Shown one piece after another: positions 1 to 64,000 of a stretch of DNA of 64,000 bases. Location of the stretch: contig NZ_CP080269.1 of the NCBI RefSeq assembly GCF_019431355.1, positions 1,426,001-1,490,000 on the forward strand, given 5' to 3'. How positions within the stretch are numbered: the stretch's first letter is position 1; each line of letters starts with the position of its first letter. A program made the position numbers and the translations under genes. The notes below the pieces were generated by a model. That model was not told the DNA's origin and did not search any database. It was given only the letters and a program-made list of their open reading frames with translations. This DNA comes from Paenibacillus sp. R14(2021). GTDB taxonomy: Bacteria; Bacillota; Bacilli; Paenibacillales; Paenibacillaceae.

Positions 1-1106
1 AGGATGGCATGGTGATCCTCTACCTTAGCGGGATTGCATACCGCTCGATTTCCCTTGTGTACCCGGCTTCGATCTGCACCGTTGGCTAGATCGCCATAAG
101 ACGTCCCTTTCAGCATTTGAAGCACATTGCCCATAACGGGGATGTTCTCTTCCGTTACATAGTTGGAGCTCGTCCGCGGGTAAGTAATGACCTTATGCTT
201 CTCATAGAGTGCCTGGGCGATATCCAACGTTTTCTTCGCCGGATAGCCGTACCTGCCGTTAGCCTCCCGCTGCAGCAGCGTCAAATCGTACAGACGGTAA
301 GGATATTCCTTGGACTCGTTCACTGTATAGCTAAGGATCTTCCCCGATTTGCCGGTTACCTTCGCAGCCAACGCTTCAGCCTGCTCGCGCTTCGTAATCC
401 GATCACCCTGCCATACACCTTTGTACGTGAAATCCTGCTGACTGAAAGCCGCCTGCACGATGAAATACGTCTCGCTGTCGAATGCCGTGATTTCTTTGTG
501 CCGGTCATAGAGAAGCGCAAGCACCGGCGTTTGAACGCGGCCGACCGACAGAAGCGTCTTGTGACGGATCGTAAATGCGCGGGAGGCATTCATACCGACC
601 AGCCAGTCAGCCTCGCTTCTCGCACGCGCTGCGCGCGTTAAATCGTCATAATCGCCGTCGCTGCGCAGACCGTCGAAGCCGCGGCGGATCGTCTCCGGCG
701 TCAAATCCGAAATCCACAGCCGGTCTGTCGGCTGCGGAAGCTTCAAATATTGGCGGATGAGATGAAAAATAAGCTGACCTTCGCGTCCGGCATCGCAAGC
801 ATTGACCAGTCTGCCGCACCGCTTCGAAAGCTCGCCGATAATCGTAAGCTGGTCCTTGGTGCGCGCATTCGGCCACAGCTTGAACCGATCCGGGATGATC
901 GGCAGGTCAGCTTCATTCCAGCGCTTATATTTGGGATCGTATTGATCCGGTTCTGCCAAGCTGACTAGATGGCCGATCGCCCAGGTAATGATGTAATTCT
1001 CGCCTTCCAGATATGCGCGTTTATTTTGCGCCTTCGGCTCTACGACGGCGGCAATCGTACGGCCCATGTCGGGTTTCTCCGCAATAATTAACGTTTTCAG
1101 GATCAT
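1..1106 (-). CDS. topB: DNA topoisomerase III, 5' part (runs off the window)
   Basis: Type IA topoisomerase that nicks and passes single DNA strands to resolve replication and recombination intermediates. The reading frame is open to the window edge, so only about the first 368 residues are present. It begins with KTLIIAEKPDMGRT, the TOPRIM-domain start typical of TopB, then shows VNACDAGREGQLIF, which supplies the acidic metal-binding residues. Near the window edge ITYPRTSSNYV contains the active-site tyrosine. The AGAGGG motif directly abuts ATG at 1106; a CTG two codons downstream would be better spaced, so the exact start is uncertain. Family assignment is secure from these motifs. Confidence 0.93.
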   Translation of the reverse strand, partial: MILKTLIIAEKPDMGRTIAAVVEPKAQNKRAYLEGENYIITWAIGHLVSLAEPDQYDPKYKRWNEADLPIIPDRFKLWPNARTKDQLTIIGELSKRCGRLVNACDAGREGQLIFHLIRQYLKLPQPTDRLWISDLTPETIRRGFDGLRSDGDYDDLTRAARARSEADWLVGMNASRAFTIRHKTLLSVGRVQTPVLALLYDRHKEITAFDSETYFIVQAAFSQQDFTYKGVWQGDRITKREQAEALAAKVTGKSGKILSYTVNESKEYPYRLYDLTLLQREANGRYGYPAKKTLDIAQALYEKHKVITYPRTSSNYVTEENIPVMGNVLQMLKGTSYGDLANGADRSRVHKGNRAVCNPAKVEDHHAI

Positions 1107-1120
1107 CCCTCTTTTTACCG

Positions 1121-2239
1121 TTACTTGTCCGTCATAATTTGCGCGATCATTGCTTTCAGAATACGGCTTACGCCGTTCGACCAATTGTCATCCTCGGCAT
1201 ACTTGCGGTTGATCCATTCCAGCGCATCGACATCGTTTGGACGCTCGAAGCTTAAATGATTGATCGTTTTGCCGGCAATGTTCGCGGACTCTTCGATCGT
1301 TGTATTGTAATCTTGCCAGCTGTAATAGACGTTGAACGGGTTGTTGGCAATCTTACGTGCATTCTTTGCCGTCTTCGGCACGAACGCCTGCTCCTGCCCT
1401 GTAATCGCGAATAACAACAGCGGATGAATATTATGTTTCTTCGCAGCGCCGATGATCGCGCTTAAATAGGGCTCCTCAGCAAGCAGCGAGGATTTGGCTG
1501 TTAGATAGCGTACCAGCTTGCTCCGATCTACCTCGATGTAGCGCAGCTCGTCCGGCAGCTCGTTCAGAACGGCAGGCTTGATCATCTCCGGATGGAAGGG
1601 CCGCACGGCAGCCGATTTCACGGCTCCCTGCCCCGCAACGGGACGAAGCACCCACCAGGCGTAACCGACGATTGTACTGATGAGAAGCAGCGACAACGCG
1701 AAAAACAAGCCGTTTCGTTGTATCGGCTTGTGTGTGGGAAGCGCTGCAGCTTCTGCTTGCCTGAAGGTGGTGCTATCGCTTGAAGTCGATTCACGAGTGA
1801 CGAAACCCGCGGCACCGACTGCTGCGTCCCACGCCTCGACGCCGATTCTTGGATGCATCGCAATATGTACACCTTCACGAACAACCTCACGGAATGCCTC
1901 TATCGGTATAGATACGCCTAGACGCTGCTCCGTCCATCGATGAAGTGCGCCGAATAAGGCTGGATTCTCAACATCCAGCTGCATGCATGCCTCGAAGATA
2001 TGCCGATCGCTTACGGGTACGCCTTGGCTTGCTGCGATTTTGCGAAGCAATGCGGAAGTGATCTGCTGCTTCTGTTCCATCGGGAATTCAGGCAGCTGGC
2101 GAATGACGATACGCTGCATGGCGTCTGCTACAATCTCAGCCCGCCGTTCGGTCGGCAAATCACCGTACTTATGCTGAACATAATGACGAATATTTCGAAT
2201 GTCCGTCTGAGTAAGCACGCCCGCAGCACTGCCGTGCAT
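1121..2239 (-). CDS. Membrane-anchored protein with a glucosaminidase/lysozyme-like C-terminal domain
   Basis: A 372-residue protein. The N-terminal ~170 residues are soluble and probably cytoplasmic, followed by one clear membrane segment (NGLFFALSLLLISTIVGYAW, about residues 176-195) and an exterior C-terminal domain. The last ~130 residues (LLLFAITGQEQAFVPKTA, then NNPFNVYYSWQDY) resemble the lysozyme-like fold of glucosaminidases, with the glutamate of ITGQEQAF in the usual catalytic position. It could trim peptidoglycan or only bind it. GGAGG lies 7 bases before the ATG. It ends 15 bases upstream of topB. The function is inferred from motif shape. Confidence 0.72.
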   Translation of the reverse strand: MHGSAAGVLTQTDIRNIRHYVQHKYGDLPTERRAEIVADAMQRIVIRQLPEFPMEQKQQITSALLRKIAASQGVPVSDRHIFEACMQLDVENPALFGALHRWTEQRLGVSIPIEAFREVVREGVHIAMHPRIGVEAWDAAVGAAGFVTRESTSSDSTTFRQAEAAALPTHKPIQRNGLFFALSLLLISTIVGYAWWVLRPVAGQGAVKSAAVRPFHPEMIKPAVLNELPDELRYIEVDRSKLVRYLTAKSSLLAEEPYLSAIIGAAKKHNIHPLLLFAITGQEQAFVPKTAKNARKIANNPFNVYYSWQDYNTTIEESANIAGKTINHLSFERPNDVDALEWINRKYAEDDNWSNGVSRILKAMIAQIMTDK

Positions 2240-2308
2240 TCCATCGCCTCCCGAGTCTCGCTTCGTTTATGATAAGCAATACTAAGGGTAATTTTACCAC
2301 AACTCGTC

Positions 2309-2626
2309 CTAGTTGCGTGCTAGATTTGCGATGGCTGCCTGCATATCGGCCTGTTCGATGTAGGAGCGGATCTGTTCCTTCTCCTCGAATGTAAACTGAA
2401 ACTCGCAATCGGTCCCTTCGTCGTGCGGCACGATCTGGGCGATCACTCCGCCATGCGTACAGATAACGAGCACCGTCAGGTCGGTGATTTCTGCCGGTAC
2501 CGGCGTTTCCGCCGCGATCTCAGGGCGAAGCTCGATATCGATCCACTGTGTGTCTCGGCGTTCCATCTGCGGCTTGAACGAAAGGAAACGGAGCGCTGTA
2601 ATGGTGTCGGAACCGTATTGTATCAT
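2309..2626 (-). CDS. Hypothetical protein, 105 residues
   Basis: A small acidic soluble protein I do not recognise. It has no signal peptide, membrane segment or metal motif. The N-terminal half looks beta-rich (alternating hydrophobics through DLTVLVICTHGGVIAQIV) and the C-terminal half helical and acidic (FTFEEKEQIRSYIEQADMQA). An AGAAGG ribosome site precedes the ATG. It lies between gltD with its terminator and the membrane glucosaminidase-like gene, all on the same strand. Reading-frame length, ribosome site and codon pattern support a real gene. Confidence 0.6.
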   Translation of the reverse strand: MIQYGSDTITALRFLSFKPQMERRDTQWIDIELRPEIAAETPVPAEITDLTVLVICTHGGVIAQIVPHDEGTDCEFQFTFEEKEQIRSYIEQADMQAAIANLARN

Positions 2627-2673
2627 AACCGAACCTTCTTTCCTGTTTATTTCCTGTCTATGGATAACGAAAT

Positions 2674-2695
2674 AAAAAGCGCCCGAAGGCGCTTT
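2674..2695 (-). terminator. Terminator after gltD
   Basis: On the minus strand, AAAGCGCC and GGCGCTTT form an 8-bp stem around a four-base loop, followed by a T-rich run. It begins about 27 bases past the gltD stop codon. Confidence 0.85.
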
Positions 2696-2721
2696 GTGCT
2701 AACGATTGTTTCAAGCTTTCA

Positions 2722-4209
2722 TTATGGAAGCTGCGAGGAACCCATTAGATAACGGTCAACTTCGCGCGCAGCCTCGCGGCCTTCGTTAATCGCCCAAACG
2801 ACCAGGCTTTGTCCGCGGCGCATGTCGCCTGCTGCGAATACTTTATCGACGTTTGTCGTGTATTTGCCGTAAGCGGCTTTCACGTTGGAACGGCGGTCTT
2901 GTTCCAGACCCAGCTTCTGAATCAGTGTGTTCTCAGGACCTTCGAAGCCGACGGCGATCATGACGAGATCAGCTGGCCATACTTTCTCCGTACCTGGAAT
3001 CTCTTTATAGATTTTACGACCGGTATCATCAACGGTACGTTCGATTTGCACCGTGTGCAGCTCTTTCAAATTGCCGTTCTCGTCGCCGACGAATTTCTTC
3101 GTCAATACGGAGAATGCACGCGGATCGGAGCCGTATAGGGCGCGTGCTTCCTCATGCGCGTAATCCAGCGTATACACGTTCGGGAATTGCGGCCAAGGAT
3201 TGTTCTCTTGGTCGCGCTGCAGCGGCGCTTTGCTGTGCGTACCGAATTGCGTAACAGATTTACAGCCATGACGGAGCGCGGTTGCTACGCAGTCCGTACC
3301 TGTATCACCGCCGCCGATGACAATAACGTCTTTGCCTTCTGCATTGATATAATTGCCGTCTTCCAGATTGGAATCCAGGTAGCTCTTGATCGTGCCGTTC
3401 AGGTAATCCATTGCCATATGAACGCCTTTCAAATCACGGCCTTCAATGTCCACTTCACGGGCTTTCGTAGCGCCGCCGCAAAGCACGACAGCATCGAAAT
3501 CACTCATCAGCTGTTCAGCTGGTACATTCGTGCCCACTTCAGCATTGGTAACGAAGTTTACGCCTTCTGCTTCCAACAAGTCCACACGGCGTTGAACAAT
3601 ATGTTTTTCGAGCTTCATGGTTGGGATCCCGTACGTCAGCAAGCCGCCGATGCGGTCTGCGCGCTCGTACACGGTCACCGTGTGGCCGGCTTTGTTCAGC
3701 TGTGCTGCAGCAGCCATGCCTGCAGGTCCGGATCCTACGACGGCAACTTTCTTGCCTGTACGCATAAGCGGAGGCTGCGGAACAACCCAACCCTCTTCGA
3801 ATCCTTTATCGATAATAGCTTGTTCGATGGTTTTGATCGTAACCGCATCGCCAATCAAGCCGACGGTACACGAACCTTCGCACGGCGCAGGACATACGCG
3901 TCCTGTAAACTCGGGAAAATTGTTCGTTTTGTGCAAGCGGTCAAGTGCCTCGCGCCACAACCCGCGGTAAATGAGATTATTCCATTCCGGAATGAGGTTG
4001 TTGACAGGACAGCCCGAAGTGCCGCCCGACATTTCAATGCCGGTGTGGCAATAAGGCGTTCCGCAATCCATGCAGCGTGCGCCTTGCGTTTTCAGTTGGT
4101 CTTCGCTGAAATGCTTATGAAATTCATTCCAATCGTTAATCCGCTCAAGCGGATCACGGTCGGCCGGCAATTCGCGTTTGTAGTCCATAAATCCTGTAGG
4201 TGTAGACAT
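2722..4209 (-). CDS. gltD: Glutamate synthase (NADPH), small subunit
   Basis: The 495-residue iron-sulfur flavoprotein that passes electrons from NADPH to the large GltB subunit, making glutamate from glutamine and 2-oxoglutarate. The N-terminal cysteine motif (Cys46, 49, 54, 67) and the following CPAPCEGSC supply 4Fe-4S ligands. An FAD-binding [12 protein letters not shown] lies near residue 155 and an NADPH-binding [11 protein letters not shown] near residue 297. Length is normal for GltD. No gltB lies next to it, unlike the usual gltBD pair, so the large subunit must be elsewhere. It has its own promoter (4261-4289) and terminator. Confidence 0.96.
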
Positions 4210-4260
4210 GGTCGCTTTCCTCCATCCATTTTCCCATAACCGAATGTTCGTGTTCTCTCA

Positions 4261-4289
4261 ACTATATCGAGAAAACTGCTATTATTCAA
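4261..4289 (-). promoter_or_regulatory. Sigma-A-like promoter of gltD
   Basis: On the minus strand, a -35 TTGAAT (4284-4289) and a -10 TATAGT (4261-4266) are separated by 17 bases, about 50 bases upstream of the gltD ATG. No GlnR/TnrA box (TGTNA-N7-TNACA) was seen beside it. Confidence 0.6.
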
Positions 4290-4424
4290 TATCAAACTTT
4301 CCCAGAAAGTATTTACAATATCGTAGCAATAAGGCCCATCTCATTAAATGGATTTTCCGTACAATCATTTGCACTTTATGACATAATGTTCGACGATAGC
4401 TCTTCTGGCAAGTTAGCCCCCCGG

Positions 4425-4910
4425 CTAATTTCTCATGTAGGTCATAATCCTAAACGCGAACGCGTTTTTGTCGTCGATCTCGTGCTTCTCGGTGCTATCG
4501 ACACGCCATTCGGCAGGATCAAAAGAAGGAAAATAGGCGTCGCCTTCTACATCGGCCTCGACCTCGGTCAGCAGGAGCTTGTCTGCGCGAGGTAAAAATT
4601 GTGCATAAATCTCCGCACCGCCAATAATCATAAGCTCTTCTCCATCGCCGAACTTCGCGATCGCTTCTTCGACGTCATGCACCACTTCGCAGCCTTCCGC
4701 AGCGAACCCGCGGTCCCGCGTTAGAATGACATTGCGCCGTTTGGGCAGAGGACCGCCAAGCGATTGAAACGTCTTACGGCCCATAACAACCGTTTTGCCG
4801 GATGTTGTACGGCGAAAATGCGCCATTTCGGCAGGCAGATGCCATGGCATCGAATTGTCTGCCCCGATAACTCTGTTCCTGGCCATTGCCGCAATCAGTG
4901 TTAGCGTCAA
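4425..4910 (-). CDS. folA: Dihydrofolate reductase
   Basis: Reduces dihydrofolate to tetrahydrofolate with NADPH, regenerating the cofactor consumed by thymidylate synthase, whose gene lies 29 bases upstream. The 161 residues are the normal length. Visible motifs are LIAAMARNRVIGADNSMPWHL at the start, KTVVMGRKTFQSLG, and IIGGAEIYAQFLP. The start is TTG at 4910 with GGGAG just upstream; no ATG fits. This thyA-folA order is the common Firmicute operon. Confidence 0.96.
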   Translation of the reverse strand: MTLTLIAAMARNRVIGADNSMPWHLPAEMAHFRRTTSGKTVVMGRKTFQSLGGPLPKRRNVILTRDRGFAAEGCEVVHDVEEAIAKFGDGEELMIIGGAEIYAQFLPRADKLLLTEVEADVEGDAYFPSFDPAEWRVDSTEKHEIDDKNAFAFRIMTYMRN

Positions 4911-4939
4911 CTTACTCCCGCTCCCTTCGTCATCTACAT

Positions 4940-5908
4940 CTATACGGCTACAGGCGCCTTGATCGAAGGATGCGGATCGTAGCCTTCCACTTTGATATCG
5001 TCAACCTCGAAATCGAATACAGATGCGACGTCCGGATTCAGCTTCAATACGGGGAGTGCTCTGGATTCGCGTCCAAGCTGCAGCGCGATTTGTTCCAAAT
5101 GATTATTGTAAATATGCGCATCCCCGATGGTATGCACGAAGTCCCCTGCCTGCAGGCCGCATTCCTGGGCAATCATATGCGTCAACAGGGCATAGCTCGC
5201 GATATTGAACGGAATCCCGAGAAAAATATCGCCGCTGCGCTGGTACAGCTGGCAGGACAGCTTCCCATCCGCCACATAGAACTGAAACAGCGTATGGCAT
5301 GGAGGAAGCGCGGAACGCTGCGGCGTCGCATCTTCCGGCGACCATGCCGTCACGATCAACCGTCTGGAATCAGGATTCTTCTTGATTTCAGCAATGACGT
5401 TCTTCAGCTGGTCGATGGCGCCTCCCTCTGAGGTCTGCCAGTTGCGCCACTGCTTGCCATAAACGTTACCAAGATCGCCGTATTTCAGCGCGAATGCTTC
5501 ATTTTCCAAAATCCGCTTGATGAACAGCTGTTCCTGCTCTTGATAGAGCAGATTGAATGCTTCGTCCTGCTGTGAGCGAAGTCCGAAGTTCGTCATATCC
5601 GGACCGGTGTATTCATCGCTTTCAATCCATTTCTTGAATGCCCACTCGTTCCAAATATGGTTCTTATGTTGAAGCAAATAACGAATATTGGTATCGCCCT
5701 TCATGAACCAAAGCAGCTCGCTTGCGATTAATCGCAGCGGCACGCGCTTGGTCGTTAAGAGCGGAAACCCCTCGCTTAAATCAAACCGCATCTGATAACC
5801 GAAAACAGACAAGGTTCCCGTCCCGGTTCGATCTTCTTTCTTCGTTCCTTGCTTCAACACATGCTGAAGCAAATCCAAATATTGCTGTTCACTATTGCTC
5901 ACTATCAT
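4940..5908 (-). CDS. thyA: Thymidylate synthase (ThyA type)
   Basis: Methylates dUMP to dTMP using methylene-tetrahydrofolate, releasing dihydrofolate for the adjacent reductase. At 322 residues it belongs to the long ThyA forms, with an extra ~50 residues in the small domain (about residues 90-140), like the Lactobacillus casei enzyme. The nucleophile is Cys204 in [25 protein letters not shown] near the N terminus binds the phosphate, and [13 protein letters not shown] closes the protein. ATG follows GGGAG. It is cotranscribed with folA. Confidence 0.97.
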
Positions 5909-5961
5909 TCAACTCCCGCTCATCGGCGCCTGGGGGCAAATTGATCTATTAGAATATAGTA

Positions 5962-6450
5962 TCATTTTATGGCGGATCTGTCCCGTTTTCTATTCATTCG
6001 CAGCTCGAATCGGGCAGGTGCCGTGCGATGAAACTCGCGCTGCTCCTCTGTTTCTGGAATGACGGCCGGAACGGGACGCGACTTGCCGTTCTCGTCCAGC
6101 GCAACCATGGAGAAAAAAGCGGTCACGGCCGTTTTCCGTTCACCCGTGTACACATGCTCCTTCTCTACTTTCACATATATTTCCATTGAGCTCTTGTGCG
6201 TCCACGTTACGAACGCTTCCACGTCGATCACGTCGCCGACCTGGATGGGCGCCACAAAATCCAAACTGTCCGTCGAGGCCGTCACGCAGGGACCTCTCGA
6301 ATGCCGCATGCCGGTAATCGCTGCAATTTTATCCATGTGCTCCATCAGTTTGCCTCCGAACATCGTGCCGTGGTAGTTCGTGTCGGACGGAAATATAAGC
6401 TGCATCATCGTGGAACGGGATTCGCTTGCCGGTTTGCTGTCTGGCGTCAT
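5962..6450 (-). CDS. Acyl-CoA thioesterase, hotdog fold (YciA/YkhA-like)
   Basis: Hydrolyses acyl-CoA to free acid and CoA. The 162 residues form one hotdog domain: PSDTNYHGTMFGGKLMEHMDKIAAI carries the HGTMFGG helix with the expected aspartate, and VTASTDSLDFVAPIQVGD is the following strand pair that defines the YciA/YkhA/BACH group. A good GGAGGG ribosome site precedes the ATG. The Lys/Arg-rich C-terminal tail is unremarkable. The substrate range cannot be told from sequence. Confidence 0.9.
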   Translation of the reverse strand: MTPDSKPASESRSTMMQLIFPSDTNYHGTMFGGKLMEHMDKIAAITGMRHSRGPCVTASTDSLDFVAPIQVGDVIDVEAFVTWTHKSSMEIYVKVEKEHVYTGERKTAVTAFFSMVALDENGKSRPVPAVIPETEEQREFHRTAPARFELRMNRKRDRSAIK

Positions 6451-6501
6451 AATGTCACCACCCTCCTTCAGTTATGTAGATGTTAATAGGGATTTATGAA
6501 G

Positions 6502-6541
6502 AAAGAGGCCTTGCTGCAGAATAACTGCAGCCTGACCTCTT
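6502..6541 (-). terminator. Terminator of the pdh operon
   Basis: AGAGG-CTGCAG and CTGCAG-CCTCT arms form a hairpin with a small loop. On the minus strand it is followed by TTTCTTC, about 40 bases past the pdhD stop. Confidence 0.75.
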
Positions 6542-6578
6542 CGCTTCAAAAGCTGTCGTGTGGAAGCTTGTCAGCTTC

Positions 6579-7994
6579 TTATTTGGCAATCGCGTGAATC
6601 GGGTGACCAAGTGCCACTTCAACGGCATCCAGTACGATTTCGCCGAGTGTTGGATGTGCGTGAATCGTAAGCGCGATGTCTTCAAGCGTTGCGCCCATTT
6701 CGATCGCAAGGCCAAGCTCAGCAATCATATTGGAAGCTTCGATACCGGCGATTTGCGTGCCGAGCACAAGGCCGTTATCCGCATCCGCGATGATTTTCAC
6801 GAAGCCTTCGTTTACGCCGAGCGACAATGCGCGCCCATTGATATTGAAAGGGAATTTGCCCACTTTGACGTTGTGGCCTTTCTCTTTCGCTTCCTTCTCG
6901 CTGTAACCGACGCTGGAGCATTCCGGATCGGAGAAAACAACGAGCGGGATGCATTTGTAGTCGATCGTGCTAGGCTGTCCGGCAATCGCTTCCGCTGCAA
7001 CACGGCCTTCGTACATGGCTTTATGCGCAAGGGCAGGACCTGGGATAATGTCGCCGATGGCGTAGATGTGCGGAATGCTTGTGCGGCACTGCGCATCCAC
7101 TTCGATCAAGCCGCGATCGGTCATTTTCATGCCGATCATGTCAAGACCAAGCTCACCGTCCGTGTTCGGACGTCGGCCAACCGTAACGAGCAGGTAATCT
7201 GCCGTTACTTCTTTGTCTTCGCCGCCAACGGAGTACGTAACCGTTACGTCGTTGTCCGTTTGCTTCGCGCTCTTCGCTTGCGCGCCAGTAACGATTTCGG
7301 CTTTTGCGCCTTTGAGTTTCTTCGCAACGAGCGAGGACATATCGGAATCGAAGCCCGGTAGAATCGTGTCGGAGCCTTCGATAATGGTTACTTTCGTACC
7401 GAATTTCGAGTACATTTGGCCAAGCTCGACGCCGATGTAGCCGCCGCCGATAACGACAAGGCTCTTCGGAATTTCAGGCAGCGACAGTGCTTCTGTCGAA
7501 GACACGATACGACCGCCGTAAGGGAATGCCTTCAGCTCGATCGGACGGGAACCAGTCGCAATGATGCAGTTCTTGAAACGGTAACGCGGCGCTTCCTGTT
7601 CATTGAATACGCGTGCTTCGTTCTCGTTGATGAACATCACTTCGCCTGCGAAATATTGGATTTTATTCGCTTTAAGAAGTGTTGCTACGCCGCCTGTCAA
7701 TTTCTTGACGACGCCGTTCTTGAACTCCTGCACCTTGCTCCATTCCACTTTCACGTCAGAAGCCGTGATACCGAAGGATGAAGCATGGCTGATGGATTCA
7801 TATTGGTGAGACGCGGAAATGAGCGCCTTGGATGGGATACAGCCTACGTTTAGACATACGCCGCCGACATATTGTTTGTCCACGACAAGTACGTTTTGGC
7901 CAAGCTGTGCAGCGCGAATCGCCGCTACATAACCGCCTGGGCCTGCGCCGACAACCAGCAAATCAATATCGAGTGAAGCATCTCCTACTACCAT
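6579..7994 (-). CDS. pdhD: Dihydrolipoyl dehydrogenase (E3)
   Basis: The FAD enzyme that reoxidises the dihydrolipoyl arm of the pyruvate dehydrogenase complex and passes electrons to NAD+. The 471 residues are standard. FAD-binding VVGAGPGGYVAAIRAAQLG is followed by the redox disulfide in GGVCLNVGCIPSK, NAD-binding VVIGGGYIGVELG, and the catalytic HAHPTLGE near the C terminus. Its ribosome site GGAGG overlaps the last codons of pdhC, indicating coupled translation. It is the last gene of the pdhABCD operon. Confidence 0.98.
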   Translation of the reverse strand: MVVGDASLDIDLLVVGAGPGGYVAAIRAAQLGQNVLVVDKQYVGGVCLNVGCIPSKALISASHQYESISHASSFGITASDVKVEWSKVQEFKNGVVKKLTGGVATLLKANKIQYFAGEVMFINENEARVFNEQEAPRYRFKNCIIATGSRPIELKAFPYGGRIVSSTEALSLPEIPKSLVVIGGGYIGVELGQMYSKFGTKVTIIEGSDTILPGFDSDMSSLVAKKLKGAKAEIVTGAQAKSAKQTDNDVTVTYSVGGEDKEVTADYLLVTVGRRPNTDGELGLDMIGMKMTDRGLIEVDAQCRTSIPHIYAIGDIIPGPALAHKAMYEGRVAAEAIAGQPSTIDYKCIPLVVFSDPECSSVGYSEKEAKEKGHNVKVGKFPFNINGRALSLGVNEGFVKIIADADNGLVLGTQIAGIEASNMIAELGLAIEMGATLEDIALTIHAHPTLGEIVLDAVEVALGHPIHAIAK

Positions 7995-7998
7995 GGTT

Positions 7999-9321
7999 TT
8001 AAACCTCCATTACAAGTAATTGCGGATCAGCAAGCAGCTGTTTAATGTAGTTCATGAAGTTTTGAGCTGTCGCGCCGTCAATTAGACGGTGGTCAAAACT
8101 TAGGGACAATGCCATAACGGAAGCAGCAACGATTTCCCCGTTCTTCACGACCGGCTTCTCCGAAATGCGGCCCGTGCCGAGAATCGCAACTTCTGGGAAG
8201 TTGATGACCGGCGTAAAGAACATGCCGCCTGCGGAACCGATGTTCGTGATGCTGATTGTGCTGCCTCTCATTTCGGAAGCCGCAAGCTTGCCGTCGCGTG
8301 CTTTCACAGCGAGGTCGCGAATAGCGTCGGCTACCATCCATACGTTCTTGCGATCGGCATCCGCGATAACAGGAACGACCAGGCCATTCTCCGTATCTGT
8401 AGCAATGCCGATGTTGTAGTATTTCTTGTACACGATCTCTTGCTTCTCTTCGTCAAGCGTCGAATTCAAGATCGGGAATTGACGGCAAGCAGCGACAAGC
8501 GCTTTAACGATGAACGGCAGGTACGTCAGCTTAACGCCTTTCTTCTCGGCGAGCGGCTTCGCTTTCGTGCGGAGCTCAACAAGCGCCGTTACGTCCACTT
8601 CGTCCATGATCGTAACATGCGGCGCAGTGTAGACGGATTTCACCATCGCGTTAGCAATTACTTTACGAATGCCCTTGAACGGTACGCGTTCTTCCGTACG
8701 GTCGCCCGCAGGAGCTGCAGCAGGAGCCGCTTTCGCTTCGCCGGTAACAGGAGCAGCCGCTGTCTCTTGTCCAGAAGGTGCAGCCGCACCACCGCTTGCA
8801 AATGCCGTAATATCTTCTCGCGTGATGCGTCCGTTCTTGCCGGAACCTGCAACCGTAGCGATTGTTACGCCTTGCTCACGAGCGAATTTACGCACGCTTG
8901 GGGTCGCCAGTACTAGGCCGCCGGCTGCGTTAACAGGAGCCGGTGCAGCTTGAGGCGCCGGTGCTTCGGCTTTAGGCGCTTCCGCCTTTGGTGCTTCAGC
9001 TGCCGGAGCGGCTGGCGCCTGTGCAGGAGCTTGCGAGCTATGACTGTCGTCTGCCGGAGCCGCTTGCTCAGGAAGTTCGCCTTCGGCGTCAATGACAGCA
9101 ACGATTTCGCCAACGTGGCAAACCTGGCCGTCCTTTACAAGCACTTCAAGCACTTTGCCATTCACAGGACAAGGCACTTCAACGATTGCCTTGTCATTCT
9201 GTACTTCCATGATGATATCTTCATCCGTAACCGTATCGCCGGGCTTGATATGCATTTTGACGATTTCGCCTTCATGCAACCCTTCGCCCAGCTCCGGGAA
9301 ACGATACTCGAACTTTGCCAC
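7999..9321 (-). CDS. pdhC: Dihydrolipoamide acetyltransferase (E2) of pyruvate dehydrogenase
   Basis: The core of the pyruvate dehydrogenase complex, transferring acetyl groups to CoA. Three parts are visible: one lipoyl domain (residues 1-80, lipoylated Lys44 in the DKA motif), a flexible Ala/Pro linker containing the direct repeat KAEAP, and a peripheral-subunit-binding domain ([14 protein letters not shown]). The catalytic domain ends with [10 protein letters not shown], which holds the active-site histidine and aspartate. The start is GTG at 9321 behind GAAGGAGG. At 440 residues it has one lipoyl domain, as in Bacillus PdhC. Confidence 0.97.
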
Positions 9322-9373
9322 GTCCCGTGACCTCCTTCTAGCTTTTCATAAATCTGCCCATGTCGTGTGTTCC

Positions 9374-10351
9374 TTAAAAGTTGATCACTTGGTTAACGGC
9401 TTTAACGATGCGCGCCGTGCTTGGCAGCCAAGCATCCTCCACCTGTGCAAATGGATAAACCGTATCCGGACCTGCAACGCGAAGCACTGGAGCTTCCAGA
9501 TGAAGAATAGCATTCTCGTTAATTTGAGCGATGATTTCGGCAGCAGCGCCAGAAGTTTTTTGGGCTTCCTGCACCACGATCGCGCGGTTTGTTTTCTTAA
9601 TCGATGCTACGATCGTTTCGATATCAAGCGGAACCAATGTACGCAGATCGATAACCTCTGCTTTAATGCCGCTCTTCTCCAGCTCGTCTGCAGCTTTCAC
9701 CGCTGTATGAACCATAAGTCCGTAAGCGATGATCGTTACATCCGATCCTTCGCGTACAACATTCGCTTTACCGATCTCAACCGTGTAAGCTTCCTCAGGT
9801 ACTTCAGCGCGGAAAGCATGATACAGGTTCAAGTGTTCCATGAAGAATACCGGATCGTTATCGCGGATCGCCGCAACAAGAAGGCCCTTAGCATCATAAG
9901 GATTGGAAGGAACAATAACTTTAATACCTGGCGTTTGGATCGCCAAGCCTTCAAGCGAATCCGTGTGCAGCTCAGCCGCTTTAACGCCGCCGCCGAAAGG
10001 CGTGCGGAAAACGATCGGCGAGTTGTAACGGCCGCCGGAACGGTAACGCATCCGGGCTGCTTGAACGAACATTTGGTCAAGCGCTTCGTAGATAAAACCA
10101 ACAAACTGAATCTCGGCAACCGGTCGGAAGCCTTGAATCCCCATACCTACAGCCATCCCTGCAATCGCGGATTCGGCCAGCGGCGTATCGAATACGCGGT
10201 CTTCGCCAAATTCGCCTTGCAAGCCTTCCGTCGCACGGAATACACCGCCGACTTTACCGACGTCTTCACCGAAAATGTATACGTTCGGGTCGTTTTTCAG
10301 CTCCACGCGCATTGCATCGCGGATCGCTTCTTTCATATTCATTTGAGCCAT
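9374..10351 (-). CDS. pdhB: Pyruvate dehydrogenase E1 component, beta subunit
   Basis: Pairs with PdhA to form the thiamine-diphosphate-dependent E1 that decarboxylates pyruvate. The 325 residues match the family. FGEDVGKVGGVFRATEGL and FDTPLAESAIAGMAVGMG carry the TPP-activating glutamate region, and VIDLRTLVPLDIETI and VVQEAQKTSGAAAEI belong to the transketolase C-terminal domain. GGAGG lies well placed before the ATG. It is 41 bases downstream of pdhA in the same operon. Confidence 0.97.
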   Translation of the reverse strand: MAQMNMKEAIRDAMRVELKNDPNVYIFGEDVGKVGGVFRATEGLQGEFGEDRVFDTPLAESAIAGMAVGMGIQGFRPVAEIQFVGFIYEALDQMFVQAARMRYRSGGRYNSPIVFRTPFGGGVKAAELHTDSLEGLAIQTPGIKVIVPSNPYDAKGLLVAAIRDNDPVFFMEHLNLYHAFRAEVPEEAYTVEIGKANVVREGSDVTIIAYGLMVHTAVKAADELEKSGIKAEVIDLRTLVPLDIETIVASIKKTNRAIVVQEAQKTSGAAAEIIAQINENAILHLEAPVLRVAGPDTVYPFAQVEDAWLPSTARIVKAVNQVINF

Positions 10352-10392
10352 TGTCGCGAGTTCCTCCTTAGCTTGCTTCTATAGTCATCCCA

Positions 10393-11543
<1,151 letters not shown>

Positions 11544-11615
11544 AGCATAAAGCACTAAAAACCCTAGTACTTCGTCATATTTTCTTAATATTTCTGCTAA
11601 ATTGTATATGTAACA

Positions 11616-11636
11616 GTACTATATTATTGATAGTAC
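11616..11636. promoter_or_regulatory. Dyad GTACTAT-N7-ATAGTAC in the pdhA/esterase divergent region
   Basis: A perfect 7-bp inverted repeat around an AT-rich 7-base centre, lying between the divergent pdhA and esterase genes. It could be an operator; no regulator is identified and there is no T-run to suggest a terminator. Confidence 0.3.
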
Positions 11637-11742
11637 AGCATAATACAACAGAGTCCGCTTCCCACCAGTTAACCACTGAATATCTCCCTTTTGTTTGCCC
11701 AATGCAGCACGAAACCATGCAGGAAAAAAGGAGTTTTGCCAG

Positions 11743-12483
11743 ATGACAGACGATCGTTATTTGAAGAGAACCATCGTGAAGGAAGTCGTAAGCAGTCGTT
11801 ATTTGCCTGAGGGCTCCCGCAGTCTTCGCATTTATCTGCCTCCCGGTTACAATGAAGTACTCAGCTATCCGGTCGTCTATTGCCAGGACGGCGAGCAATT
11901 TTTCAATTTCGGCCGTATCGCGACAATTGCCAATCAATTGATTCTCGACGAAGGCATCGAACCTTTCATTATCGTCGGCGTTGAGGTAGATCTGAAGCAT
12001 CGCACAGCCGAATATGCGCCGGACGGCGAACGCCACGGCACCTATGTATCTTTCTTCGGGGAAGAGCTTGTCCCTTATATTGAAGGGCATTACCCCGTTC
12101 GTCGCGAATCTGAATCTCGCATCCTTGCCGGCGATTCGCTGGGCGGATCCGTCAGCTTCCATATCGCGCTGGCGTATCCCAATATGTTCCATCAAATTAT
12201 TTCCTTCTCCGGTGCTTTTTATCCGGTATCGCAGCGAATCGCCGAACGGGAGAGCGATCTCAGCAAGCTCGTATTGTATATGATTGTCGGCTTGCAGGAA
12301 ACGGCTTTCAAAGCTGACCGGGGCATCTTTAATTTCGTGGAGATGAACCGCGATATGCGCAAGATATTGGAGGACCGCGGCGCTCAAACCATCTATGGCG
12401 AGCATGACGGCGACCATATTTGGGGCTTCTGGCAGAAGTTTATTCCTGAGGCGCTTCGAACCTTCCTGTTAACCGAGAGCTGA
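11743..12483 (+). CDS. Esterase family alpha/beta hydrolase
   Basis: A 246-residue protein of the putative-esterase (esterase D/enterochelin esterase-like) family. SRSLRIYLPPGYNEVLSYPVVYCQDG is the family's typical opening, AGDSLGGSVSFHIAL holds the nucleophile serine in a G-D-S-L-G elbow, and EHDGDHIWGFWQKFIPEAL supplies the histidine. AAAAAGGAG precedes the ATG at 11743. One of only three plus-strand genes, divergent from pdhA and converging on the tyrosine phosphatase. The substrate is unknown. Confidence 0.9.
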   Translation: MTDDRYLKRTIVKEVVSSRYLPEGSRSLRIYLPPGYNEVLSYPVVYCQDGEQFFNFGRIATIANQLILDEGIEPFIIVGVEVDLKHRTAEYAPDGERHGTYVSFFGEELVPYIEGHYPVRRESESRILAGDSLGGSVSFHIALAYPNMFHQIISFSGAFYPVSQRIAERESDLSKLVLYMIVGLQETAFKADRGIFNFVEMNRDMRKILEDRGAQTIYGEHDGDHIWGFWQKFIPEALRTFLLTES

Positions 12484-12546
12484 ACAACAACGGTTGGAGA
12501 AACATTCGTCAGTTCCGTGGGTTGAGTCACCTAGCTATAATTAAGA

Positions 12547-12598
12547 AAGGAGCAGTAACCTTCGTCATATTACATGACCGAAGGGACTGCTCCTTTTG
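12547..12598. terminator. Bidirectional terminator between esterase and tyrosine phosphatase
   Basis: Arms AAGGAGCAGT and ACTGCTCCTT, with inner CTTCG/CGAAG pairing, form a long hairpin between two converging genes. It is followed by CTTTTG on the plus strand and by TTTCTT on the minus strand. Confidence 0.8.
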
Positions 12599-12614
12599 TC
12601 AACAAATCGAGCTG

Positions 12615-13091
12615 TTAGGCATGATGTGCTTCCATAATTCGGGCCAGCAGGTTTCTGCAGCCTTGATCGATCAGTTCATATACCTGCTCGAAATTGCCGG
12701 TATAGTAAGGGTCAGGAACGTCATCGCTTTCATGATCCGGCAGTAAATCCATGAATTTGAACACTTTGGCGTTGCCGTCCGATTTGCTTCCGAATACGGC
12801 TCTCACATCCCGTTCGTTGCTGGAATCCATGCAAACGATGTAATCGAAGTTAGAGTAGTCGTCAAGCAACACTTGTCGAGCTCGGATGCCTTCGTAAGAA
12901 ATGCCGTACTCGTCGAGCAGCTTACGGGTTCCTTCATGCGGCGGCTTGCACAGATGCCAGTCGCCCGTTCCTGCCGAGTCTGCCTCAATGCGGTCTTCTA
13001 CGTGCAGTTCCTTTACTTGATGGCGGAAAACCGCTTCCGCCATCGGCGAACGGCAAATATTGCCGAGACAAACAAACAAAACGCGTATCAT
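12615..13091 (-). CDS. Low-molecular-weight protein-tyrosine phosphatase
   Basis: A 158-residue cytoplasmic phosphatase. The N-terminal P-loop VCLGNICRSP gives the CX5R signature (Cys8, Arg14), and the general-acid aspartate lies in DDVPDPYYTGNF. Length and motifs fit the YfkJ/PtpA group rather than the arginine phosphatase YwlE, but the substrate cannot be decided from sequence. Its ATG overlaps the stop of the upstream TRIC-like gene (ATGA), so the two are translationally coupled. Confidence 0.93.
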   Translation of the reverse strand: MIRVLFVCLGNICRSPMAEAVFRHQVKELHVEDRIEADSAGTGDWHLCKPPHEGTRKLLDEYGISYEGIRARQVLLDDYSNFDYIVCMDSSNERDVRAVFGSKSDGNAKVFKFMDLLPDHESDDVPDPYYTGNFEQVYELIDQGCRNLLARIMEAHHA

Positions 13092-13786
13092 TGATGTTCC
13101 CCTTCCACTTGCTCGTTTTTTGCTGCAGCCGCTCGTTTCTCATCGGTATGCACCGATTGCGCAAGCGCGAATTTGAGCGATCTCCTTGGCAATCGCCAGT
13201 CATAATGAACCGATAGCATACGGAACACGATAACGACGCCAAACAGAATGAGCAGCTCCAGCGGGGTCTTCAGCCAGCCTAAGCCGATAACCGCCCCTGC
13301 GGCCATTGCCCATACGGCATAGATTTCATCACGCAGCACAAGCGGCTTTCGTCCCGCCAGCACATCGCGGATTATTCCGCCGCCGATCCCTGTCAGCATG
13401 GCTGCCACGATGCATGCGCTGATTGGATATTTGCCGGCTGCATAAAGCGCGCCTTGAATGGCAAACGCCGACAGCCCGATCGCATCGAAGAAGGCTTCGC
13501 TCTTCTTCCAGGTTTGAAGCCATTTCACAGGAAGCACGAATGCGATGGTCATGGCGATGACAGCCGTCTTCAGCAGCATGCCCTGAGTCCAAATCGTCGT
13601 GATTGGAATGCCGATCAAGAGATTCCGGACGATCCCGCCGCCGAAGGCCGTTACTAGCCCCAGCACGTAAACGCCCAAAATATCATACTCTTCCTCCATT
13701 GCCACAATCGCGCCGCTCATCGCAAATGCGATCGTACCGATAATGCTGAACACTGTAAAAATGTCCATGTTAACGCCAAGATTCAT
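13088..13786 (-). CDS. TRIC-like cation channel family membrane protein (YicG/YvgT, UPF0126)
   Basis: A 232-residue integral membrane protein with about seven hydrophobic segments arranged as two related halves. Glycine-rich VTAFGGGIVRNLLIG and MLTGIGGGIIRDVLAG are the duplicated signature of the bacterial TRIC/UPF0126 family, trimeric channels passing monovalent cations. I chose ATG at 13786 because GGAGG lies 9 bases upstream; the longer frame has no ribosome site. The charged C-terminal tail follows the last membrane segment. It overlaps the downstream phosphatase gene by 4 bases. Confidence 0.88.
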   Translation of the reverse strand: MNLGVNMDIFTVFSIIGTIAFAMSGAIVAMEEEYDILGVYVLGLVTAFGGGIVRNLLIGIPITTIWTQGMLLKTAVIAMTIAFVLPVKWLQTWKKSEAFFDAIGLSAFAIQGALYAAGKYPISACIVAAMLTGIGGGIIRDVLAGRKPLVLRDEIYAVWAMAAGAVIGLGWLKTPLELLILFGVVIVFRMLSVHYDWRLPRRSLKFALAQSVHTDEKRAAAAKNEQVEGEHQ

Positions 13787-13909
13787 CTCATGTTGCCTCC
13801 GCCAGCGGTGTACGTTTCTTAAGTCCTTACTCATTTTAGCCGCGGCCGCCGCAATCTTCAAGCGTTAGTTTGTTCGGATTCCGATATAGATTGCGATTTC
13901 GGTCCATCG

Positions 13910-15889
13910 TCATTTAACGGAATCTTCGTCGGTAGGCGTAACAATGGTCAGTCCCGGCACGTATTTGCGCCCCATCAGCTTGCGCGTCTTCCGATTCGCC
14001 TTGGTGTCAAATACGATATCCATATCATACCCGCCTTCCGGATAAAGCTCCGTGTTCGGAATGTAGAGCGAGAGCCGTTTCCGGTTGAAGGCCATTTTGT
14101 TCTTCTGTACTTGCACGATGACTTCTCCCCGCTCGTTCGCCGTTTGGAAGACGATTCCCGTTCGTTTCAACGGGTAGATCCAGACGCAGTCCCCGACTTC
14201 GAATGGCCGCTTCTTCCGTTCATCCCCTTCGGATTGAGTCGGAATGGACTCTACTGCCGTCTTCCCCTGGGTGCGAGCCGGTGAACTCGTTGCTGCTTCC
14301 AGCGGCGCTTTCACGAAGCTTGCTTCGGTAGGGTGGGGCAAGTCGCTTTGTTCAGGAGGCTGCAGCGTCCTGCGGACCCGCTCCTCCGCACGCTGCACGA
14401 CGCATTCCGGAAGCCCGAACCGTCTGGCGATCGCAAACGCATAGCTATCCCCTGCCTCGCCGACTTCGAGCTTATATTGCGGCTTAAGTGTTGCTGTATC
14501 GAAGGTCATGCGCGCATTCGTGCAGCCGTCGACGACAGCCGCGAATCGCTTGATTTCATTAAAATGCGTCGTCGCCGCCGCAAGCGAGCGCCGCTGCAGT
14601 AATTCCTCCAGCACCGCGATAGAGAGTGCGATTCCTTCCCCTGGGTCCGTACCGGCTGCCAATTCATCGAGCAGAATTAAGGAACGGCTGTTGGCCGCCC
14701 GCAGCATCTCGCCAAGCGCAACCATATGCGCCGAGAAGGTGCTGAGCGATTGCTCGATGCTCTGCCCGTCTCCGACATCAGCAAAGATCGTTTGAAACAC
14801 GCCGAGTTCCGATCCGGCTTCAGCCGGAATGAGCAGACCCGCTTGACTCATCAAAGCAAAGAGTCCGATCGTCTTCAGCGCAACTGTTTTGCCGCCCGTA
14901 TTCGGTCCCGTAATGATCAGCTGCCGCCAATCGCGGCCAATCTCGACCGTCAGGGGCACCGCCTTCTCGCCCAGCAGCGGATGTCTTGCCCCAACGAGCC
15001 GGATATACGGCTTATCCGCGATAACCGGATGGATGCCTCCGTAGCTTCTGGACAATTTACCTCTCGCGAAAATAAAATCAAACGCCGCCATCGCTTCAAC
15101 ATTCCAGCTGAACTGGCTGCCATGCGCTTCCGCCAGATCCGAGAGCTGCGACAGAATCTGCGTCCGCTCGCGCTCCTCCTCACTCTTCCACATCTGCCAT
15201 TCTGCCTGCAGTTCGGCTACGTCCACGGGCTCGACGAACAAGGTTTGGCCGCTTGCGGATTCATCCCAGACCGTACCCGGCACCTGCTTCCGAAGATCGC
15301 GCCGGACCGGAATGACGAAGTGCCCATTCCGCTTGCTGACGAGCTGCTCCTGCAGCGCGCTCTTGTATTTCCCAAGCAGCTGGCCAAGCTTGCGCTCGAT
15401 TCGATCTTCCGCAGCGGCGAGATGCCTTCTAATATCGGCAAGCGCCGGGCTTGCTTGGTCTGTGAGCACGCCGTGACGAATGCAGCGGACCAGCTCCTTC
15501 ACCAGCTCCGGGCAGTCATGCATGGAATCCGCATAGCTGCTTATCGTAGGTGCGCTCACGCGCTTGCTGTCCATGTAGCGCTTCATCTGCGCAACCGCCG
15601 CGAGCCAGGCAGCCAATTGGCCAAGCTCCTGCTCCGAATAGATCTTGCCTTTACCCAGCAGCGCCATGAACGGCTCAATGCCATCCATTGCCGACAGCGG
15701 CACGCTCGCGCCTGTACTCAGCAGGCGGGCAGCCTCCTCCGTTTCCTGCAGCCAGGCTGTCACCTGCGCCGCATGCGTGCTCGGCACATGGCGTTCGACT
15801 AACGCTCTGCCTGCACCCGATACCGTGTACCCCGCCAGCATGTCTTTCATTTTATGAAACTCTAATTTTATCAGGGTCGATGGATTCAT
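13910..15889 (-). CDS. MutS2-type ATPase lacking the Smr nuclease domain
   Basis: A 659-residue MutS-family protein of MutS2 architecture: core/clamp helices (residues 1-280), then an ABC-type ATPase with Walker A ITGPNTGGKTVALKTIGL, LILLDELAAGTDPGEG (Walker B) and ATTHFNEIK, a coiled region, and a KOW-like segment (FEVGDCVWIYPLKRTGIV). Full MutS2 is about 785 residues and ends in an Smr nuclease domain; this protein stops about 100 residues short, after GRKYVPGLTIVTP. The frame extends upstream, but ATG at 15889 is the family start and a terminator interrupts the upstream region. It could act in recombination control or ribosome rescue, as MutS2 does, without cutting. Confidence 0.88.
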   Translation of the reverse strand: MNPSTLIKLEFHKMKDMLAGYTVSGAGRALVERHVPSTHAAQVTAWLQETEEAARLLSTGASVPLSAMDGIEPFMALLGKGKIYSEQELGQLAAWLAAVAQMKRYMDSKRVSAPTISSYADSMHDCPELVKELVRCIRHGVLTDQASPALADIRRHLAAAEDRIERKLGQLLGKYKSALQEQLVSKRNGHFVIPVRRDLRKQVPGTVWDESASGQTLFVEPVDVAELQAEWQMWKSEEERERTQILSQLSDLAEAHGSQFSWNVEAMAAFDFIFARGKLSRSYGGIHPVIADKPYIRLVGARHPLLGEKAVPLTVEIGRDWRQLIITGPNTGGKTVALKTIGLFALMSQAGLLIPAEAGSELGVFQTIFADVGDGQSIEQSLSTFSAHMVALGEMLRAANSRSLILLDELAAGTDPGEGIALSIAVLEELLQRRSLAAATTHFNEIKRFAAVVDGCTNARMTFDTATLKPQYKLEVGEAGDSYAFAIARRFGLPECVVQRAEERVRRTLQPPEQSDLPHPTEASFVKAPLEAATSSPARTQGKTAVESIPTQSEGDERKKRPFEVGDCVWIYPLKRTGIVFQTANERGEVIVQVQKNKMAFNRKRLSLYIPNTELYPEGGYDMDIVFDTKANRKTRKLMGRKYVPGLTIVTPTDEDSVK

Positions 15890-15927
15890 TTCGCGGATCC
15901 CGTCCTTTTCTATTCTTATCGATAAAT

Positions 15928-15969
15928 AAAAAAAACAGGAACAGAACGCATACGCATTCCATTCCTGTT
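15928..15969 (-). terminator. Strong hairpin plus T8 just upstream of mutS2-like gene
   Basis: On the minus strand, AACAGGAA/TTCCTGTT and an inner GAATGC/GCGTTC form a 14-bp interrupted stem with a GTAT loop, followed directly by eight T. It lies about 40 bases before the mutS2-like ATG, so it is either a second terminator after the structured RNA or an attenuator of that gene. Confidence 0.7.
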
Positions 15970-16029
15970 CTGGGACAACGGCATTCGGCCGAGACCTCTC
16001 CCATAAGAGCGAAAGGATCCCGAACAAAC

Positions 16030-16054
16030 AAAAAGCGTGCTCGAAGAGCACGCT
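16030..16054 (-). terminator. Terminator of the structured RNA
   Basis: A perfect 9-bp stem AGCGTGCTC/GAGCACGCT with a three-base loop, followed by TTTTTG on the minus strand. It closes the RNA transcription unit starting near 16271. Confidence 0.85.
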
Positions 16055-16067
16055 AATTTACCGTCCA

Positions 16068-16260
16068 GCAGGAGGAAATTGTCATGTTCTTAACTCATTG
16101 GCGACAGAAGCTGGAGCATCCATAACAAGATAAACCTGCGCAAACCGCGCAAGCCTTCCGTACAGGTTCATTCCGTTCTGTCCCTGGCAGCCCTACAGGC
16201 TCCAGGTTCTATCCAATTTAGAAGTTAAGAACACCGACACACATTAAAATTTCCCCTTAC
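16068..16260 (-). ncRNA. ssrS: Structured ncRNA, probable 6S RNA
   Basis: No protein frame fits this 440-base gap, but the minus strand can fold into one long interrupted rod of about 190 nt. Outermost GGGGAAATT pairs with AATTTCCTC. Then come a perfect 10-bp stem GTTCTTAACT/AGTTAAGAAC, ATTGG/CCAAT, CTGGAGC/GCTCCAG, a large central asymmetric bubble, ATGAACCTG/CAGGTTTAT (9 pairs), and a terminal TGCGC/GCGCA hairpin. Rod shape, central bubble and length are hallmarks of 6S RNA, which mimics an open promoter to sequester RNA polymerase. It has its own promoter (16278-16307) and terminator (16030-16054). The fold is seen; the 6S identity is inferred. Confidence 0.62.
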
Positions 16261-16277
16261 TGCTTAAAGTTACCTTT

Positions 16278-16307
16278 ATTTTAGCGGTTGGCAGCAGCCA
16301 AAGTCAA
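16278..16307 (-). promoter_or_regulatory. Sigma-A-like promoter of the structured RNA
   Basis: -35 TTGACT (16302-16307) and -10 TAAAAT (16278-16283) with an 18-base spacer, minus strand. The predicted start is near 16271, giving a primary transcript of about 240 nt. Confidence 0.7.
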
Positions 16308-16330
16308 GCGGCATACGCCCAGCCAACTTC

Positions 16331-17107
16331 TTAATCCACTGAGAGCTTAAGCCCCGTCCATGCGAATGACGCGCTGCCCGGCAGCCCGTAATCCCGGCCA
16401 ATGTCGATATCATGCGACATATGGGTAAACCATGTCCTCCCGGGCTTCAGCTGCCCGATGAGCGCAAGGGCTTCCTTCACATCGTAAACGGAACGCGTCT
16501 CGAATGGATAAGGCTCTTCGTAGAAGCTCGTACCGAGAATGAGCAGATCCAAGTCCCGCAGGGGCTCCAGCTCTTCGCCCTGCAGCGCAATCGAATCGGA
16601 GCAGTAAGCGAAGCTTCTTCCCATCGCGGCATGTGTGAAACGAAACGCGTGCGCGTACCCGTTCTTGCCGTGGTTGACCTTCCAGCAGTGTACTTCCCAG
16701 CCGCCGAAGGCAAGCGGTCCGTCGATCGGGTGAAAATCGATCTGAGACCGCAGCCAAGGGAACCGAATCAGAATCTCCTCAATGACGGCCGGCATGGCGT
16801 ACGCTTTCCCTCTGCTGCCCAGCCATCTGCACATATCTGCGTATTCCGGCAGTCCGGCAATATGATCGAAATGTGCATGCGTCAGCAGCAGCCCGTCGAT
16901 CCGGCGCAATGAAGCTGCTTCCATTCCGCTGCGCCAATCCGGCCCGCAATCGATCAACATCGTGCCGAACGCTGCATCGGTCAGCTGCACAAGCGAGCGG
17001 AATCTGCGGTTGACGCCGCTGCTTCTTGCCTCCTCGCAAACCTCGCAGGAGCAGTAGACCCGAGGAACGCCCATGGCATCCCCCGTTCCCCAAAATGTGA
17101 TATCCAC
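16331..17107 (-). CDS. PhnP-like metallo-beta-lactamase-fold hydrolase
   Basis: A 258-residue metal-dependent phosphodiesterase-like protein. THAHFDHIAGL (His77, His79, Asp81, His82) is the two-metal motif of the fold. Near the N terminus Cys19, Cys21 and Cys24 form the CxCxxC structural zinc site characteristic of PhnP, a cyclic-phosphate phosphodiesterase. No phn (C-P lyase) genes are nearby, so the substrate is uncertain. The start is GTG behind AGGAGAGGGG. It precedes the structured RNA. Confidence 0.88.
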   Translation of the reverse strand: MDITFWGTGDAMGVPRVYCSCEVCEEARSSGVNRRFRSLVQLTDAAFGTMLIDCGPDWRSGMEAASLRRIDGLLLTHAHFDHIAGLPEYADMCRWLGSRGKAYAMPAVIEEILIRFPWLRSQIDFHPIDGPLAFGGWEVHCWKVNHGKNGYAHAFRFTHAAMGRSFAYCSDSIALQGEELEPLRDLDLLILGTSFYEEPYPFETRSVYDVKEALALIGQLKPGRTWFTHMSHDIDIGRDYGLPGSASFAWTGLKLSVD

Positions 17108-17128
17108 GGAATCCAGCCCCTCTCCTGT

Positions 17129-17797
17129 TTACAGCGGAAGCAGCCGCAGCGTTTTTTCGTTCTTTAGCTGCTCGATCATAGCGTACCACTCGTCCGGTTT
17201 GTTTGGCAGCGCGGAATAATAATCCGTCAAGAAAGCCGTCACGAGCGAAGCATCGAGCTCCGTACGTTCCTCGTCTGCCGGAAGGAAACTGAGGTTCAAG
17301 CCGCCTACAGCCGAACCGTCTTCTTCCCAAGATGGATGCACATAAGGGAAATCCAGCCGCATATAGCCGATATGCGAAAGCACTTCCCGGCGTACATACG
17401 GACTCATCGGGTAGATGCCACCGAAGGTATGGGAAGCTTGAACAGGGTCGTAGATTTCAGCGAACATACCTAGCGATACCGTACCGCTCTGCTCCGCAAG
17501 CTTCTCCAGATCCTTCGCGCGGCTTCGCATGAGGAAACGTCCTATGCCAAGGCCGGGACGGCCGACGATCGTAAAATCCGTCATCGCAACCCGGAGCTTC
17601 GGGTAATAGCGGTATTCAGTTGTCCCTACGACCTCTCCTTCATGTACGGCAACATACACATGGAGACTCGGATCCTCCAGCGGCGCGCGCCATTTATCAA
17701 AGGCCAGCACTTCTTCAGGCGGGAAGATGTTTTTCATCAATTCATGCAGCTTGGCAAACAGGGGATTATCGATCGATTGAATACGAATATAGTCCAA
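17129..17797 (-). CDS. GNAT-family N-acetyltransferase
   Basis: A 222-residue protein with a GNAT core: VYVAVHEGEVVGTTEYRYYP is the central strand pair, and VGRPGLGIGRFLMRS is the acetyl-CoA pyrophosphate loop (usual form Q/RxxGxG/A). The substrate is unknown. It uses a TTG start with GAGGAG upstream and lies 37 bases after a second, unrelated GNAT gene; both follow a nitrilase-family hydrolase gene. The C-terminal ~50 residues (LSFLPADEERTELDAS onward) extend beyond the minimal domain. Confidence 0.82.
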   Translation of the reverse strand: MDYIRIQSIDNPLFAKLHELMKNIFPPEEVLAFDKWRAPLEDPSLHVYVAVHEGEVVGTTEYRYYPKLRVAMTDFTIVGRPGLGIGRFLMRSRAKDLEKLAEQSGTVSLGMFAEIYDPVQASHTFGGIYPMSPYVRREVLSHIGYMRLDFPYVHPSWEEDGSAVGGLNLSFLPADEERTELDASLVTAFLTDYYSALPNKPDEWYAMIEQLKNEKTLRLLPL

Positions 17798-17834
17798 AAA
17801 TATCGCTCCTCTATGCGTTCGTTGACATCCATCT

Positions 17835-18494
17835 TCATCGGAAAGGATTCTTCCACTCCATCAAAGCGGCATAATTACAGGATTCTTCGTCTTCCAAATA
17901 ATGAGCGGCAACGCCGACCGGCATACGTCCGCAGCGAAGCAGGAAAGAGATGACAGGATCACGGTATTCCCCGGCAACGATACCTGCCAGATATTGTTCA
18001 GGCGATACGTGATCCGCGTAACGATGATAGCTCGGCATCCGGCCGCCGCCTAGAAGTCTTCGCATTCCCTGATGCACGACAAGCTCGTACATGGACTGCA
18101 GGAGCCATTTACCGATTCCCGCCTTACGCAGCTCGGGGATAACGCAGATATCTACGATGTACAATGTTTCCCCTTGGGGATCATGATTGCGAATATAACC
18201 ATTGTCTGTGATGGAGGCCCAGGTGTGGTTTCCCAAGAGCTGTTCATCGCCTATTCTTAGGCCGGTAATGGAACCGATTAACCGTCCGTTCATCTCCGCG
18301 CAGAGCGCACCATCCGGAAATAACGTTACATGCTGAAGAAGCTGTGCTTCATTCCACCATAGCTCGGACGGAAAAGGCGGCGGGAAGCTCGCTTGCTGGA
18401 TTGCAATCATGCCCGCGAAGTCGGCAGCGGTATAGTTGCGAATGACGATTTCGACGGGGCTGCCATCCGCGTACACAATGAGCTGTTTAAACAA
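17835..18494 (-). CDS. GNAT acetyltransferase corresponding to the N-terminal half of YhcX
   Basis: A 219-residue acetyltransferase whose sequence closely follows, from memory, the GNAT half of Bacillus subtilis YhcX: HTWASITDNGYIRNHDPQG, LGGGRMPSYHRYADHVSPEQY and YAALMEWKNP all have counterparts there. The acetyl-CoA loop is ELRKAGIGKWLL. In YhcX this domain is fused in front of a nitrilase-family hydrolase; here the hydrolase is a separate gene immediately upstream (18519-19382). TTG start at 18494 behind GAGGAGG. The two probably act in one pathway or complex; the substrate is unknown. Confidence 0.88.
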   Translation of the reverse strand: MFKQLIVYADGSPVEIVIRNYTAADFAGMIAIQQASFPPPFPSELWWNEAQLLQHVTLFPDGALCAEMNGRLIGSITGLRIGDEQLLGNHTWASITDNGYIRNHDPQGETLYIVDICVIPELRKAGIGKWLLQSMYELVVHQGMRRLLGGGRMPSYHRYADHVSPEQYLAGIVAGEYRDPVISFLLRCGRMPVGVAAHYLEDEESCNYAALMEWKNPFR

Positions 18495-18518
18495 ACGACT
18501 TCCTCCTCGCCAGGGGAA

Positions 18519-19382
18519 TCAGGTCCAATCCGTATACAAATCCGTTCGGCGGTCTCTCCATGTCGTGACGGAGCCGGCGGCTCGCACATCATGCAGCAGC
18601 TCGACGTTCAAGTCGGCCACGACGAGCATGTCATCGTTGATTACGCCTTCCGTCAGGATGCCCGCAGGTGGAAATGGGATATCATTCGGCGAAATAACCG
18701 CCGCTTGACCGTAATTCGCCCGCATGAAATCGACTTTCCGCAGCGACCCTACGGTTCCCGTCGTGACGATGTAGACTTGATTCTCTACCGCTCTTGCATG
18801 GCAGCAATACCGGACGCGGTGGAACCCGTGCCGGTCATCGGTACAGGACGGACAGAAGATGATGTCCGCGCCCTTCGCCCGCGCCATGCGTACGATCTCT
18901 GGGAACTCGATATCATAGCAGGTCAGCATAGCGATCGTGCCGTATTCTGTATCAAATACGCTAAGTCCGTCGCCATGGGACATATTCCACTCTTCCCGCT
19001 CCGTCGGAGTCATATGAAGCTTCGCCTGCTTCTCCACGCGGCCGTCCGGATAGAATAGATGCGCAGCGTTATGCAGCTTGCCGCCGCCTGCATCAATGAC
19101 ATGTGTGCCCCCTATGATATGGACATCGTAGGAAGCCGCCAAACGCTTGAATAGCTCGATGTAGGCGACCGTGAATGTAGGAAGCTGCCCGATTGGCAGC
19201 GCTTCGCCCCGCTCGTCTCCGATCGAGAGCAGCTGCGTGGTGAAAAATTCCGGAAATAAAATAAACTGCACGCCGTACTCCGACGCGTTTCGAACGTAGT
19301 GACTCACTTGAGCAGCGAATTCGTCAAAGCTCGCAAGATCAGCCAGCTTATACTGTACGGCGCAAACGCGCAAACGGCTCAT
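18519..19382 (-). CDS. Carbon-nitrogen hydrolase (nitrilase superfamily), C-terminal half of YhcX as a separate gene
   Basis: A 287-residue amidase-type hydrolase. The catalytic triad is visible: Glu in ILFPEFFTTQLLS, Lys in QAKLHMTPTE, Cys in MLTCYDIEFPE. These blocks match the C-terminal half of YhcX. ATG follows GGAGAAGG, so it is an independent protein and not a fragment left by a frameshift. It begins 24 bases after the sensor kinase stop and is followed 24 bases later by the matching GNAT gene. Confidence 0.92.
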   Translation of the reverse strand: MSRLRVCAVQYKLADLASFDEFAAQVSHYVRNASEYGVQFILFPEFFTTQLLSIGDERGEALPIGQLPTFTVAYIELFKRLAASYDVHIIGGTHVIDAGGGKLHNAAHLFYPDGRVEKQAKLHMTPTEREEWNMSHGDGLSVFDTEYGTIAMLTCYDIEFPEIVRMARAKGADIIFCPSCTDDRHGFHRVRYCCHARAVENQVYIVTTGTVGSLRKVDFMRANYGQAAVISPNDIPFPPAGILTEGVINDDMLVVADLNVELLHDVRAAGSVTTWRDRRTDLYTDWT

Positions 19383-19406
19383 GTCCTTCTCCCCTTATCC
19401 CCTTGC

Positions 19407-20765
19407 TTATTTCCTCTGCGGCAGCGCGATCGAAATCGTCGTTCCTTGTTCAGGCTTGCTGAACACGTCGATTTGGCCGTCGTGCAGCTCCACGATCCGT
19501 TTTGCAATGGACAATCCAAGGCCGGCACCGCCCGTGCTCCGGCTTCTAGCACCGTCTACCCGGTAGAACCGTTCAAATAAATAAGGCATCTCGTCTTCCG
19601 GGATGCCGATCCCCTTATCCGAAACCGAGAACCGAACGATCCCCTTATTGAGCGAAATCGTCATATCGATCGTTTCCTTGCTGTACTTAATGGCGTTATC
19701 GAGCAAAATCACGAGCAGCTGGCGGATCTTGTCCTTATCGGCGGACAGCCGGATATCCTGCTGCTTGCCGGTATGCACGCGAATCATCCGTTGGAATGTC
19801 ATATGCAGCATATCGGCGGTCTCGTCCGCAAGCTGTACAAGATTGAACGTCTCCGTCTGCAGCCAGTCCTCCTGCTCCGCCTGTGCCAGCTGAAGCATGG
19901 ACTTCGTCAGGTTCTGCAGCCGCTGCGATTCCTTGCTGATGGCTTCGATCGCTTCATCACGGATATTCACATCATCTCGGCCCCAGCGCTTCAGCATACC
20001 CGCATAGCTGCTGATGACCGTAAGCGGCGTCTTCAGCTCATGCGAAGCGTCGGCGACAAACTGCTTCTGCCTCTCGAAGGTACGATCCAGCCTGTCGATC
20101 ATCTGGTTGAACGCTCGGGCAAGCTGAAGCAGCTCCGCGGATTGGTCGCGCTGAGCAAGCTCGATTTGGCGCAGTTTCCCGCTGCGGTCGATCTCACGCA
20201 TCGTCTGTACCATATGCTGAATCGGCGCGGTTAGGCGCGAGGTAAACCAATACGTACCGAAGATAGCAAATAGAATCGCCCCGATGCTCGTAATCGTAAG
20301 CGCAATAACCAATACCTGCAGATAGCTGTCGAGCAGCGTCAACTTTCGGTACAATTCAAGCGTGCCGATAATCTGGTTGTCATGATAAAGCGGAACCTTC
20401 ATATAGAGGACGCGCCGTCCCTCGATGAAAAACATCCCCGTGTCGTGCTGAGACGAGAACTCCGTCTTGAGCGCTAGCAGCTCCGGATCGGAGCCCTGCG
20501 TATTGACGGCCTTGCCTGTTCGATCCACAATGCGCATCAGCTCACTGACATTGTAATAGTCGCGAAGCAAATCACTGTTCGCGAGCTGATTGGGATCGTT
20601 GATGCGAGGATCCTCAAGCAAAATATTCACTTTATTCGTCAGGAGCTGATCCTCGCTGCGAATCGTGATTTTGATGACGAATAAATAAACGAAAATATTA
20701 AATAGAATCAAAATAAAAATCAGCCAAAAAATCGTAAAAAACGTAAACCGTCTGCGGAGCGTCAT
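19407..20765 (-). CDS. Sensor histidine kinase
   Basis: A 452-residue membrane kinase. The N terminus has a membrane segment (FTIFWLIFILILFNIFVYLF), then an extracytoplasmic region of about 120 residues and a second segment (VLVIALTITSIGAILFAIF), followed by a HAMP linker, the phospho-acceptor histidine in FVADASHELKTPLTVISSYAG, and ATPase boxes (LLDNAIKYSKE, VSDKGIGIPEDEMPYLFERFYR, GLGLSIAKRIVELH). Its ATG overlaps the upstream regulator stop (ATGA). It resembles the ArlS/YkoH group; the signal is unknown. Confidence 0.94.
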   Translation of the reverse strand: MTLRRRFTFFTIFWLIFILILFNIFVYLFVIKITIRSEDQLLTNKVNILLEDPRINDPNQLANSDLLRDYYNVSELMRIVDRTGKAVNTQGSDPELLALKTEFSSQHDTGMFFIEGRRVLYMKVPLYHDNQIIGTLELYRKLTLLDSYLQVLVIALTITSIGAILFAIFGTYWFTSRLTAPIQHMVQTMREIDRSGKLRQIELAQRDQSAELLQLARAFNQMIDRLDRTFERQKQFVADASHELKTPLTVISSYAGMLKRWGRDDVNIRDEAIEAISKESQRLQNLTKSMLQLAQAEQEDWLQTETFNLVQLADETADMLHMTFQRMIRVHTGKQQDIRLSADKDKIRQLLVILLDNAIKYSKETIDMTISLNKGIVRFSVSDKGIGIPEDEMPYLFERFYRVDGARSRSTGGAGLGLSIAKRIVELHDGQIDVFSKPEQGTTISIALPQRK

Positions 20766-21460
20766 GCATCGGGCTCCTTGAGCATATAACCGACGCCGCG
20801 GACAGTATGAATCAGCTTATGCCGGTAGCCTTTGTCAACCTTCTGCCGCAAGTAACGGATGTATACGTCGACGAGATTCGTTTCGCCGATGAAATCGTAG
20901 CCCCACACCTCGGACAAAATGTCTTCGCGCGACTTCTCTTCGTTGCGATGCTCCGCCAAATAGACGAGCAGCTCGAATTCTCTCGGCGTCAGCTCGATCG
21001 GCAAATCCTTGCGGAATACTTTGCGCGTGCGAAGCTCGATCGAGAGATCGGCCGCCTTCAACACATCCGGGCTTTCCGGCTCCTTCGGCTGCTGCTGGAA
21101 GATACGCAGCAAGTTGCGCACGCGCGCAAGAAGCTCCTCCATCGCGAAGGGCTTCGTGATATAGTCATTGGCGCCGTGCTCGAAACCGCTCACTTTATCC
21201 GGTATCGTATCGCGTGCCGTCAATAATATTATCGGGATCGGATTGCCGGCCTGCCGAATTCGGCGGAGGACCTCTATGCCGTTCAGCTCGGGGAGCATGA
21301 CGTCAAGCAGCAGCATGTCCCATTCGCCGCCAGTCGCCATCTCCAAGCCGCTTCTGCCGTCGACAGCACGGCCGACTGTATAGCCCTCATGCTCTAACTC
21401 GAGCTGAAGAATCCGCGCAATGCCGTCCTCGTCTTCGATGACTAGAATGCGTTCGTTCAT
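20762..21460 (-). CDS. OmpR-family response regulator
   Basis: A 232-residue regulator. The receiver domain carries acidic EDED near the N terminus, the phospho-acceptor aspartate in DMLLLDVMLPELNG, Thr in LLTARD and Lys in YITKPFAMEELLAR. The C-terminal winged-helix DNA-binding domain includes PIELTPREFELLVYLAEH and VDVYIRYLRQKVDKG. It is the partner of the histidine kinase with which it overlaps by 4 bases. Its targets are not evident. Confidence 0.96.
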   Translation of the reverse strand: MNERILVIEDEDGIARILQLELEHEGYTVGRAVDGRSGLEMATGGEWDMLLLDVMLPELNGIEVLRRIRQAGNPIPIILLTARDTIPDKVSGFEHGANDYITKPFAMEELLARVRNLLRIFQQQPKEPESPDVLKAADLSIELRTRKVFRKDLPIELTPREFELLVYLAEHRNEEKSREDILSEVWGYDFIGETNLVDVYIRYLRQKVDKGYRHKLIHTVRGVGYMLKEPDA

Positions 21461-21551
21461 TCTCGCTTTGCACCTACTTTGTTATAGACTTACGCAGACG
21501 CTCGGTCTGTTCCCATTATCATAATGAAGCATGTCCGCCATTGCAAGCATG

Positions 21552-21583
21552 GTAAGCCGCCAAGCGCATCTTGGCGGCTTACG
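21552..21583 (-). terminator. Hairpin after the ABC-F gene
   Basis: A 13-bp perfect stem, GTAAGCCGCCAAG/CTTGGCGGCTTAC, just past the ABC-F stop. No clear T-run follows on the minus strand, so it may be an RNA-stabilising hairpin and not a full terminator. Confidence 0.5.
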
Positions 21584-21591
21584 TGCAGGAA

Positions 21592-23151
21592 TTAGCGGTT
21601 AGCCGCTTGCAGCGACCACGCTTCCACATCCCATATTTTCGTTACCCAATCTTCGTAGAAATCCGGTTCGTGGGAGACGAGGATAATCGTGCCTTTGTAC
21701 GCTTGGAGCGCGCGTTTCAGCTCTGCCTTGGAGCCGATGTCAAGGTGGTTGGTCGGCTCATCGAAGGCAACCCAGTTGCTCTCGCGCATCAGCAGCTTGC
21801 ATAGGCGAACCTTCGCCTGCTCGCCACCGCTTAATTGGTTCAACTGACGTGTAATATGCTCGTTCTTCAAGCCGCAGCGGGCAAGCGCACCGCGTACTTC
21901 ATGCTGGTTCATGTTGGAGAATTCGTTCCACACATCCTCGAGCGGCGTGAGCGTCGGCGCTTTCGCCTCTTGCTCGAAGTAAGCGGGATACAAATAATCG
22001 CCGAGATAGACGCTGCCGTCCAGCGGCTCGATTTTGCCTAGAATCGTCTTCAGCAGCGTCGATTTGCCGACGCCGTTGCTCCCGACGATGGCGATTTTGT
22101 CGCCGCGCTCCACCAGCATATCCATGGGCGGCACCAGCGGCCGCGAATAGCCGATCGTCAGCCCTTTCGCTTCGAATACCGTTTTGCCGCTCGTTCTCGC
22201 CTCTTTGAATATAAAGGTCGGCTTGGAGGCCTCCTCCGGCTTCTCGATACGGTCCACGCGGTCAAGCTGCTTCTCGCGGCTCTTCGCCCGTCCGCTGGTG
22301 GAAGCGCGCGCTTTGTTGCGCTGAATGAAATCTTCTTGCTTCTTGATATACTCCTGCTGCTTCTCGTACGCGTCGAGATGCTGGGCCTTGTTCATATCGG
22401 CCATGACGAGAAACTTCTCGTAATTGGCGGCATAACGGGTAAGCTTCGTAAATTCCAAATGATAGATGACATTAACGACTTCATTCATGAATCCCGTATC
22501 ATGCGAGATGAGAATGAAGGAATACGGGTAATTCTTCAAATAGTTCGTCAGCCACGTAATATGCTCTTCATCCAAATAGTTCGTAGGCTCATCCAGAAGT
22601 AAGACGGTCGGTTTCTCAAGCAGCAATTTGGCCAGGAGCACCTTCGTCCGTTGTCCGCCGCTAAGCGCGGATACGTCACGGTCAAGACCGATCGCATTCA
22701 AGCCAAGGCCGTTCGCCATTTCTTCAACTTTCACGTCCAAGAGGTAGAAATTGCCGATTTCGAGTTCCTCCTGAATTTCCCCCATCCGCGTCAACAATTC
22801 CTCCAGCTGGTCGGCATCGGCATCCGCCATCTGCGCGGAAATCTCGTTCAATTCTTGCTCGAGCAGGAGCAGCGGCTCGAATGCATCCCGAAGAACGTCA
22901 CGGATCGTTTTACCGGGAACCAGCTTCGTATGCTGGTCTAGATAGCCGTATCTGATACGCGGCGTCCATTCCACCCGCCCGCTGTCTTTGAGCAGCTTGC
23001 CCGTCAAAATATTCATCATTGTAGACTTGCCGGTTCCATTCGCGCCGACCAGGCCGACGCGCTCGCCCGCAAGCAGGCGGTAGGAAACATTCTTGAATAA
23101 CGTACGGTCGCCAAAATTATGGGATAAATCCTCTACAGTCAATAAACTCAT
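21592..23151 (-). CDS. ABC-F family ATPase (YfmM-like)
   Basis: A 519-residue soluble protein with two ABC domains and no membrane segment, the ABC-F layout of translation factors and ribosome-protection proteins. Walker A motifs are GLVGANGTGKST and AIVGSNGVGKST; signature motifs are ALSGGQRTKVLLA and QLSGGEQAKVRLC; each domain has an LLLDEPTNYLD/AFDEPTNHLD box. The linker between domains is charged and helical (EYIKKQEDFIQRNKARAST). Length and motifs match B. subtilis YfmM more than Uup. No antibiotic target is predictable. Confidence 0.92.
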   Translation of the reverse strand: MSLLTVEDLSHNFGDRTLFKNVSYRLLAGERVGLVGANGTGKSTMMNILTGKLLKDSGRVEWTPRIRYGYLDQHTKLVPGKTIRDVLRDAFEPLLLLEQELNEISAQMADADADQLEELLTRMGEIQEELEIGNFYLLDVKVEEMANGLGLNAIGLDRDVSALSGGQRTKVLLAKLLLEKPTVLLLDEPTNYLDEEHITWLTNYLKNYPYSFILISHDTGFMNEVVNVIYHLEFTKLTRYAANYEKFLVMADMNKAQHLDAYEKQQEYIKKQEDFIQRNKARASTSGRAKSREKQLDRVDRIEKPEEASKPTFIFKEARTSGKTVFEAKGLTIGYSRPLVPPMDMLVERGDKIAIVGSNGVGKSTLLKTILGKIEPLDGSVYLGDYLYPAYFEQEAKAPTLTPLEDVWNEFSNMNQHEVRGALARCGLKNEHITRQLNQLSGGEQAKVRLCKLLMRESNWVAFDEPTNHLDIGSKAELKRALQAYKGTIILVSHEPDFYEDWVTKIWDVEAWSLQAANR

Positions 23152-23251
23152 CGTTAAACTCGCTTTCCATGGATCAAGTATAGCGGGCCGTCCATCGTCT
23201 CATATCAACATCGCCCGCACATCATTGTATCACAGGAATTGTCCCTCTGTG

Positions 23252-24844
23252 TCAGCATCTGTCATAGATTGCGCGAAAAACAGGCTGAAAACCGCTTTCA
23301 AGCAGCTTCTTCCACCTCGGATGCAGCGTTGCCCACTTGCCTGACCACATATAATCGGCCCATTCGTCCCCAGGCAGCAGCGGTATCGAGCAAACGGGCT
23401 TCACAGGAAGCATCGCCAGCCATTCACTGCGGGCGCGGAACTTAGCGTCCTTGTTGGCGATCCAATACGTGCTTCTGCCAGCGCGTTCCCGTTCGCCGCT
23501 AATGCGTTTCATCGTCGACATGCGATGGAGCGTCCACTTCGATGGGAAGGGATCGGCGACTACAATAAGCAGGTCGCAATGAATGAGCTGCAGCTCCGTA
23601 TCCGGATGCATCCAATGGCTGGAAACGTCGGTGATTCGAATCGGCGCCTCGATCGACTGCAGCATGAAGCGGTGCTTCAGCTGCTGCTCCGCTTCCAAAG
23701 CGGCGATGGCTACAGTGGCCGGATCCAGCATGTACCAATCCAAGCGCTTGGAGGGCGACGCCATGCACAGGTACCTTCGGTCTGCCGCTGCTTGAGCAGG
23801 CGTTCCAGGGCGATGATTCGCCTCCGGAACCAGCGCATGCCATTCCGGCTCCAGGTCAGGATGCTCGATGGCTGCAATGCTTCGATCCCCTTGCTGCTCG
23901 AGAAGACGTGCAAGTGTTATCGCTGTGAATGTAGCGCCGGCGCCGGGCGATAATGCGGCCACCATGACATGCTGTTTGCGCGCCTGCCGCGGCGGGTTGT
24001 TCTCGGAGGATCGTGCTGGGAAGTGCAGCGTACCTTCGGTACCTAGCAGACAAGCGCCCAATGCATTGCCTGCATCCTCCATCGTATTAAACCGGCGGGC
24101 AGGGACGGGGTCCGTCATCCGGCCAATGATGTCGAGGCAAGCGCGGGCAACGGAATTGCGATCCGGCAATCCCGTCATCATCCCATTGCCCGATAAGCGG
24201 TTCCCGCCGCTCATCAAATAATAAAGCAAGGCGCCAAGCCCGAACACATCCGTTCTGGCATCGCTCTGGCGGTCGCCCTCCTGCTCGGGAGCCGCGAAGC
24301 CCGGCGTACCCAGCGTAATCGTATCCTGTGCTTGCCCGAATTTATATTGGCGGGCTATCCCGAAGTCAATCAGCCGAACGAAGCCGCTGCGGTCAATCAT
24401 GACATTCGTGGGCTTCAAATCCCGGTGAATAATAGGGGGCTGCTGCTGATGCAGGTAACGAAGCGCATCCGCAAGCTGCACGCCGATCTCAAGCGTCTGC
24501 TCCGCCGTAATGAAGCCGCCTTGCTGCGCCAAATAGTCCTGCAGCGTGATCCCGTCAATATAGTCCATGACAAGGAGTTCGAGTCCGCCGTCGTCCGCAG
24601 CCGGAAAATAATCCACGATCAACGGCAAATGCGGATGGTTAAGCCGCATGAGCAGGCCCGCCTCTTCTGCACTGCGAAGCCCGTTCCCTTGAAATGGCCG
24701 ATTCACCTTGAGGGCACGGAGCTTCCCGTGCAGCCGAAGATCCTCCGCTGCGTAAACTTCGCCCATGCCTCCTCTTCCGATCAGCCTGCTGATGCGATAA
24801 CGTTCGCCGACCACCATGCCGCTTTCAAATTGCGCCTGACTCAT
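23252..24844 (-). CDS. Hanks-type Ser/Thr kinase fused to a ParA/MinD-like domain
   Basis: A 530-residue soluble protein. Residues 15-265 are a protein kinase: glycine loop GRGGMGEV (23-30), ATP lysine 46, HRDLKPTN with catalytic Asp142, DFG at 160, activation segment TLGTPGFAAPE. After a linker, residues 290-530 resemble a deviant-Walker ATPase (MVAALSPGAGATFTAITLARLLEQQG), but the P-loop lysine is replaced by alanine (Ala304), as in CpaE/TadZ-like proteins. There are no PASTA repeats or membrane segment, unlike PrkC. GGAGG precedes the ATG. The role is unknown. Confidence 0.87.
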   Translation of the reverse strand: MSQAQFESGMVVGERYRISRLIGRGGMGEVYAAEDLRLHGKLRALKVNRPFQGNGLRSAEEAGLLMRLNHPHLPLIVDYFPAADDGGLELLVMDYIDGITLQDYLAQQGGFITAEQTLEIGVQLADALRYLHQQQPPIIHRDLKPTNVMIDRSGFVRLIDFGIARQYKFGQAQDTITLGTPGFAAPEQEGDRQSDARTDVFGLGALLYYLMSGGNRLSGNGMMTGLPDRNSVARACLDIIGRMTDPVPARRFNTMEDAGNALGACLLGTEGTLHFPARSSENNPPRQARKQHVMVAALSPGAGATFTAITLARLLEQQGDRSIAAIEHPDLEPEWHALVPEANHRPGTPAQAAADRRYLCMASPSKRLDWYMLDPATVAIAALEAEQQLKHRFMLQSIEAPIRITDVSSHWMHPDTELQLIHCDLLIVVADPFPSKWTLHRMSTMKRISGERERAGRSTYWIANKDAKFRARSEWLAMLPVKPVCSIPLLPGDEWADYMWSGKWATLHPRWKKLLESGFQPVFRAIYDRC

Positions 24845-24866
24845 AAATTCAGCCTCCTCTAGACGG

Positions 24867-24916
24867 CAAAAAGCACCCCGAACGAGCAGACGAACTCTCT
24901 GCTCCTTCGGGATGCT
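24867..24916 (-). terminator. Terminator of the eight-gene mrf repair unit
   Basis: On the minus strand, GCATCCCGAAGGAGCAGA and TCTGCTCGTTCGGGGTGC pair over 18 positions with few mismatches and a seven-base loop, followed by TTTTTG. It lies 20 bases after the last gene of the unit. Confidence 0.88.
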
Positions 24917-24934
24917 TTCCCGTTTCGTGTAATT

Positions 24935-25954
24935 CTAATTATTCTTCACCAAGTATAGCGTAATTTCGTCGCGATTGTGAAACAATTGTTTGGCCTTCTT
25001 CAGCTGGAACGACGATTCCAGCCTCGCGATAACATCCCGGATCGTCTGAAGCGGCTTCTTGTGCATCAGTTTAATCGTTATGATTGCCGTCGCCCCATCC
25101 CGCAGCGCATCCGTCTTCTCCAGTACGAGCTTCGCCATCTGCATAGGACTCCAGCTCATATCGCAGACAAGCAGATCGAACGTCCCCGGAGGGAATTTAA
25201 CGTCCGAAGCATTCTTCTTCATCGCCGTCAGCCTTGGATATGCCTTAAGCGAGGGGTGCAGATCGGCGGGATCCACCGAGGTAACGCGAAGGCCGCGCTC
25301 TAAGAGCAAGTGCGTCCAACCGCCCGGCGCCGCGCCAATATCGAGCGCTTCGCGAAACTCTTCCAAGTACAGCTTGAATGCCCGCTCCGCTTCCAGCAGC
25401 TTGAATTTGGCTCTTGAAATCTGCCCCTCTTCGCGTTGAAAGCGTATCGCGCCGCCCGGCCAGTCGGACAATTGCTCGGCTGGCGTTCCCCAGCCGACGT
25501 ACAGCTCGTCCACGCCGGCGAAGATGGACAATATTTGCTCCGGCGACTGCATCGTCGTTTCCGACCCTAGCTCCATAATGACGGCATCCAGCACCGATTT
25601 GGTGTCCGCAGCCGAATACGGAAAGCGCGTACCCTCCACGCGACGATAATGAACGGCCGTCGTTACGTTCTCGCAGCGCATTCTTGCATGGCGCACCAAA
25701 TCGGACAACGCCTGCAGATCGTCCGCATTGCCTTGAATCGGCAAGATGCGGTCAATCGGCTGTATATGCCGCAGAAATATCGGTTCGTTGCGCTGCAGCA
25801 AATCCAGCATATCCTCGCGACTCAGCGGAACCTCGATCCGGAACACTTCACCAGCCGTGAGCTGTGTAATTTTAATGCCATTAATCACTCTGCGAAGCTC
25901 TTCCATCGCAAGCGAAGCGAAGCCTCGGTTCGCGGTTCCAATCCATTCTGTCAC
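24935..25954 (-). CDS. FtsJ/RlmM-like SAM-dependent RNA methyltransferase
   Basis: A 339-residue predicted rRNA 2'-O-methyltransferase. The Rossmann motif ALDIGAAPGGWTHLLLERG is characteristic of the FtsJ/RrmJ superfamily, and the K-D-K-E tetrad is visible as SRAKFKLLEAE, LLVCDMSWSP, ITIKLMHK and DEITLYLV. About 200 residues precede the catalytic domain, as in RlmM. I chose GTG at 25954 because AGGAGG lies 9 bases upstream; it overlaps the ABC stop (GTGA). Last gene of the mrf unit; its link to repair is only positional. Confidence 0.87.
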   Translation of the reverse strand: MTEWIGTANRGFASLAMEELRRVINGIKITQLTAGEVFRIEVPLSREDMLDLLQRNEPIFLRHIQPIDRILPIQGNADDLQALSDLVRHARMRCENVTTAVHYRRVEGTRFPYSAADTKSVLDAVIMELGSETTMQSPEQILSIFAGVDELYVGWGTPAEQLSDWPGGAIRFQREEGQISRAKFKLLEAERAFKLYLEEFREALDIGAAPGGWTHLLLERGLRVTSVDPADLHPSLKAYPRLTAMKKNASDVKFPPGTFDLLVCDMSWSPMQMAKLVLEKTDALRDGATAIITIKLMHKKPLQTIRDVIARLESSFQLKKAKQLFHNRDEITLYLVKNN

Positions 25955-26733
25955 TGCGTTCTTCCTCCTGGTAGTGCCCGAATCCACGGACGATCATCTG
26001 CCCAATTGACTTCAACCGGCCAATCGTAAGCGCGGCTCAGCCAATCCGGGCTTAATACTTCTTTCTTCGGCCCTGCCGCTACGATCTCGCCGTCCTGCAC
26101 GAGCGCGACATGGGTAAAGAGCGGAATGATTTCTTCCATATGATGCGTGACGTAGACCACCATCATATCTCGCTCGCTGAGACGGCCGAGATCAATCAGG
26201 AGATTCTCGCGCTCGTACAGGTCAAGACCCGCGCAAGGTTCATCCATAATGAGCACCTTCGGACTCAGCATAAGCGCGCGGGCGAGCAGCACTTTCTTCC
26301 GTTCGCCCTGCGACAACGAGCCCAGTGTCTGCTCTGCGGTGTGGAGCAGCCCCGCCTCTTCAAGCAGCCGCAGCGCCTTCAGCCGCACGGCCTCGTCGAT
26401 CGTTTGATAGAAGCGCAGGAAGGCATATTCCCCGGTCGCCACAACCTCCCAAACAGGGTCGCGCAGCGTGAGCTTCTCCATGACAGCCTGGCTGATGTAG
26501 CCGATTTCCTTGCGCACCTCGCGAACGTCGCATTCGCCGTAACGGTTGCCGAGCACGTCGACGGTACCGGAGGTCGGGAATTCGTAGCCTGTCATCATTT
26601 CAAGCAAGGTCGTCTTCCCGCATCCGTTGCGGCCTAGAATAACCCAGTGCTCGCCTTTGTTCATTTGCAGATTAACGCCATTAAGTATTTGCCGCTCACC
26701 GCGTCTAAACGTGATGTTTTGCATCGTAATCAT
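25951..26733 (-). CDS. ABC transporter-type ATP-binding protein (YlmA-like)
   Basis: A 260-residue single ABC domain: Walker A ILGRNGCGKTTLLEMMTG, signature LGSLSQGERKKVLLARAL, Walker B VLIMDEPCAGLDLYERENLL, H-loop VYVTHHMEEIIP. No permease gene is next to it, so it is an orphan ATPase resembling B. subtilis YlmA. AGGAGG lies before the ATG. It sits between the cyclic-phosphate receiver gene and the FtsJ-like gene in the repair unit; a role outside transport is possible but unproven. Confidence 0.9.
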   Translation of the reverse strand: MITMQNITFRRGERQILNGVNLQMNKGEHWVILGRNGCGKTTLLEMMTGYEFPTSGTVDVLGNRYGECDVREVRKEIGYISQAVMEKLTLRDPVWEVVATGEYAFLRFYQTIDEAVRLKALRLLEEAGLLHTAEQTLGSLSQGERKKVLLARALMLSPKVLIMDEPCAGLDLYERENLLIDLGRLSERDMMVVYVTHHMEEIIPLFTHVALVQDGEIVAAGPKKEVLSPDWLSRAYDWPVEVNWADDRPWIRALPGGRTQ

Positions 26734-26751
26734 GACATTTCCCCTCCTATG

Positions 26752-27060
26752 TCATTCCAGCTGCATCGGCCCATGATGAATGACGACTTCCGGCGGCGCG
26801 TGCTGGGTCATCAGATGAATCATGCTCATTCTGCCGGCTGCACTGGAGGTGTGAAAATAACAGCTGCGCGGATATCGCCCGCTGTCCACGATATACTGCA
26901 CGACCGCAAGCCCGTTCGGCTGCTCCCAGCCAAGGTCGAAATCAAGCGATAGAACGTCGACCTCTTCATCCTTCAAGAGCAGGATGCATTCCGCTGCCGA
27001 CCGCGCCAGTACGAAGCCTTTTGGACATGGCCGGAAATCGTCCAAATACACATTAATCAT
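26752..27060 (-). CDS. Cyclic-phosphate-processing receiver-domain (cREC) protein
   Basis: A 102-residue stand-alone domain. MINVYLDDFRPCPKGFVLARSA and VDVLSLDFDLGWEQPNG are the characteristic LDDxRPxPxG and LSLDxDLG blocks of the cyclic-phosphate processing receiver family, predicted from genomic context in the literature to act on cyclic-phosphate or damaged nucleic-acid ends. A conserved-looking HTSS lies in YFHTSSAAGRMSM. It starts inside the last codons of nfo (8-base overlap), indicating coupling to the AP endonuclease. The biochemical activity is not established. Confidence 0.8.
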   Translation of the reverse strand: MINVYLDDFRPCPKGFVLARSAAECILLLKDEEVDVLSLDFDLGWEQPNGLAVVQYIVDSGRYPRSCYFHTSSAAGRMSMIHLMTQHAPPEVVIHHGPMQLE

Positions 27061-27898
27061 GAGCCGCTTGGCCTCCCATCCGCCGAATCTGATCCAGCTG
27101 TCCCTTATGCGTACCCTCGTTCCCCGAAGGCGTTTCCAATACAAACGGGACCTGCGCAAGCCGCGGATGCCGAAGCAGCCAGCTGAAGCCCGCCTCACCG
27201 ATAAACCCCTCTCCGATGACCGCATGCCGGTCGCGCTTCTCGCCGCTTGGATAGACCGAGTCGTTCAAATGAACCGCCGCGAGATGGTCGATAACGCCCA
27301 GCGCGATCGCCTTATCCATCCATTCAGCTTCAGGCCGCCCATCCCACACGCCGCTTGCGAACAAATGGCAGGTGTCGAGGCAGAAGCCGATCTTATGTGC
27401 GTCCGTGCAAAGGCCGCGGATTTGCGCGAGTTCTTCCATCGTCGTTCCCATGAACGTGTGCTCGCCCGCCTGATTCTCAATCAGCAGCTTCGCCCGCCCA
27501 TGCCACTGTTTCGCAACAGCGCTCAGCGTCAGCACGCTATTACGGTATCCTTCGAGCGGATCAGGCCCTTTATAAACGCCAAAATGAACGACGACGCCAA
27601 GCGAACCGCACGCTTCTGCGATTTCGAGGTCATTGAGCAGCGAAGACACCGTTCTGGCGCGATGCCCGGCGTCCTCTGCCGCGATGTTGGTCGGATACGG
27701 CGAATGTGCGATCGAGACGATGCCATGCTCGTCGCAGTACTGCGCGCAGCGGCCGGCCTCGCTTCGATCGAAAGCTTTGACCAACAAGCTGCGAGGGTTT
27801 TTCGGAAAATACTGAAAGGCTTCGGCACCGTACGCCGCAGCCCTCCGGGCCGCTTCGCGGTAGCCGCCCCGCGTGGAAACATGAACGCCCGCACGCAT
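27053..27898 (-). CDS. nfo: Endonuclease IV (AP endonuclease)
   Basis: A zinc-dependent enzyme that cuts abasic DNA and trims blocked 3' ends. The 281-residue TIM barrel shows the metal ligands in order: HSPYPTN, VVVHFGVYKG, LLIENQAGEH, FCLDTCHLFASG, AVHLNDS, HAVIGEGFIG, FVLETPSGNEG. Length is standard. Six bases separate it from the upstream glycosylase gene, so lesion removal and AP-site cleavage are co-expressed. The downstream cREC gene overlaps its end. Confidence 0.95.
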   Translation of the reverse strand: MRAGVHVSTRGGYREAARRAAAYGAEAFQYFPKNPRSLLVKAFDRSEAGRCAQYCDEHGIVSIAHSPYPTNIAAEDAGHRARTVSSLLNDLEIAEACGSLGVVVHFGVYKGPDPLEGYRNSVLTLSAVAKQWHGRAKLLIENQAGEHTFMGTTMEELAQIRGLCTDAHKIGFCLDTCHLFASGVWDGRPEAEWMDKAIALGVIDHLAAVHLNDSVYPSGEKRDRHAVIGEGFIGEAGFSWLLRHPRLAQVPFVLETPSGNEGTHKGQLDQIRRMGGQAAHD

Positions 27899-27904
27899 CG
27901 TGTT

Positions 27905-28744
27905 TTACCGGTCCTTCTGGCAGGTCGGGCAATAAAACATTTTGCGTGAATTGATCTCCGTCTGCACGATCGTGCCGCCGCAATTCAAGCAAGGCTCGCC
28001 TCCGCGGTCGTATACGCGGCAGTTATCGTTATAGCCGCCGGTTACTGTATCGTCATTCGTCAGCGGCAGCTCCATGTAACCGCCTTGAGCTTCGGCATCA
28101 GCGAGCACACTATGCATCGCGTGATAAAGCCGTTCCCATGTCTCTGGCTCAATATCGGCAATCCGGGCATCCGGCCGCACCCTTGCTTCAAACGCAATTT
28201 CATCAGAATAACAGTTCCCAATGCCGGCAATGACCTTTTGATCCACCAGAGCGGTTTTGAGCGAGCCGCGCTTTCCTTTGAACCGCTCCTTGAACTTCTC
28301 AAGCGTCAGCCATTTATCGAACGGCTCCGGTCCGAGATCAGCAAGCTGCGAGATCGCTTCCTTCACAGTCAGCAAATGCAAATAACCGAGCCGCAGGCCG
28401 ATGAAGCACAGCTCTCCCTGCGGGAAACCGATCGACACCTGCACGGAGCGTTCCGGTCGTTCCTGCGGCTGGCCATCCGGAGTCAAATCGCGGGATTCGT
28501 AGCGGATTAGGCCGCCGAGCATCAGGTGCAGCAGCAGCCGTTTCCCGTTGTCGAGATGGAAGAGCAGCATTTTGCCGCGCCGCTCGACGAACCAAACCGT
28601 ACGGCCGATCAATTCCTCTTGGAATGTCTCCTCCGGAACGTTGATCGATTTAGGTCTTGTTACTATGACGTCTGTGATGGGCTGGCCGGAGATGCGCTCC
28701 GCCAGCAGCTTGCGATAATGTTCCATTTCCGGATATTCCGGCAT
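27905..28744 (-). CDS. Fpg/Nei-family DNA glycosylase
   Basis: A bifunctional glycosylase/lyase that removes oxidised bases. The N terminus MPEYPEME keeps the catalytic proline and glutamate, though canonical MutM reads MPELPEVE. The H2TH segment is VIAGIGNCYSDEIAFEARVRPD, and the C-terminal zinc finger has two Cys pairs (CLNCGG and YCPTCQ) with SRK in place of the usual GR. The 279 residues are normal length, but the divergent motifs suggest a second Fpg-like paralogue and not the main mutM usually next to polA. It lies in the mrf repair unit, before nfo. Confidence 0.88.
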   Translation of the reverse strand: MPEYPEMEHYRKLLAERISGQPITDVIVTRPKSINVPEETFQEELIGRTVWFVERRGKMLLFHLDNGKRLLLHLMLGGLIRYESRDLTPDGQPQERPERSVQVSIGFPQGELCFIGLRLGYLHLLTVKEAISQLADLGPEPFDKWLTLEKFKERFKGKRGSLKTALVDQKVIAGIGNCYSDEIAFEARVRPDARIADIEPETWERLYHAMHSVLADAEAQGGYMELPLTNDDTVTGGYNDNCRVYDRGGEPCLNCGGTIVQTEINSRKMFYCPTCQKDR

Positions 28745-28760
28745 ACGTGCAACTTCCTTC

Positions 28761-29579
28761 CTATCGGCGCTGCCTCTGCTGGGCCAGCTGATTCCCTATG
28801 TATTCCTGCAGCTGCGGTAAGGTGTCGATGACGACATCCGCTTCGCAGTTTGCTGCAGCAAGAAGCTCTTTATAATTGTCGCCCGTTGCAAGCCCTGTTA
28901 ATACAAGCACAGAGAGACAACCTGCGGCTAGTCCTGCCGCAATGTCGGTCGCCGGATTATCGCCAACCACCCACGTCTCCTCCGGCGCAAGGCCAAGCCG
29001 CTTCAAAGCGACATCCATCAAGATTGTCGAGGGCTTGCCGATGACGACCGGCTGAACGCCAGATGATGCCTGAAGCATCGCTGAAATCGAGCCTGCGCCC
29101 GGAATCAGCCCATGCTCCGATGGCAGCAGCCGATCCGGATTCGTCAATATGTAACGTGCCCCGCTCCGGATGTGCGCAGCGGCAGCGGCTAGTTTATCGT
29201 AGGTCAGCTCGCGATCGATGCCTTGAACGACAACGTCAGGCTGATCTGTTTCCAAGTTGAGTCCAGCCTCTTGAATCGCTTCGCGCAGTCCGGCCTCGCC
29301 GATGACATGCACGTTAGCGCCGGGCATCTGCTCCGCGAGATAAGCGGCGGCGCCTTGGGCGGATGTTACGACATCGTCCGGCCTCGCCGGGATCCCCATG
29401 CCGCGCAGCCGCTCTGCCACCACTTCAGGTGAAGCTGAGGAATTGTTCGTTACGAATAAATAGCGAAGACCTTCCCGCTGCAGCATGCGAACCAGCTCGT
29501 CTGCACCGGGTATCATAATGCCGCCGTGGTACAGCGTACCATCCAAATCAATGAGCAAACCGCGAATGCCCGTCCCCAT
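28761..29579 (-). CDS. HAD-superfamily phosphatase (NagD-like)
   Basis: A 272-residue phosphatase with all four HAD motifs: LIDLDGTLYHG (nucleophile aspartate), FVTNNSSAS, VIGKPSTI with the lysine, and WVVGDNPATDIAAG. The cap type places it in the NagD/PGP-like subgroup, which dephosphorylates sugar or nucleotide phosphates or glycolate phosphate. It follows mrfB by 6 bases. Within a repair unit it could remove phosphate from excision products, but that is an inference from position. Confidence 0.9.
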   Translation of the reverse strand: MGTGIRGLLIDLDGTLYHGGIMIPGADELVRMLQREGLRYLFVTNNSSASPEVVAERLRGMGIPARPDDVVTSAQGAAAYLAEQMPGANVHVIGEAGLREAIQEAGLNLETDQPDVVVQGIDRELTYDKLAAAAAHIRSGARYILTNPDRLLPSEHGLIPGAGSISAMLQASSGVQPVVIGKPSTILMDVALKRLGLAPEETWVVGDNPATDIAAGLAAGCLSVLVLTGLATGDNYKELLAAANCEADVVIDTLPQLQEYIGNQLAQQRQRR

Positions 29580-29585
29580 GACCGT

Positions 29586-30926
29586 TCACTCCTTCGATCT
29601 TTTCATCTGCAACCGGTTGATCCGTTTGCGGATGCCTTCCAATATCGCACGGCGCTTCGCCTCAAGCCGCACTCCGGCATGACGGCGCGCCGCGATTTCA
29701 AATGCCTGCTCGGCTAAAGCGAGCGCCTGATCGAACGCTTTCGTCCGATGCTCGTAATACATGGCCAGCTCGATATGGGCCTCATATTCCGGCCAAGCCG
29801 CTTCTTCCGCCGCTTGAACAGCCTTCTGCCACAATAACACAGCACGATGCCAATTTCCACATTTCTTGTCGCGCTCGGCCAGCAGGCACAGGCATTTCAC
29901 CGTTGGCCTCGGATGCTCGGCGAACAGCGCGTACAGCGGCTCGGCCAAGTCCCCTTTGCCCATCTTCTCCAGCCAGAGTCCCGTTCGCAGAAGCTCTTCG
30001 GCTTCTGCAGGCAGCGGAATGGCTGAGCCAACCCCGCCGCCTAGAAAATGCCCGAAGCGGATCGCCAGTGCGGCTAAGGAGAGCATATCGATCTCGTTAT
30101 GCCGAAATACGCCAAGCAGCGGACCAGGGTCTCCGTCGGACAAATATTGAAAATAAATGGCTGGTGCGAGCGATCCCGGCACATCCTCGCTGCGCGTAAT
30201 GCCAAGCCGTTCTTCTTCGACATGGCTCAGCTTGCAAGAGACAAGTGTATTGCGCCACACGGAACGAGACGGATGGAGCAGGTCGATGTGCACGGGCTCC
30301 CAATTGAAATTTCGGTATCCATTCAGAATAAAACGATTATATAAGACAGGCCAATCGAACGTACGCCCGTTATACGTGACGAGATGCGTGAAGCTCGGCA
30401 GCATCCCGCACAAATAAGCGATCATCGCCCGCTCCTCTGCCGGATGTCGAATCAGCATCTGTTCCACGACGAAAACCTCATCCTCCACGTACGCGAGCCC
30501 AACCATAAATGGTACGTTGCCAGCCCCAACGCCAAGACCGGTCGTTTCCAAATCGAGAAAGAGCACATTAGACACCTCGCGGAAAGCGCTGGTCTGCTTG
30601 TCGAAGGCAGCAAGCGAAGGCTGCGTACCCGGCAGCTCGGCAAGCTGATGGATTCCATGCCGATGCGAAAACGGATACCGGCTCTCGCGGACGAGAAACA
30701 TGCCTTCCGCCGATTCGACGAGGCGGACGCCGAGCGCATCCCATTCGGGCGGGAGACCGGATGCGGATGCTGCTGCCGGCAGTTCGTCTGCCGCATCGGA
30801 TGCATTTGCAGCGCTAGCGCCATCGTCTTTGATCTCCTCCGGCTGCTCCACCATACCCGCCAAGCGCTCCGCCTGCGCGGTTTGCTGCGCCCGCATCCGA
30901 AGGAGGCGATCTCTAAGCCCGCTCAC
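29586..30926 (-). CDS. mrfB: RNase H-like exonuclease MrfB (YprB)
   Basis: A metal-dependent exonuclease partner of the MrfA helicase, known in B. subtilis for excising mitomycin-C adducts. The 446 residues include a DEDD-type exonuclease core: VLFLDLETTGLGVGAGNVPFMVGLA, THLVTYNGRTFDWPVLYNRF and RHNEIDMLSLAALAIRFG provide the acidic residues. The C-terminal ~120 residues are helical TPR-like repeats. I chose GTG at 30926, which overlaps the mrfA stop (GTGA). The N-terminal Ala/Glu-rich stretch precedes the catalytic domain. Confidence 0.92.
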   Translation of the reverse strand: MSGLRDRLLRMRAQQTAQAERLAGMVEQPEEIKDDGASAANASDAADELPAAASASGLPPEWDALGVRLVESAEGMFLVRESRYPFSHRHGIHQLAELPGTQPSLAAFDKQTSAFREVSNVLFLDLETTGLGVGAGNVPFMVGLAYVEDEVFVVEQMLIRHPAEERAMIAYLCGMLPSFTHLVTYNGRTFDWPVLYNRFILNGYRNFNWEPVHIDLLHPSRSVWRNTLVSCKLSHVEEERLGITRSEDVPGSLAPAIYFQYLSDGDPGPLLGVFRHNEIDMLSLAALAIRFGHFLGGGVGSAIPLPAEAEELLRTGLWLEKMGKGDLAEPLYALFAEHPRPTVKCLCLLAERDKKCGNWHRAVLLWQKAVQAAEEAAWPEYEAHIELAMYYEHRTKAFDQALALAEQAFEIAARRHAGVRLEAKRRAILEGIRKRINRLQMKRSKE

Positions 30927-33208
30927 GACTGTGCGCTCGCTTCCTCGATCAAATCCATCGCGAGCGACTTGCCGAGCAGCCCGACCTCTTCGATTGGACC
31001 TACGCAAGCCGGACAGCCGCTCAGGCAGGTGCAGCTGCGGATGAGTGATTTTGCCTGCTGCAGCAGTTTGTCGTGCACCTCGTACAACCGCTCGCTTAAG
31101 CCGATGCCGCCCGGATAGCGGTCATAGAAATAAATCGTCGGAAGCTTGGAATGAACGGCCTTCACCTGCGGCACGACGCGAATATCCATAGGGTCACACA
31201 TCAGGTAGAGCGGCGCGATATGCACGAGTACGTTGGAGAGTCCAAGGAGCGCCTGCTGCATGTCGTTCGTGCTCTTGCGGGCGGCGGCTGCCTCGCTGAA
31301 GGAGAACCAGTAGCTGCTCGTATGCAGCTCTTCCTCCGGCAAATGAATAGGGCCGCTGCCGATATTCTCGTGCGTCCGCAAGCGTATTTTCTTAAACAAG
31401 GTCGCTTTGGCATTGACCGTCACCTCGCCGTATTGGCGCAGCAGATCGCCGCTCTCCCTCTCCTTGTCCACATGCAGCACTTTCAGCTCGACAGCCATGT
31501 TCGCATCCGTAAAATAGTCCACGTCGACTTCGCGCACGAATGCCTTCTTCTCGTGGTAGTCCAGCTTCTCCACTTGATACTGCACGCCTTCATGGATATA
31601 GATCGCCTCTTCGTGAATAAGCGTCGGCGCGCTGAAGCGGTCGACCTCGCCGAGCACGCGGCTGCCCTCCGTCATGTCGACGATGACGAAATTCTCCTGC
31701 GCGGCTGAGCGCAGTGAGATGCCGTGAGCCGGGAAGGACTGCTCCATCCAATACCAGCGGTTATTAACATGGTGCAGCACCTTCTCCTCCGTCAGAAATT
31801 CCAGCATATGCTCAAGCGGCTCGTCGCCGAACTTCTCGTCCCGCTCGAACGGAAGCTCGTAAGCCGCGCATTTGACATGATCGATCATGATCAGCAGATT
31901 ATCGGGATGAATCAGCGCCCGCTCCGGCGGCTGGTTGAAGAAGAAATCCGGGTTCTGGATCATGTATTGATCCAGCGGATTGCTGCTCGCGACAAGAAAG
32001 GTCACCGAGGTGCCTTGACGACGGCCGGCGCGCCCGGACTGCTGCCAGGTGCTAGCGATGGAGCCGGGGTATCCGTTCATCACGCAGGCCTGCAATTGTC
32101 CGATATCGATGCCAAGCTCCAGCGCGTTCGTACTGACGACGCCGCGAATCTCGCCGCTGCGCAGGCCGCGCTCGATTTCGCGCCGCAGCTTGGGCAGGTA
32201 ACCGCCGCGGTAGCCGCGGATCGTCTTCGTGCCAAGCTCGTTCTTCACGAGCTCCTGCAGGTACGTGAGCAGCAGCTCCACCCGAACGCGGCTGCGCGCG
32301 AACACGATCGTCTGCACGCCTTGGCGCAGCAGAAGACCCGCCAGCTTCTGCGTCTCGAGCACGCTGCTGCGGCGGATGCCCAGCTGCTTATTGACGACAG
32401 GCGGATTGTAGCAGACGAAGTGCTTCTCGCCCATCGGAGCGCCGTTGTTGTCAACCAACGCGACAGACTCGCCTAATAGTCGCTCCGCGTGCTCGCGAGG
32501 GTTGTCGATCGTCGCCGAGGCGCAGATGAACTGCGGATTAGAGCCGTAGAATCGGCAAATCCGCTTCAGGCGCCGAAGAACATTTGCCACATGGCTGCCG
32601 AATACACCTCGATACGAGTGCAGCTCATCGATGACGATGTACTTGATATTTTCGAACAGCTTGACCCATTTCGTATGATGCGGCAGGATCGCCGAATGCA
32701 GCATGTCGGGATTCGTTACGACGATATGCCCGGCATTTCGCACGACAGTCCGAACCGTCGGCGGCGTATCACCGTCATAGGTGCTTGTTTTCAAATCGAC
32801 ATCCATGGCCGCCGCAAGCTCCTGCAGCTCGGCAACCTGATCCTGCGCCAGCGCCTTCGTCGGAAATAAATAGAGCGCCCGTCCGCTTTCGTTCTCGAGC
32901 AGCGATTGCAGCACCGGCAGGTTGTAGCACATCGTCTTTCCCGATGCCGTCGGCGTGACGGCGACGACGTTCTTGCCTGCCCTTACAGCAAGGTAGGCTT
33001 CCGCTTGGTGTACGAACAGCTTGCCGATGCCGCGGCCAGCCAGCGCCTCCTTCAGCTTGGGGTTCAGCTCGGCCGGCATTTCGACCGTCCGCGCTTCTCT
33101 TGCAGGAATCGTGTGCCAATGGGTCACGTTGTCCATGATGTCCTTATTCTCTCGCAGCAGTTCCAGCCACTCTTCCAAGCCGGATGCTTTGCCCGTCCAA
33201 CGGTTCAA
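30923..33208 (-). CDS. mrfA: DEAD/DEAH-box helicase MrfA (YprA)
   Basis: A 3'-5' superfamily-2 helicase that works with MrfB in a UvrABC-independent excision pathway in B. subtilis. Helicase motifs are AVTPTASGKTMCY (Walker A), IVIDELHSYRG, CASATI, and QQSGRAGRRQGTS; the C-terminal DUF1998-like region contains four clustered cysteines (CTCLSGCPACVG). I chose TTG at 33208 (761 residues) because GGGGGAG lies just upstream, and because the -10/-35 promoter at 33247-33275 overlaps the only upstream ATGs. First gene of the eight-gene unit. Confidence 0.94.
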   Translation of the reverse strand: MNRWTGKASGLEEWLELLRENKDIMDNVTHWHTIPAREARTVEMPAELNPKLKEALAGRGIGKLFVHQAEAYLAVRAGKNVVAVTPTASGKTMCYNLPVLQSLLENESGRALYLFPTKALAQDQVAELQELAAAMDVDLKTSTYDGDTPPTVRTVVRNAGHIVVTNPDMLHSAILPHHTKWVKLFENIKYIVIDELHSYRGVFGSHVANVLRRLKRICRFYGSNPQFICASATIDNPREHAERLLGESVALVDNNGAPMGEKHFVCYNPPVVNKQLGIRRSSVLETQKLAGLLLRQGVQTIVFARSRVRVELLLTYLQELVKNELGTKTIRGYRGGYLPKLRREIERGLRSGEIRGVVSTNALELGIDIGQLQACVMNGYPGSIASTWQQSGRAGRRQGTSVTFLVASSNPLDQYMIQNPDFFFNQPPERALIHPDNLLIMIDHVKCAAYELPFERDEKFGDEPLEHMLEFLTEEKVLHHVNNRWYWMEQSFPAHGISLRSAAQENFVIVDMTEGSRVLGEVDRFSAPTLIHEEAIYIHEGVQYQVEKLDYHEKKAFVREVDVDYFTDANMAVELKVLHVDKERESGDLLRQYGEVTVNAKATLFKKIRLRTHENIGSGPIHLPEEELHTSSYWFSFSEAAAARKSTNDMQQALLGLSNVLVHIAPLYLMCDPMDIRVVPQVKAVHSKLPTIYFYDRYPGGIGLSERLYEVHDKLLQQAKSLIRSCTCLSGCPACVGPIEEVGLLGKSLAMDLIEEASAQS

Positions 33209-33246
33209 GGTCTCTCCCCCTATCCTGTCTATGAATCTATCTTCCC

Positions 33247-33275
33247 ATTGTACAGAATGCATGTTCGGTCTGCAA
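33247..33275 (-). promoter_or_regulatory. mrfA promoter with an embedded LexA-like box
   Basis: Minus strand: -35 TTGCAG (33270-33275), 17-base spacer, -10 TACAAT (33247-33252). The spacer contains CGAACATGCATTCT (33254-33267), matching the Gram-positive SOS box CGAAC-N4-GTTCG at all but one core base. An operator at this place would block RNA polymerase directly. Confidence 0.65.
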
Positions 33276-33315
33276 TTCCCGATAACCGCCTGGAAAATCA
33301 TTCATACGCGCATGT

Positions 33316-33366
33316 AAAAAGCCTGCTGAACGCGTCTCCCTTGGAAACGCAGCTTCAGCAGGCTTA
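33316..33366 (-). terminator. Terminator after the YfhP-like gene
   Basis: A 12-bp perfect stem, AAGCCTGCTGAA/TTCAGCAGGCTT, followed by TTTTTAC on the minus strand, between the YfhP-like gene and the mrfA promoter. Confidence 0.85.
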
Positions 33367-33389
33367 TGTGCGGCCCTGCACGGTAACGA

Positions 33390-34364
33390 TTATACGAACG
33401 GCGGCTCCCAGGCTTTCTTATTCCAGCCCACCTGTTCGTCAATGACATTGAAATTCCGGTCCAGCCTGACCGCCGCGCTGAACGGCATGCCGTGATTATA
33501 CCAAAATCGGACGTCGCTCCATGTAACGAGATAACCGTCGACTTTCTCCTGCACCTTCACATGAATCCGTTCCGCAAAATGATGAAAGGCTCTCACGCCA
33601 TCCACGCTGAGCGTCGATTGGGCTGCCGCCTCCACGGTTTCCGGCTTTGCTTTCAGCAGCACGGCTTCTTCGTCCACGCGTCCGCGGCGGACATAGCCGA
33701 TGATGAACTCGTCGCCAGCATCGGCAACGAACTGCCAAGCCGCGCCAAGCAGTGTCGGCAGCATCGTAATCCTTCCCGGGTCCAATCTGTATGTCGTACT
33801 CAGCAGCTGGACGACTTGCCTTGAAACGAGCATCCGCCATGCTAGATATAGAATCGTCAATGCGTATACGAACATAAACAAGCGCCCAGGATTCGGGTAC
33901 CCGAACATCCATAACAATGCCGCAGCGCCATGAACGGCGAATAAATAAGGATCGAACAAACAGAGCACATCCAGATGCAGCCATTTGCGCGTAAAAGGTC
34001 TTAAGCACTGTATGCCGTAAGCGTTGAACAAATCGAGCCCAATGTGGAAAATAACCGCGATCAGTGTCCAAAAGACGACCGTGCCGCTCCAAGCGCCAGC
34101 TCCGAACAGCCAGGCAATTGGGACTCCGAGCAGCGGCGCCCAAATGAACGGCGCGGGCAGGGAGTGCGTCAAGCCGCGGTGATGCCTGATGTAAGCGGTT
34201 GGTCCTTTCCATCGCATAACCGCATCAAAATCAGGTGCATGACTCCCGAGCAGAATGGCTGCAAGCACGGCGTGCTGCAGCTCCGAATGCCCTGCGATGA
34301 CGGGATCCGTGAGGGATAATCCTGCTAAGGTAACGCCAAACAAGAGGTGACTTCCGGTATCCAT
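33390..34364 (-). CDS. YfhP/YdjM-like membrane-bound metal-dependent hydrolase
   Basis: A 324-residue protein of the LexA-binding, inner membrane-associated putative hydrolase family (DUF457). The N-terminal MDTGSHLLFGVTLAG, LLGSHAPDFDAV and IRHHRGLTHSLPA carry the His/Asp metal ligands. Several membrane segments follow (for example FVYALTILYLAWRMLV). The C-terminal ~110 residues form a soluble domain with FWYNHGMPFSAAVRLD. The B. subtilis homologue is YfhP; the biochemical activity is unproven. Confidence 0.88.
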   Translation of the reverse strand: MDTGSHLLFGVTLAGLSLTDPVIAGHSELQHAVLAAILLGSHAPDFDAVMRWKGPTAYIRHHRGLTHSLPAPFIWAPLLGVPIAWLFGAGAWSGTVVFWTLIAVIFHIGLDLFNAYGIQCLRPFTRKWLHLDVLCLFDPYLFAVHGAAALLWMFGYPNPGRLFMFVYALTILYLAWRMLVSRQVVQLLSTTYRLDPGRITMLPTLLGAAWQFVADAGDEFIIGYVRRGRVDEEAVLLKAKPETVEAAAQSTLSVDGVRAFHHFAERIHVKVQEKVDGYLVTWSDVRFWYNHGMPFSAAVRLDRNFNVIDEQVGWNKKAWEPPFV

Positions 34365-34447
34365 GCCTGATCATCCCTTCGTCTGCTGATACTTGCCGGC
34401 CTTTCGCCAACATCGTAACAGCTCATTGTAAAGAGATGATTTAGGAA

Positions 34448-35389
34448 TCATAACGAATTTGTAAGCGGCGTTCTCGGTACGTTGAACTCGGCAAAATCAG
34501 CAGCAGGATCGATGGACGGAAAAATCGATTTTGCGCTTTCCACCATATCCGCAACCGCCTCGTCATCGAAACGCGAGCTGAAATGCGTGACGACAAGCCG
34601 CTTCGCGCCGCCATCTCTTGCTGTCTCCGCAGCTTGGAGAATTGTAGAATGACCGTAGGCATCCGCCTTCTCTTCCATCCCCCCGGCAAACGTCGCTTCA
34701 TGCACGAGCAGATCGGCGCCGCGCGCGAGCATTACCGCGTTATCACAAGGCCGCGTATCCCCCAGAATCGTAATAACGCGTCCCGGCGTCGGCTGCCCGA
34801 CGACTTCCCCGGCAGCGATCGTCCGCCCATCGGACAGTGTAACGTCTTCACCGCGTTTCAACTTGCCGAACAGCGGGCCAAACGGCACGCCAAGACGGGA
34901 CAGCACGGGCAGATTCAGCGCGCCAGGTTGTGGACGTTCCGTAATTCTGTAACCGAAGCAGGGCACTCGGTGCTCCATCTCAGCGGCTTCCACTTTGAAT
35001 TTGTCGTCTTCCATAACCACGCCGGCTTCCACTTCGATAATGCGAAGCTCATACCCGAGATGAACGCCGCTCAAATGAAAAATGCTTTCGAGGTAAGCGC
35101 GAATGCCGGAGGGACCGTAAATCTCAAGCGGACCGGCTCCTTCAAAATAGCCTCTGCTGCTCAGTAATCCCGGCAATCCATACAAATGATCGCCATGCAG
35201 ATGCGTAATGAAGATCCGTTCCAGTTTATTGAGCTTCAGCTTGCTCCCGAGCATCCGATGCTGGGTGCCCTCGCCGGTATCGAACAGCCAGAAGCCGCCT
35301 TTCGGTTCCGGCAGGGACAAAGCAATTGATGTGACATTACGCGTTCTGGTCGGTCTTCCCGCACTCGTGCCAAGAAACGTTAGCTGCAA
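34448..35389 (-). CDS. rnz: Ribonuclease Z
   Basis: The tRNA 3'-end endonuclease that cuts after the discriminator base of CCA-less tRNA precursors. The 313 residues are the short bacterial form. ITHLHGDHLYGLPGLL gives the metal ligands His63, His65, Asp67, His68; LGDTRPCDNAVMLA and VTHFSSRF supply the remaining ligands, and the exosite region FEGAGPLEIYGPSGI is present. TTG start at 35389 behind GGAGGG. It lies downstream of metH, separated by a terminator-like hairpin. Confidence 0.95.
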   Translation of the reverse strand: MQLTFLGTSAGRPTRTRNVTSIALSLPEPKGGFWLFDTGEGTQHRMLGSKLKLNKLERIFITHLHGDHLYGLPGLLSSRGYFEGAGPLEIYGPSGIRAYLESIFHLSGVHLGYELRIIEVEAGVVMEDDKFKVEAAEMEHRVPCFGYRITERPQPGALNLPVLSRLGVPFGPLFGKLKRGEDVTLSDGRTIAAGEVVGQPTPGRVITILGDTRPCDNAVMLARGADLLVHEATFAGGMEEKADAYGHSTILQAAETARDGGAKRLVVTHFSSRFDDEAVADMVESAKSIFPSIDPAADFAEFNVPRTPLTNSL

Positions 35390-35419
35390 GGTATTCCCTC
35401 CAATTCTCTCGTTATAACA

Positions 35420-35463
35420 ATACCCTCCAAAGGGTACGGTTTATACCGAACTTTGGAGGGTAT
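35420..35463 (-). terminator. Hairpin after metH
   Basis: A 13-bp perfect stem, ATACCCTCCAAAG/CTTTGGAGGGTAT, with an inner GGTA/TACC pairing, just past the metH stop. The T-run that follows on the minus strand is weak. Confidence 0.65.
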
Positions 35464-35475
35464 GCCAAATTGGCG

Positions 35476-38400
35476 TTATACTTTTTCGACGTTGAAATAT
35501 TGCGCTTCTGGATGCGCAAACACCATCGCGGATACCGATGCTTCCGGCTCCATCATGAAGCCCTCGGTCAGCTGGATGCCGATGTCTTCCGGATGCATCA
35601 GCTCGAACAGCGGACCCTGGTCCTCGAGATTCGGACATGCCGGATAGCCGAACGACACCCGAATGCCTTGATAACGCGCGCCGTGGCGCTGTTTCATTGT
35701 CATCTCCGGATGATCCGGGAAGCCCCACGTATCGCGCATCAGATGATGCACGCGCTCTGCAAGAGCTTCCGCGACTTCCAGCGCAACCGACTGCAAGGCG
35801 TGGGAACGCAGATAATCGCCTTTATCCTTCAAGTCGCTCGCTTTCTCCCGGACGCCCTCCCCTGCCGTAACGACGAGGAAGCCGACGTAATCCATAACGC
35901 CGCTCTCGACGGATTTTAAGAAATCCGCCAGACAGAGATACGGCTCTACATGCTGCCTTGGGAACGTGAAGCGCTTGATCTCCACGCCTGGCTGCTTCGG
36001 ATCATAAATAATAATATCGTTGCCCGAAGACTGCGCAGGGAAGAATTGGTACATGCCATGCGCTTGGAGCAGCCCTTTGGCTGCATCGTCCAGCAGGCCG
36101 TCGACCGTCGCCTTCAAATTGACCGCCTTCTCGTTGCCTTCCTTCAGCAGATTATCAACGTTGCCCTTCAAGCCAAGATGATGACCGAGGAGCATCGACA
36201 TGTTGATATACGGTGCAATATGCGGGATGGGCACGTTTCGGAGCACATGGCGTTCCAAATCCGGCGGCAGATACACCGGCGCGTCCGACGAAACATTGGA
36301 CTTCACGGCACGAGTCAATTCCGGCAGCGGCTTCTTCTCCTGCTCTTCCGCGCCTCCGGAAGCCTTGAATGCAGCCATTTCTTCTTCGTACGCGCGCCGA
36401 TGATCCTTATCCATCAGCTTGTTGGCAATGTCGAGACCGTCCATGGCATCCTTCGCATAGAGGACCAGGCCGTCGTATTCCATGCCGATTCGGTTTTTGG
36501 TGAACTTCCGCGTTAGCGCTGCGCCTCCGACGAGAATCGGTGCATCGATACCCGCATTGCGCAAGTCCTGCGCCGTGACGACCATCTGCTGCGCCGATTT
36601 CACAAGCAGACCGGACAGACCGATTGCATCGACAGGCTCCTTGCGGTACGCTTCGATCAATTGCTCCGGCGGAACCTTAATGCCGAGATTGATGATCTTG
36701 TAGCCATTGTTGGACAAAATGATTTCGACGAGGTTTTTGCCGATATCGTGCACGTCGCCTTTCACGGTGGCAAGAATGATCTTCCCTTTCACCGCGGACT
36801 CCGTCTTCTCCATGAATTGCTCCAGATGCGTCACCGATGCTTTCATGACCTCGGCGCTCTGAAGCACTTCCGCAACGATCAGCTCATTCCCGTTGAAGAG
36901 GCGGCCGACCTCTTCCATGCCCCGCATCAACGGACCGTTGATGATTTCAAGCGGCGAATACTTCTCCCGTGCGAGATCGAGATCGGGGATCAACCCTTCC
37001 TTCGTTCCCTCGACCACGTAAGAAGCAAGCCGTTCTTCAAGCGTCAGGTTCGACACTTTCTCTTTCTTGAGCACTTTCTTCTCACGGAAGGCCGCAACAA
37101 ATGCAGCAAGCGTATCGTCATTCGTATTGTAAATCAAATCCTCCGCCAGCCGGCGCTCATCCTCCGGAATGGATGCGTAACGCTCCAATTTCTCCGTGTT
37201 TACAATGGCATAATCGAGACCGGCCTTCGTCGTGTGATACAAATAGACGGAGTTCAGCACCTCGCGGCCCGCATCAGGCAGACCAAATGAAATGTTGCTG
37301 AGACCGAGAATCGTCTTGGCGCGCGGATACTTCGCCTTGATCATCTTGATGCCTTCAATCGTCTCGACAGCCGAGCCGATATACTGCGGATCGCCCGAGC
37401 CGACCGGGAACATATTGGGATCGAAAATGATATCTTCCGGCTGCATACCGTATTTACCCGTCAGCAGCTCATACGAGCGTGTAGCGACTTCCATCTTCGC
37501 TTCGCGCGATACGGCTTGTCCCCGCTCGTCGATCAGAATGCACACGACCGCGGCGCCGTACCGATGGATGAGCGGCAAAATTTTGTCGAATTTCGATTCG
37601 CCGTCCTCCAAGTTAATGGAGTTGATAATCGCCTTGCCTTGCGAATATTTCAAGCCGAGCTCGATGATGTGATCATAGGTGGAATCCAGCATCAGCGGCA
37701 CCTTGATTTTTTTAACGACTTCCGGCAGGAAGCGATGGACCGCGTAAGCTTCGTCGATATCGGTGTCTTGCAGGTTGATGTCGATGACGTGCGCGCCGCC
37801 TTTGACCTGCGCGCGGGCAATCTCCGACGCTTCGTCGAACTTCTCTTCTTTTATAAGCCGCTTGAATTTACGGGAACCGGAAATATTCGTCCGTTCTCCG
37901 ATCATAATAGGCCGGTTCTCATCTTCAATAAAGACGGTTTCGATGCCGGAAACGGCAGGCGGATGTTCACCCATCTTCGTCCGGGGAGCATAATTCGCAA
38001 GCGTTTCCGCCATTGCGCGGATATGATCCGGCGTTGTGCCGCAGCAGCCCCCTGCAATGTTCAACCAGCCATTCTCAGCGAAATCCGCGATTTTCCTGGC
38101 AAGCGATTCCGGTGATTCATGGTAGTTACCGTTCTCATCCGGCAAGCCGGCGTTGGGATAACAGCTCACCGCAGAGAGGGCAATTTCGGACAACGACCGG
38201 ATATGGTCGCGCATGAACTCCGGCCCTGTCGCGCAGTTCAGCCCTATGGAAATCGGCTTCATATGTTCCAAGGAGATGTAGAATGACTCGATGTTCTGGC
38301 CCGCAAGCGTCGTTCCCATCGGCTCGATCGTACCCGAAATCATCAGCGGGAGCGTAATGCCGGTTTGCTCGTATGCCTTCTGAATGCCGATCGTGCCGGC

Positions 38401-38913
38401 TTTAACATTGAGCGTATCCTGCGAAGTCTCGAGCAGCATCGCATCGACGCCGCCCTCGATCAGCGCTAGCGCCTGCTCGTAATAGCTGTCGACCAGCTGA
38501 TCGAAGGTGACGCCGCCGGTGACGGACAGTGTTTTGGTTGTTGGACCAAGCGCACCCGCTACGAAACGGGGCCTGTCCGGCGTCGAAAATTTATCCGCCG
38601 CAGCCCGTGCGATCTGCGCTGCAGCCAGATTGATTTCCCTTGCCTTCTCCGGAATATCGTATTCCGCCAGTACAACGCTTGTTGCCCCGAACGTATTCGT
38701 TTCGAGAATGTCCGCTCCGGCCTCCAAATACGCTTCATGTATATCGCGAATGACATCCGGACGCGTCAGCACGAGCATTTCATTACAGCCGTCCAGCTCA
38801 TCGCCGCCGAAGTCCTGAGGTCCAAGATCACGTTGTTGAATCATCGTCCCCATTGCGCCGTCCAATATGAGGATCCGTTCCGCCATCATCTCTTGCATTG
38901 TCGGTTTCGACAT
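35476..38913 (-). CDS. metH: Methionine synthase, cobalamin-dependent
   Basis: Transfers a methyl group from methyl-tetrahydrofolate through cobalamin to homocysteine. The 1145 residues hold all modules: homocysteine domain (LILDGAMGTMIQQRD; zinc cysteines in INIAGGCCGTTPDHIRA), pterin domain (MIGERTNISGSRKFKRLI), cobalamin cap and Rossmann domain with the B12-ligand signature VKGDVHDIGKNLV, and the C-terminal AdoMet-activation domain (VSFGYPACPNLEDQ). ATG at 38913 follows GGAAGGG; upstream in-frame codons lack a ribosome site. I saw no SAM or cobalamin riboswitch upstream. Confidence 0.97.
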   Translation of the reverse strand: MSKPTMQEMMAERILILDGAMGTMIQQRDLGPQDFGGDELDGCNEMLVLTRPDVIRDIHEAYLEAGADILETNTFGATSVVLAEYDIPEKAREINLAAAQIARAAADKFSTPDRPRFVAGALGPTTKTLSVTGGVTFDQLVDSYYEQALALIEGGVDAMLLETSQDTLNVKAGTIGIQKAYEQTGITLPLMISGTIEPMGTTLAGQNIESFYISLEHMKPISIGLNCATGPEFMRDHIRSLSEIALSAVSCYPNAGLPDENGNYHESPESLARKIADFAENGWLNIAGGCCGTTPDHIRAMAETLANYAPRTKMGEHPPAVSGIETVFIEDENRPIMIGERTNISGSRKFKRLIKEEKFDEASEIARAQVKGGAHVIDINLQDTDIDEAYAVHRFLPEVVKKIKVPLMLDSTYDHIIELGLKYSQGKAIINSINLEDGESKFDKILPLIHRYGAAVVCILIDERGQAVSREAKMEVATRSYELLTGKYGMQPEDIIFDPNMFPVGSGDPQYIGSAVETIEGIKMIKAKYPRAKTILGLSNISFGLPDAGREVLNSVYLYHTTKAGLDYAIVNTEKLERYASIPEDERRLAEDLIYNTNDDTLAAFVAAFREKKVLKKEKVSNLTLEERLASYVVEGTKEGLIPDLDLAREKYSPLEIINGPLMRGMEEVGRLFNGNELIVAEVLQSAEVMKASVTHLEQFMEKTESAVKGKIILATVKGDVHDIGKNLVEIILSNNGYKIINLGIKVPPEQLIEAYRKEPVDAIGLSGLLVKSAQQMVVTAQDLRNAGIDAPILVGGAALTRKFTKNRIGMEYDGLVLYAKDAMDGLDIANKLMDKDHRRAYEEEMAAFKASGGAEEQEKKPLPELTRAVKSNVSSDAPVYLPPDLERHVLRNVPIPHIAPYINMSMLLGHHLGLKGNVDNLLKEGNEKAVNLKATVDGLLDDAAKGLLQAHGMYQFFPAQSSGNDIIIYDPKQPGVEIKRFTFPRQHVEPYLCLADFLKSVESGVMDYVGFLVVTAGEGVREKASDLKDKGDYLRSHALQSVALEVAEALAERVHHLMRDTWGFPDHPEMTMKQRHGARYQGIRVSFGYPACPNLEDQGPLFELMHPEDIGIQLTEGFMMEPEASVSAMVFAHPEAQYFNVEKV

Positions 38914-39065
38914 AGTTGCACTTCCCTTCCGAAGCTGTAATTCACTGCCGGCCGCGCTGTATCCGGATGTGTGAATTAGCAAAAATCATTACCCTATACT
39001 CTAACAGAATTCGACCGACGTGAAAAGCAGGTTTTCACCCCGCTTCAAAAGCTTCTTCACCCATG

Positions 39066-39094
39066 TCGACAGGTCCTAGAATATGTTTTATAAT
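39066..39094 (+). promoter_or_regulatory. Sigma-A-like promoter of mtnD
   Basis: -35 TCGACA (39066-39071) and a perfect -10 TATAAT (39089-39094), 17 bases apart, about 55 bases before the ATG. Confidence 0.65.
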
Positions 39095-39148
39095 TATTCT
39101 TATCGGATTTACGTTTTTGCGATTTTTATTGGAAAAGAGGGATTCACT

Positions 39149-39685
39149 ATGGCTGAAATTCGAGTACGCAGCACGAACGAGCGGATTAGCGGAGAAGAGA
39201 ACGTGCGTGCGTTCCTGGATCGTCAAGAGGTATTGTACGAGCACTGGAACGCTGACAAGCTCCCGGCTGAACTTCATAACAAATTCGTACTAAGCGACGA
39301 GGAGAAAGCAACGATTCTCGCCACGTTCGATGAGGAAATTCGCGATTTGGCAGCACGCCGCGGCTATCAAATCTGGGATGTCATTTCACTCTCGGACTCT
39401 ACGCCGAACATTGAGGAATTGCTGAAGAAATTCGAGCAAATCCACACGCACACCGAAGACGAAATTCGCGGGATCGTATCCGGACGCGGTATTTTCATCA
39501 TCAAGGGCGACGAGCAAACCGGTTATTTCGACGTTGAGCTAGAGCCAGGCGATGTGATTTCGGTGCCTGAGAACAAAGCGCATTTCTTCACACTCATGGA
39601 CAATCGCGAAATTATCGCCGTACGCTTGTTCATCGAGAAAGACGGCTGGATTGCGAACAACATCGAAGATCCGACGTTTGCTTAA
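39149..39685 (+). CDS. mtnD: Acireductone dioxygenase (cupin)
   Basis: A metal-dependent dioxygenase of the methionine salvage pathway, oxidising acireductone to 2-keto-4-methylthiobutyrate and formate. The 178 residues form one cupin. IHTHTEDEIRGIVSGRGIFII carries the HxHx4E metal ligands, and VPENKAHFFTLMD supplies the last histidine. AGAGGG precedes ATG at 39149; the longer frame includes the promoter. It stands alone, divergent from metH: recycling of methylthioadenosine back to methionine links the two, but no other mtn genes are present here. Confidence 0.93.
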   Translation: MAEIRVRSTNERISGEENVRAFLDRQEVLYEHWNADKLPAELHNKFVLSDEEKATILATFDEEIRDLAARRGYQIWDVISLSDSTPNIEELLKKFEQIHTHTEDEIRGIVSGRGIFIIKGDEQTGYFDVELEPGDVISVPENKAHFFTLMDNREIIAVRLFIEKDGWIANNIEDPTFA

Positions 39686-39698
39686 TGCAATCATTCAT

Positions 39699-39735
39699 AT
39701 AAAAACGACCTGTCCGGCGGACAGGTCGTTTTTAT
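39699..39735. terminator. Bidirectional terminator between mtnD and HAD gene
   Basis: A 15-bp perfect stem, AAAAACGACCTGTCC/GGACAGGTCGTTTTT, with a three-base loop, lies between converging genes. The stem's own A and T runs serve both directions. Confidence 0.92.
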
Positions 39736-39776
39736 ATCCAACTGCTGCGATGTGAACTAACAACGCCGCTCGTTGC

Positions 39777-40562
39777 TCAGCCTATAAGAGGCAGCAATTC
39801 TTCTAAATGCTTGATTTCATGTGTAGGGATGATTTCGTCCGAGCGCGTCATACCGTGGCGGTTGATCCATACCGAAGTCATGCCAATCGTATTCGCGCCA
39901 AGAATATCCGTCGTCAGCTTATCGCCAACCATGATGCCGTGTTCGGGTTCGATCCCAAGGCGCTCTAGTGCATGATGGAAAATGTCTGCAGCCGGTTTGC
40001 CTTTGCCGAATTCGCCGGAAATAATGATATGGTCGAAATAAGGAACGATGTCCGGCACGCCAGCCAGCTTCTCGCGCTGCAGATCAGGCGATCCATTCGT
40101 CAGCAGAAGCAGCTTGTAATTGCCCTTCAGCTTATTCAAGACGTCGAACGTTTCTTCGTATACGTACGGCCGCTTACGGCGTTCTGCCGGGAACTGCTCG
40201 GCCAGCTTCGCGCCGAGCGATTCGTTGTCGATGCCGAGCGCCTTCAACCCGCGTGTCCACGCTTCTTTCCGGTAAGCCGGCGCCAGCTGCTGCAGCTGGC
40301 GAAACTCCGCCTGTTCTCCCTCCAGAAAATTCGCCCAGAGTCCTTCGAACGGGTTGATTCCAATCATTTTGGTAAATGGAAACGTTTCATACGATTCGTA
40401 AAGTGCGCGGGCTTCCCGGCGAACAGCTTCTTCGAGCGCTTTGGCGTTCACGCCGGTCTCGGCAGCCGCAGATTCGCAAGTCGCGTCGAATGCTTCCTGT
40501 ACACTTCTGTCATCCCATAGAAGCGTGTCATCCAGATCAAATAGTACAGCTTGTTTTGCCAT
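39777..40562 (-). CDS. HAD-family hydrolase (YjjG/YfnB-like)
   Basis: A 261-residue phosphatase: LFDLDDTLLWDD (nucleophile), LLLLTNGSPDLQREKL, GKGKPAADIFHHAL (lysine) and IMVGDKLTTDILGANTIG form the four HAD motifs. The helical cap between the first and second motifs fits the YjjG-like nucleotidase group, which acts on pyrimidine nucleotides, though this is not certain. It converges on mtnD but does not resemble MtnX or MtnC, so a role in methionine salvage is not supported. Confidence 0.88.
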   Translation of the reverse strand: MAKQAVLFDLDDTLLWDDRSVQEAFDATCESAAAETGVNAKALEEAVRREARALYESYETFPFTKMIGINPFEGLWANFLEGEQAEFRQLQQLAPAYRKEAWTRGLKALGIDNESLGAKLAEQFPAERRKRPYVYEETFDVLNKLKGNYKLLLLTNGSPDLQREKLAGVPDIVPYFDHIIISGEFGKGKPAADIFHHALERLGIEPEHGIMVGDKLTTDILGANTIGMTSVWINRHGMTRSDEIIPTHEIKHLEELLPLIG

Positions 40563-40586
40563 ATTTGCTTGTGCACTCCACTCTGA

Positions 40587-41105
40587 TTATTTTTCGGTTA
40601 ATGGGATCCCATGCTGCGTTGCAAAAGCCTTCATGCGTTCTGCCATCTGTTCCGTCGGATAACGGTTGATGACGCGCGAGAACACCCAGTTACCGCCTTT
40701 ATGCTGTTCAACCACGATATAGCCTTTTTGTATGGTGATGCCTTTCATGTTGCTCACATAGATATTACGATCGCCGGCAAAACGGCGGGAACGAATAAAA
40801 TCCTTACCAACCGACAAATATGGTCTCCGCAGCAGGAACAAGCCCGCGAGAACGACATAACAAGCAACCGTAATCCAGAACATGTTATCCGTTTGCTTGA
40901 ATGCACTTGAATTTATCGTAACGATTACATAGAACAGGATGAACAATAAAAGGAACGCCGGCATGACATAGCTGCGGCCTTTGTATGTATCAAGTGCATC
41001 CGTTCCGGATTTCGCCGCCATAAGCGGTGACTTGCCTTGTTTCTTGCGCTGCTTGTTCAGCTGCTCTTGATTTTTCTGTACTTTACGTTCCCACGATCTT
41101 GACAC
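40587..41105 (-). CDS. Hypothetical membrane protein, two membrane segments
   Basis: A 172-residue protein. A very basic N-terminal stretch (WERKVQKNQEQLNKQRKKQG) precedes two membrane segments (FLLLFILFYVIVTI and ITVACYVVLAGLFLL) joined by a short loop, and a C-terminal soluble domain of about 75 residues with a PH-like beta pattern (SNMKGITIQKGYIVVEQ). GTG start behind GGGGG. I do not recognise the family. It lies between a HAD hydrolase and an aldo/keto reductase on the same strand. Confidence 0.72.
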   Translation of the reverse strand: MSRSWERKVQKNQEQLNKQRKKQGKSPLMAAKSGTDALDTYKGRSYVMPAFLLLFILFYVIVTINSSAFKQTDNMFWITVACYVVLAGLFLLRRPYLSVGKDFIRSRRFAGDRNIYVSNMKGITIQKGYIVVEQHKGGNWVFSRVINRYPTEQMAERMKAFATQHGIPLTEK

Positions 41106-41154
41106 GGATGATCCCCCTTAGCGATTTGCGAAACGAACACTTTACTGGCTTTAT

Positions 41155-42141
41155 TTAGAACGGTCTTGCGAATTTGGCGATGAATCGGTTCGGGTACTCG
41201 CTTGGCAGTGCGCTGACTTCATCCAGCCTGTTCCACGCTTCCTTAGGCATCTGCCAGCCGATCGCACCCATGTTTTCATCGAACTGCTCCAGCGTGCTGG
41301 CTCCGAAGATTGGCGACGTGATTCCTTCACGCTGCAGCAGCCATTTCAGTGCCACTTGAGCCGGCGTTCTATCCAGCTCCATCGCAGTCTGCTTCACGAC
41401 TTCCAACACGTTGAAGTTATTGTCCGACGCGCGAAGCGTCCAAGAGCTCTCGCCTTGCTTGGCTGTCAACCGTCCGCTCGTTGGCACGTCGCGGTTGTAA
41501 CGGCCTGTCAGGAAGCCGCCGCCGAGCGGTGCCCACGGGATAATGCCAACATTCTCTTCCTGGCAGAGCGACAGCATTTCACGATCCATTTCCCGGCTGA
41601 CCAGACTGTACTGCGGTTGGATCGAAATAAAGCGCACATAGCGGTCACGGTCACTTACAGCAAGCGACTTCATTAATTGCCATGCAAAAAAATTGGAGCA
41701 GCCGATATATCGTGCTTTACCCGATGTAACCAGATCATCCAGCGCACGCAGCGTTTCTTCGATCGGCGTGGCATGATCCCAGACATGTACTTGATAGAGG
41801 TCGATATAATCAGTATTCAGACGTCTAAGGCTGGCGTCTATCGCATCCATAATATGCTTGCGGGAAACACCGCCGCTGTTAGGATGATCACCGGTCATGA
41901 AACGGGCTTTAGACGCCAGGACAACCTCAGAGCGGCGGTCTTTGATCGCTTTGCCGACGACCTCCTCGGAGCGGCCCTGTACATAGACATTCGCCGTATC
42001 CAGAAAATTTCCGCCTTGCTCCATGAAGCTATGAATCATCGCAATGGAATCTGCTTCGCTTGTTGTGTTCCCGAAGGTCATCGTACCCAGGCAAAGCTCT
42101 GATACCGCTAATCCGCTGCGGCCTAACAATCGGTATTGCAT
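41155..42141 (-). CDS. Aldo/keto reductase
   Basis: A 328-residue NADPH-dependent oxidoreductase. The catalytic tetrad can be followed: Asp in FLDTANVYVQGRSE, Tyr in the same motif, Lys in LASKARFMTG, His in LYQVHVWDHATP. The cofactor-binding GASTLEQFDENMGA is near the C terminus. ATG at 42141 follows GAGGGGG. It resembles the YhdN/YccK-type general stress reductases; the substrate is not predictable. Confidence 0.92.
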   Translation of the reverse strand: MQYRLLGRSGLAVSELCLGTMTFGNTTSEADSIAMIHSFMEQGGNFLDTANVYVQGRSEEVVGKAIKDRRSEVVLASKARFMTGDHPNSGGVSRKHIMDAIDASLRRLNTDYIDLYQVHVWDHATPIEETLRALDDLVTSGKARYIGCSNFFAWQLMKSLAVSDRDRYVRFISIQPQYSLVSREMDREMLSLCQEENVGIIPWAPLGGGFLTGRYNRDVPTSGRLTAKQGESSWTLRASDNNFNVLEVVKQTAMELDRTPAQVALKWLLQREGITSPIFGASTLEQFDENMGAIGWQMPKEAWNRLDEVSALPSEYPNRFIAKFARPF

Positions 42142-42173
42142 CGATGAAAGCCCCCTCTTCATCGCGCAAGTGG

Positions 42174-42371
42174 TTAATGCTTGATCGAACCGCCTTCATT
42201 CTCTTCGTCTTCCGCCCATTTAATAGTATCCAACTGATCACGGAAATTCCGTTTGAAATTGGCCAAATACTGACGGCGCAGCTCATCGCGCTCCACCAGC
42301 TCTTCCGCTGTTAATCCGACTGTTTTGTTCTTTCTTGAAAGCTCATTGATTCGAGCAATGATTTTTTCCAT
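42174..42371 (-). CDS. DUF896 family protein (YnzC-like)
   Basis: A 65-residue helical protein. EKIIARINELSRKNKTVGLTAEE and ELRRQYLANFKRNFRDQL are the characteristic DUF896 blocks, a two-helix protein family found near lexA and yneA in Bacillus as YnzC. The function is unknown; the neighbourhood suggests a link to the SOS response. A good ribosome site precedes the ATG. Confidence 0.9.
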   Translation of the reverse strand: MEKIIARINELSRKNKTVGLTAEELVERDELRRQYLANFKRNFRDQLDTIKWAEDEENEGGSIKH

Positions 42372-42513
42372 TTCTACTGCACTCCTTTCAGGTTCCTGGT
42401 CAACATCACATTCTTTACTTTGACATTTTTAATCCTCCATTGTCAAGGCGACAACATGTCCGCTGCTTGGGTTCTGCCATGTCAGTGCAAGGCTTATTAA
42501 TGCCTCGATACAA

Positions 42514-42552
42514 AACAAAAAAGGACCAAGCAGCGCGGCCCGCCTAGTCCTG
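42514..42552 (-). terminator. Terminator after yneA
   Basis: On the minus strand, GGACTAGGCGGG and CTGCTTGGTCC pair as an interrupted stem, followed by TTTTTTG, 30 bases past the yneA stop. Confidence 0.75.
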
Positions 42553-42582
42553 TTTCTTAACATATAGTTATGCTGCAAGCTA

Positions 42583-42957
42583 TTAATCCGCTGGAACAAT
42601 CAGTGACTGTCCGGCCTTTAATGAACCGCCGCTTAAGTTGTTCCGTTTCTGCAGCGCATACACAATCTGCCGGATATCCTCGCCTTCCTTACGAATGTCG
42701 CTTGCGATCTCCCATAATGTATCGCCAGAGCCGACAATAATCACTTGTTCCTCTGCGGTCGGTTGGGCGGGAAGCTCGCTGTTCGCATGGCTCGTCATTA
42801 ATGTAAGACCAGTAAACAGCAGGACGAAGAATAACGTTGCAGCAGCAAGACGAATCAATAACCGTTCTGCCCTGCGCTCCTGACGTGAACGCGTTGCTGT
42901 ATGTGTAATGGATCCCTTACCTGGATTAGCGGTTGAATACATAGATATCGTTGTCAT
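42583..42957 (-). CDS. yneA: SOS-induced cell-division suppressor, LysM protein
   Basis: Delays cell division during the SOS response in Bacillus. The 124 residues contain one membrane segment (LLIRLAAATLFFVLLFTGLTL, about residues 33-53) and an extracellular LysM domain near the C terminus (VIIVGSGDTLWEIASDIRKEG, ending AGQSLIVP). ATG at 42957 follows GGGGTG. Divergent from lexA, as in Bacillus, with a promoter whose spacer contains a LexA box. The sequence outside the TM/LysM layout is poorly conserved, so the identification rests partly on context. Confidence 0.85.
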   Translation of the reverse strand: MTTISMYSTANPGKGSITHTATRSRQERRAERLLIRLAAATLFFVLLFTGLTLMTSHANSELPAQPTAEEQVIIVGSGDTLWEIASDIRKEGEDIRQIVYALQKRNNLSGGSLKAGQSLIVPAD

Positions 42958-42971
42958 TATTATCAGCACCC

Positions 42972-42985
42972 CAAACGTTTGTTCT
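42972..42985. promoter_or_regulatory. LexA-like box 1
   Basis: CAAACGTTTGTTCT: a weaker match to CGAAC-N4-GTTCG (one core mismatch), just upstream of yneA and downstream of its -10. Confidence 0.5.
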
Positions 42986-43000
42986 GTACTCGATGAATCC

Positions 43001-43030
43001 AGAATAACACGAACATCCGTTTGCAGTCAA
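43001..43030 (-). promoter_or_regulatory. yneA promoter containing LexA box 2
   Basis: Minus strand: -35 TTGACT (43025-43030), 18-base spacer, -10 TATTCT (43001-43006). The box CGAACATCCGTTTG (43010-43023, read on the plus strand) lies wholly inside the spacer. Confidence 0.7.
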
Positions 43031-43038
43031 CACATTTT

Positions 43039-43052
43039 AGAACGTTTGTTCG
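43039..43052. promoter_or_regulatory. LexA box 3
   Basis: AGAACGTTTGTTCG: perfect GAAC-N4-GTTC core, midway between the two divergent promoters. Confidence 0.8.
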
Positions 43053-43062
43053 CAGAAAAATG

Positions 43063-43076
43063 CGAACTTGTGTTTC
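43063..43076. promoter_or_regulatory. LexA box 4
   Basis: CGAACTTGTGTTTC: one core mismatch (GTTT for GTTC), upstream of the lexA -35. Confidence 0.6.
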
Positions 43077-43077
43077 T

Positions 43078-43091
43078 CGAACTTATGTTTG
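43078..43091. promoter_or_regulatory. LexA box 5, overlapping the lexA -35
   Basis: CGAACTTATGTTTG: one core mismatch; its end overlaps the -35 element at 43089-43094. Confidence 0.65.
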
Positions 43092-43117
43092 TACGAACTC
43101 CGGTTCTGTGTTATAAT
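43089..43117 (+). promoter_or_regulatory. lexA promoter containing LexA box 6
   Basis: -35 TTGTAC (43089-43094), 17-base spacer, -10 TATAAT (43112-43117). CGAACTCCGGTTCT (43094-43107), with a perfect GAAC-N4-GTTC core, fills most of the spacer: classic autorepression. Confidence 0.85.
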
Positions 43118-43148
43118 TTGACACAAATGAAACGATGGAGTGATTCCG

Positions 43149-43769
43149 GTGTCGAAACTTTCAAACCGCCAGCAGGCGATACTAGAATTCATTAAGACGG
43201 AAGTTCGCGAGAAAGGTTACCCGCCTTCCGTTCGTGAGATCGGTGAAGCTGTCGGACTGGCATCAAGTTCAACGGTTCACGGCCACCTGGACCGTTTAGA
43301 GAAGAAGGGCCTCATTCGCCGCGACCCTACGAAGCCTCGCGCAATCGAAATCTTAGATGGAGAAGACAATGAAATTCCATTCCCCCTCTCCATCGCTAAG
43401 GTGCCTGTTGTAGGTAAAGTAACCGCCGGCGTCCCGATTACGGCGACAGAGAATATCGAGGATTACTTCCCTCTTCCAGCAGATAAAGTCGGCGACGATA
43501 CTGTCTTCATCCTTAACGTCATGGGTGAGAGTATGATCGAGGCCGGCATCCATGACGGAGATTATGTCATCGTTCGCCAGCAGCAGAATGCGACCAACGG
43601 CGATATCGTTGTTGCCATGACGGAGGACGACGAAGCTACCGTCAAGACCTTCTATAAGGAGAAGGATCACATTCGCCTGCAGCCGGAGAACGCAACGATG
43701 GAGCCAATTCGCCTCCGCAACGTTACGATTCTCGGCAAAGTCATCGGCCTCTTCCGCGATATCCACTAA
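43149..43769 (+). CDS. lexA: SOS response transcriptional repressor LexA
   Basis: Represses DNA-damage genes until RecA-stimulated self-cleavage. The 206 residues show an N-terminal winged helix ([23 protein letters not shown]), the Ala93-Gly94 cleavage site in VTAGVPI, and the Ser128 (MGESMIEAG) / Lys166 (EATVKTFY) catalytic dyad. I chose GTG at 43149 with GGAG 8 bases upstream. Divergent from yneA; the shared intergenic region holds six LexA-type boxes. Confidence 0.97.
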
Positions 43770-43773
43770 ACAT

Positions 43774-43835
43774 AAGCACAAGGGGCATTCACAGCGCTTG
43801 CATGAAGCGCAGTGAATGCCCCTTGTGCTTTTCGA
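43774..43835 (+). terminator. Terminator of lexA
   Basis: A very long stem, AAGCACAAGGGGCATTCAC with GTGAATGCCCCTTGTGCTT, capped by an inner GCGCTT/AAGCGC hairpin and followed by TTTTCG. It begins 5 bases after the lexA stop. Confidence 0.92.
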
Positions 43836-43865
43836 TTTGCAGATCATTAACAATGTTCATGTCAC

Positions 43866-44444
43866 TTAACCTACAATCTCACGGAACAATAGGTTCCGAT
43901 AGAGAAACCGGCTGCCTCGGAATTTGAAGGTAAGCGTTACCCCCGAGAAATCGCTCGTAACGGCTTGCAATGCCTTAGATGTCACTTTTTGTCGAACAAG
44001 CCTTCGAATGCGCGCGATGTCATTTGCGTTGACAGCGGACGCCAACGCCACAGCATAAGCTGGTGATTTCGAAAGTGCTGTATAGAATGGGATGACCGCC
44101 CTTGCAATGGCACGATGGATCGGCGTTGAGAACGTAAACTGCGCCGTACCGGGAGGAATCGTTGTTCCGTTTGAATACTGCAGGGTAGGCGGCGGAAATT
44201 GGAAATCAATAAAATACCCGATTCCATTCACGGAAAACCCGCTCAGCTTCGCCGGCGGCGTCACCGCCTTGAACAAGGCTAGCAATACGTCCAAATTCGC
44301 CTGCCTTACCGCTCTGGACCATCGCAGCGCAAAGCTGCGGTTGCCGGCGATTTTCATATAAAAGGGCGTCATGATGGCAGCCACATGGGAAAGCACAGGG
44401 CCCGTGAGCTTGAAAGAGGTCCCTGCTTTTATAATACCCTTCAT
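43866..44444 (-). CDS. Hypothetical protein, 192 residues
   Basis: A protein I do not recognise. It is basic, without signal peptide or clear membrane segment, and contains a proline-rich loop (FPPPTLQYSNGTTIPPGTAQF) and hydrophobic helices (VIPFYTALSKSPAYAVALASAV). Two FR/F-rich strands end the protein (VTLTFKFRGSRFLYRNLLFR). A Shine-Dalgarno-like AAAGGCGG precedes the start. It converges on lexA and lies downstream of glnA. It could be a sporulation or surface protein, but nothing decides this. Confidence 0.6.
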   Translation of the reverse strand: MKGIIKAGTSFKLTGPVLSHVAAIMTPFYMKIAGNRSFALRWSRAVRQANLDVLLALFKAVTPPAKLSGFSVNGIGYFIDFQFPPPTLQYSNGTTIPPGTAQFTFSTPIHRAIARAVIPFYTALSKSPAYAVALASAVNANDIARIRRLVRQKVTSKALQAVTSDFSGVTLTFKFRGSRFLYRNLLFREIVG

Positions 44445-44531
44445 TCATGGCACCGCCTTTCAGCAAAGTTCTAATGCGGCATTGTATGCGCAATGGGCTG
44501 TACAAGTGCGGGTGAGTTCCTCGATCCAAAC

Positions 44532-44566
44532 AAAAAAACTGCCCCCGCGGTTCCGCGGAAGCAGTC
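44532..44566 (-). terminator. Terminator of glnRA
   Basis: ACTGC-CCGCGG/CCGCGG-GCAGT hairpin with a two-base loop, followed by TTTTTTTG on the minus strand, 13 bases past the glnA stop. Confidence 0.9.
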
Positions 44567-44578
44567 GTGATCTTGGTT

Positions 44579-45907
44579 CTAGTAGAGCGACAGGTACTGA
44601 TCGCGCTCCCACTCGTGAATTTGCGTGCGGTACATATCCCACTCGATTTCCTTCAGCTCATAGAAGTGAGCAAGTGCATGATCGCCGAGCGCGTCGCAGA
44701 TGACTTCACTGCGAAGCAGCTCGGTGAGCGCTTCCTTGAGGTCATCCGGCAAGCTCGGGATGCCTTCGTCGATCCGCTCCTCATCCGTCATTACATAGAT
44801 GTTACGATCCGTTGGCGCAGGAAGCGGCAGCTTGTTGCGGATACCGTCCAAACCTGCCTTCAACATAACAGCAAGCGCCAGATAAGGGTTAGCGGCCGGA
44901 TCCGGGCTGCGTACTTCAATACGCGTGCTTAAGCCGCGGGAAGCCGGAATTCGGATCATCGGGCTGCGGTTGCTCGCAGACCAAGCTACGTAGCAAGGTG
45001 CTTCATAACCAGGCACAAGACGCTTGTACGAGTTAACTGTTGGATTCGTGATGGCTGCGAATGCACGCGCATGACGCAGCATACCTGCCATGTAGTAGCG
45101 GGCAACTTGGCTCAAGCCCAGCTTGTCGCTCTCGTCATAGAAGGCGTTCACGTTGCCGCGGAACAGCGATTGGTGGCAGTGCATGCCGGATCCGTTTACA
45201 CCGAACAACGGTTTCGGCATGAAAGAAGCATGCAGGCCGTGCTGGCGGGCTACGGTTTTAACGACAAGCTTGAACGTTTGGATTTGATCGGCAGCTTTGA
45301 TCGCATCCGCGTATTTAAAGTCAATTTCATGCTGGCCTGGCGCCACTTCGTGGTGCGATGCCTCAATTTCGAAGCCCATCTCTTCCAGCGTCAGCACGAT
45401 TTCGCGTCGGCAGTTCTCTCCGAGATCCATTGGCGCAAGGTCGAAGTAACCGCCTTGGTCGTTCAGCTCCGTCGTCGGGTTGCCTTGCGCGTCGGTTTTG
45501 AACAGGAAGAATTCCGGTTCCGGACCTACGTTCATAGCGGTAAAGCCCATTTCTTCCGCTTCTTTCAGCGCACGCTTCAGAATACCCCGCGGGTCGCCGG
45601 CAAACGGCGTGCCGTCCGGCATATAGATATCACAGATCAAGCGGGCAACGCGATCCTCGGCCACCCAAGGGAATACGACCCATGTATCCAGGTCTGGATA
45701 GAGATACATATCGGACTCTTCGATCCGCACATAACCTTCGATGGAAGAACCGTCAAACATCATTTTATTATCGAGTGCTTTCTCCAGCTGGCTGACGGGA
45801 ATCTCTACGTTCTTGATCGTTCCAAGCAAGTCGGTGAACTGAAGACGAATAAACCGGACATTTTGTTCCTTCGCGATACGTCTGATGTCATCTTTGTTGT
45901 AGCTCAC
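44579..45907 (-). CDS. glnA: Glutamine synthetase type I
   Basis: Makes glutamine from glutamate, ammonia and ATP. The 442 residues are the short GSI-alpha form of Firmicutes, without the adenylylation loop. Visible signatures are [19 protein letters not shown], the metal-binding [30 protein letters not shown], and NRSPMIRIP (ATP/active-site arginines). GTG start behind AAAAGGAG. Its gene follows glnR by 31 bases, forming the glnRA operon; in Bacillus the feedback-inhibited enzyme also signals nitrogen status to GlnR and TnrA. Confidence 0.98.
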
Positions 45908-45938
45908 GGAATCAGCTCCTTTTGGTTATTCATTGTTA

Positions 45939-46349
45939 TTATTTTTTGTTATAGAAACGGGACAACTGGCCTTGAATTAACGAGGCTTTGCCCGGTCTCT
46001 TCTCAAGCAGCTGCTGTTTCAGCAGGCGGTGAAGCTGTGCATCCGACAGCTCGCGTCGTTTCACTTCTGACAATTCGCTGACGACAGTCGCGTCTTCCGA
46101 TTCCTTCGAAACCGGGTTCATCACCTGCTTGATGCCGGCGATATTAACGCCTTTCTCAATCAGCGATTTGATTTCGAGCAGTCTCTCCACGTCGTTAAAC
46201 GAGAACAACCGCTGGTTCCCGGCCGTACGAGCGGGTACGATTAGTTCGTGCTGCTCATAGTAACGGATTTGCCGAGCGGTCAAGTCGGTCAACTTCATGA
46301 CGATGCCGATCGGAAAAAGCGCCATATTTCTGCGTATTTCGTCACCCAT
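45939..46349 (-). CDS. glnR: MerR-family nitrogen regulator GlnR
   Basis: Represses glnRA and other nitrogen genes when glutamine is plentiful. The 136 residues begin with a MerR-type winged helix (FPIGIVMKLTDLTARQIRYYEQHELI), followed by a dimerisation helix and a C-terminal regulatory tail (LLKQQLLEKRPGKASLIQGQLSRF) that in Bacillus interacts with glutamine synthetase. First gene of glnRA, with its own promoter and a perfect GlnR box upstream. Confidence 0.97.
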   Translation of the reverse strand: MGDEIRRNMALFPIGIVMKLTDLTARQIRYYEQHELIVPARTAGNQRLFSFNDVERLLEIKSLIEKGVNIAGIKQVMNPVSKESEDATVVSELSEVKRRELSDAQLHRLLKQQLLEKRPGKASLIQGQLSRFYNKK

Positions 46350-46385
46350 GTCGCATCAACCTTCCAGTATCTGATATATGCTCTC

Positions 46386-46414
46386 ATTGTACATCTATGC
46401 CAAAAACGTGTCAA
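46386..46414 (-). promoter_or_regulatory. glnRA promoter
   Basis: Minus strand: consensus -35 TTGACA (46409-46414) and -10 TACAAT (46386-46391), 17 bases apart. The -35 includes the ynbB stop codon, so the promoter begins exactly where ynbB ends. Confidence 0.85.
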
Positions 46415-47703
46415 GTTGTGTAAGGTTTAATTACAATCAACTCTCGTTCGGCAAGCATGCTGAGCGCGTTCAGAACACCGTATTTGACATGGGCATAAGT
46501 GAGTCCGCCCTGCATATACGCGATAAAGGGCTCACGGATCGGCGCATCCGCCGAAAGCTCCAAGCTCCCACCCTGCATAAATGTACCAGCCGCCATAATA
46601 ACGGGATGTTCATAACCAGGCATGTCCCACGGCTCGGGGGTGACATGTGAATCTACTGCGGATGCGCGCTGCACGCCCTGCACGAACGCTATTAGCTGAT
46701 CCGCTTCCTTGAACCGAATTGCCTGAATCAAGTCCGTGCGCGGCGCATCATAACGGGGGCTGCTTTCGAAGCCAAGCATTTCAAATATCGCCGCGCCGAA
46801 AACACTGCCCTTGAGCGCTTGTCCGACGAGATGCGGAGCCAAAAACAAGCCTTGATACATGGCTCGCAGCGTCCCGAGCGTCGCTCCGACATCGCCGCCA
46901 ATACCCGGTGCCGTAAGCCGATAAGCGGTCAGGTCGACTGCTTCCTTCCTGCCTGCTACGTAGCCGCCTGTCGGCGCAAGGCCGCCGCCCGGATTCTTGA
47001 TTAACGATCCAGCCATCAGATCAACGCCAACCTCGGTGGGCTCCAATTCTTCCGTAAATTCACCGTAACAGTTGTCTACGAATATATATACGTCCGGTTT
47101 CAATTCTTTTACCCGTTTCACCATCTCGCCAATCTGGGCAACGGTATAGGATGCGCGCCAATCATAACCGCGCGAACGTTGAATGCCGATCACACGGGTT
47201 CGAGCTGTCATGCGGGCTGCGACCGTGTCCCAATCAATGGAGCCGTCCGCAAGCGGAGCAACCTCGCCGTAGGCGATGCCGAAGTCCTGCAGCGATCCCT
47301 TGCCGTCGCCGGGCTTCCCGATCACCTTATGCAGTGTGTCATACGGACGTCCCGTAATGTAGAGCAGCTCGTCGCCCGGACGAAGCAGCCCGAATAACGC
47401 ACAGCTGATCGTATGGGTCCCGGATACGAAATGCGGACGCACCAGTGCAGCTTCCGCGCCCATGACATCCGCGTAGACTAAATCTAACACTTCTCTTCCC
47501 CGATCATTATAGCCGTACCCGGTCGAACCGTTAAAATGATAATCGCTGACGCGGTGCTTCTGAAACGCTTCAATCACTTTCCACTGGTTGCGCTCAGCGA
47601 CGCCGTCCAGTGAACGAAAAACAGGGGCGGCCTGCATCTCTGCAGCCTCCGCCCACTTGGTCAACTCTAACCAGCTTGTACGTTCTTGCTGTTTCACCTT
47701 CAA
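46411..47703 (-). CDS. ynbB: PLP-dependent methionine gamma-lyase-family protein (YnbB, 'aluminium resistance')
   Basis: A 430-residue fold-type-I PLP enzyme of the YnbB family, related to cystathionine/methionine gamma-lyases. The Schiff-base lysine lies in GSLIKNPGGGLAPTGGYVAG, with VYIFVDNCYGEF as the PLP aspartate strand and STGYGYNDRGREVLD near the N terminus. TTG start behind AGGAGAG. Between hflX and glnR, as in B. subtilis. The true reaction is unknown; the aluminium-resistance name is historical. Confidence 0.93.
   Translation of the reverse strand: MKVKQQERTSWLELTKWAEAAEMQAAPVFRSLDGVAERNQWKVIEAFQKHRVSDYHFNGSTGYGYNDRGREVLDLVYADVMGAEAALVRPHFVSGTHTISCALFGLLRPGDELLYITGRPYDTLHKVIGKPGDGKGSLQDFGIAYGEVAPLADGSIDWDTVAARMTARTRVIGIQRSRGYDWRASYTVAQIGEMVKRVKELKPDVYIFVDNCYGEFTEELEPTEVGVDLMAGSLIKNPGGGLAPTGGYVAGRKEAVDLTAYRLTAPGIGGDVGATLGTLRAMYQGLFLAPHLVGQALKGSVFGAAIFEMLGFESSPRYDAPRTDLIQAIRFKEADQLIAFVQGVQRASAVDSHVTPEPWDMPGYEHPVIMAAGTFMQGGSLELSADAPIREPFIAYMQGGLTYAHVKYGVLNALSMLAERELIVIKPYTT
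46419..46435. promoter_or_regulatory. GlnR/TnrA operator
   Basis: TGTAAGGTTTAATTACA is a perfect TGTNA-N7-TNACA site, 4 bases upstream of the glnRA -35 and inside the last codons of ynbB. Confidence 0.85.
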
Positions 47704-47738
47704 AGTCTCTCCTCATATCTCCACGTTGTTTTTTATGC

Positions 47739-49025
47739 TTAATGAACATATTGTTCCAGCGTATGGCCATGAACCTCATAATCCTGCTTGTTCAGCTGGA
47801 CCGTCAGCCACATGCTCTCGCCTTCAACGGACTGTTCGAGTACATCACCCGTTCGGTAAGCAAGCGCAATCAGATCGCCGCGTTCGGCCGGCAGCACGAA
47901 GGTTCGCGTAGCGCCTGTCATCTTGTCTTGAATCTTCTGCCGCAGCCGCAGCAAATCCGAATCGTTATACGCATTGATCACAAGCGTATCCGGTCCGTTG
48001 GCCGGCAGGAGCTGACCGCTTCCCGCCACAACCAGATCCATTTTATTATAAATCATCAGCTGCGGCTTATCGGCTGCGCCAAGCTCGCCAAGGATGTGTT
48101 CCACGACCGAGATCTGTTCTTCACGCATGATGGAGGAGCTGTCGATGACATGAAGCACGAGATCCGCTTCGCATACTTCCTCCAGCGTCGCCCGAAACGC
48201 GGCGATCAAGTCATGCGGCAGATTTTGAATGAAACCGACCGTATCTGTCAGCACGACTTCGCTGCCGCTTGGAAGCGTCAAATTGCGGGATGTAGGATCA
48301 AGTGTAGCAAATAATTGGTTCTCCACATATACATCGGCCTGCGTCAGCTCACGAAGCAGCGTCGACTTGCCGGCATTGGTATACCCGACGAGCGCAACCT
48401 GCTGCACGCCGGACTTCTTGCGGCGCTCGCGGTGAAGCGTACGGTGCCGCACGACTTCTGCAAGCGTGTGCTTCAAATCCGAGATCCGGTCACGAATATG
48501 GCGCCGGTCGGTTTCTAGCTTCGACTCGCCGGGACCTCTTGTCCCGATTCCGCCGCCAAGACGGGAGAGATTCTTGCCGTGGCCGGATAGCCTTGGCAGC
48601 AAGTAGCTGAGCTGAGCCAGTTCGACTTGAATTATACCCTCTCTAGTTTTGGCACGCTGCGCAAATATGTCCAAAATCAACTGCGTCCTGTCGATGATTT
48701 TCAAATCCAGCGATTCTTCCAAATTGCGGACCTGTGCACCGGAGAGCTCCTGATCGAATATCGCAGTCGTAGCGCCAAGCTCCTCGGCAGCGGCTCTGAG
48801 CTCCTCGACTTTGCCCTTGCCGATGAACCACTTGGTATCGATCTTCTCCTTATTCTGCGTCAGCGACGCCAACACTTCGACGCCTGCCGTTTCCGCCAAG
48901 CTGACTAGCTCCTGAAGGGAATGCTCGGGATTGCCCGGCCCTCGTTTGATATCGGGGGTTATAAGGCTGACGAGAATCGCCCGATCTTGCATACCGGTAT
49001 CGGTATCGTAGGTTGTTTGCCTCAT
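47739..49025 (-). CDS. hflX: Ribosome-associated GTPase HflX
   Basis: A GTPase that splits stalled 70S ribosomes. The 428 residues have the HflX N-terminal domain (DIKRGPGNPEHSLQELVSLA, IFDQELSGAQVRNLE), the glycine-rich linker GRGPGESKLETDRR-like segment, and G motifs VGYTNAGKSTLL (G1), LTDTVGFIQNLP (G3) and YNKMDLV (G4). A C-terminal ~60-residue domain follows. AAAGGAG is somewhat far (16 bases) from the ATG, so the start may be slightly different. In order spoVK-hflX-ynbB-glnR-glnA. Confidence 0.96.
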   Translation of the reverse strand: MRQTTYDTDTGMQDRAILVSLITPDIKRGPGNPEHSLQELVSLAETAGVEVLASLTQNKEKIDTKWFIGKGKVEELRAAAEELGATTAIFDQELSGAQVRNLEESLDLKIIDRTQLILDIFAQRAKTREGIIQVELAQLSYLLPRLSGHGKNLSRLGGGIGTRGPGESKLETDRRHIRDRISDLKHTLAEVVRHRTLHRERRKKSGVQQVALVGYTNAGKSTLLRELTQADVYVENQLFATLDPTSRNLTLPSGSEVVLTDTVGFIQNLPHDLIAAFRATLEEVCEADLVLHVIDSSSIMREEQISVVEHILGELGAADKPQLMIYNKMDLVVAGSGQLLPANGPDTLVINAYNDSDLLRLRQKIQDKMTGATRTFVLPAERGDLIALAYRTGDVLEQSVEGESMWLTVQLNKQDYEVHGHTLEQYVH

Positions 49026-49053
49026 AGTTGGCGGTTGCAGCTCCTTTAAATGT

Positions 49054-50037
49054 TCATTTCTCCCATTTCAAATCCTCCGGGCGAACAGCCATGAGTTCCT
49101 GTTTGCCCGGTGAACCGGCAGGATACTGATTCAATAAGCGGACCGCCTGATGACGGAAGGCTTTCTCGATTATATTGCGCACATAACGCGCGTTGCTAAA
49201 CGCGAACATCGACATTGCCTTCTCCTGCATGAGATGCTGGCGCAGCTTGAACACTGACTGGGGAATAAGTGTGTAATCCCGGTCCTTCGCCATTAACTCC
49301 GCAATTTGGATGAGCTGATCCACCGAATAGTCCGGAAAATCGATTTGAATGGGGAAGCGCGACGGCAGGCCCGGATTCGTCAGCAGAAAGTTCTCGATTT
49401 CGAGCGGATAACCCGCAAGAATGAGCACGAATTGATTCCGATGGTCCTCCATCGCCTTGACAAGGGTATCGATCGCCTCCTTGCCAAAATCCTTCTCACC
49501 GCCGCGAGCCAAGCTGTAGGCTTCGTCCACAAACAGTACGCCGCCAAGTGCCTTGCGCACAAGATCACGGGTTTTCTGGGCGGTATGCCCGATATATTCA
49601 CCGACCAGATCGGCTCGTTCCACCTCAATCATATGGCCCTTAGACAGTACGCCCATCTTGTTGAACAGCTTCGCCACAATGCGAGCGATCGTGGTCTTGC
49701 CTGTACCAGGATTCCCGGTAAAGATCATATGGTACACATGCGATCCGCCCGACAGCCCTGCATCCGAACGCATGCGGCTGATTTGCAGCAGCGCATATAT
49801 TTCATAAATCAGCAATTTCACGTTCTCAAGCCCGACCATGGGGTCGAGCTCACGTTGGATGTCTAGGAACGGGTCGTTCGCGGACAGCGGCCGTGCAGCA
49901 GCGGCCGGTTCGCTGTCGATTTGCGGTGCCGGGCTGCCGGCAAGGGCATACGATTCGCTGCTTCGGAGGACTACATTGATTTGACGGGCGGGTCTTCCAC
50001 TGCCACTCCCGCCTGTCGTAACGACTCGATCGTCCAT
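49054..50037 (-). CDS. spoVK: Stage V sporulation protein K, AAA ATPase
   Basis: A CbbX-type AAA ATPase needed for spore maturation in Bacillus. About 60 variable residues precede DPMVGLENVKLLIYEIYALL; Walker A is FTGNPGTGKTTIARI, Walker B GGVLFVDEAYSLARG, and sensor regions LILAGYP and SRFPIQIDFPDY follow. The 327 residues and the position directly before hflX match B. subtilis spoVK. This supports a spore-forming host. Confidence 0.95.
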   Translation of the reverse strand: MDDRVVTTGGSGSGRPARQINVVLRSSESYALAGSPAPQIDSEPAAAARPLSANDPFLDIQRELDPMVGLENVKLLIYEIYALLQISRMRSDAGLSGGSHVYHMIFTGNPGTGKTTIARIVAKLFNKMGVLSKGHMIEVERADLVGEYIGHTAQKTRDLVRKALGGVLFVDEAYSLARGGEKDFGKEAIDTLVKAMEDHRNQFVLILAGYPLEIENFLLTNPGLPSRFPIQIDFPDYSVDQLIQIAELMAKDRDYTLIPQSVFKLRQHLMQEKAMSMFAFSNARYVRNIIEKAFRHQAVRLLNQYPAGSPGKQELMAVRPEDLKWEK

Positions 50038-50156
50038 ATGTGCTTCATCACCTGTCCTTCAAGGATCATGGGCATCTGCTGCGCGTATAATCCATTGTAT
50101 TCTAGTGATAACCGCCATATTAACAGATTTAAGGCGAGCCTTAGTCAGGATGACAG

Positions 50157-50843
50157 CTAATCCGGCAGCCGTAAGCCGAGGCGCATCAGTTGTTCATCCA
50201 GCTTCCATTTCGTATAGGCCAATACTTCCCGCGAATAATTGTAGCCGACGCTCAGAACTTGGGATTTGTAGCCCGCGGTCACGGTATTCGCCGGATAATT
50301 CAAATACGCGGAAATTTCCCCGGCGCGAGGCGCATGGAAGTCATGGGTAACGATTAGAAGCTTGCACCAGCCGTGTTTGGCGGCCAGCGGCCGGCTGAAG
50401 AGCAGATTCTCGTAGGTGCTCCTGGAGTCTTCTTCCAGCATCATCTTCACTTTCGGGACACCCTTAGCTGCCAAATAATCGCGCATGCCCTCCGCTTCCG
50501 AGAGCGTAGAGCCATTATGATCATGCCCGCCGGAGAGAATAAAATACTTCACGGTACCCTGCTTGTATAAAGCGTACCCGTGCTCCAGCCGCTCGCGCAA
50601 ACCGGGACTTGGCTTATTATCCCAAAGCGCTGCGCCTAAGATAATGGCTGCATCTGATTTTGGAACCGGTTTCGGTAAATCATAGCTGCAAATCAACCAA
50701 AGCAAATATGCACACCAGAATACGCCGAGCGCCGCGACCCAAGCGCAGATCCGCAGAAGAAGAAGTAAGGGACGGAAACGTCTGCGGGAACTGCGTTTTG
50801 GGCTGCGCTTCGGGTTCCGCTTCGATTCGGCTGCGGCTTTCAC
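50157..50843 (-). CDS. YdcF/ElyC family membrane protein (DUF218)
   Basis: A 228-residue protein with a very basic N terminus, one membrane segment (LLLRICAWVAALGVFWCAYLL) and an extracytoplasmic DUF218 domain: AAIILGAALWDNKPSPGLRERL, FILSGGHDHNGSTLSEAEGMRDYL, LEEDSRSTYENLLFS and IVTHDFHAPRA are the family's ordered motifs. The family includes ElyC and SanA, linked to envelope integrity. Its GTG overlaps the DUF402 gene stop (GTGA), so both are co-translated. Confidence 0.9.
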   Translation of the reverse strand: MKAAAESKRNPKRSPKRSSRRRFRPLLLLLRICAWVAALGVFWCAYLLWLICSYDLPKPVPKSDAAIILGAALWDNKPSPGLRERLEHGYALYKQGTVKYFILSGGHDHNGSTLSEAEGMRDYLAAKGVPKVKMMLEEDSRSTYENLLFSRPLAAKHGWCKLLIVTHDFHAPRAGEISAYLNYPANTVTAGYKSQVLSVGYNYSREVLAYTKWKLDEQLMRLGLRLPD

Positions 50844-51394
50844 GATTCGCTGAGCTCTCCGCTCTGCGCCAACGTTTTGCGATGCTTCAAGCTGAGCGTA
50901 AAATAACGAAACCGTCCGTTTCGTATCGTAGACAGCAGTCTGCCTGCCGTCTTGCGTGCAAGCGCGGCATCTTTATTCGTCACCGTTCCTTGGGTAACGG
51001 CTTCCTCCAGCTCATCTTCGTCGAGCAAAAACACCTCTCCGCTCGGAAGTACAACGACATCGAGATACAAATCGTCAAACCATGGAACCTGTTGATCCGT
51101 CAAGCCCTGCGTCTTGCAAATATCGATATACCACTGAACGACGCGATTCTTATCATCGAACATCGTCGTCACGACAAAATGTTCACCTCGCGGAAAATGC
51201 TGCATCCACAAATAGCCTCGGTCAGCCAGGCATAATTTGCGCCCGTTGTATTCTTTCCAAAGCGGTTCGCGCAATTCGTGGATGCGATAGAACGTCACAA
51301 GACCCTTGAATTCGTCTCCGTCCATCGTCAGACACGTGTAACTTCTACGCAGGATGCGGCGCCAATTGGCTCGGTCAGAAAATTTTCGTTTCAT
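50840..51394 (-). CDS. DUF402 domain protein (nucleoside tri/diphosphatase-like)
   Basis: A 184-residue protein of the DUF402 family, in which some members hydrolyse nucleoside di- and triphosphates. The acidic cluster WFDDLYLDVVVLPSGEVFLLDEDELEEA is the expected metal-binding region, preceded by HFPRGEHFVVTTMFDD. The last ~40 residues are basic. AAAGG precedes ATG. Coupled to the downstream YdcF-like gene. Confidence 0.87.
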   Translation of the reverse strand: MKRKFSDRANWRRILRRSYTCLTMDGDEFKGLVTFYRIHELREPLWKEYNGRKLCLADRGYLWMQHFPRGEHFVVTTMFDDKNRVVQWYIDICKTQGLTDQQVPWFDDLYLDVVVLPSGEVFLLDEDELEEAVTQGTVTNKDAALARKTAGRLLSTIRNGRFRYFTLSLKHRKTLAQSGELSES

Positions 51395-51552
51395 ACGGAA
51401 CGACCTTTCCGTTAGGATCGCGCTCTAGTTCGGCGCGGAACGCAAACAAGCAGCAGGGCAGATTTCCCTCATTAAAAAAAGATTACCACAACTTAACGTC
51501 CATCTCCAGCGACCCTATAAAATAAACCAAGCCCCGCCTTGTACGATTATAC

Positions 51553-51582
51553 AAAAGGAGAGCAGCATCCAGCCGCTCTCCC
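51553..51582 (-). terminator. Terminator of the cyclophilin gene
   Basis: GGAGAGC/GCTCTCC stem with an eleven-base loop, followed by TTTTG on the minus strand, 11 bases after the stop codon. Confidence 0.8.
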
Positions 51583-51593
51583 CATTGCCAAGC

Positions 51594-52295
51594 TTATTTC
51601 TCCGTAATCGTGATTGTCTTGATGATGACGTCTTCCGTGGGCTGGCTCGGTTCGCCGGAAGGACTGGCCGTTACCGGCGTAGCTGCAATTGTCTTCACGA
51701 CGTCCATCCCCTCGGACACTTTGCCGAAGATCGGATAGTTAGGCGTATTGTTCAACCCAGCCGCGTCCGCTCCGGTACAAATGAAGAACTGGCTTCCTCC
51801 GGTATTCGGTCCTGCGTTCGCCATTGCCAGCGTGCCTTCTTCGTAGCTGTGGCCATTGTTCAGTTCATCGGGAATGGAATAACCCGGACCGCCGCCACCG
51901 GTTCCTGTAGGGTCTCCACCTTGAATCATGAAGGTTTGGATAATGCGGTGAAACTTCACGCCGTCATAAAATTTCTCGTTAGCCAAGAACACAAAGTTGT
52001 TAACGGTCTGCGGCGCATCCTTCGCATACAATTCAATCTTGAAGTCGCCTTTGTTCGTCTTGAACTCGGCTGTATACGATTTATCCTTGTCAATTGTCAG
52101 CTTCGGCATCTCGGACCAGGATTTCGGCGTACTGCCTGCATTGCCCCCATTGCCCGAATTACCTGCATTGCTCGCGCCAGACTGCACATTTTGATTGTCT
52201 TGCGCCGTGTTATTCGTTTTTGCTCCGCATGCCGTAACTACAATCAACATTGCCGACAATACGAGCATGAGCGCCGTACGGTTCTTCATCATCAT
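51594..52295 (-). CDS. Lipoprotein peptidyl-prolyl isomerase, cyclophilin type
   Basis: A 233-residue extracytoplasmic prolyl isomerase anchored by lipid. The signal peptide ends in the lipobox VVTAC (Cys about residue 23), followed by an Asn/Gly-rich linker. The cyclophilin domain shows FKIELYAKDAPQTVNNFVFLA, YDGVKFHRIIQTFMIQGGDPTGTG, MANAGPNTGGSQFFICT and FGKVSEGMDVV, with the catalytic arginine in FHRI. ATG at 52295 follows GGAGG. It probably helps fold exported proteins; it lies beside a class A penicillin-binding protein. Confidence 0.94.
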   Translation of the reverse strand: MMMKNRTALMLVLSAMLIVVTACGAKTNNTAQDNQNVQSGASNAGNSGNGGNAGSTPKSWSEMPKLTIDKDKSYTAEFKTNKGDFKIELYAKDAPQTVNNFVFLANEKFYDGVKFHRIIQTFMIQGGDPTGTGGGGPGYSIPDELNNGHSYEEGTLAMANAGPNTGGSQFFICTGADAAGLNNTPNYPIFGKVSEGMDVVKTIAATPVTASPSGEPSQPTEDVIIKTITITEK

Positions 52296-52355
52296 CTTCG
52301 AATAAGCCTCCACGTCTAGTAATTCTTGTCTTCAAGCGCTAACTGTCCCGCTCGC

Positions 52356-54956
52356 TTACGGCGAGGTTACTGCCGTATCGTTCTTGTTCGCTTCTTCACC
52401 GCCCGGTGCTGTCGGTTGACCATTTACAGGAGTGGTACCGTCATCGGTACCGTTGTTTGTGTCGCCAGACCCTGTACCCGTATTACCGCCAGTGCCGTTG
52501 CTGCCTCCGCTGCCATTTTCGTTGCCGTTTCCAGGCTCGATAGGCTGACCGCCGTTATTCGGGTTTTGGCCCCCGTCATCCGGAGGCGTTGTACCATTGT
52601 TGCCCCCATCCGGAGGCGTACCGCCGTTATCCGGATTCTCCGTTCCGTTTCCTGGTGTCGTGCCGTCGTCGCCTCCGCTTCCATCGCCCGGCGTCCCTTG
52701 ATCCGGATTTTGCGGATCTGACGGATTGATTTGAATCTCCGGAATGTCGACCTTCAGCTTGCTCGACGGCTCGCCCTCCATATCTTTCTTCGGATCATAG
52801 GCGGTCACGTAATACTCGTAGCTCATTCCGGGAGCAATGCTCAGGTCGTCTACGCCTGTCGCATCCAGCGAATCCAGCAGCTTCGTAAATGCTGCCTCGC
52901 TCGCTTCCTTACGATAGACACGATACGTCATTCCTTCGCCCTCCACAGGGGACCAGGACAGCTGCACTCTAGCATTTTGTTCGTCGTACACCGCGTTGAA
53001 GTTCGTAATACCGATCGGCGGCTTCTCTACATGCACCTCTGCCGGCTTCGTGAAGCTGCCTTTCGGCACGCCTTTCATCGCTTCGCGCATCACCTTACCG
53101 AACATCGCGGCAGACTGCTCGCTGCTTCGCTTGATCATATGATCTTTATCGGTATGATCATAGCCCATCCATACCACGGCTGTCCATTCCGGTGTATAAC
53201 CAGCGAACCAGGCATCGCGATTGTAGCCGTTCTTCACGCCGGGAACCCCGTTCTGCGTCGTACCGGTCTTACCGGCGACAGGCCTGTCAATACGGGCATT
53301 TACCCCGGTGCCGCCCTTCTCGAGAACGCCTTGCATAAGCTCTGTCATGTAGTAGGAGGTGGAAGGCTTCATCACCTGTTCAGAAGTCGGCGCATTGTAT
53401 TCGTACAGCGACGTATCATCTTTATCTGTAATTTTGACCAATGCATGCGGATCGACGGTTTTGCCGTCATTCGCGAACGCGCTGTAAGCCTTTGCCATCT
53501 GGTAAGGCGTAACGCCGTACGTCAAACCGCCAAGCCCGATCGCCAAATTGCGATCCTTCGTTTTATCCAGCTCGAAGCCGAGATTTTCCGCAAAAGCCAA
53601 ACCGGTTTTGACGCCCATCTCATTCAAGAGCCAGACCGCAGAGGCATTCCGCGATTCTTTAATGGACTGCTCCATCGAAACAGGACCGATATACTTGACC
53701 CTGTTGCTGTCTCTCGGACAGTAGCTGCCATAGCAGGTTTTCACGTCTTGCAGAATCGACCACGGAAAATAATCGCCGGTCTCGATCGCCGGTCCATATA
53801 CCGTTATCGGTTTAAAAGAGGAACCCGGCTGACGCGGAATCAGCACCCGATTCGTACCTTTGTTCGCATAGTCCCGACCGCCGACAAGACCTTGGATTTC
53901 GCCGGAGCGGTGATCTACGATGATCATCGCGCCCTGCTCCTTCTGCGCGTCGACGCTCTTCTCGAAATTGTTGTCGTCTTCGAATTCCCGCTCCATGACA
54001 GACTGTGCCTGCGTGTTAAGCGTCGTAAAGATCTTGTAGCCGCCGATGCGCATCTGCTCTTCGGTCAGGCCGCTGACCCGTTCGGCTTCGTCCAAGGCGT
54101 AATCAATGAAAGCCGTATAGGTTTCTGTATTTTTGTCCTGCTCGACCGGCTCGTATTTAACGGCCTTCGCCTCGTCCATTTGTGCTTTCGTGATATACCC
54201 TTGATCGAACATCAGCTGCAGGACGACTGCCCGCCGCTCCATCGATTTTTCCGGGTTTTTGATCGGATTATACGTTGACGGTGCTTTGGGGATTGCGGCA
54301 AGGGTCGCCATCTGCCACAGCTTCAAATCCTTCAGGTCGGTATTGAAATATAACTCTGCTGCTGCTTTGACCCCATAGGCGCTCTTCCCGAAATAAATCC
54401 GATTCAGGTACATCGTTATGATTTCGTCCTTCGTCTTCTTATGCTCCAGCGCAACCGCGATGGAAGCTTCCGTCGCTTTGCGGAACGGTGTTTTGTCGGA
54501 CGAGAGAAATAAATTTTTCGCCAGTTGCTGCGTAATCGTACTTCCGCCTTCTACCGCGCTGCGGGCAACGACGTCCTTCACGAGCGCGCGGCCGATCGAC
54601 CATAGATCGATACCGGAATGCTTCTCGAAGCGTTGGTCTTCCGTTGCGATAACGGCATCGCGCATCAGCTCCGGAATTTCGGCAAACTCCACGTTCTCGC
54701 GGTTCGCGCCGAGCCTTGTCACTTCTTTTCCTTGTCCGTCGTAGATCGTGGAAGCTTCCGGAAGAATCAATTTATCTTGATTCTCGGACAAAATCCTTTC
54801 CCCGTTCAAAATAATGAGCATATAGCCAATGATCCCGCACACGACAGCGATCGCTGCCGTAAAAAACAGCCATACGGCTAATTTGCGTTTTTTGTTTTTC
54901 TTCTTCGGTTTCTTCTCCGTTCGCTTGGTATTCGCTTTGCGCGGTCCTACAGCCAT
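52356..54956 (-). CDS. ponA: Class A penicillin-binding protein with FN3 domain and Gly/Asn-rich tail
   Basis: A bifunctional peptidoglycan glycosyltransferase/transpeptidase, 866 residues. After a Lys-rich cytoplasmic N terminus and membrane segment (LAVWLFFTAAIAVVCGIIGYM), the GT51 domain has VIATEDQRFEKHSG and GGSTITQQLAKNL; the transpeptidase has PGSSFKPI (Ser-x-x-Lys), SRN and KTGTT. An FN3 domain follows (about 680-760), then ~120 residues of Gly/Asn/Asp/Pro low complexity ending at the C terminus. ATG at 54956 behind GGAGGGG. The tail probably spans the wall. Confidence 0.95.
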   Translation of the reverse strand: MAVGPRKANTKRTEKKPKKKNKKRKLAVWLFFTAAIAVVCGIIGYMLIILNGERILSENQDKLILPEASTIYDGQGKEVTRLGANRENVEFAEIPELMRDAVIATEDQRFEKHSGIDLWSIGRALVKDVVARSAVEGGSTITQQLAKNLFLSSDKTPFRKATEASIAVALEHKKTKDEIITMYLNRIYFGKSAYGVKAAAELYFNTDLKDLKLWQMATLAAIPKAPSTYNPIKNPEKSMERRAVVLQLMFDQGYITKAQMDEAKAVKYEPVEQDKNTETYTAFIDYALDEAERVSGLTEEQMRIGGYKIFTTLNTQAQSVMEREFEDDNNFEKSVDAQKEQGAMIIVDHRSGEIQGLVGGRDYANKGTNRVLIPRQPGSSFKPITVYGPAIETGDYFPWSILQDVKTCYGSYCPRDSNRVKYIGPVSMEQSIKESRNASAVWLLNEMGVKTGLAFAENLGFELDKTKDRNLAIGLGGLTYGVTPYQMAKAYSAFANDGKTVDPHALVKITDKDDTSLYEYNAPTSEQVMKPSTSYYMTELMQGVLEKGGTGVNARIDRPVAGKTGTTQNGVPGVKNGYNRDAWFAGYTPEWTAVVWMGYDHTDKDHMIKRSSEQSAAMFGKVMREAMKGVPKGSFTKPAEVHVEKPPIGITNFNAVYDEQNARVQLSWSPVEGEGMTYRVYRKEASEAAFTKLLDSLDATGVDDLSIAPGMSYEYYVTAYDPKKDMEGEPSSKLKVDIPEIQINPSDPQNPDQGTPGDGSGGDDGTTPGNGTENPDNGGTPPDGGNNGTTPPDDGGQNPNNGGQPIEPGNGNENGSGGSNGTGGNTGTGSGDTNNGTDDGTTPVNGQPTAPGGEEANKNDTAVTSP

Positions 54957-55063
54957 AAGCAAGGTCCCCTCCAAATTGGAAACGCGGATGATACGCTTCT
55001 CTCTATTTATACCCTATATGAGTAACCGGCAACGGGGAGCGTGAAACATGATATCCCGTCAAT

Positions 55064-55102
55064 AAAAAGAACAACCCCGCACGTCGCAAGGGTTGCTCTT
55101 TC
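55064..55102 (-). terminator. Terminator after hfq
   Basis: AAAGAACAACCC/GGGTTG-TCTTT hairpin followed by TTTTTA on the minus strand; it closes the mutS-mutL-miaA-hfq unit. Confidence 0.85.
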
Positions 55103-55164
55103 GTGCCGATATCCAATTAAACGTAACATGCTTAGAAAAGGTTTCATCGCATGCTCTCCGGTAG

Positions 55165-55404
55165 TTACGCGTCGTTGTCTTGCACCTGCATGAGCGAAAC
55201 ATTACGTTGCGGGGTAAACGTCGAAATAGCATGCTTGTACACCATTTGCTGGCGGCCTTCGCTGTCAATGACGATCGTGAAATTGTCAAAGGCTTTAATG
55301 ACACCGCGAATTTGGAAACCGTTCGTTAAATAGACGGTTACCGGCACGCTGTCTTTGCGAAGTTGATTCAGAAACGTATCTTGAATGTTGATAGATTTGT
55401 TCAT
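55165..55404 (-). CDS. hfq: RNA chaperone Hfq
   Basis: A ring-forming Sm-like protein that binds small RNAs and mRNAs. The 79 residues show the two Sm motifs: [21 protein letters not shown] and the YKHAIST signature near residue 55. The C-terminal tail is short, as in Firmicutes. Its ATG overlaps the miaA stop (ATGA). Next to miaA, as in many bacteria. Confidence 0.97.
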
Positions 55405-56408
55405 TGCGCGTTACCCCCATCGTCAAAAGGTTGGTTAATAGTATATTCAAGTTCCATCCTAAACTTTCCTGCTATTATACCATGAATTGTTTGCAAATTC
55501 TCGTTAAAATTTTCACCGCAATCGATCCAGTGAATGTCGTTCATGTGCCTGAACCAGGACAACTGGCGCTTCGCGAAGTGCCGCGTGTCGCGTTTCAGCA
55601 GCTCAACGGCCGACTCCAGCGTCATATGACCTTGTAAATAAAGCACGATTTCCTTATACCCCAATCCATGCATGGAAACGGCATCCCCCGGAACGCCCTG
55701 TTCCAGCAAACCGCGAACTTCTTCCACCAAGCCTTCTTCGATCATGGCATCGACTCGTTCATTGATACGGGCGTAAAGCACAGCACGGTCCATGGTCAAG
55801 CCGATGATACAGAGTTCGTAAGGAGAGGTCTTTTTCTGTCCTTCCAGCTGCCGGGAAACTGTGGATCCCGTCAAATGGTAGACCTCCAACGCGCGGATGA
55901 CGCGGCGCTGATCATTGGGATGCAGCCGCTGCGCCGCCTCCGGATCTACGGCGCGCAGCTTGTCATGAAGGGCTTCGGCACCTTGATTCAGCGCATAGAG
56001 ACGCATTTCCTCGCGAAAGGCATCATCCGATCCCACTTCCGCGAATTCGTAAGCGTAGGCGACGGACTCCACGTAAAGCCCCGTTCCCCCTACGATAAAA
56101 GGCAGCTTGCCCCGGCTTTGTATAGCCGGGATCAGGGCGGCGCAGCGCTCCTGAAACTCTGCAACCGAGAACGGATGCACCGGATCGCAAATATCGATGA
56201 GGTGATGCGGGATGCCCTCCCGCTCCTCAGGTTTGATTTTGGCCGTGCCGATATCCATGCCCTTGTACACTTGAATGGAATCGCCGGAAATGATCTCCGC
56301 GTTCCATGCTTTGGCAAGGTCCAGGCTCATCCTCGTTTTGCCGACGGCAGTCGGTCCGATCAGCACGAGCAGCTTCGGCTTGGCGCTATCGTTTGATGCT
56401 GAGCTCAT
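55401..56408 (-). CDS. miaA: tRNA dimethylallyltransferase
   Basis: Adds a dimethylallyl group to A37 of tRNAs reading UNN codons. The 335 residues contain the P-loop [57 protein letters not shown] and [13 protein letters not shown] chose ATG at 56408, which overlaps the upstream methyltransferase stop (ATGA); the longer frame upstream overlaps that gene and lacks family similarity. Confidence 0.97.
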
Positions 56409-57175
56409 GATGGCAGAATCACTCCGTATGCAATTTTGTTTCTGTGGCGGCGCTGGAAGCCAAGACGCTGGAACTCGCCGCTGTCCCCGTGCTCCTTGAG
56501 CACGACGCATTTACGGGCGACGCGAAGCGCTTCCCGAATGGATGCTTCGCTGAGCGCGGAGCTGTTCGCCAGTCCTCTTAGCGGCGCAAGCGCCGAAGAA
56601 TCGTGCAGCGGCTGGCGGAACATCGGATCGAAATAAACGATGTCCGCGCTCTTGTCCGGCTGCGCGGACAGGTAGCTGAGATGATCGATGCACTGCATCT
56701 GAATGCGGCGCAGCGCCTCGTTGACATCTCCGTGCTCAGTATGATAGCTGCGCAGCCCTTCGCGAACGACGGTATACAGCATCCGCTCGCTCTCCAAGGC
56801 TGTCACGGATCCTGCTTTCCCCGCTGCATACGCAAACACGATGGCATCCGAGCCGAGTCCTGCCGTACAATCAATCACGACATCGCCTGGCTGGCAGCCG
56901 GTCAGCGTAATGAGCGGGTCGCTCTCGCCTTTGCGCATCCGTTTGACGCGGACGTAAGCCATGCTGGGATGAAAATACAGCGGCTCCTCCGAATTCTCAT
57001 AATAGCGCAGTCCACGATCGTCTGCAACAAGGAGGCAGGAATCCTCGTATTTCTGCTTTAGCAGCTGCAGCGAGTCTTGTTTGCGCGGTACGTAACGGCC
57101 TCCCAGCTCCTCGGCGATCCCCTGCGCGTAGTGAATCTGCTCCTCGGATGGCTTCTGCGGCGTCGACACGATCAT
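56405..57175 (-). CDS. Class I SAM-dependent methyltransferase (RsmJ-like)
   Basis: A 256-residue methyltransferase. GDVVIDCTAGLGSDAIVFAYAAG is the SAM-binding motif I of the RsmJ-like group, and VYFDPMFRQPLHDSSAL resembles the D-P-M-F catalytic strand of 16S rRNA G1516 methyltransferase. I chose ATG at 57175, overlapping the mutL stop (ATGA). It is found between mutL and miaA, so a tRNA/rRNA modification role fits its neighbours. The exact target is inferred. Confidence 0.85.
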   Translation of the reverse strand: MIVSTPQKPSEEQIHYAQGIAEELGGRYVPRKQDSLQLLKQKYEDSCLLVADDRGLRYYENSEEPLYFHPSMAYVRVKRMRKGESDPLITLTGCQPGDVVIDCTAGLGSDAIVFAYAAGKAGSVTALESERMLYTVVREGLRSYHTEHGDVNEALRRIQMQCIDHLSYLSAQPDKSADIVYFDPMFRQPLHDSSALAPLRGLANSSALSEASIREALRVARKCVVLKEHGDSGEFQRLGFQRRHRNKIAYGVILPS

Positions 57176-59412
57176 GACATCACCCGCTTGAACATCTTCT
57201 CCAGCTGGTAGGTTGTCATATGAACGACGATCGGTCGGCCGTGCGGGCAGGTGTACGGCTGCATACAGGAAGCGAGCCTTCTTAACAAGCCTTCCCCTTC
57301 TTCGCGCGTCAGCCGGTCGTTCGCTTTGATCGACGCCTTGCATGAGCACATAATGGCCGATTTCTCGCGCAGCTTGCCGACGTCAATCGCGCCTCGCTCT
57401 TGCAGCAGCCAGTCCGCCATTTCCTCGATGACGTCGCCTTCGTCGCCTGCAGGCAGCCACTCCGGGTATGCGCGAACAAGAAAGGTGTTCGAACCGAAAG
57501 GCTCGAGCTCGACGCCCGCTTCTTGCAGCAGATGAAGCTTGCTTTGGAGCGCGTCAGCCTCTGTCGGCGTAAATTCCAGCGTCAGCGGAACCAGCAGCTG
57601 CTGGCTCGCCTGTTCCGGCCGGCTGAATTTATCCAGATAGTATTCATAATTGATCCGCTCGTGCGCGGCATGCTGATCAATCAGAAACAGCCCTTCCTCG
57701 TTCTGTGCGACGATGTACGTCCCATGAAGCTGGCCGATCCAGTAGAGCTCAGGAAATGCCGGTGATGCAGGGTCAATGTCGCGATGAGGCGAATCAACGA
57801 CGGGAGCGGCCGGCTCAGGCTGCTTATCGATAGGCTGATACACGGTATGGCCCGCGGTCGGATGGGTATAGCCGGTTTCCGCCGATTCTCTTGCGCTCCA
57901 CTCCCGATTCTGCCCGCTTGGAGGCGCATAGAGCCGTTCTGTCGCGTCCTTCGGAACAGACGCCGATCTGGCGCTTTGCCATTCCTGCTGCGACTGACTT
58001 CTGGCCGGCAAGCCCGCTGGCCGAAGCGAAGAGGATGAGCCCGTTACCCGCTCCGCGTTGAACGGAGCTGTTTGGGAGCTCTCCGACGTATGAGCACAAC
58101 CGAAATCCGAAGAAGCGAATGCGTCCTCCGTTCGGCTGCCGAACGATTGTTCTGCTTTGTCAAGCGCGGCCGCCACCTCGGCTGCGGACAGTTTGCCGGC
58201 AGCATCAGCTGGCCGATTCAGAGATGGTCGTTCTGCCTGCGGCGTCGTTTGGAATAACGGCATGTTGGCCGCGGACGATGGCGAAGCATACGGATTGGCA
58301 GCGATGACCGGAGAGACGGCTTGGCCGTCAGATCCCGCTGGCTCAGGCTGATGAAACGAAATCCGGTCTTGAATGAAAGCCGGCTTCGAACGCTCGGTCG
58401 GCGATGCCGGACCGGGAATATGACGCTGCTTGCCGAGCGCGCGTCTGATGGCGTCCTCAATAAATTCGCGCAGTTCCGCCTCTTTGCTGAATCGAACTTC
58501 CATCTTGGAAGGATGGACGTTGACATCCAGCAGGGACGGGTGCATACCCAATTCAAGCACGGCGAGGGGAAAGCGGTTAATCGGAAGCAGCGTATGATAC
58601 GCCTGCATCATCGCTTGATTCAGCACAAAGCTCCGGATATATCGACCGTTCACAACAACAGTGATGCCATTGCGGTTCGAACGGGTTTGTTCCGGCTTGG
58701 AAATGTAGCCGCGCAGCTCGTAGTCTGGATGTTCCCCTTCGACCGCCAGCATCGCTTTGGCTGTCGCCGTGCCGTAAATCGCGGCGAACGTCTGAAGCCG
58801 GTCTCCGCTGCCGAGCGTGCGCAGCAAGGTGTTACCGTTATGCTTCAGCGTGAAAGCAATGCCGGGATGCGCCAAGGCCAGCCGGTTCACGTAATCGGCG
58901 ATATGGCCAAGCTCGGTTTGAATCGTTTTCATATATTTCAGCCGTGCCGGCGTGTTGTAGAACAGCTCCCGCACGCTGATATCCGTGCCTTGCGGAGCGT
59001 TCGACTCCTCGTTGACGACGATCGTGCCGCCTTCGATTACGAGCCTGCGGCCGAGTCCGCTCTTGTCCGGCGCTGAGATGCATTCTACCTTGGCTACGGC
59101 CGCGATACTTGGCAGCGCCTCGCCCCGGAAGCCAAGGCTGGCGATCCGGAACAAATCCTTACTGGAGGATATTTTACTCGTCGCGTGCCGGTAGAAGGCC
59201 GTCTCGATATCGTCGCCTTCGATCCCCGTGCCATCGTCGGTTACGCGAATGAGCGACAAACCGCCCTCCTCGATGACGATATCAATCGTGGAGCTGCCGG
59301 CGTCGACGGCGTTCTCAACGAGCTCCTTCACAACGGAAGAAGGCCGTTCCACAACCTCGCCGGCAGCGATTTGGTTGGCTAGCTGCTCATCCAAAATCCG
59401 GATTTTGCTCAT
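57172..59412 (-). CDS. mutL: DNA mismatch repair protein MutL
   Basis: The endonuclease that nicks the new strand in mismatch repair. The 746 residues open with the GHKL ATPase (AAGEVVERPSSVVKELVENAVDAG, DDGTGIEGDDI, ATSKISS, LGFRGEALPSIA). A long poorly conserved Ser/Ala/Pro-rich linker (about 340-560) precedes the dimerisation domain with the metal motif DQHAAHERINYEYY and the C-terminal CPHGRP, which together give endonuclease activity. ATG at 59412 follows AAAGGGTGA. Cotranscribed with mutS. Confidence 0.97.
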   Translation of the reverse strand: MSKIRILDEQLANQIAAGEVVERPSSVVKELVENAVDAGSSTIDIVIEEGGLSLIRVTDDGTGIEGDDIETAFYRHATSKISSSKDLFRIASLGFRGEALPSIAAVAKVECISAPDKSGLGRRLVIEGGTIVVNEESNAPQGTDISVRELFYNTPARLKYMKTIQTELGHIADYVNRLALAHPGIAFTLKHNGNTLLRTLGSGDRLQTFAAIYGTATAKAMLAVEGEHPDYELRGYISKPEQTRSNRNGITVVVNGRYIRSFVLNQAMMQAYHTLLPINRFPLAVLELGMHPSLLDVNVHPSKMEVRFSKEAELREFIEDAIRRALGKQRHIPGPASPTERSKPAFIQDRISFHQPEPAGSDGQAVSPVIAANPYASPSSAANMPLFQTTPQAERPSLNRPADAAGKLSAAEVAAALDKAEQSFGSRTEDAFASSDFGCAHTSESSQTAPFNAERVTGSSSSLRPAGLPARSQSQQEWQSARSASVPKDATERLYAPPSGQNREWSARESAETGYTHPTAGHTVYQPIDKQPEPAAPVVDSPHRDIDPASPAFPELYWIGQLHGTYIVAQNEEGLFLIDQHAAHERINYEYYLDKFSRPEQASQQLLVPLTLEFTPTEADALQSKLHLLQEAGVELEPFGSNTFLVRAYPEWLPAGDEGDVIEEMADWLLQERGAIDVGKLREKSAIMCSCKASIKANDRLTREEGEGLLRRLASCMQPYTCPHGRPIVVHMTTYQLEKMFKRVMS

Positions 59413-59428
59413 GAACGTCACCCTTTAA

Positions 59429-59509
59429 AAGTTTTTTGCGATACTACTTGAATACGCTTCGGAGCTAGCAAAAAACTTGCATCGGAAGCATAAGCTTAGA
59501 TTTTTGCAA
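59429..59509. repeat. Inverted-repeat cluster between mutS and mutL
   Basis: AAGTTTTTTGC (59429-59439) is inverted as GCAAAAAACTT (59468-59478), and a third related copy TTTTTGCAAGTT lies near 59501-59512. GCTTCGGAGC and ATCGGAAGC between them look like degenerate copies of one unit. It fills the 98-base gap and could fold in the mutSL mRNA; the role is unknown. Confidence 0.4.
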
Positions 59510-59510
59510 G

Positions 59511-62303
59511 TTACTCGTTCAGCTTCAGCTTCATATCATTCAGCCACTGCATCGCCTGCATCGGCGTCAGGTTGAACAAGTCCAGCTTCCGCAGCTGATC
59601 GGCCAGCTGCTCCGCACGCGGGCTTCCTTTGCGAGCCTTAGCGTTATCGGCCGGTGCCGGCTCCTCGAAGATCGAGAGCTGCACCACTCCGGCTGCCGCA
59701 GACAAATCGGCTGATTGATTTTCAAGCGCCGGAGCTGCGTATATAGATGCTGATTCCGCCGCCGCCAAGGCAGCCGCTCCCGAAGGGCCGGAATTCGGCT
59801 CGATACGTCGTTCACCTGCTGCGCTTGTTACAATTCCAGCCGCGGCTGCCGTTTGTTCACGAGTCACAATCGCAGTTGGCAGCAGCGTTGCAGCCGCCGC
59901 CATTTCGAGCTTCGTATGCGAATCAAGCAGCGCGTACGCGCGCGTAATAATGCTGCCTGGCAATCCGGCGAGCTGCGCGCAATAGATGCCGTAGCTGCTG
60001 CCGGCTGCACCGGGCACAAGCTTGCGCAGAAACGTAACGTTATCGCCGGTTTCCTGTACAGCCATGCACGCGTTCGCCAGATGAGGCAGCGTATCTCCCA
60101 AATGCGCAAGCTCATGAAAATGCGTCGACACAAGCGCTTTGCAGCCCACTTCGTGGTGCACGAACTCGATTACCGCCTGGGCGATTGCCATGCCTTCGCC
60201 GGTAGACGTGCCACGGCCAAGCTCGTCGATAATGACCAAGCTTTGCGAAGTCGCTTTCTCCGTCATAATTTGAATGTCTTTCATCTCGACCATGAACGTG
60301 CTTTGACCGCCGATGAGATCGTCCGCCGCTCCTATTCGCGTGAAGATCCGGTCGATCAGCGGCACCTCCGCTTGCTTCGCAGGAACAAAGCAGCCGATTT
60401 GCGCCATGATACTCACAAGCGCTACTTGGCGCATGTATGTGCTCTTGCCGGCCATGTTGGGGCCGGTAATAAGGAGCATGGAAGCATCGCTACCGCCGTC
60501 CTTCGTCAGTCTGGTATCATTCGCGATAAATGCCGCGCCTTCCATAACGGCTTCAACGACAGGATGGCGCCCCTCCACAGCGACGAAATTATAGCCCTCC
60601 GTCACAGTTGGCTTCACATAGCGCTGTTCACCGCTTACGGTCGCGAGCGATTGGAACACATCAAGCGCCGCCAGTACTTCAGCAAGCTTCTGCAGCCGGT
60701 GCAGGTGCACGGTTAGATGCTCACGAAGCTCCACGAATTTGGCGTATTCGAGATCGACCATTTTCTCTTCCGCTTCGAGGATAAGCGATTCCTTCTCCTT
60801 CAGCTCCGGCGTCACGTAACGTTCCGCGTTGGTCAACGTCTGCTTGCGCTCATACCGGCCTTCCGGGAGGCTGCCGACATTGGCTTTGGACACTTCCAAA
60901 TAATAGCCGAACACTTTGTTGTAGCCGATCTTCAGCGACTTGATTCCTGTCGCTTCCCGCTCCTTGCGCTCAAGCTCCGCAAGCCATCTCTTCCCGTTCA
61001 CGCTTGCTTCGCGCAGCTCATCCAGATACGCGTCGTATCCCGAACGAATCAATCCGCCTTCCCTTACGGAAACCGGCGGCTCGTCCACGATGACCGTCTC
61101 GATCATCGCGGCCAAATCGGCACAGTCATCCACGCCGGCAACCAGCTTGCGAAGCGTTGTGGAATCCGAATCCGCGCATAAGGCGGTAAGCGCCGGTACA
61201 TGCTGAAGCGAAGTCTTCAGCGCATTAAGATCCCGGCCGTTCGCGCTGCCATAGGCAACGCGGCCGACAAGCCGCTCCAGATCGTAGATTTCATTCAGCT
61301 CGGTACGAAGCTCGTCGCGCAGGATGAAGCTGTGGTACAGCTTGTCCACCGCTTCAAGCCGCTCATCGATCGCCGGCTTCGAGAGCAAGGGCTTATCGAT
61401 CCATCTGCGCAGCAGCCGGGCTCCCATCGACGTTCTCGTGCGGTCGAGCAGCCACAGCAGCGACCCTTTCTTGCTTCGGTCGCGAACCGTTTCCGTCAGC
61501 TCCAGGTTGCGGCGCGTGAAGGGATCAAGAATCATATATTGATTCGGCTCATACACCGAAATTCTGCGTACATGGCCAAGCGAACGCTTCTGCGTCTCGT
61601 CGAGATAGCCCGTCAGCAAGCTGACCGCACGATGCCTTGCCGGAGCGAGCGCCTCAAGCTCCAATTGGCTGAACTGCTGCTCGAGCCGGTCCGCCTGCAT
61701 TGGCGCTCTATCCGTGAACAGCACGGGCCGGTTCCATCCTGACGCAGCGGGACGAAGCCATTCGAGCGCGGAGGCATCGCCGACGACTTCCGAAGGATGA
61801 TACACGTTGACCTCGTCAAGCAGCGCATCCGCACCCGCGGAGAAGGAGGTCACGTACAGCTCGCCCGTCGTCAGGTCGCAGGCCGCGACGCCGTAAACGC
61901 CGCTTAGCTCCGAGACGGAGACGATGAAATTGTTCGCTTTCTCCGTAAGTGACTTACTCTCCATCACAGTTCCCGGCGTAACGACGCGAATAATTTCCCG
62001 TCTGACGACCCCTTTGGCTGCTGCCGGATCCTCGACCTGCTCACAAATCGCAACTTTATAGCCTTTTTCAATCAGTCTAGCTATGTAGCCTTCGGCGGAA
62101 TGGTAGGGAACGCCGCACATCGGAATTTTCTTGTCGCCGCCGCCTTCCCGTCCCGTTAAGGTGATTTCAAGGTCTCTCGACGCATGGATCGCATCGTCAA
62201 AAAACATTTCATAGAAGTCGCCGAGACGGAAAAACAAAATCGCATCGCGCGCGCCTTCCTTAATCGCCAAATATTGCTGAATCATGGGGGTATATGCAGT
62301 CAT
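59511..62303 (-). CDS. mutS: DNA mismatch repair protein MutS
   Basis: Recognises base mismatches and small loops. The 930 residues begin with the mismatch-binding domain (LFFRLGDFYEMFFDDA, with the Phe-x-Glu wedge), then connector and lever domains, and the ATPase: Walker A LITGPNMAGKSTYMRQVAL, LVIIDELGRGTSTGEG, STHFHELAHL. A C-terminal Ala-rich extension precedes the final LFNLTPMQAMQWLNDM helix, which in related proteins mediates tetramer formation. ATG at 62303 follows AGGAGGGG. First gene of the mutS-mutL-MTase-miaA-hfq unit. Confidence 0.98.
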   Translation of the reverse strand: MTAYTPMIQQYLAIKEGARDAILFFRLGDFYEMFFDDAIHASRDLEITLTGREGGGDKKIPMCGVPYHSAEGYIARLIEKGYKVAICEQVEDPAAAKGVVRREIIRVVTPGTVMESKSLTEKANNFIVSVSELSGVYGVAACDLTTGELYVTSFSAGADALLDEVNVYHPSEVVGDASALEWLRPAASGWNRPVLFTDRAPMQADRLEQQFSQLELEALAPARHRAVSLLTGYLDETQKRSLGHVRRISVYEPNQYMILDPFTRRNLELTETVRDRSKKGSLLWLLDRTRTSMGARLLRRWIDKPLLSKPAIDERLEAVDKLYHSFILRDELRTELNEIYDLERLVGRVAYGSANGRDLNALKTSLQHVPALTALCADSDSTTLRKLVAGVDDCADLAAMIETVIVDEPPVSVREGGLIRSGYDAYLDELREASVNGKRWLAELERKEREATGIKSLKIGYNKVFGYYLEVSKANVGSLPEGRYERKQTLTNAERYVTPELKEKESLILEAEEKMVDLEYAKFVELREHLTVHLHRLQKLAEVLAALDVFQSLATVSGEQRYVKPTVTEGYNFVAVEGRHPVVEAVMEGAAFIANDTRLTKDGGSDASMLLITGPNMAGKSTYMRQVALVSIMAQIGCFVPAKQAEVPLIDRIFTRIGAADDLIGGQSTFMVEMKDIQIMTEKATSQSLVIIDELGRGTSTGEGMAIAQAVIEFVHHEVGCKALVSTHFHELAHLGDTLPHLANACMAVQETGDNVTFLRKLVPGAAGSSYGIYCAQLAGLPGSIITRAYALLDSHTKLEMAAAATLLPTAIVTREQTAAAAGIVTSAAGERRIEPNSGPSGAAALAAAESASIYAAPALENQSADLSAAAGVVQLSIFEEPAPADNAKARKGSPRAEQLADQLRKLDLFNLTPMQAMQWLNDMKLKLNE

Positions 62304-62360
62304 ACGGCCCCTCCTATATAAATTTGCGTGAATGAAACACCAGAACTTCATTATAACAGA

Positions 62361-62387
62361 AAAGCGCCCCCTCATGGAGCGCCCCTG
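62361..62387 (-). terminator. Terminator after the amidoligase gene
   Basis: On the minus strand GCGCTCC and GGGGCGC pair around a short loop, followed by TTTTCTG, immediately after the stop codon. Confidence 0.7.
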
Positions 62388-63800
62388 TCAGCCAACGGTC
62401 GAAACCCGCCATTTGATACGAAAATCCGCTTCGGTATCCCATGTTTTGCCTGCGCGGATGGCCGCAAACAGCGGTTCGATCCATCTAGCGAGCTCTGCGT
62501 ACGAGACCGTGCCCGCTATAGCGCCAGCGATATCATCGAAACAAGCCCTTAGCCCCGTTCGGTCCCCTGCATAATAGGCCTCGACGAAGCGCTCCTCCGT
62601 GGAAGGCAAGTACGCAAGCCGCTCGCTCTCCTTTGCGCAGAGCAGCGTCAGGGCGAATGCAGCTTTGGCGGCTGCAGGAGAGACCAGCCAGCTCGGCAGC
62701 GTCCGGTATTCGAACCCGCCGTGCGGCTGTAGCCGAAAATCGCCAAGAAAGCCGTAACGGGGCCGGCGCGCTCCGTCCGACGGCGACTCGATCATCGCGA
62801 GCGGGAACGCGACATAGCTGTCCAACTGGCGCAGCAGCCGGCCGGTCAGCGGAACTCCGCTCACATGGATATGGCCGCCGAGGGCGAAGCCGGCTGCGGG
62901 CATGCCGCCTGCCGCCCAGCGAAGAGGCGGCTGCGAGGGTATGCGCTGCGCGGCATCCTTGAGCAGGAGGCGGATATTGCCCGCTAGGCCAGACGGCGAA
63001 TCAGACGGTGCCGGACGCAGCTCCGCGACGGGATACTGGATCTGGCCGCCGATGAAGACGGCATCGCAGCCAGCTCCGTGCCCGCCTTCCAAGTATCTCG
63101 CCGCGGAAACGACTTTGCCGTTCTCGGCCAGCAGCAGGAACTCCGGGTCGGCGCCGAGCATGACAGCCGGTTCGGATACGGCGCCAGCCGCTGCAGGCTT
63201 CCGGCTTGGCCGAAGCTCACGTGCAAGCTGACGGATGCCCGACACCCAAGGCTCCTGCTTATAATCGGCGGCTGATGGCACACCGATCCCCGTTACACTA
63301 CTTCGGCCTTGACGATTCTCGGCAAGCACCACGGTACCGTTGTCCAATCCGCAGGCGTATAACGCACGCGCCGCCAGCCGAACGAGCGGACGATATCGCG
63401 CATCCTCTTCTTGCATGGGAGTAAAGGTCGAGGCCGCATCCACGAGAACTCGATGCGACTGATCTGGGAGGAGCTTCTCGACTGAGAGCGCGTGCAAATG
63501 AAAGAACGCCACCTTATACTGACGAACTTGTTCCAGTCCGGCGTCACGGGATACTGCGACCCCCGCACGTTCAAGCCGTTTCTTCCACGCTCCATCTCGT
63601 TCCTCCATGAAAGCCGGAAGCCCTGCGTTCAGCACCAGCCATGGATTCGCGATCCATTCGCTCCTATTTCCCGCCAATGCCGTGTCTGTCTTAATTACGG
63701 CATCGCCTGGCGCGGGCCCCTCATTCGTATGCGCTTGTTCGGCCCTGTCTAGGCAAAGCAAATACGCGGCGCCATCCTGAACCCATACACGGCCTGTCAT
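62388..63800 (-). CDS. Putative amidoligase (COOH-NH2 ligase type 2 family)
   Basis: A 470-residue protein. The C-terminal half carries the amidoligase signature in order: MLGADPEFLLLAENGKVVSA, YLEGGHGAGCDAV, IQYPVAELRPAPSDSP, and FALGGHIHVSGVP, an ATP-grasp/glutamine-synthetase-like fold that forms amide bonds. The N-terminal ~230 residues have no family I know. The start is uncertain: ATG at 63800 or 63806 follows GGGGGTG. It lies between cotE-like and mutS genes, so a spore-coat or peptide-modification role is conceivable but unproven. Confidence 0.83.
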   Translation of the reverse strand: MTGRVWVQDGAAYLLCLDRAEQAHTNEGPAPGDAVIKTDTALAGNRSEWIANPWLVLNAGLPAFMEERDGAWKKRLERAGVAVSRDAGLEQVRQYKVAFFHLHALSVEKLLPDQSHRVLVDAASTFTPMQEEDARYRPLVRLAARALYACGLDNGTVVLAENRQGRSSVTGIGVPSAADYKQEPWVSGIRQLARELRPSRKPAAAGAVSEPAVMLGADPEFLLLAENGKVVSAARYLEGGHGAGCDAVFIGGQIQYPVAELRPAPSDSPSGLAGNIRLLLKDAAQRIPSQPPLRWAAGGMPAAGFALGGHIHVSGVPLTGRLLRQLDSYVAFPLAMIESPSDGARRPRYGFLGDFRLQPHGGFEYRTLPSWLVSPAAAKAAFALTLLCAKESERLAYLPSTEERFVEAYYAGDRTGLRACFDDIAGAIAGTVSYAELARWIEPLFAAIRAGKTWDTEADFRIKWRVSTVG

Positions 63801-63860
63801 GGGCATACACCCCCATTCATACAACGAATCCTTCCTCAAGCCCCATCGCATTATTTTTCG

Positions 63861-63886
63861 AAAAAAAAGAGGGCTCTCGCCCTCGA
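63861..63886 (-). terminator. Terminator after the cotE-like gene
   Basis: GAGGGC/GCCCTC stem with a four-base loop followed by TTTTTTTT on the minus strand, 50 bases past the stop codon at 63937. Confidence 0.88.
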
Positions 63887-63936
63887 ATCTTTCCCTGCCT
63901 TCGCATACGATACATGAGAACTGTAACCCGCTAAAA

Positions 63937-64000
63937 TTACAGTTCGTCGTCGAGCAGCTCCGGATCCAAATCCTCAAACTCGCCGTCATCGCCGTACTCG
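63937..64000 (-). CDS. cotE: Acidic C-terminal end of a probable CotE spore-coat protein (partial)
   Basis: Only the last 20 codons are in the window, reading EYGDDGEFEDLDPELLDDEL then stop. The acidic tail with EDLDPELL resembles the C terminus of B. subtilis CotE (EDINPEFL), and in Bacillus cotE lies directly before mutSL. CotE directs assembly of the outer spore coat. The assignment rests on a short tail plus gene order. Confidence 0.55.
   Translation of the reverse strand, partial: EYGDDGEFEDLDPELLDDEL

Follow-up and report, generated by a model that had tools for sequence, protein, structure and literature searches.

An eight-gene operon of Paenibacillus and its order that joins mrfAB to second base-excision enzymes, probably under LexA control

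Organization of the operon

On the minus strand of the window—the 64,000-nucleotide stretch of Paenibacillus sp. R14(2021) DNA analysed here—eight tightly packed genes, half of which encode recognised types of DNA-repair enzyme, occupy positions 24867..33275 in the order mrfA-mrfB-HAD-fpg2-nfo2-cREC-ABC-rlmM-like. From 5' to 3' the features are:

33308..33375, minus strand: folded stretch 5' of the mrfA promoter, holding a terminator-like hairpin that belongs to the unit before (z -4.8)
33247..33275, minus strand: mrfA promoter, TTGCAG (33275-33270), 17-base spacer, TACAAT (33252-33247), read by eye
33254..33267, minus strand: LexA-type box CGAACATGCATTCT, in the promoter spacer, one base 5' of the -10
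30923..33208, minus strand: mrfA, DEAD helicase with Helicase_C, HRQ1-type winged helix and MZB (domain matches)
29586..30926, minus strand: mrfB, RNase_H_2 exonuclease (domain match)
28761..29579, minus strand: HAD-IIA phosphatase, TIGR01457 (268.5 bits, cut-off 247.65)
27905..28744, minus strand: Fpg2, second Fpg/Nei-family glycosylase (domain matches, conserved columns)
27053..27898, minus strand: Nfo2, second endonuclease IV, TIGR00587 (family match, conserved columns)
26752..27060, minus strand: cREC, cyclic-phosphate-processing receiver domain, 102 aa (96.7 bits, cut-off 27)
25951..26733, minus strand: ABC ATPase (domain matches); the operon has no permease gene
24935..25954, minus strand: RlmM-like FtsJ methyltransferase (domain and structure matches)
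24863..24923, minus strand: intrinsic terminator 3' of the operon (-41.7 kcal/mol, z -7.7, 0/200 shuffles as good)

All eight genes proposed in an earlier, sequence-only reading of this DNA are present, in its order and range, and its claim of overlaps or gaps no longer than 18 bases stands: with refined starts, the junctions from mrfA to the rlmM-like gene measure -4, 6, 16, 6, -8, 18 and -4 bases (overlaps of 4–8, gaps of 6–18). The start of mrfA is TTG 33208, which aligns with ATG in relatives carrying the same mrfA type; that of mrfB is GTG 30926, in a GTGA overlap with the mrfA stop; that of cREC is ATG 27060; and that of the rlmM-like gene is GTG 25954, preceded by AGGAGG and in a GTGA overlap with the ABC stop. 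Overlaps of 85 bases (mrfA-mrfB) and 37 bases (ABC-rlmM-like) arise in the window when starts are set too early; 4 bases are likelier.

One clear promoter had also been claimed. It can be seen by eye at mrfA, but it has 8 of the 12 consensus bases and is missing from the list of a consensus scan, a scan that found promoter-like and terminator-like sites at chance level (7 against 5.6, and 10 against 11.7, respectively). The hairpin upstream of the promoter has a T-run, and 1 of 200 shuffles folds equally well. Read from sequence, this is an eight-gene minus-strand operon with terminators on both sides.

MrfA has DEAD (124.4 bits), Helicase_C (59 bits) and MZB (79.1 bits) domains, all above cut-off, and MrfB, encoded by the adjoining gene, has an RNase_H_2 exonuclease domain. 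Fpg2 belongs to the Fpg/Nei superfamily—its Fapy N-terminal domain, H2TH and zinc finger all exceed their Pfam cut-offs—but it falls below the NCBIfam fpg equivalog cut-offs (194.0 and 185.2 bits against 212 and 203.3), and the same genome has a separate MutM-type gene, 36% identical to it. The catalytic N-terminus and hairpin lysine of Fpg2, residues that we take to play their familiar roles, are conserved columns in 68 sequences. Nfo2 scores 178 bits against a TIGR00587 cut-off of 129.65, and 72 Nfo sequences share conserved H, E and D columns, assigned by eye and presumably metal ligands. Both Nfo2 and Fpg2 are additional to ordinary copies in the genome. The HAD protein, above its curated TIGR01457 cut-off, could equally be a small-molecule phosphatase.

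Conservation of gene order

The core fpg-nfo-cREC, mostly with mrfAB in front and with ABC and rlmM behind, recurs in 73 ordered loci drawn from the window's family and from other families of its order. The outcome that the sequence-only reading had set against itself, a gene order confined to this strain, gives way to an order found in many genomes, and its claim of a tight unit joining MrfAB to base excision is supported across them, the base-excision partners being a second glycosylase of the Fpg family and a second copy of endonuclease IV. Among the 73 loci fpg-nfo are adjacent in 66, mrfA-mrfB in 53, ABC-rlmM in 52, mrfB-HAD in 33 and mrfB-fpg in 16, and cREC adjoins nfo in 66 of the 67 cREC-bearing loci; the loci were gathered through nfo or cREC, so these counts are not a blind sample, and many are from close relatives and are not independent. 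cREC is absent from 6 loci, rlmM from 10, and HAD from 24; HAD is present in the other 49 and, outside the window's family, solely in L070.

The operon comprises two separable modules, mrfAB and HAD-fpg2-nfo2-cREC-trx-ABC-rlmM. A search of 21 genomes turned up no mrfB in 13, yet in eight of these 13 the loci read (L061, L062, L067, L069, L121 and L123-L125) carry the downstream module; neither module, therefore, needs the other. Such separability suits an explanation by inheritance: the order would be mostly synteny, with mrfAB as one SOS unit, fpg and nfo as a separate pair, and the remaining genes (HAD, ABC, cREC, methyltransferase) co-transcribed without acting jointly. PK, the gene past the terminator, is syntenic too (rlmM-PK in 55/73 loci), so general synteny partly keeps the order, and in 12 loci Gfo/Idh-type genes have been inserted between mrfB and HAD. 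The adjacencies of fpg with nfo and of nfo with cREC, and the shortness of the junctions, speak against it, however. So does L080, in which fpg has shifted to the front of mrfA and yet remains within the cluster, and so do the two alleles of mrfA, about 60% identical, which occupy the same place, each with a LexA-type box of differing layout. On balance we regard synteny without joint action as unlikely.

A LexA-type operator at mrfA

The LexA-type box overlaps the mrfA promoter and is kept in relatives; three relatives (L169, L173, L180) also have boxes of the form CGAACNNNNATTCT in front of lexA. When scored with a LexA matrix built from 164 boxes in 31 distinct lexA upstream regions, 51 of 54 mrfA upstream regions reach at least 11.35, against 1.1% of 1080 first-order resamples. 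A stricter cut-off of 11.43, the 99% point of 1205 dinucleotide shuffles, is exceeded at mrfA in 40 of the 54, and upstream of HAD (0/50), fpg (0/68), nfo (0/72) and rnz (0/52) in none; the window's own mrfA box, at 11.4, is slightly below it. Where mrfAB is missing from the locus, no LexA-type box was found in front of HAD, fpg or nfo. Other families of the class carry boxes at mrfA as well, in 18 of the 29 loci that were given out of 99 matching genomes. In the window's own genome the LexA consensus is not enriched, and only one of four CGAACRTATATTCG sites read precedes an SOS-type gene.

Two other groups of matches above 11.43 were not counted as operators. Those before PK (6/68) represent one common palindrome, 140-199 bases 5' of PK, that in the window sits within the end of the rlmM-like gene. 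Those before mrfB (7/48) all lie inside mrfA, 87 bases 5' of a start that was set too early.

The operon is likely to be SOS-controlled. Boxes at mrfA supply a link to the damage response that escaped the sequence-only reading, as did the persistence of the downstream module without mrfAB, and the breadth and fusion of cREC. Separate promoters for the later genes, which that reading had counted against itself, are indicated in part and in other genomes only, where the downstream module stands with neither mrfAB nor a LexA-type box. None of the papers found in a literature search places the eight-gene unit in the SOS regulon of Bacilli.

cREC and the RlmM-like methyltransferase

cREC matches PF20274 above cut-off, adopts a receiver-like fold, and has the invariant receiver-type aspartates D7, D8 and D40; its 102 residues are modelled as one receiver domain and nothing more. 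Fold matches were weak in one search (best E 1.6e-3), and in comparisons with viral models those named cREC gave TM 0.67-0.76, and an unnamed one 0.88. Among 198 genomes of the order, 172 yield a cREC match above the cut-off. Among the best-scoring 29 new loci found with the cREC profile, 20 are in the operon and 9 are copies elsewhere. L122 has a second copy in a cassette that, by eye, is phage-like.

The RlmM-like protein shows similarity to the RlmM structure 4atn (residues 72-346, E 7.1e-12), and its FtsJ domain exceeds the Pfam cut-off, but as an RlmM equivalog it scores 102.1 bits against the NF008734 cut-off of 176. Within one genus, 12 of 40 genomes have it fused to cREC, counting one-piece matches only, and both domains exceed their Pfam cut-offs. 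A model of the fusion (pLDDT 79.7, pTM 0.44) fixes the domains, but not their arrangement. Eight more apparent fusions (G790, G793, G798, G804, G810, G811, G812, G818), suggested by equal open-frame lengths of the two matches, were set aside: the five with loci (L287, L299-L302) have a stop between the cREC and RlmM parts, and for the remaining three no loci exist. Nor are L080 (421) and L036 (325) fusions, despite their long open frames around cREC; in both, the nfo frame stops before or at cREC.

The sequence-only reading suggested that cREC and HAD may act on the DNA 3' ends left by Fpg, coupling bulky-adduct excision to clean-up. The constancy of nfo as neighbour of cREC would fit this, and so would the invariant aspartates. 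Nfo-family enzymes, however, already remove 3'-phosphates. HAD is missing from a third or so of the loci and is as plausibly a small-molecule phosphatase, and cREC is modelled as a lone domain. That cREC trims DNA ends is not well supported, because its sole physical link, the fusion, is to an RNA-type 2'-O-methyltransferase. The neighbourhoods described for cREC, moreover, are RNA/NAD systems, and the family is tied to 2',3'-cyclic RNA ends and NAD products (PMC7824862, available sections). We think action on DNA ends decidedly unlikely. In those same sections, cREC of jumbo phages and its cellular relatives occur only with NAD/cyclic-nucleotide systems, RNA ligases included, and cyclic-phosphate phosphoesterase activity is a prediction (PMC7824862); here, cREC lies in a repair operon at 67 loci.

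What the operon might do

An anti-phage defence system built on the YprA-family helicase is highly improbable and was dropped after a PADLOC test: MrfA relatives do act in DISARM, Dpd and Druantia (PMC12458937), and PADLOC matches the helicase, ATPase and methyltransferase, but these matches are partial, with none at E 1e-5 for five of the eight proteins, cREC is too widespread in the order for a patchy defence system, and the available text of PMC12458937 places MrfB-associated helicases in a repair branch.

As far as sequence can tell, co-expression of the operon's genes for DNA repair is well supported. The reading we favour, and consider moderately probable, is that Paenibacillus and its order share a conserved operon which provides second base-excision copies together with MrfAB and is probably turned on in the SOS response through the LexA box at mrfA. 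Upon damage, LexA would leave the mrfA promoter. MrfAB would take out bulky adducts, and Fpg2 oxidised bases, leaving blocked 3' ends; Nfo2 would open abasic sites and trim 3' ends bearing a phosphate or phosphoglycolate, and the 2-phosphoglycolate released in this way may be destroyed by HAD. cREC, as a 2',3'-cyclic-phosphate or related phosphoesterase, would work with the RlmM-like 2'-O-ribose methyltransferase. We infer the roles of HAD, ABC and methyltransferase in the operon. cREC and the RlmM-like protein are most likely an RNA-facing pair in a damage-induced unit, and their fusion in some species suggests that the unit may handle RNA besides DNA.

A bolder version proceeds by analogy. 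Hen1 marks ends in bacterial RNA repair. One LexA-switched operon might likewise repair both nucleic acids: MrfAB, Fpg2 and Nfo2 would act on DNA, while cREC would open the 2',3'-cyclic (or similar) phosphate ends of damaged RNA and the RlmM-like enzyme would methylate the 2'-OH there as a Hen1-like end mark, the fusion doing both. We offer this tentatively, and rate it as unlikely.

The paper on MrfB closes, in its available text, by asking which unknown partners act with MrfAB (PMC11194089). The operon supplies candidates, open to deletion tests. It also places cREC, hitherto predicted from conflict systems of phages, in conserved cellular surroundings and offers, in the cREC-methyltransferase fusion, a single protein with which to seek its substrate. 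Where mrfAB precedes them, we predict, a second Fpg, a second endonuclease IV and an RNA-type methyltransferase join the SOS response.

Relation to known systems

The operon resembles the SOS (LexA) regulon of Bacilli in that its mrfA promoter overlaps an operator of the kind seen at lexA promoters. E. coli RlmM is the 2'-O-methyltransferase of 23S rRNA C2498; our protein resembles it in its match to structure 4atn and in its NCBIfam RlmM match, and differs in scoring below the RlmM cut-off. MrfAB of Bacillus subtilis is likewise encoded by adjacent, co-oriented genes for a helicase and a DEDDh-type exonuclease, and in the available text is presented as a pair with unknown further partners (PMC11194089); here, the pair opens a longer operon that also holds base-excision genes and has a LexA-type box. 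The repair branch of the YprA family shares the adjoining MrfB, the sole conserved context given for it in the available text (PMC12458937), whereas here more of the neighbourhood is conserved, within one order. Mammalian PGP, a phosphatase of the HAD type as well, has been put forward as acting on phosphoglycolate released from the 3' ends of DNA (PMC5059750, available text); the HAD protein here is known from sequence, and its gene is absent from 24/73 loci. Finally, cREC of jumbo phages and cells shares with ours the Pfam family PF20274, the receiver-like fold and the conserved aspartates (PMC7824862, available sections). Ours differs in three ways: its gene is common on chromosomes, next to nfo and fpg; it reads H-[TS]-S-S where the others have HTDN/HSAN; and in 12 genomes it forms one protein with an RlmM-like enzyme.

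Operon organization

The genome is a single contig of 5.98 Mb. On the minus strand of the window, eight genes follow one another just as the sequence-only reading had it: mrfA, mrfB, an HAD-IIA phosphatase (HAD), an Fpg-family glycosylase (fpg, product Fpg2), an endonuclease IV (nfo, product Nfo2), a cyclic-phosphate-processing receiver domain protein (cREC), an ABC ATPase (ABC) and an RlmM-like methyltransferase (rlmM). Once mrfB and the methyltransferase are taken to begin at GTGA overlaps, the seven junctions measure, in gene order, -4, 6, 16, 6, -8, 18 and -4 bases. Terminator-like hairpins bound the operon at both ends, and the proposed promoter is present in the sequence, too, though it is too weak for a consensus scan. 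The features concerned are:

23252–24844, Ser/Thr protein kinase gene (PK), past the operon terminator
24863–33275, minus strand, the eight-gene operon with its promoter and terminator
33254–33267, LexA-type box of mrfA, inside the promoter spacer
42972–43150, the organism's own lexA, near 43150, with six LexA boxes upstream of it

The simplest reading of these sequences is that the eight genes form an SOS-controlled repair operon. Full-text searching of open-licence literature brought up no description of the operon, of its LexA box, or of the cREC-RlmM fusion discussed below.

LexA-type boxes

Boxes were scored with a matrix derived from 164 boxes at 31 distinct lexA upstream regions, the window's own among them, selected by a B. 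subtilis consensus. The 200 bases upstream of mrfA were scored at 54 loci: 51 reach 11.35 or more and 40 exceed 11.43, the 99th percentile in 1205 dinucleotide shuffles. First-order resamples (n=1080) attain either of these values in 1.1% of cases. The three regions under 11.35 belong to loci L071 (10.4), L239 (10.3) and L055, the box of which is at -288. The box in the window, CGAACATGCATTCT, scores 11.4. The half-site form found at mrfA, ATTCT, occurs in 3 of the 164 matrix boxes. At many loci the box lies one base ahead of the -10 element; where the other mrfA allele is present, a box such as CGAACAGATATTCG precedes the -10, or one such as GGAACAATCGTTCT directly follows it.

No match above 11.43 occurs upstream of HAD (50 regions), fpg (68), nfo (72), ABC (63), rlmM (64), rnz (52), YdjM (20) or ABCF (17), and one occurs upstream of cREC (1/71). 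Matches upstream of PK (6/68) and mrfB (7/48) were judged to be coding sequence and dropped as operators. Lowering the threshold to 10.3 adds one match each upstream of HAD, rlmM, rnz and ABCF. Loci that lack mrfA have no box above 11.43 before HAD, fpg or nfo, the best score there being 10.6. In other families of the class, where 99 of 200 genomes have an mrfA match, a box above 11.43 is found at 18 of the 29 mrfA loci given; where LexA-type boxes occur among these loci (L245–L273), the sequence is often CGAACRTYYATTCG, some 29 bases ahead of mrfA.

With one mismatch allowed, the organism's own genome shows no excess of the consensus (75 and 76 sites versus 123 and 107 for the reversed control), and the argument for LexA rests, therefore, on position and conservation rather than on sequence alone. 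Four CGAACRTATATTCG sites were read in this genome: one is some 20 bases before a gene that, judged from its sequence, resembles a Y-family polymerase, and the other three, judged in the same way, have no evident SOS gene behind them.

Conservation and gene order

Gene order was read in 73 long loci, the window counted, that were picked via nfo or cREC and include many close relatives. Left aside were cREC copies outside the cluster (L119, L120, L122, L234, L235, L240, L243), weak profile matches (L126–L128), Nfo2 relatives without adjoining fpg or cREC (L045–L048, with L045 truncated at the edge of its contig), and a cREC with HAD and fpg matches but an empty gene table (L242). Present in the 73 are nfo (72), fpg (68), cREC (67), PK (65), rlmM (63), ABC (62), mrfB (54), mrfA (53), HAD (49) and a thioredoxin gene (10). 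The survey of gene order that the sequence-only reading had proposed finds the row well beyond this strain: fpg and nfo adjoin in 66 loci, nfo and cREC in 66, rlmM and PK in 55, mrfA and mrfB in 53, ABC and rlmM in 52, HAD and fpg in 49, and cREC and ABC in 48.

All 59 genomes searched, our own counted, have a match to Nfo2. In 53 of them a match of at least 45% identity is accompanied by another of about 30%, and in the remaining six the latter is the sole match. Fpg2 is likewise accompanied by a MutM-type gene, 36% identical to it in our genome. Beside mrfA at L253, a locus from a different family of the class, lies a divergent gene for an endonuclease IV relative that shares 31% identity with Nfo2.

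The head of the operon is separable from the rest. A search of 21 genomes for mrfB found none in 13, and at the loci read eight of these 13 keep the downstream genes; in seven of the eight loci the row HAD-fpg-nfo-cREC-thioredoxin-ABC-rlmM is unbroken, and the eighth (L121) has the same row minus nfo and ABC. In the window, L032–L088, L232, L238 and L239, mrfA comes in two alleles that share about 60% identity, whereas inside each type the median identity is 76–86% (27 compared). Both head the operon, and both occur in the window's genus. mrfA has apparently been displaced alone, since the two alleles share this position while mrfB shows no matching split.

In other genera (L061, L062, L066, L067, L069, L070, L121, L123–L125) the operon also includes the thioredoxin-family protein, which has a CGTC motif and a length of about 105 residues; its gene comes after cREC (or nfo) and before ABC (or rlmM). 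A gene that by eye resembles a Gfo/Idh-type oxidoreductase is inserted between mrfB and HAD (L040, L042–L044, L051–L053, L055, L058, L059, L068, L070). The distance from mrfB to nfo is 3.5 to 5.7 kb in L075, L081 and L084.

The cREC protein and its fusion to the RlmM-like enzyme

Matches above cut-off to the cREC profile, PF20274, are found in 172 of the 198 genomes from the order Paenibacillales but in 12 of 398 genomes sampled from the phylum (seven of the 12 from the window's family); the 14 control genomes have none. The predicted fold (pLDDT 95.9) most resembles viral models, of which some carry the name cREC, and matches receiver domains weakly (best E 1.6e-3). Residues D7, D8, R10, P13, G15, L39, D40 and H70 are invariant in operon copies and in copies elsewhere alike. 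S72, in contrast, is present in 100% of operon copies (77 distinct) and in none of 15 copies elsewhere, and position 73 is S in 92% of the former and N in 100% of the latter. Operon copies group together in a tree save for one long-branched row (L076); they may have a single origin. One genome (G033) has a second cREC copy, L122, inside a cassette that by eye is phage-like, adjoining ORFs that, on the same basis, resemble a polynucleotide kinase and a Thg1-like protein.

In 12 of 40 genomes of one genus (that of genome G514), cREC and the RlmM-like enzyme form one protein of about 470 residues, joined by the linker RNCKVPP or a near variant; Pfam scores on one such protein are 96.1 bits for cREC and 66.7 bits for FtsJ. 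The remaining 28 have two separate matches; for 18 of them a locus was read, and there too the parts are separate. Each gene can also be lost independently: cREC is missing from 6 of the 73 loci, and rlmM from 10.

Possible functions

Conserved columns, the expected catalytic ones included, are found in nfo (72 sequences), fpg (68), rlmM (64), ABC (64) and HAD (50), and many likewise in cREC (75 sequences, some from outside the operon); the roles of these catalytic residues are presumed ones. On the simplest reading given above, Fpg2 and Nfo2 carry out base excision and end trimming, beside MrfAB. HAD scores above the TIGR01457 cut-off, with phosphoglycolate phosphatase matches below threshold; by analogy, it could clear 2-phosphoglycolate released from DNA ends. 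E. coli Gph provides one parallel for such a role. Another is mammalian PGP, proposed to remove 2-phosphoglycolate freed from DNA ends (PMC5059750).

For cREC the evidence is divided: its constant neighbor is nfo, and its fusion partner is an RNA-type methyltransferase. The fusion is given more weight than the adjacency, because it physically joins cREC to that methyltransferase, and because the settings in which cREC has been described are those of RNA or NAD (PMC7824862).
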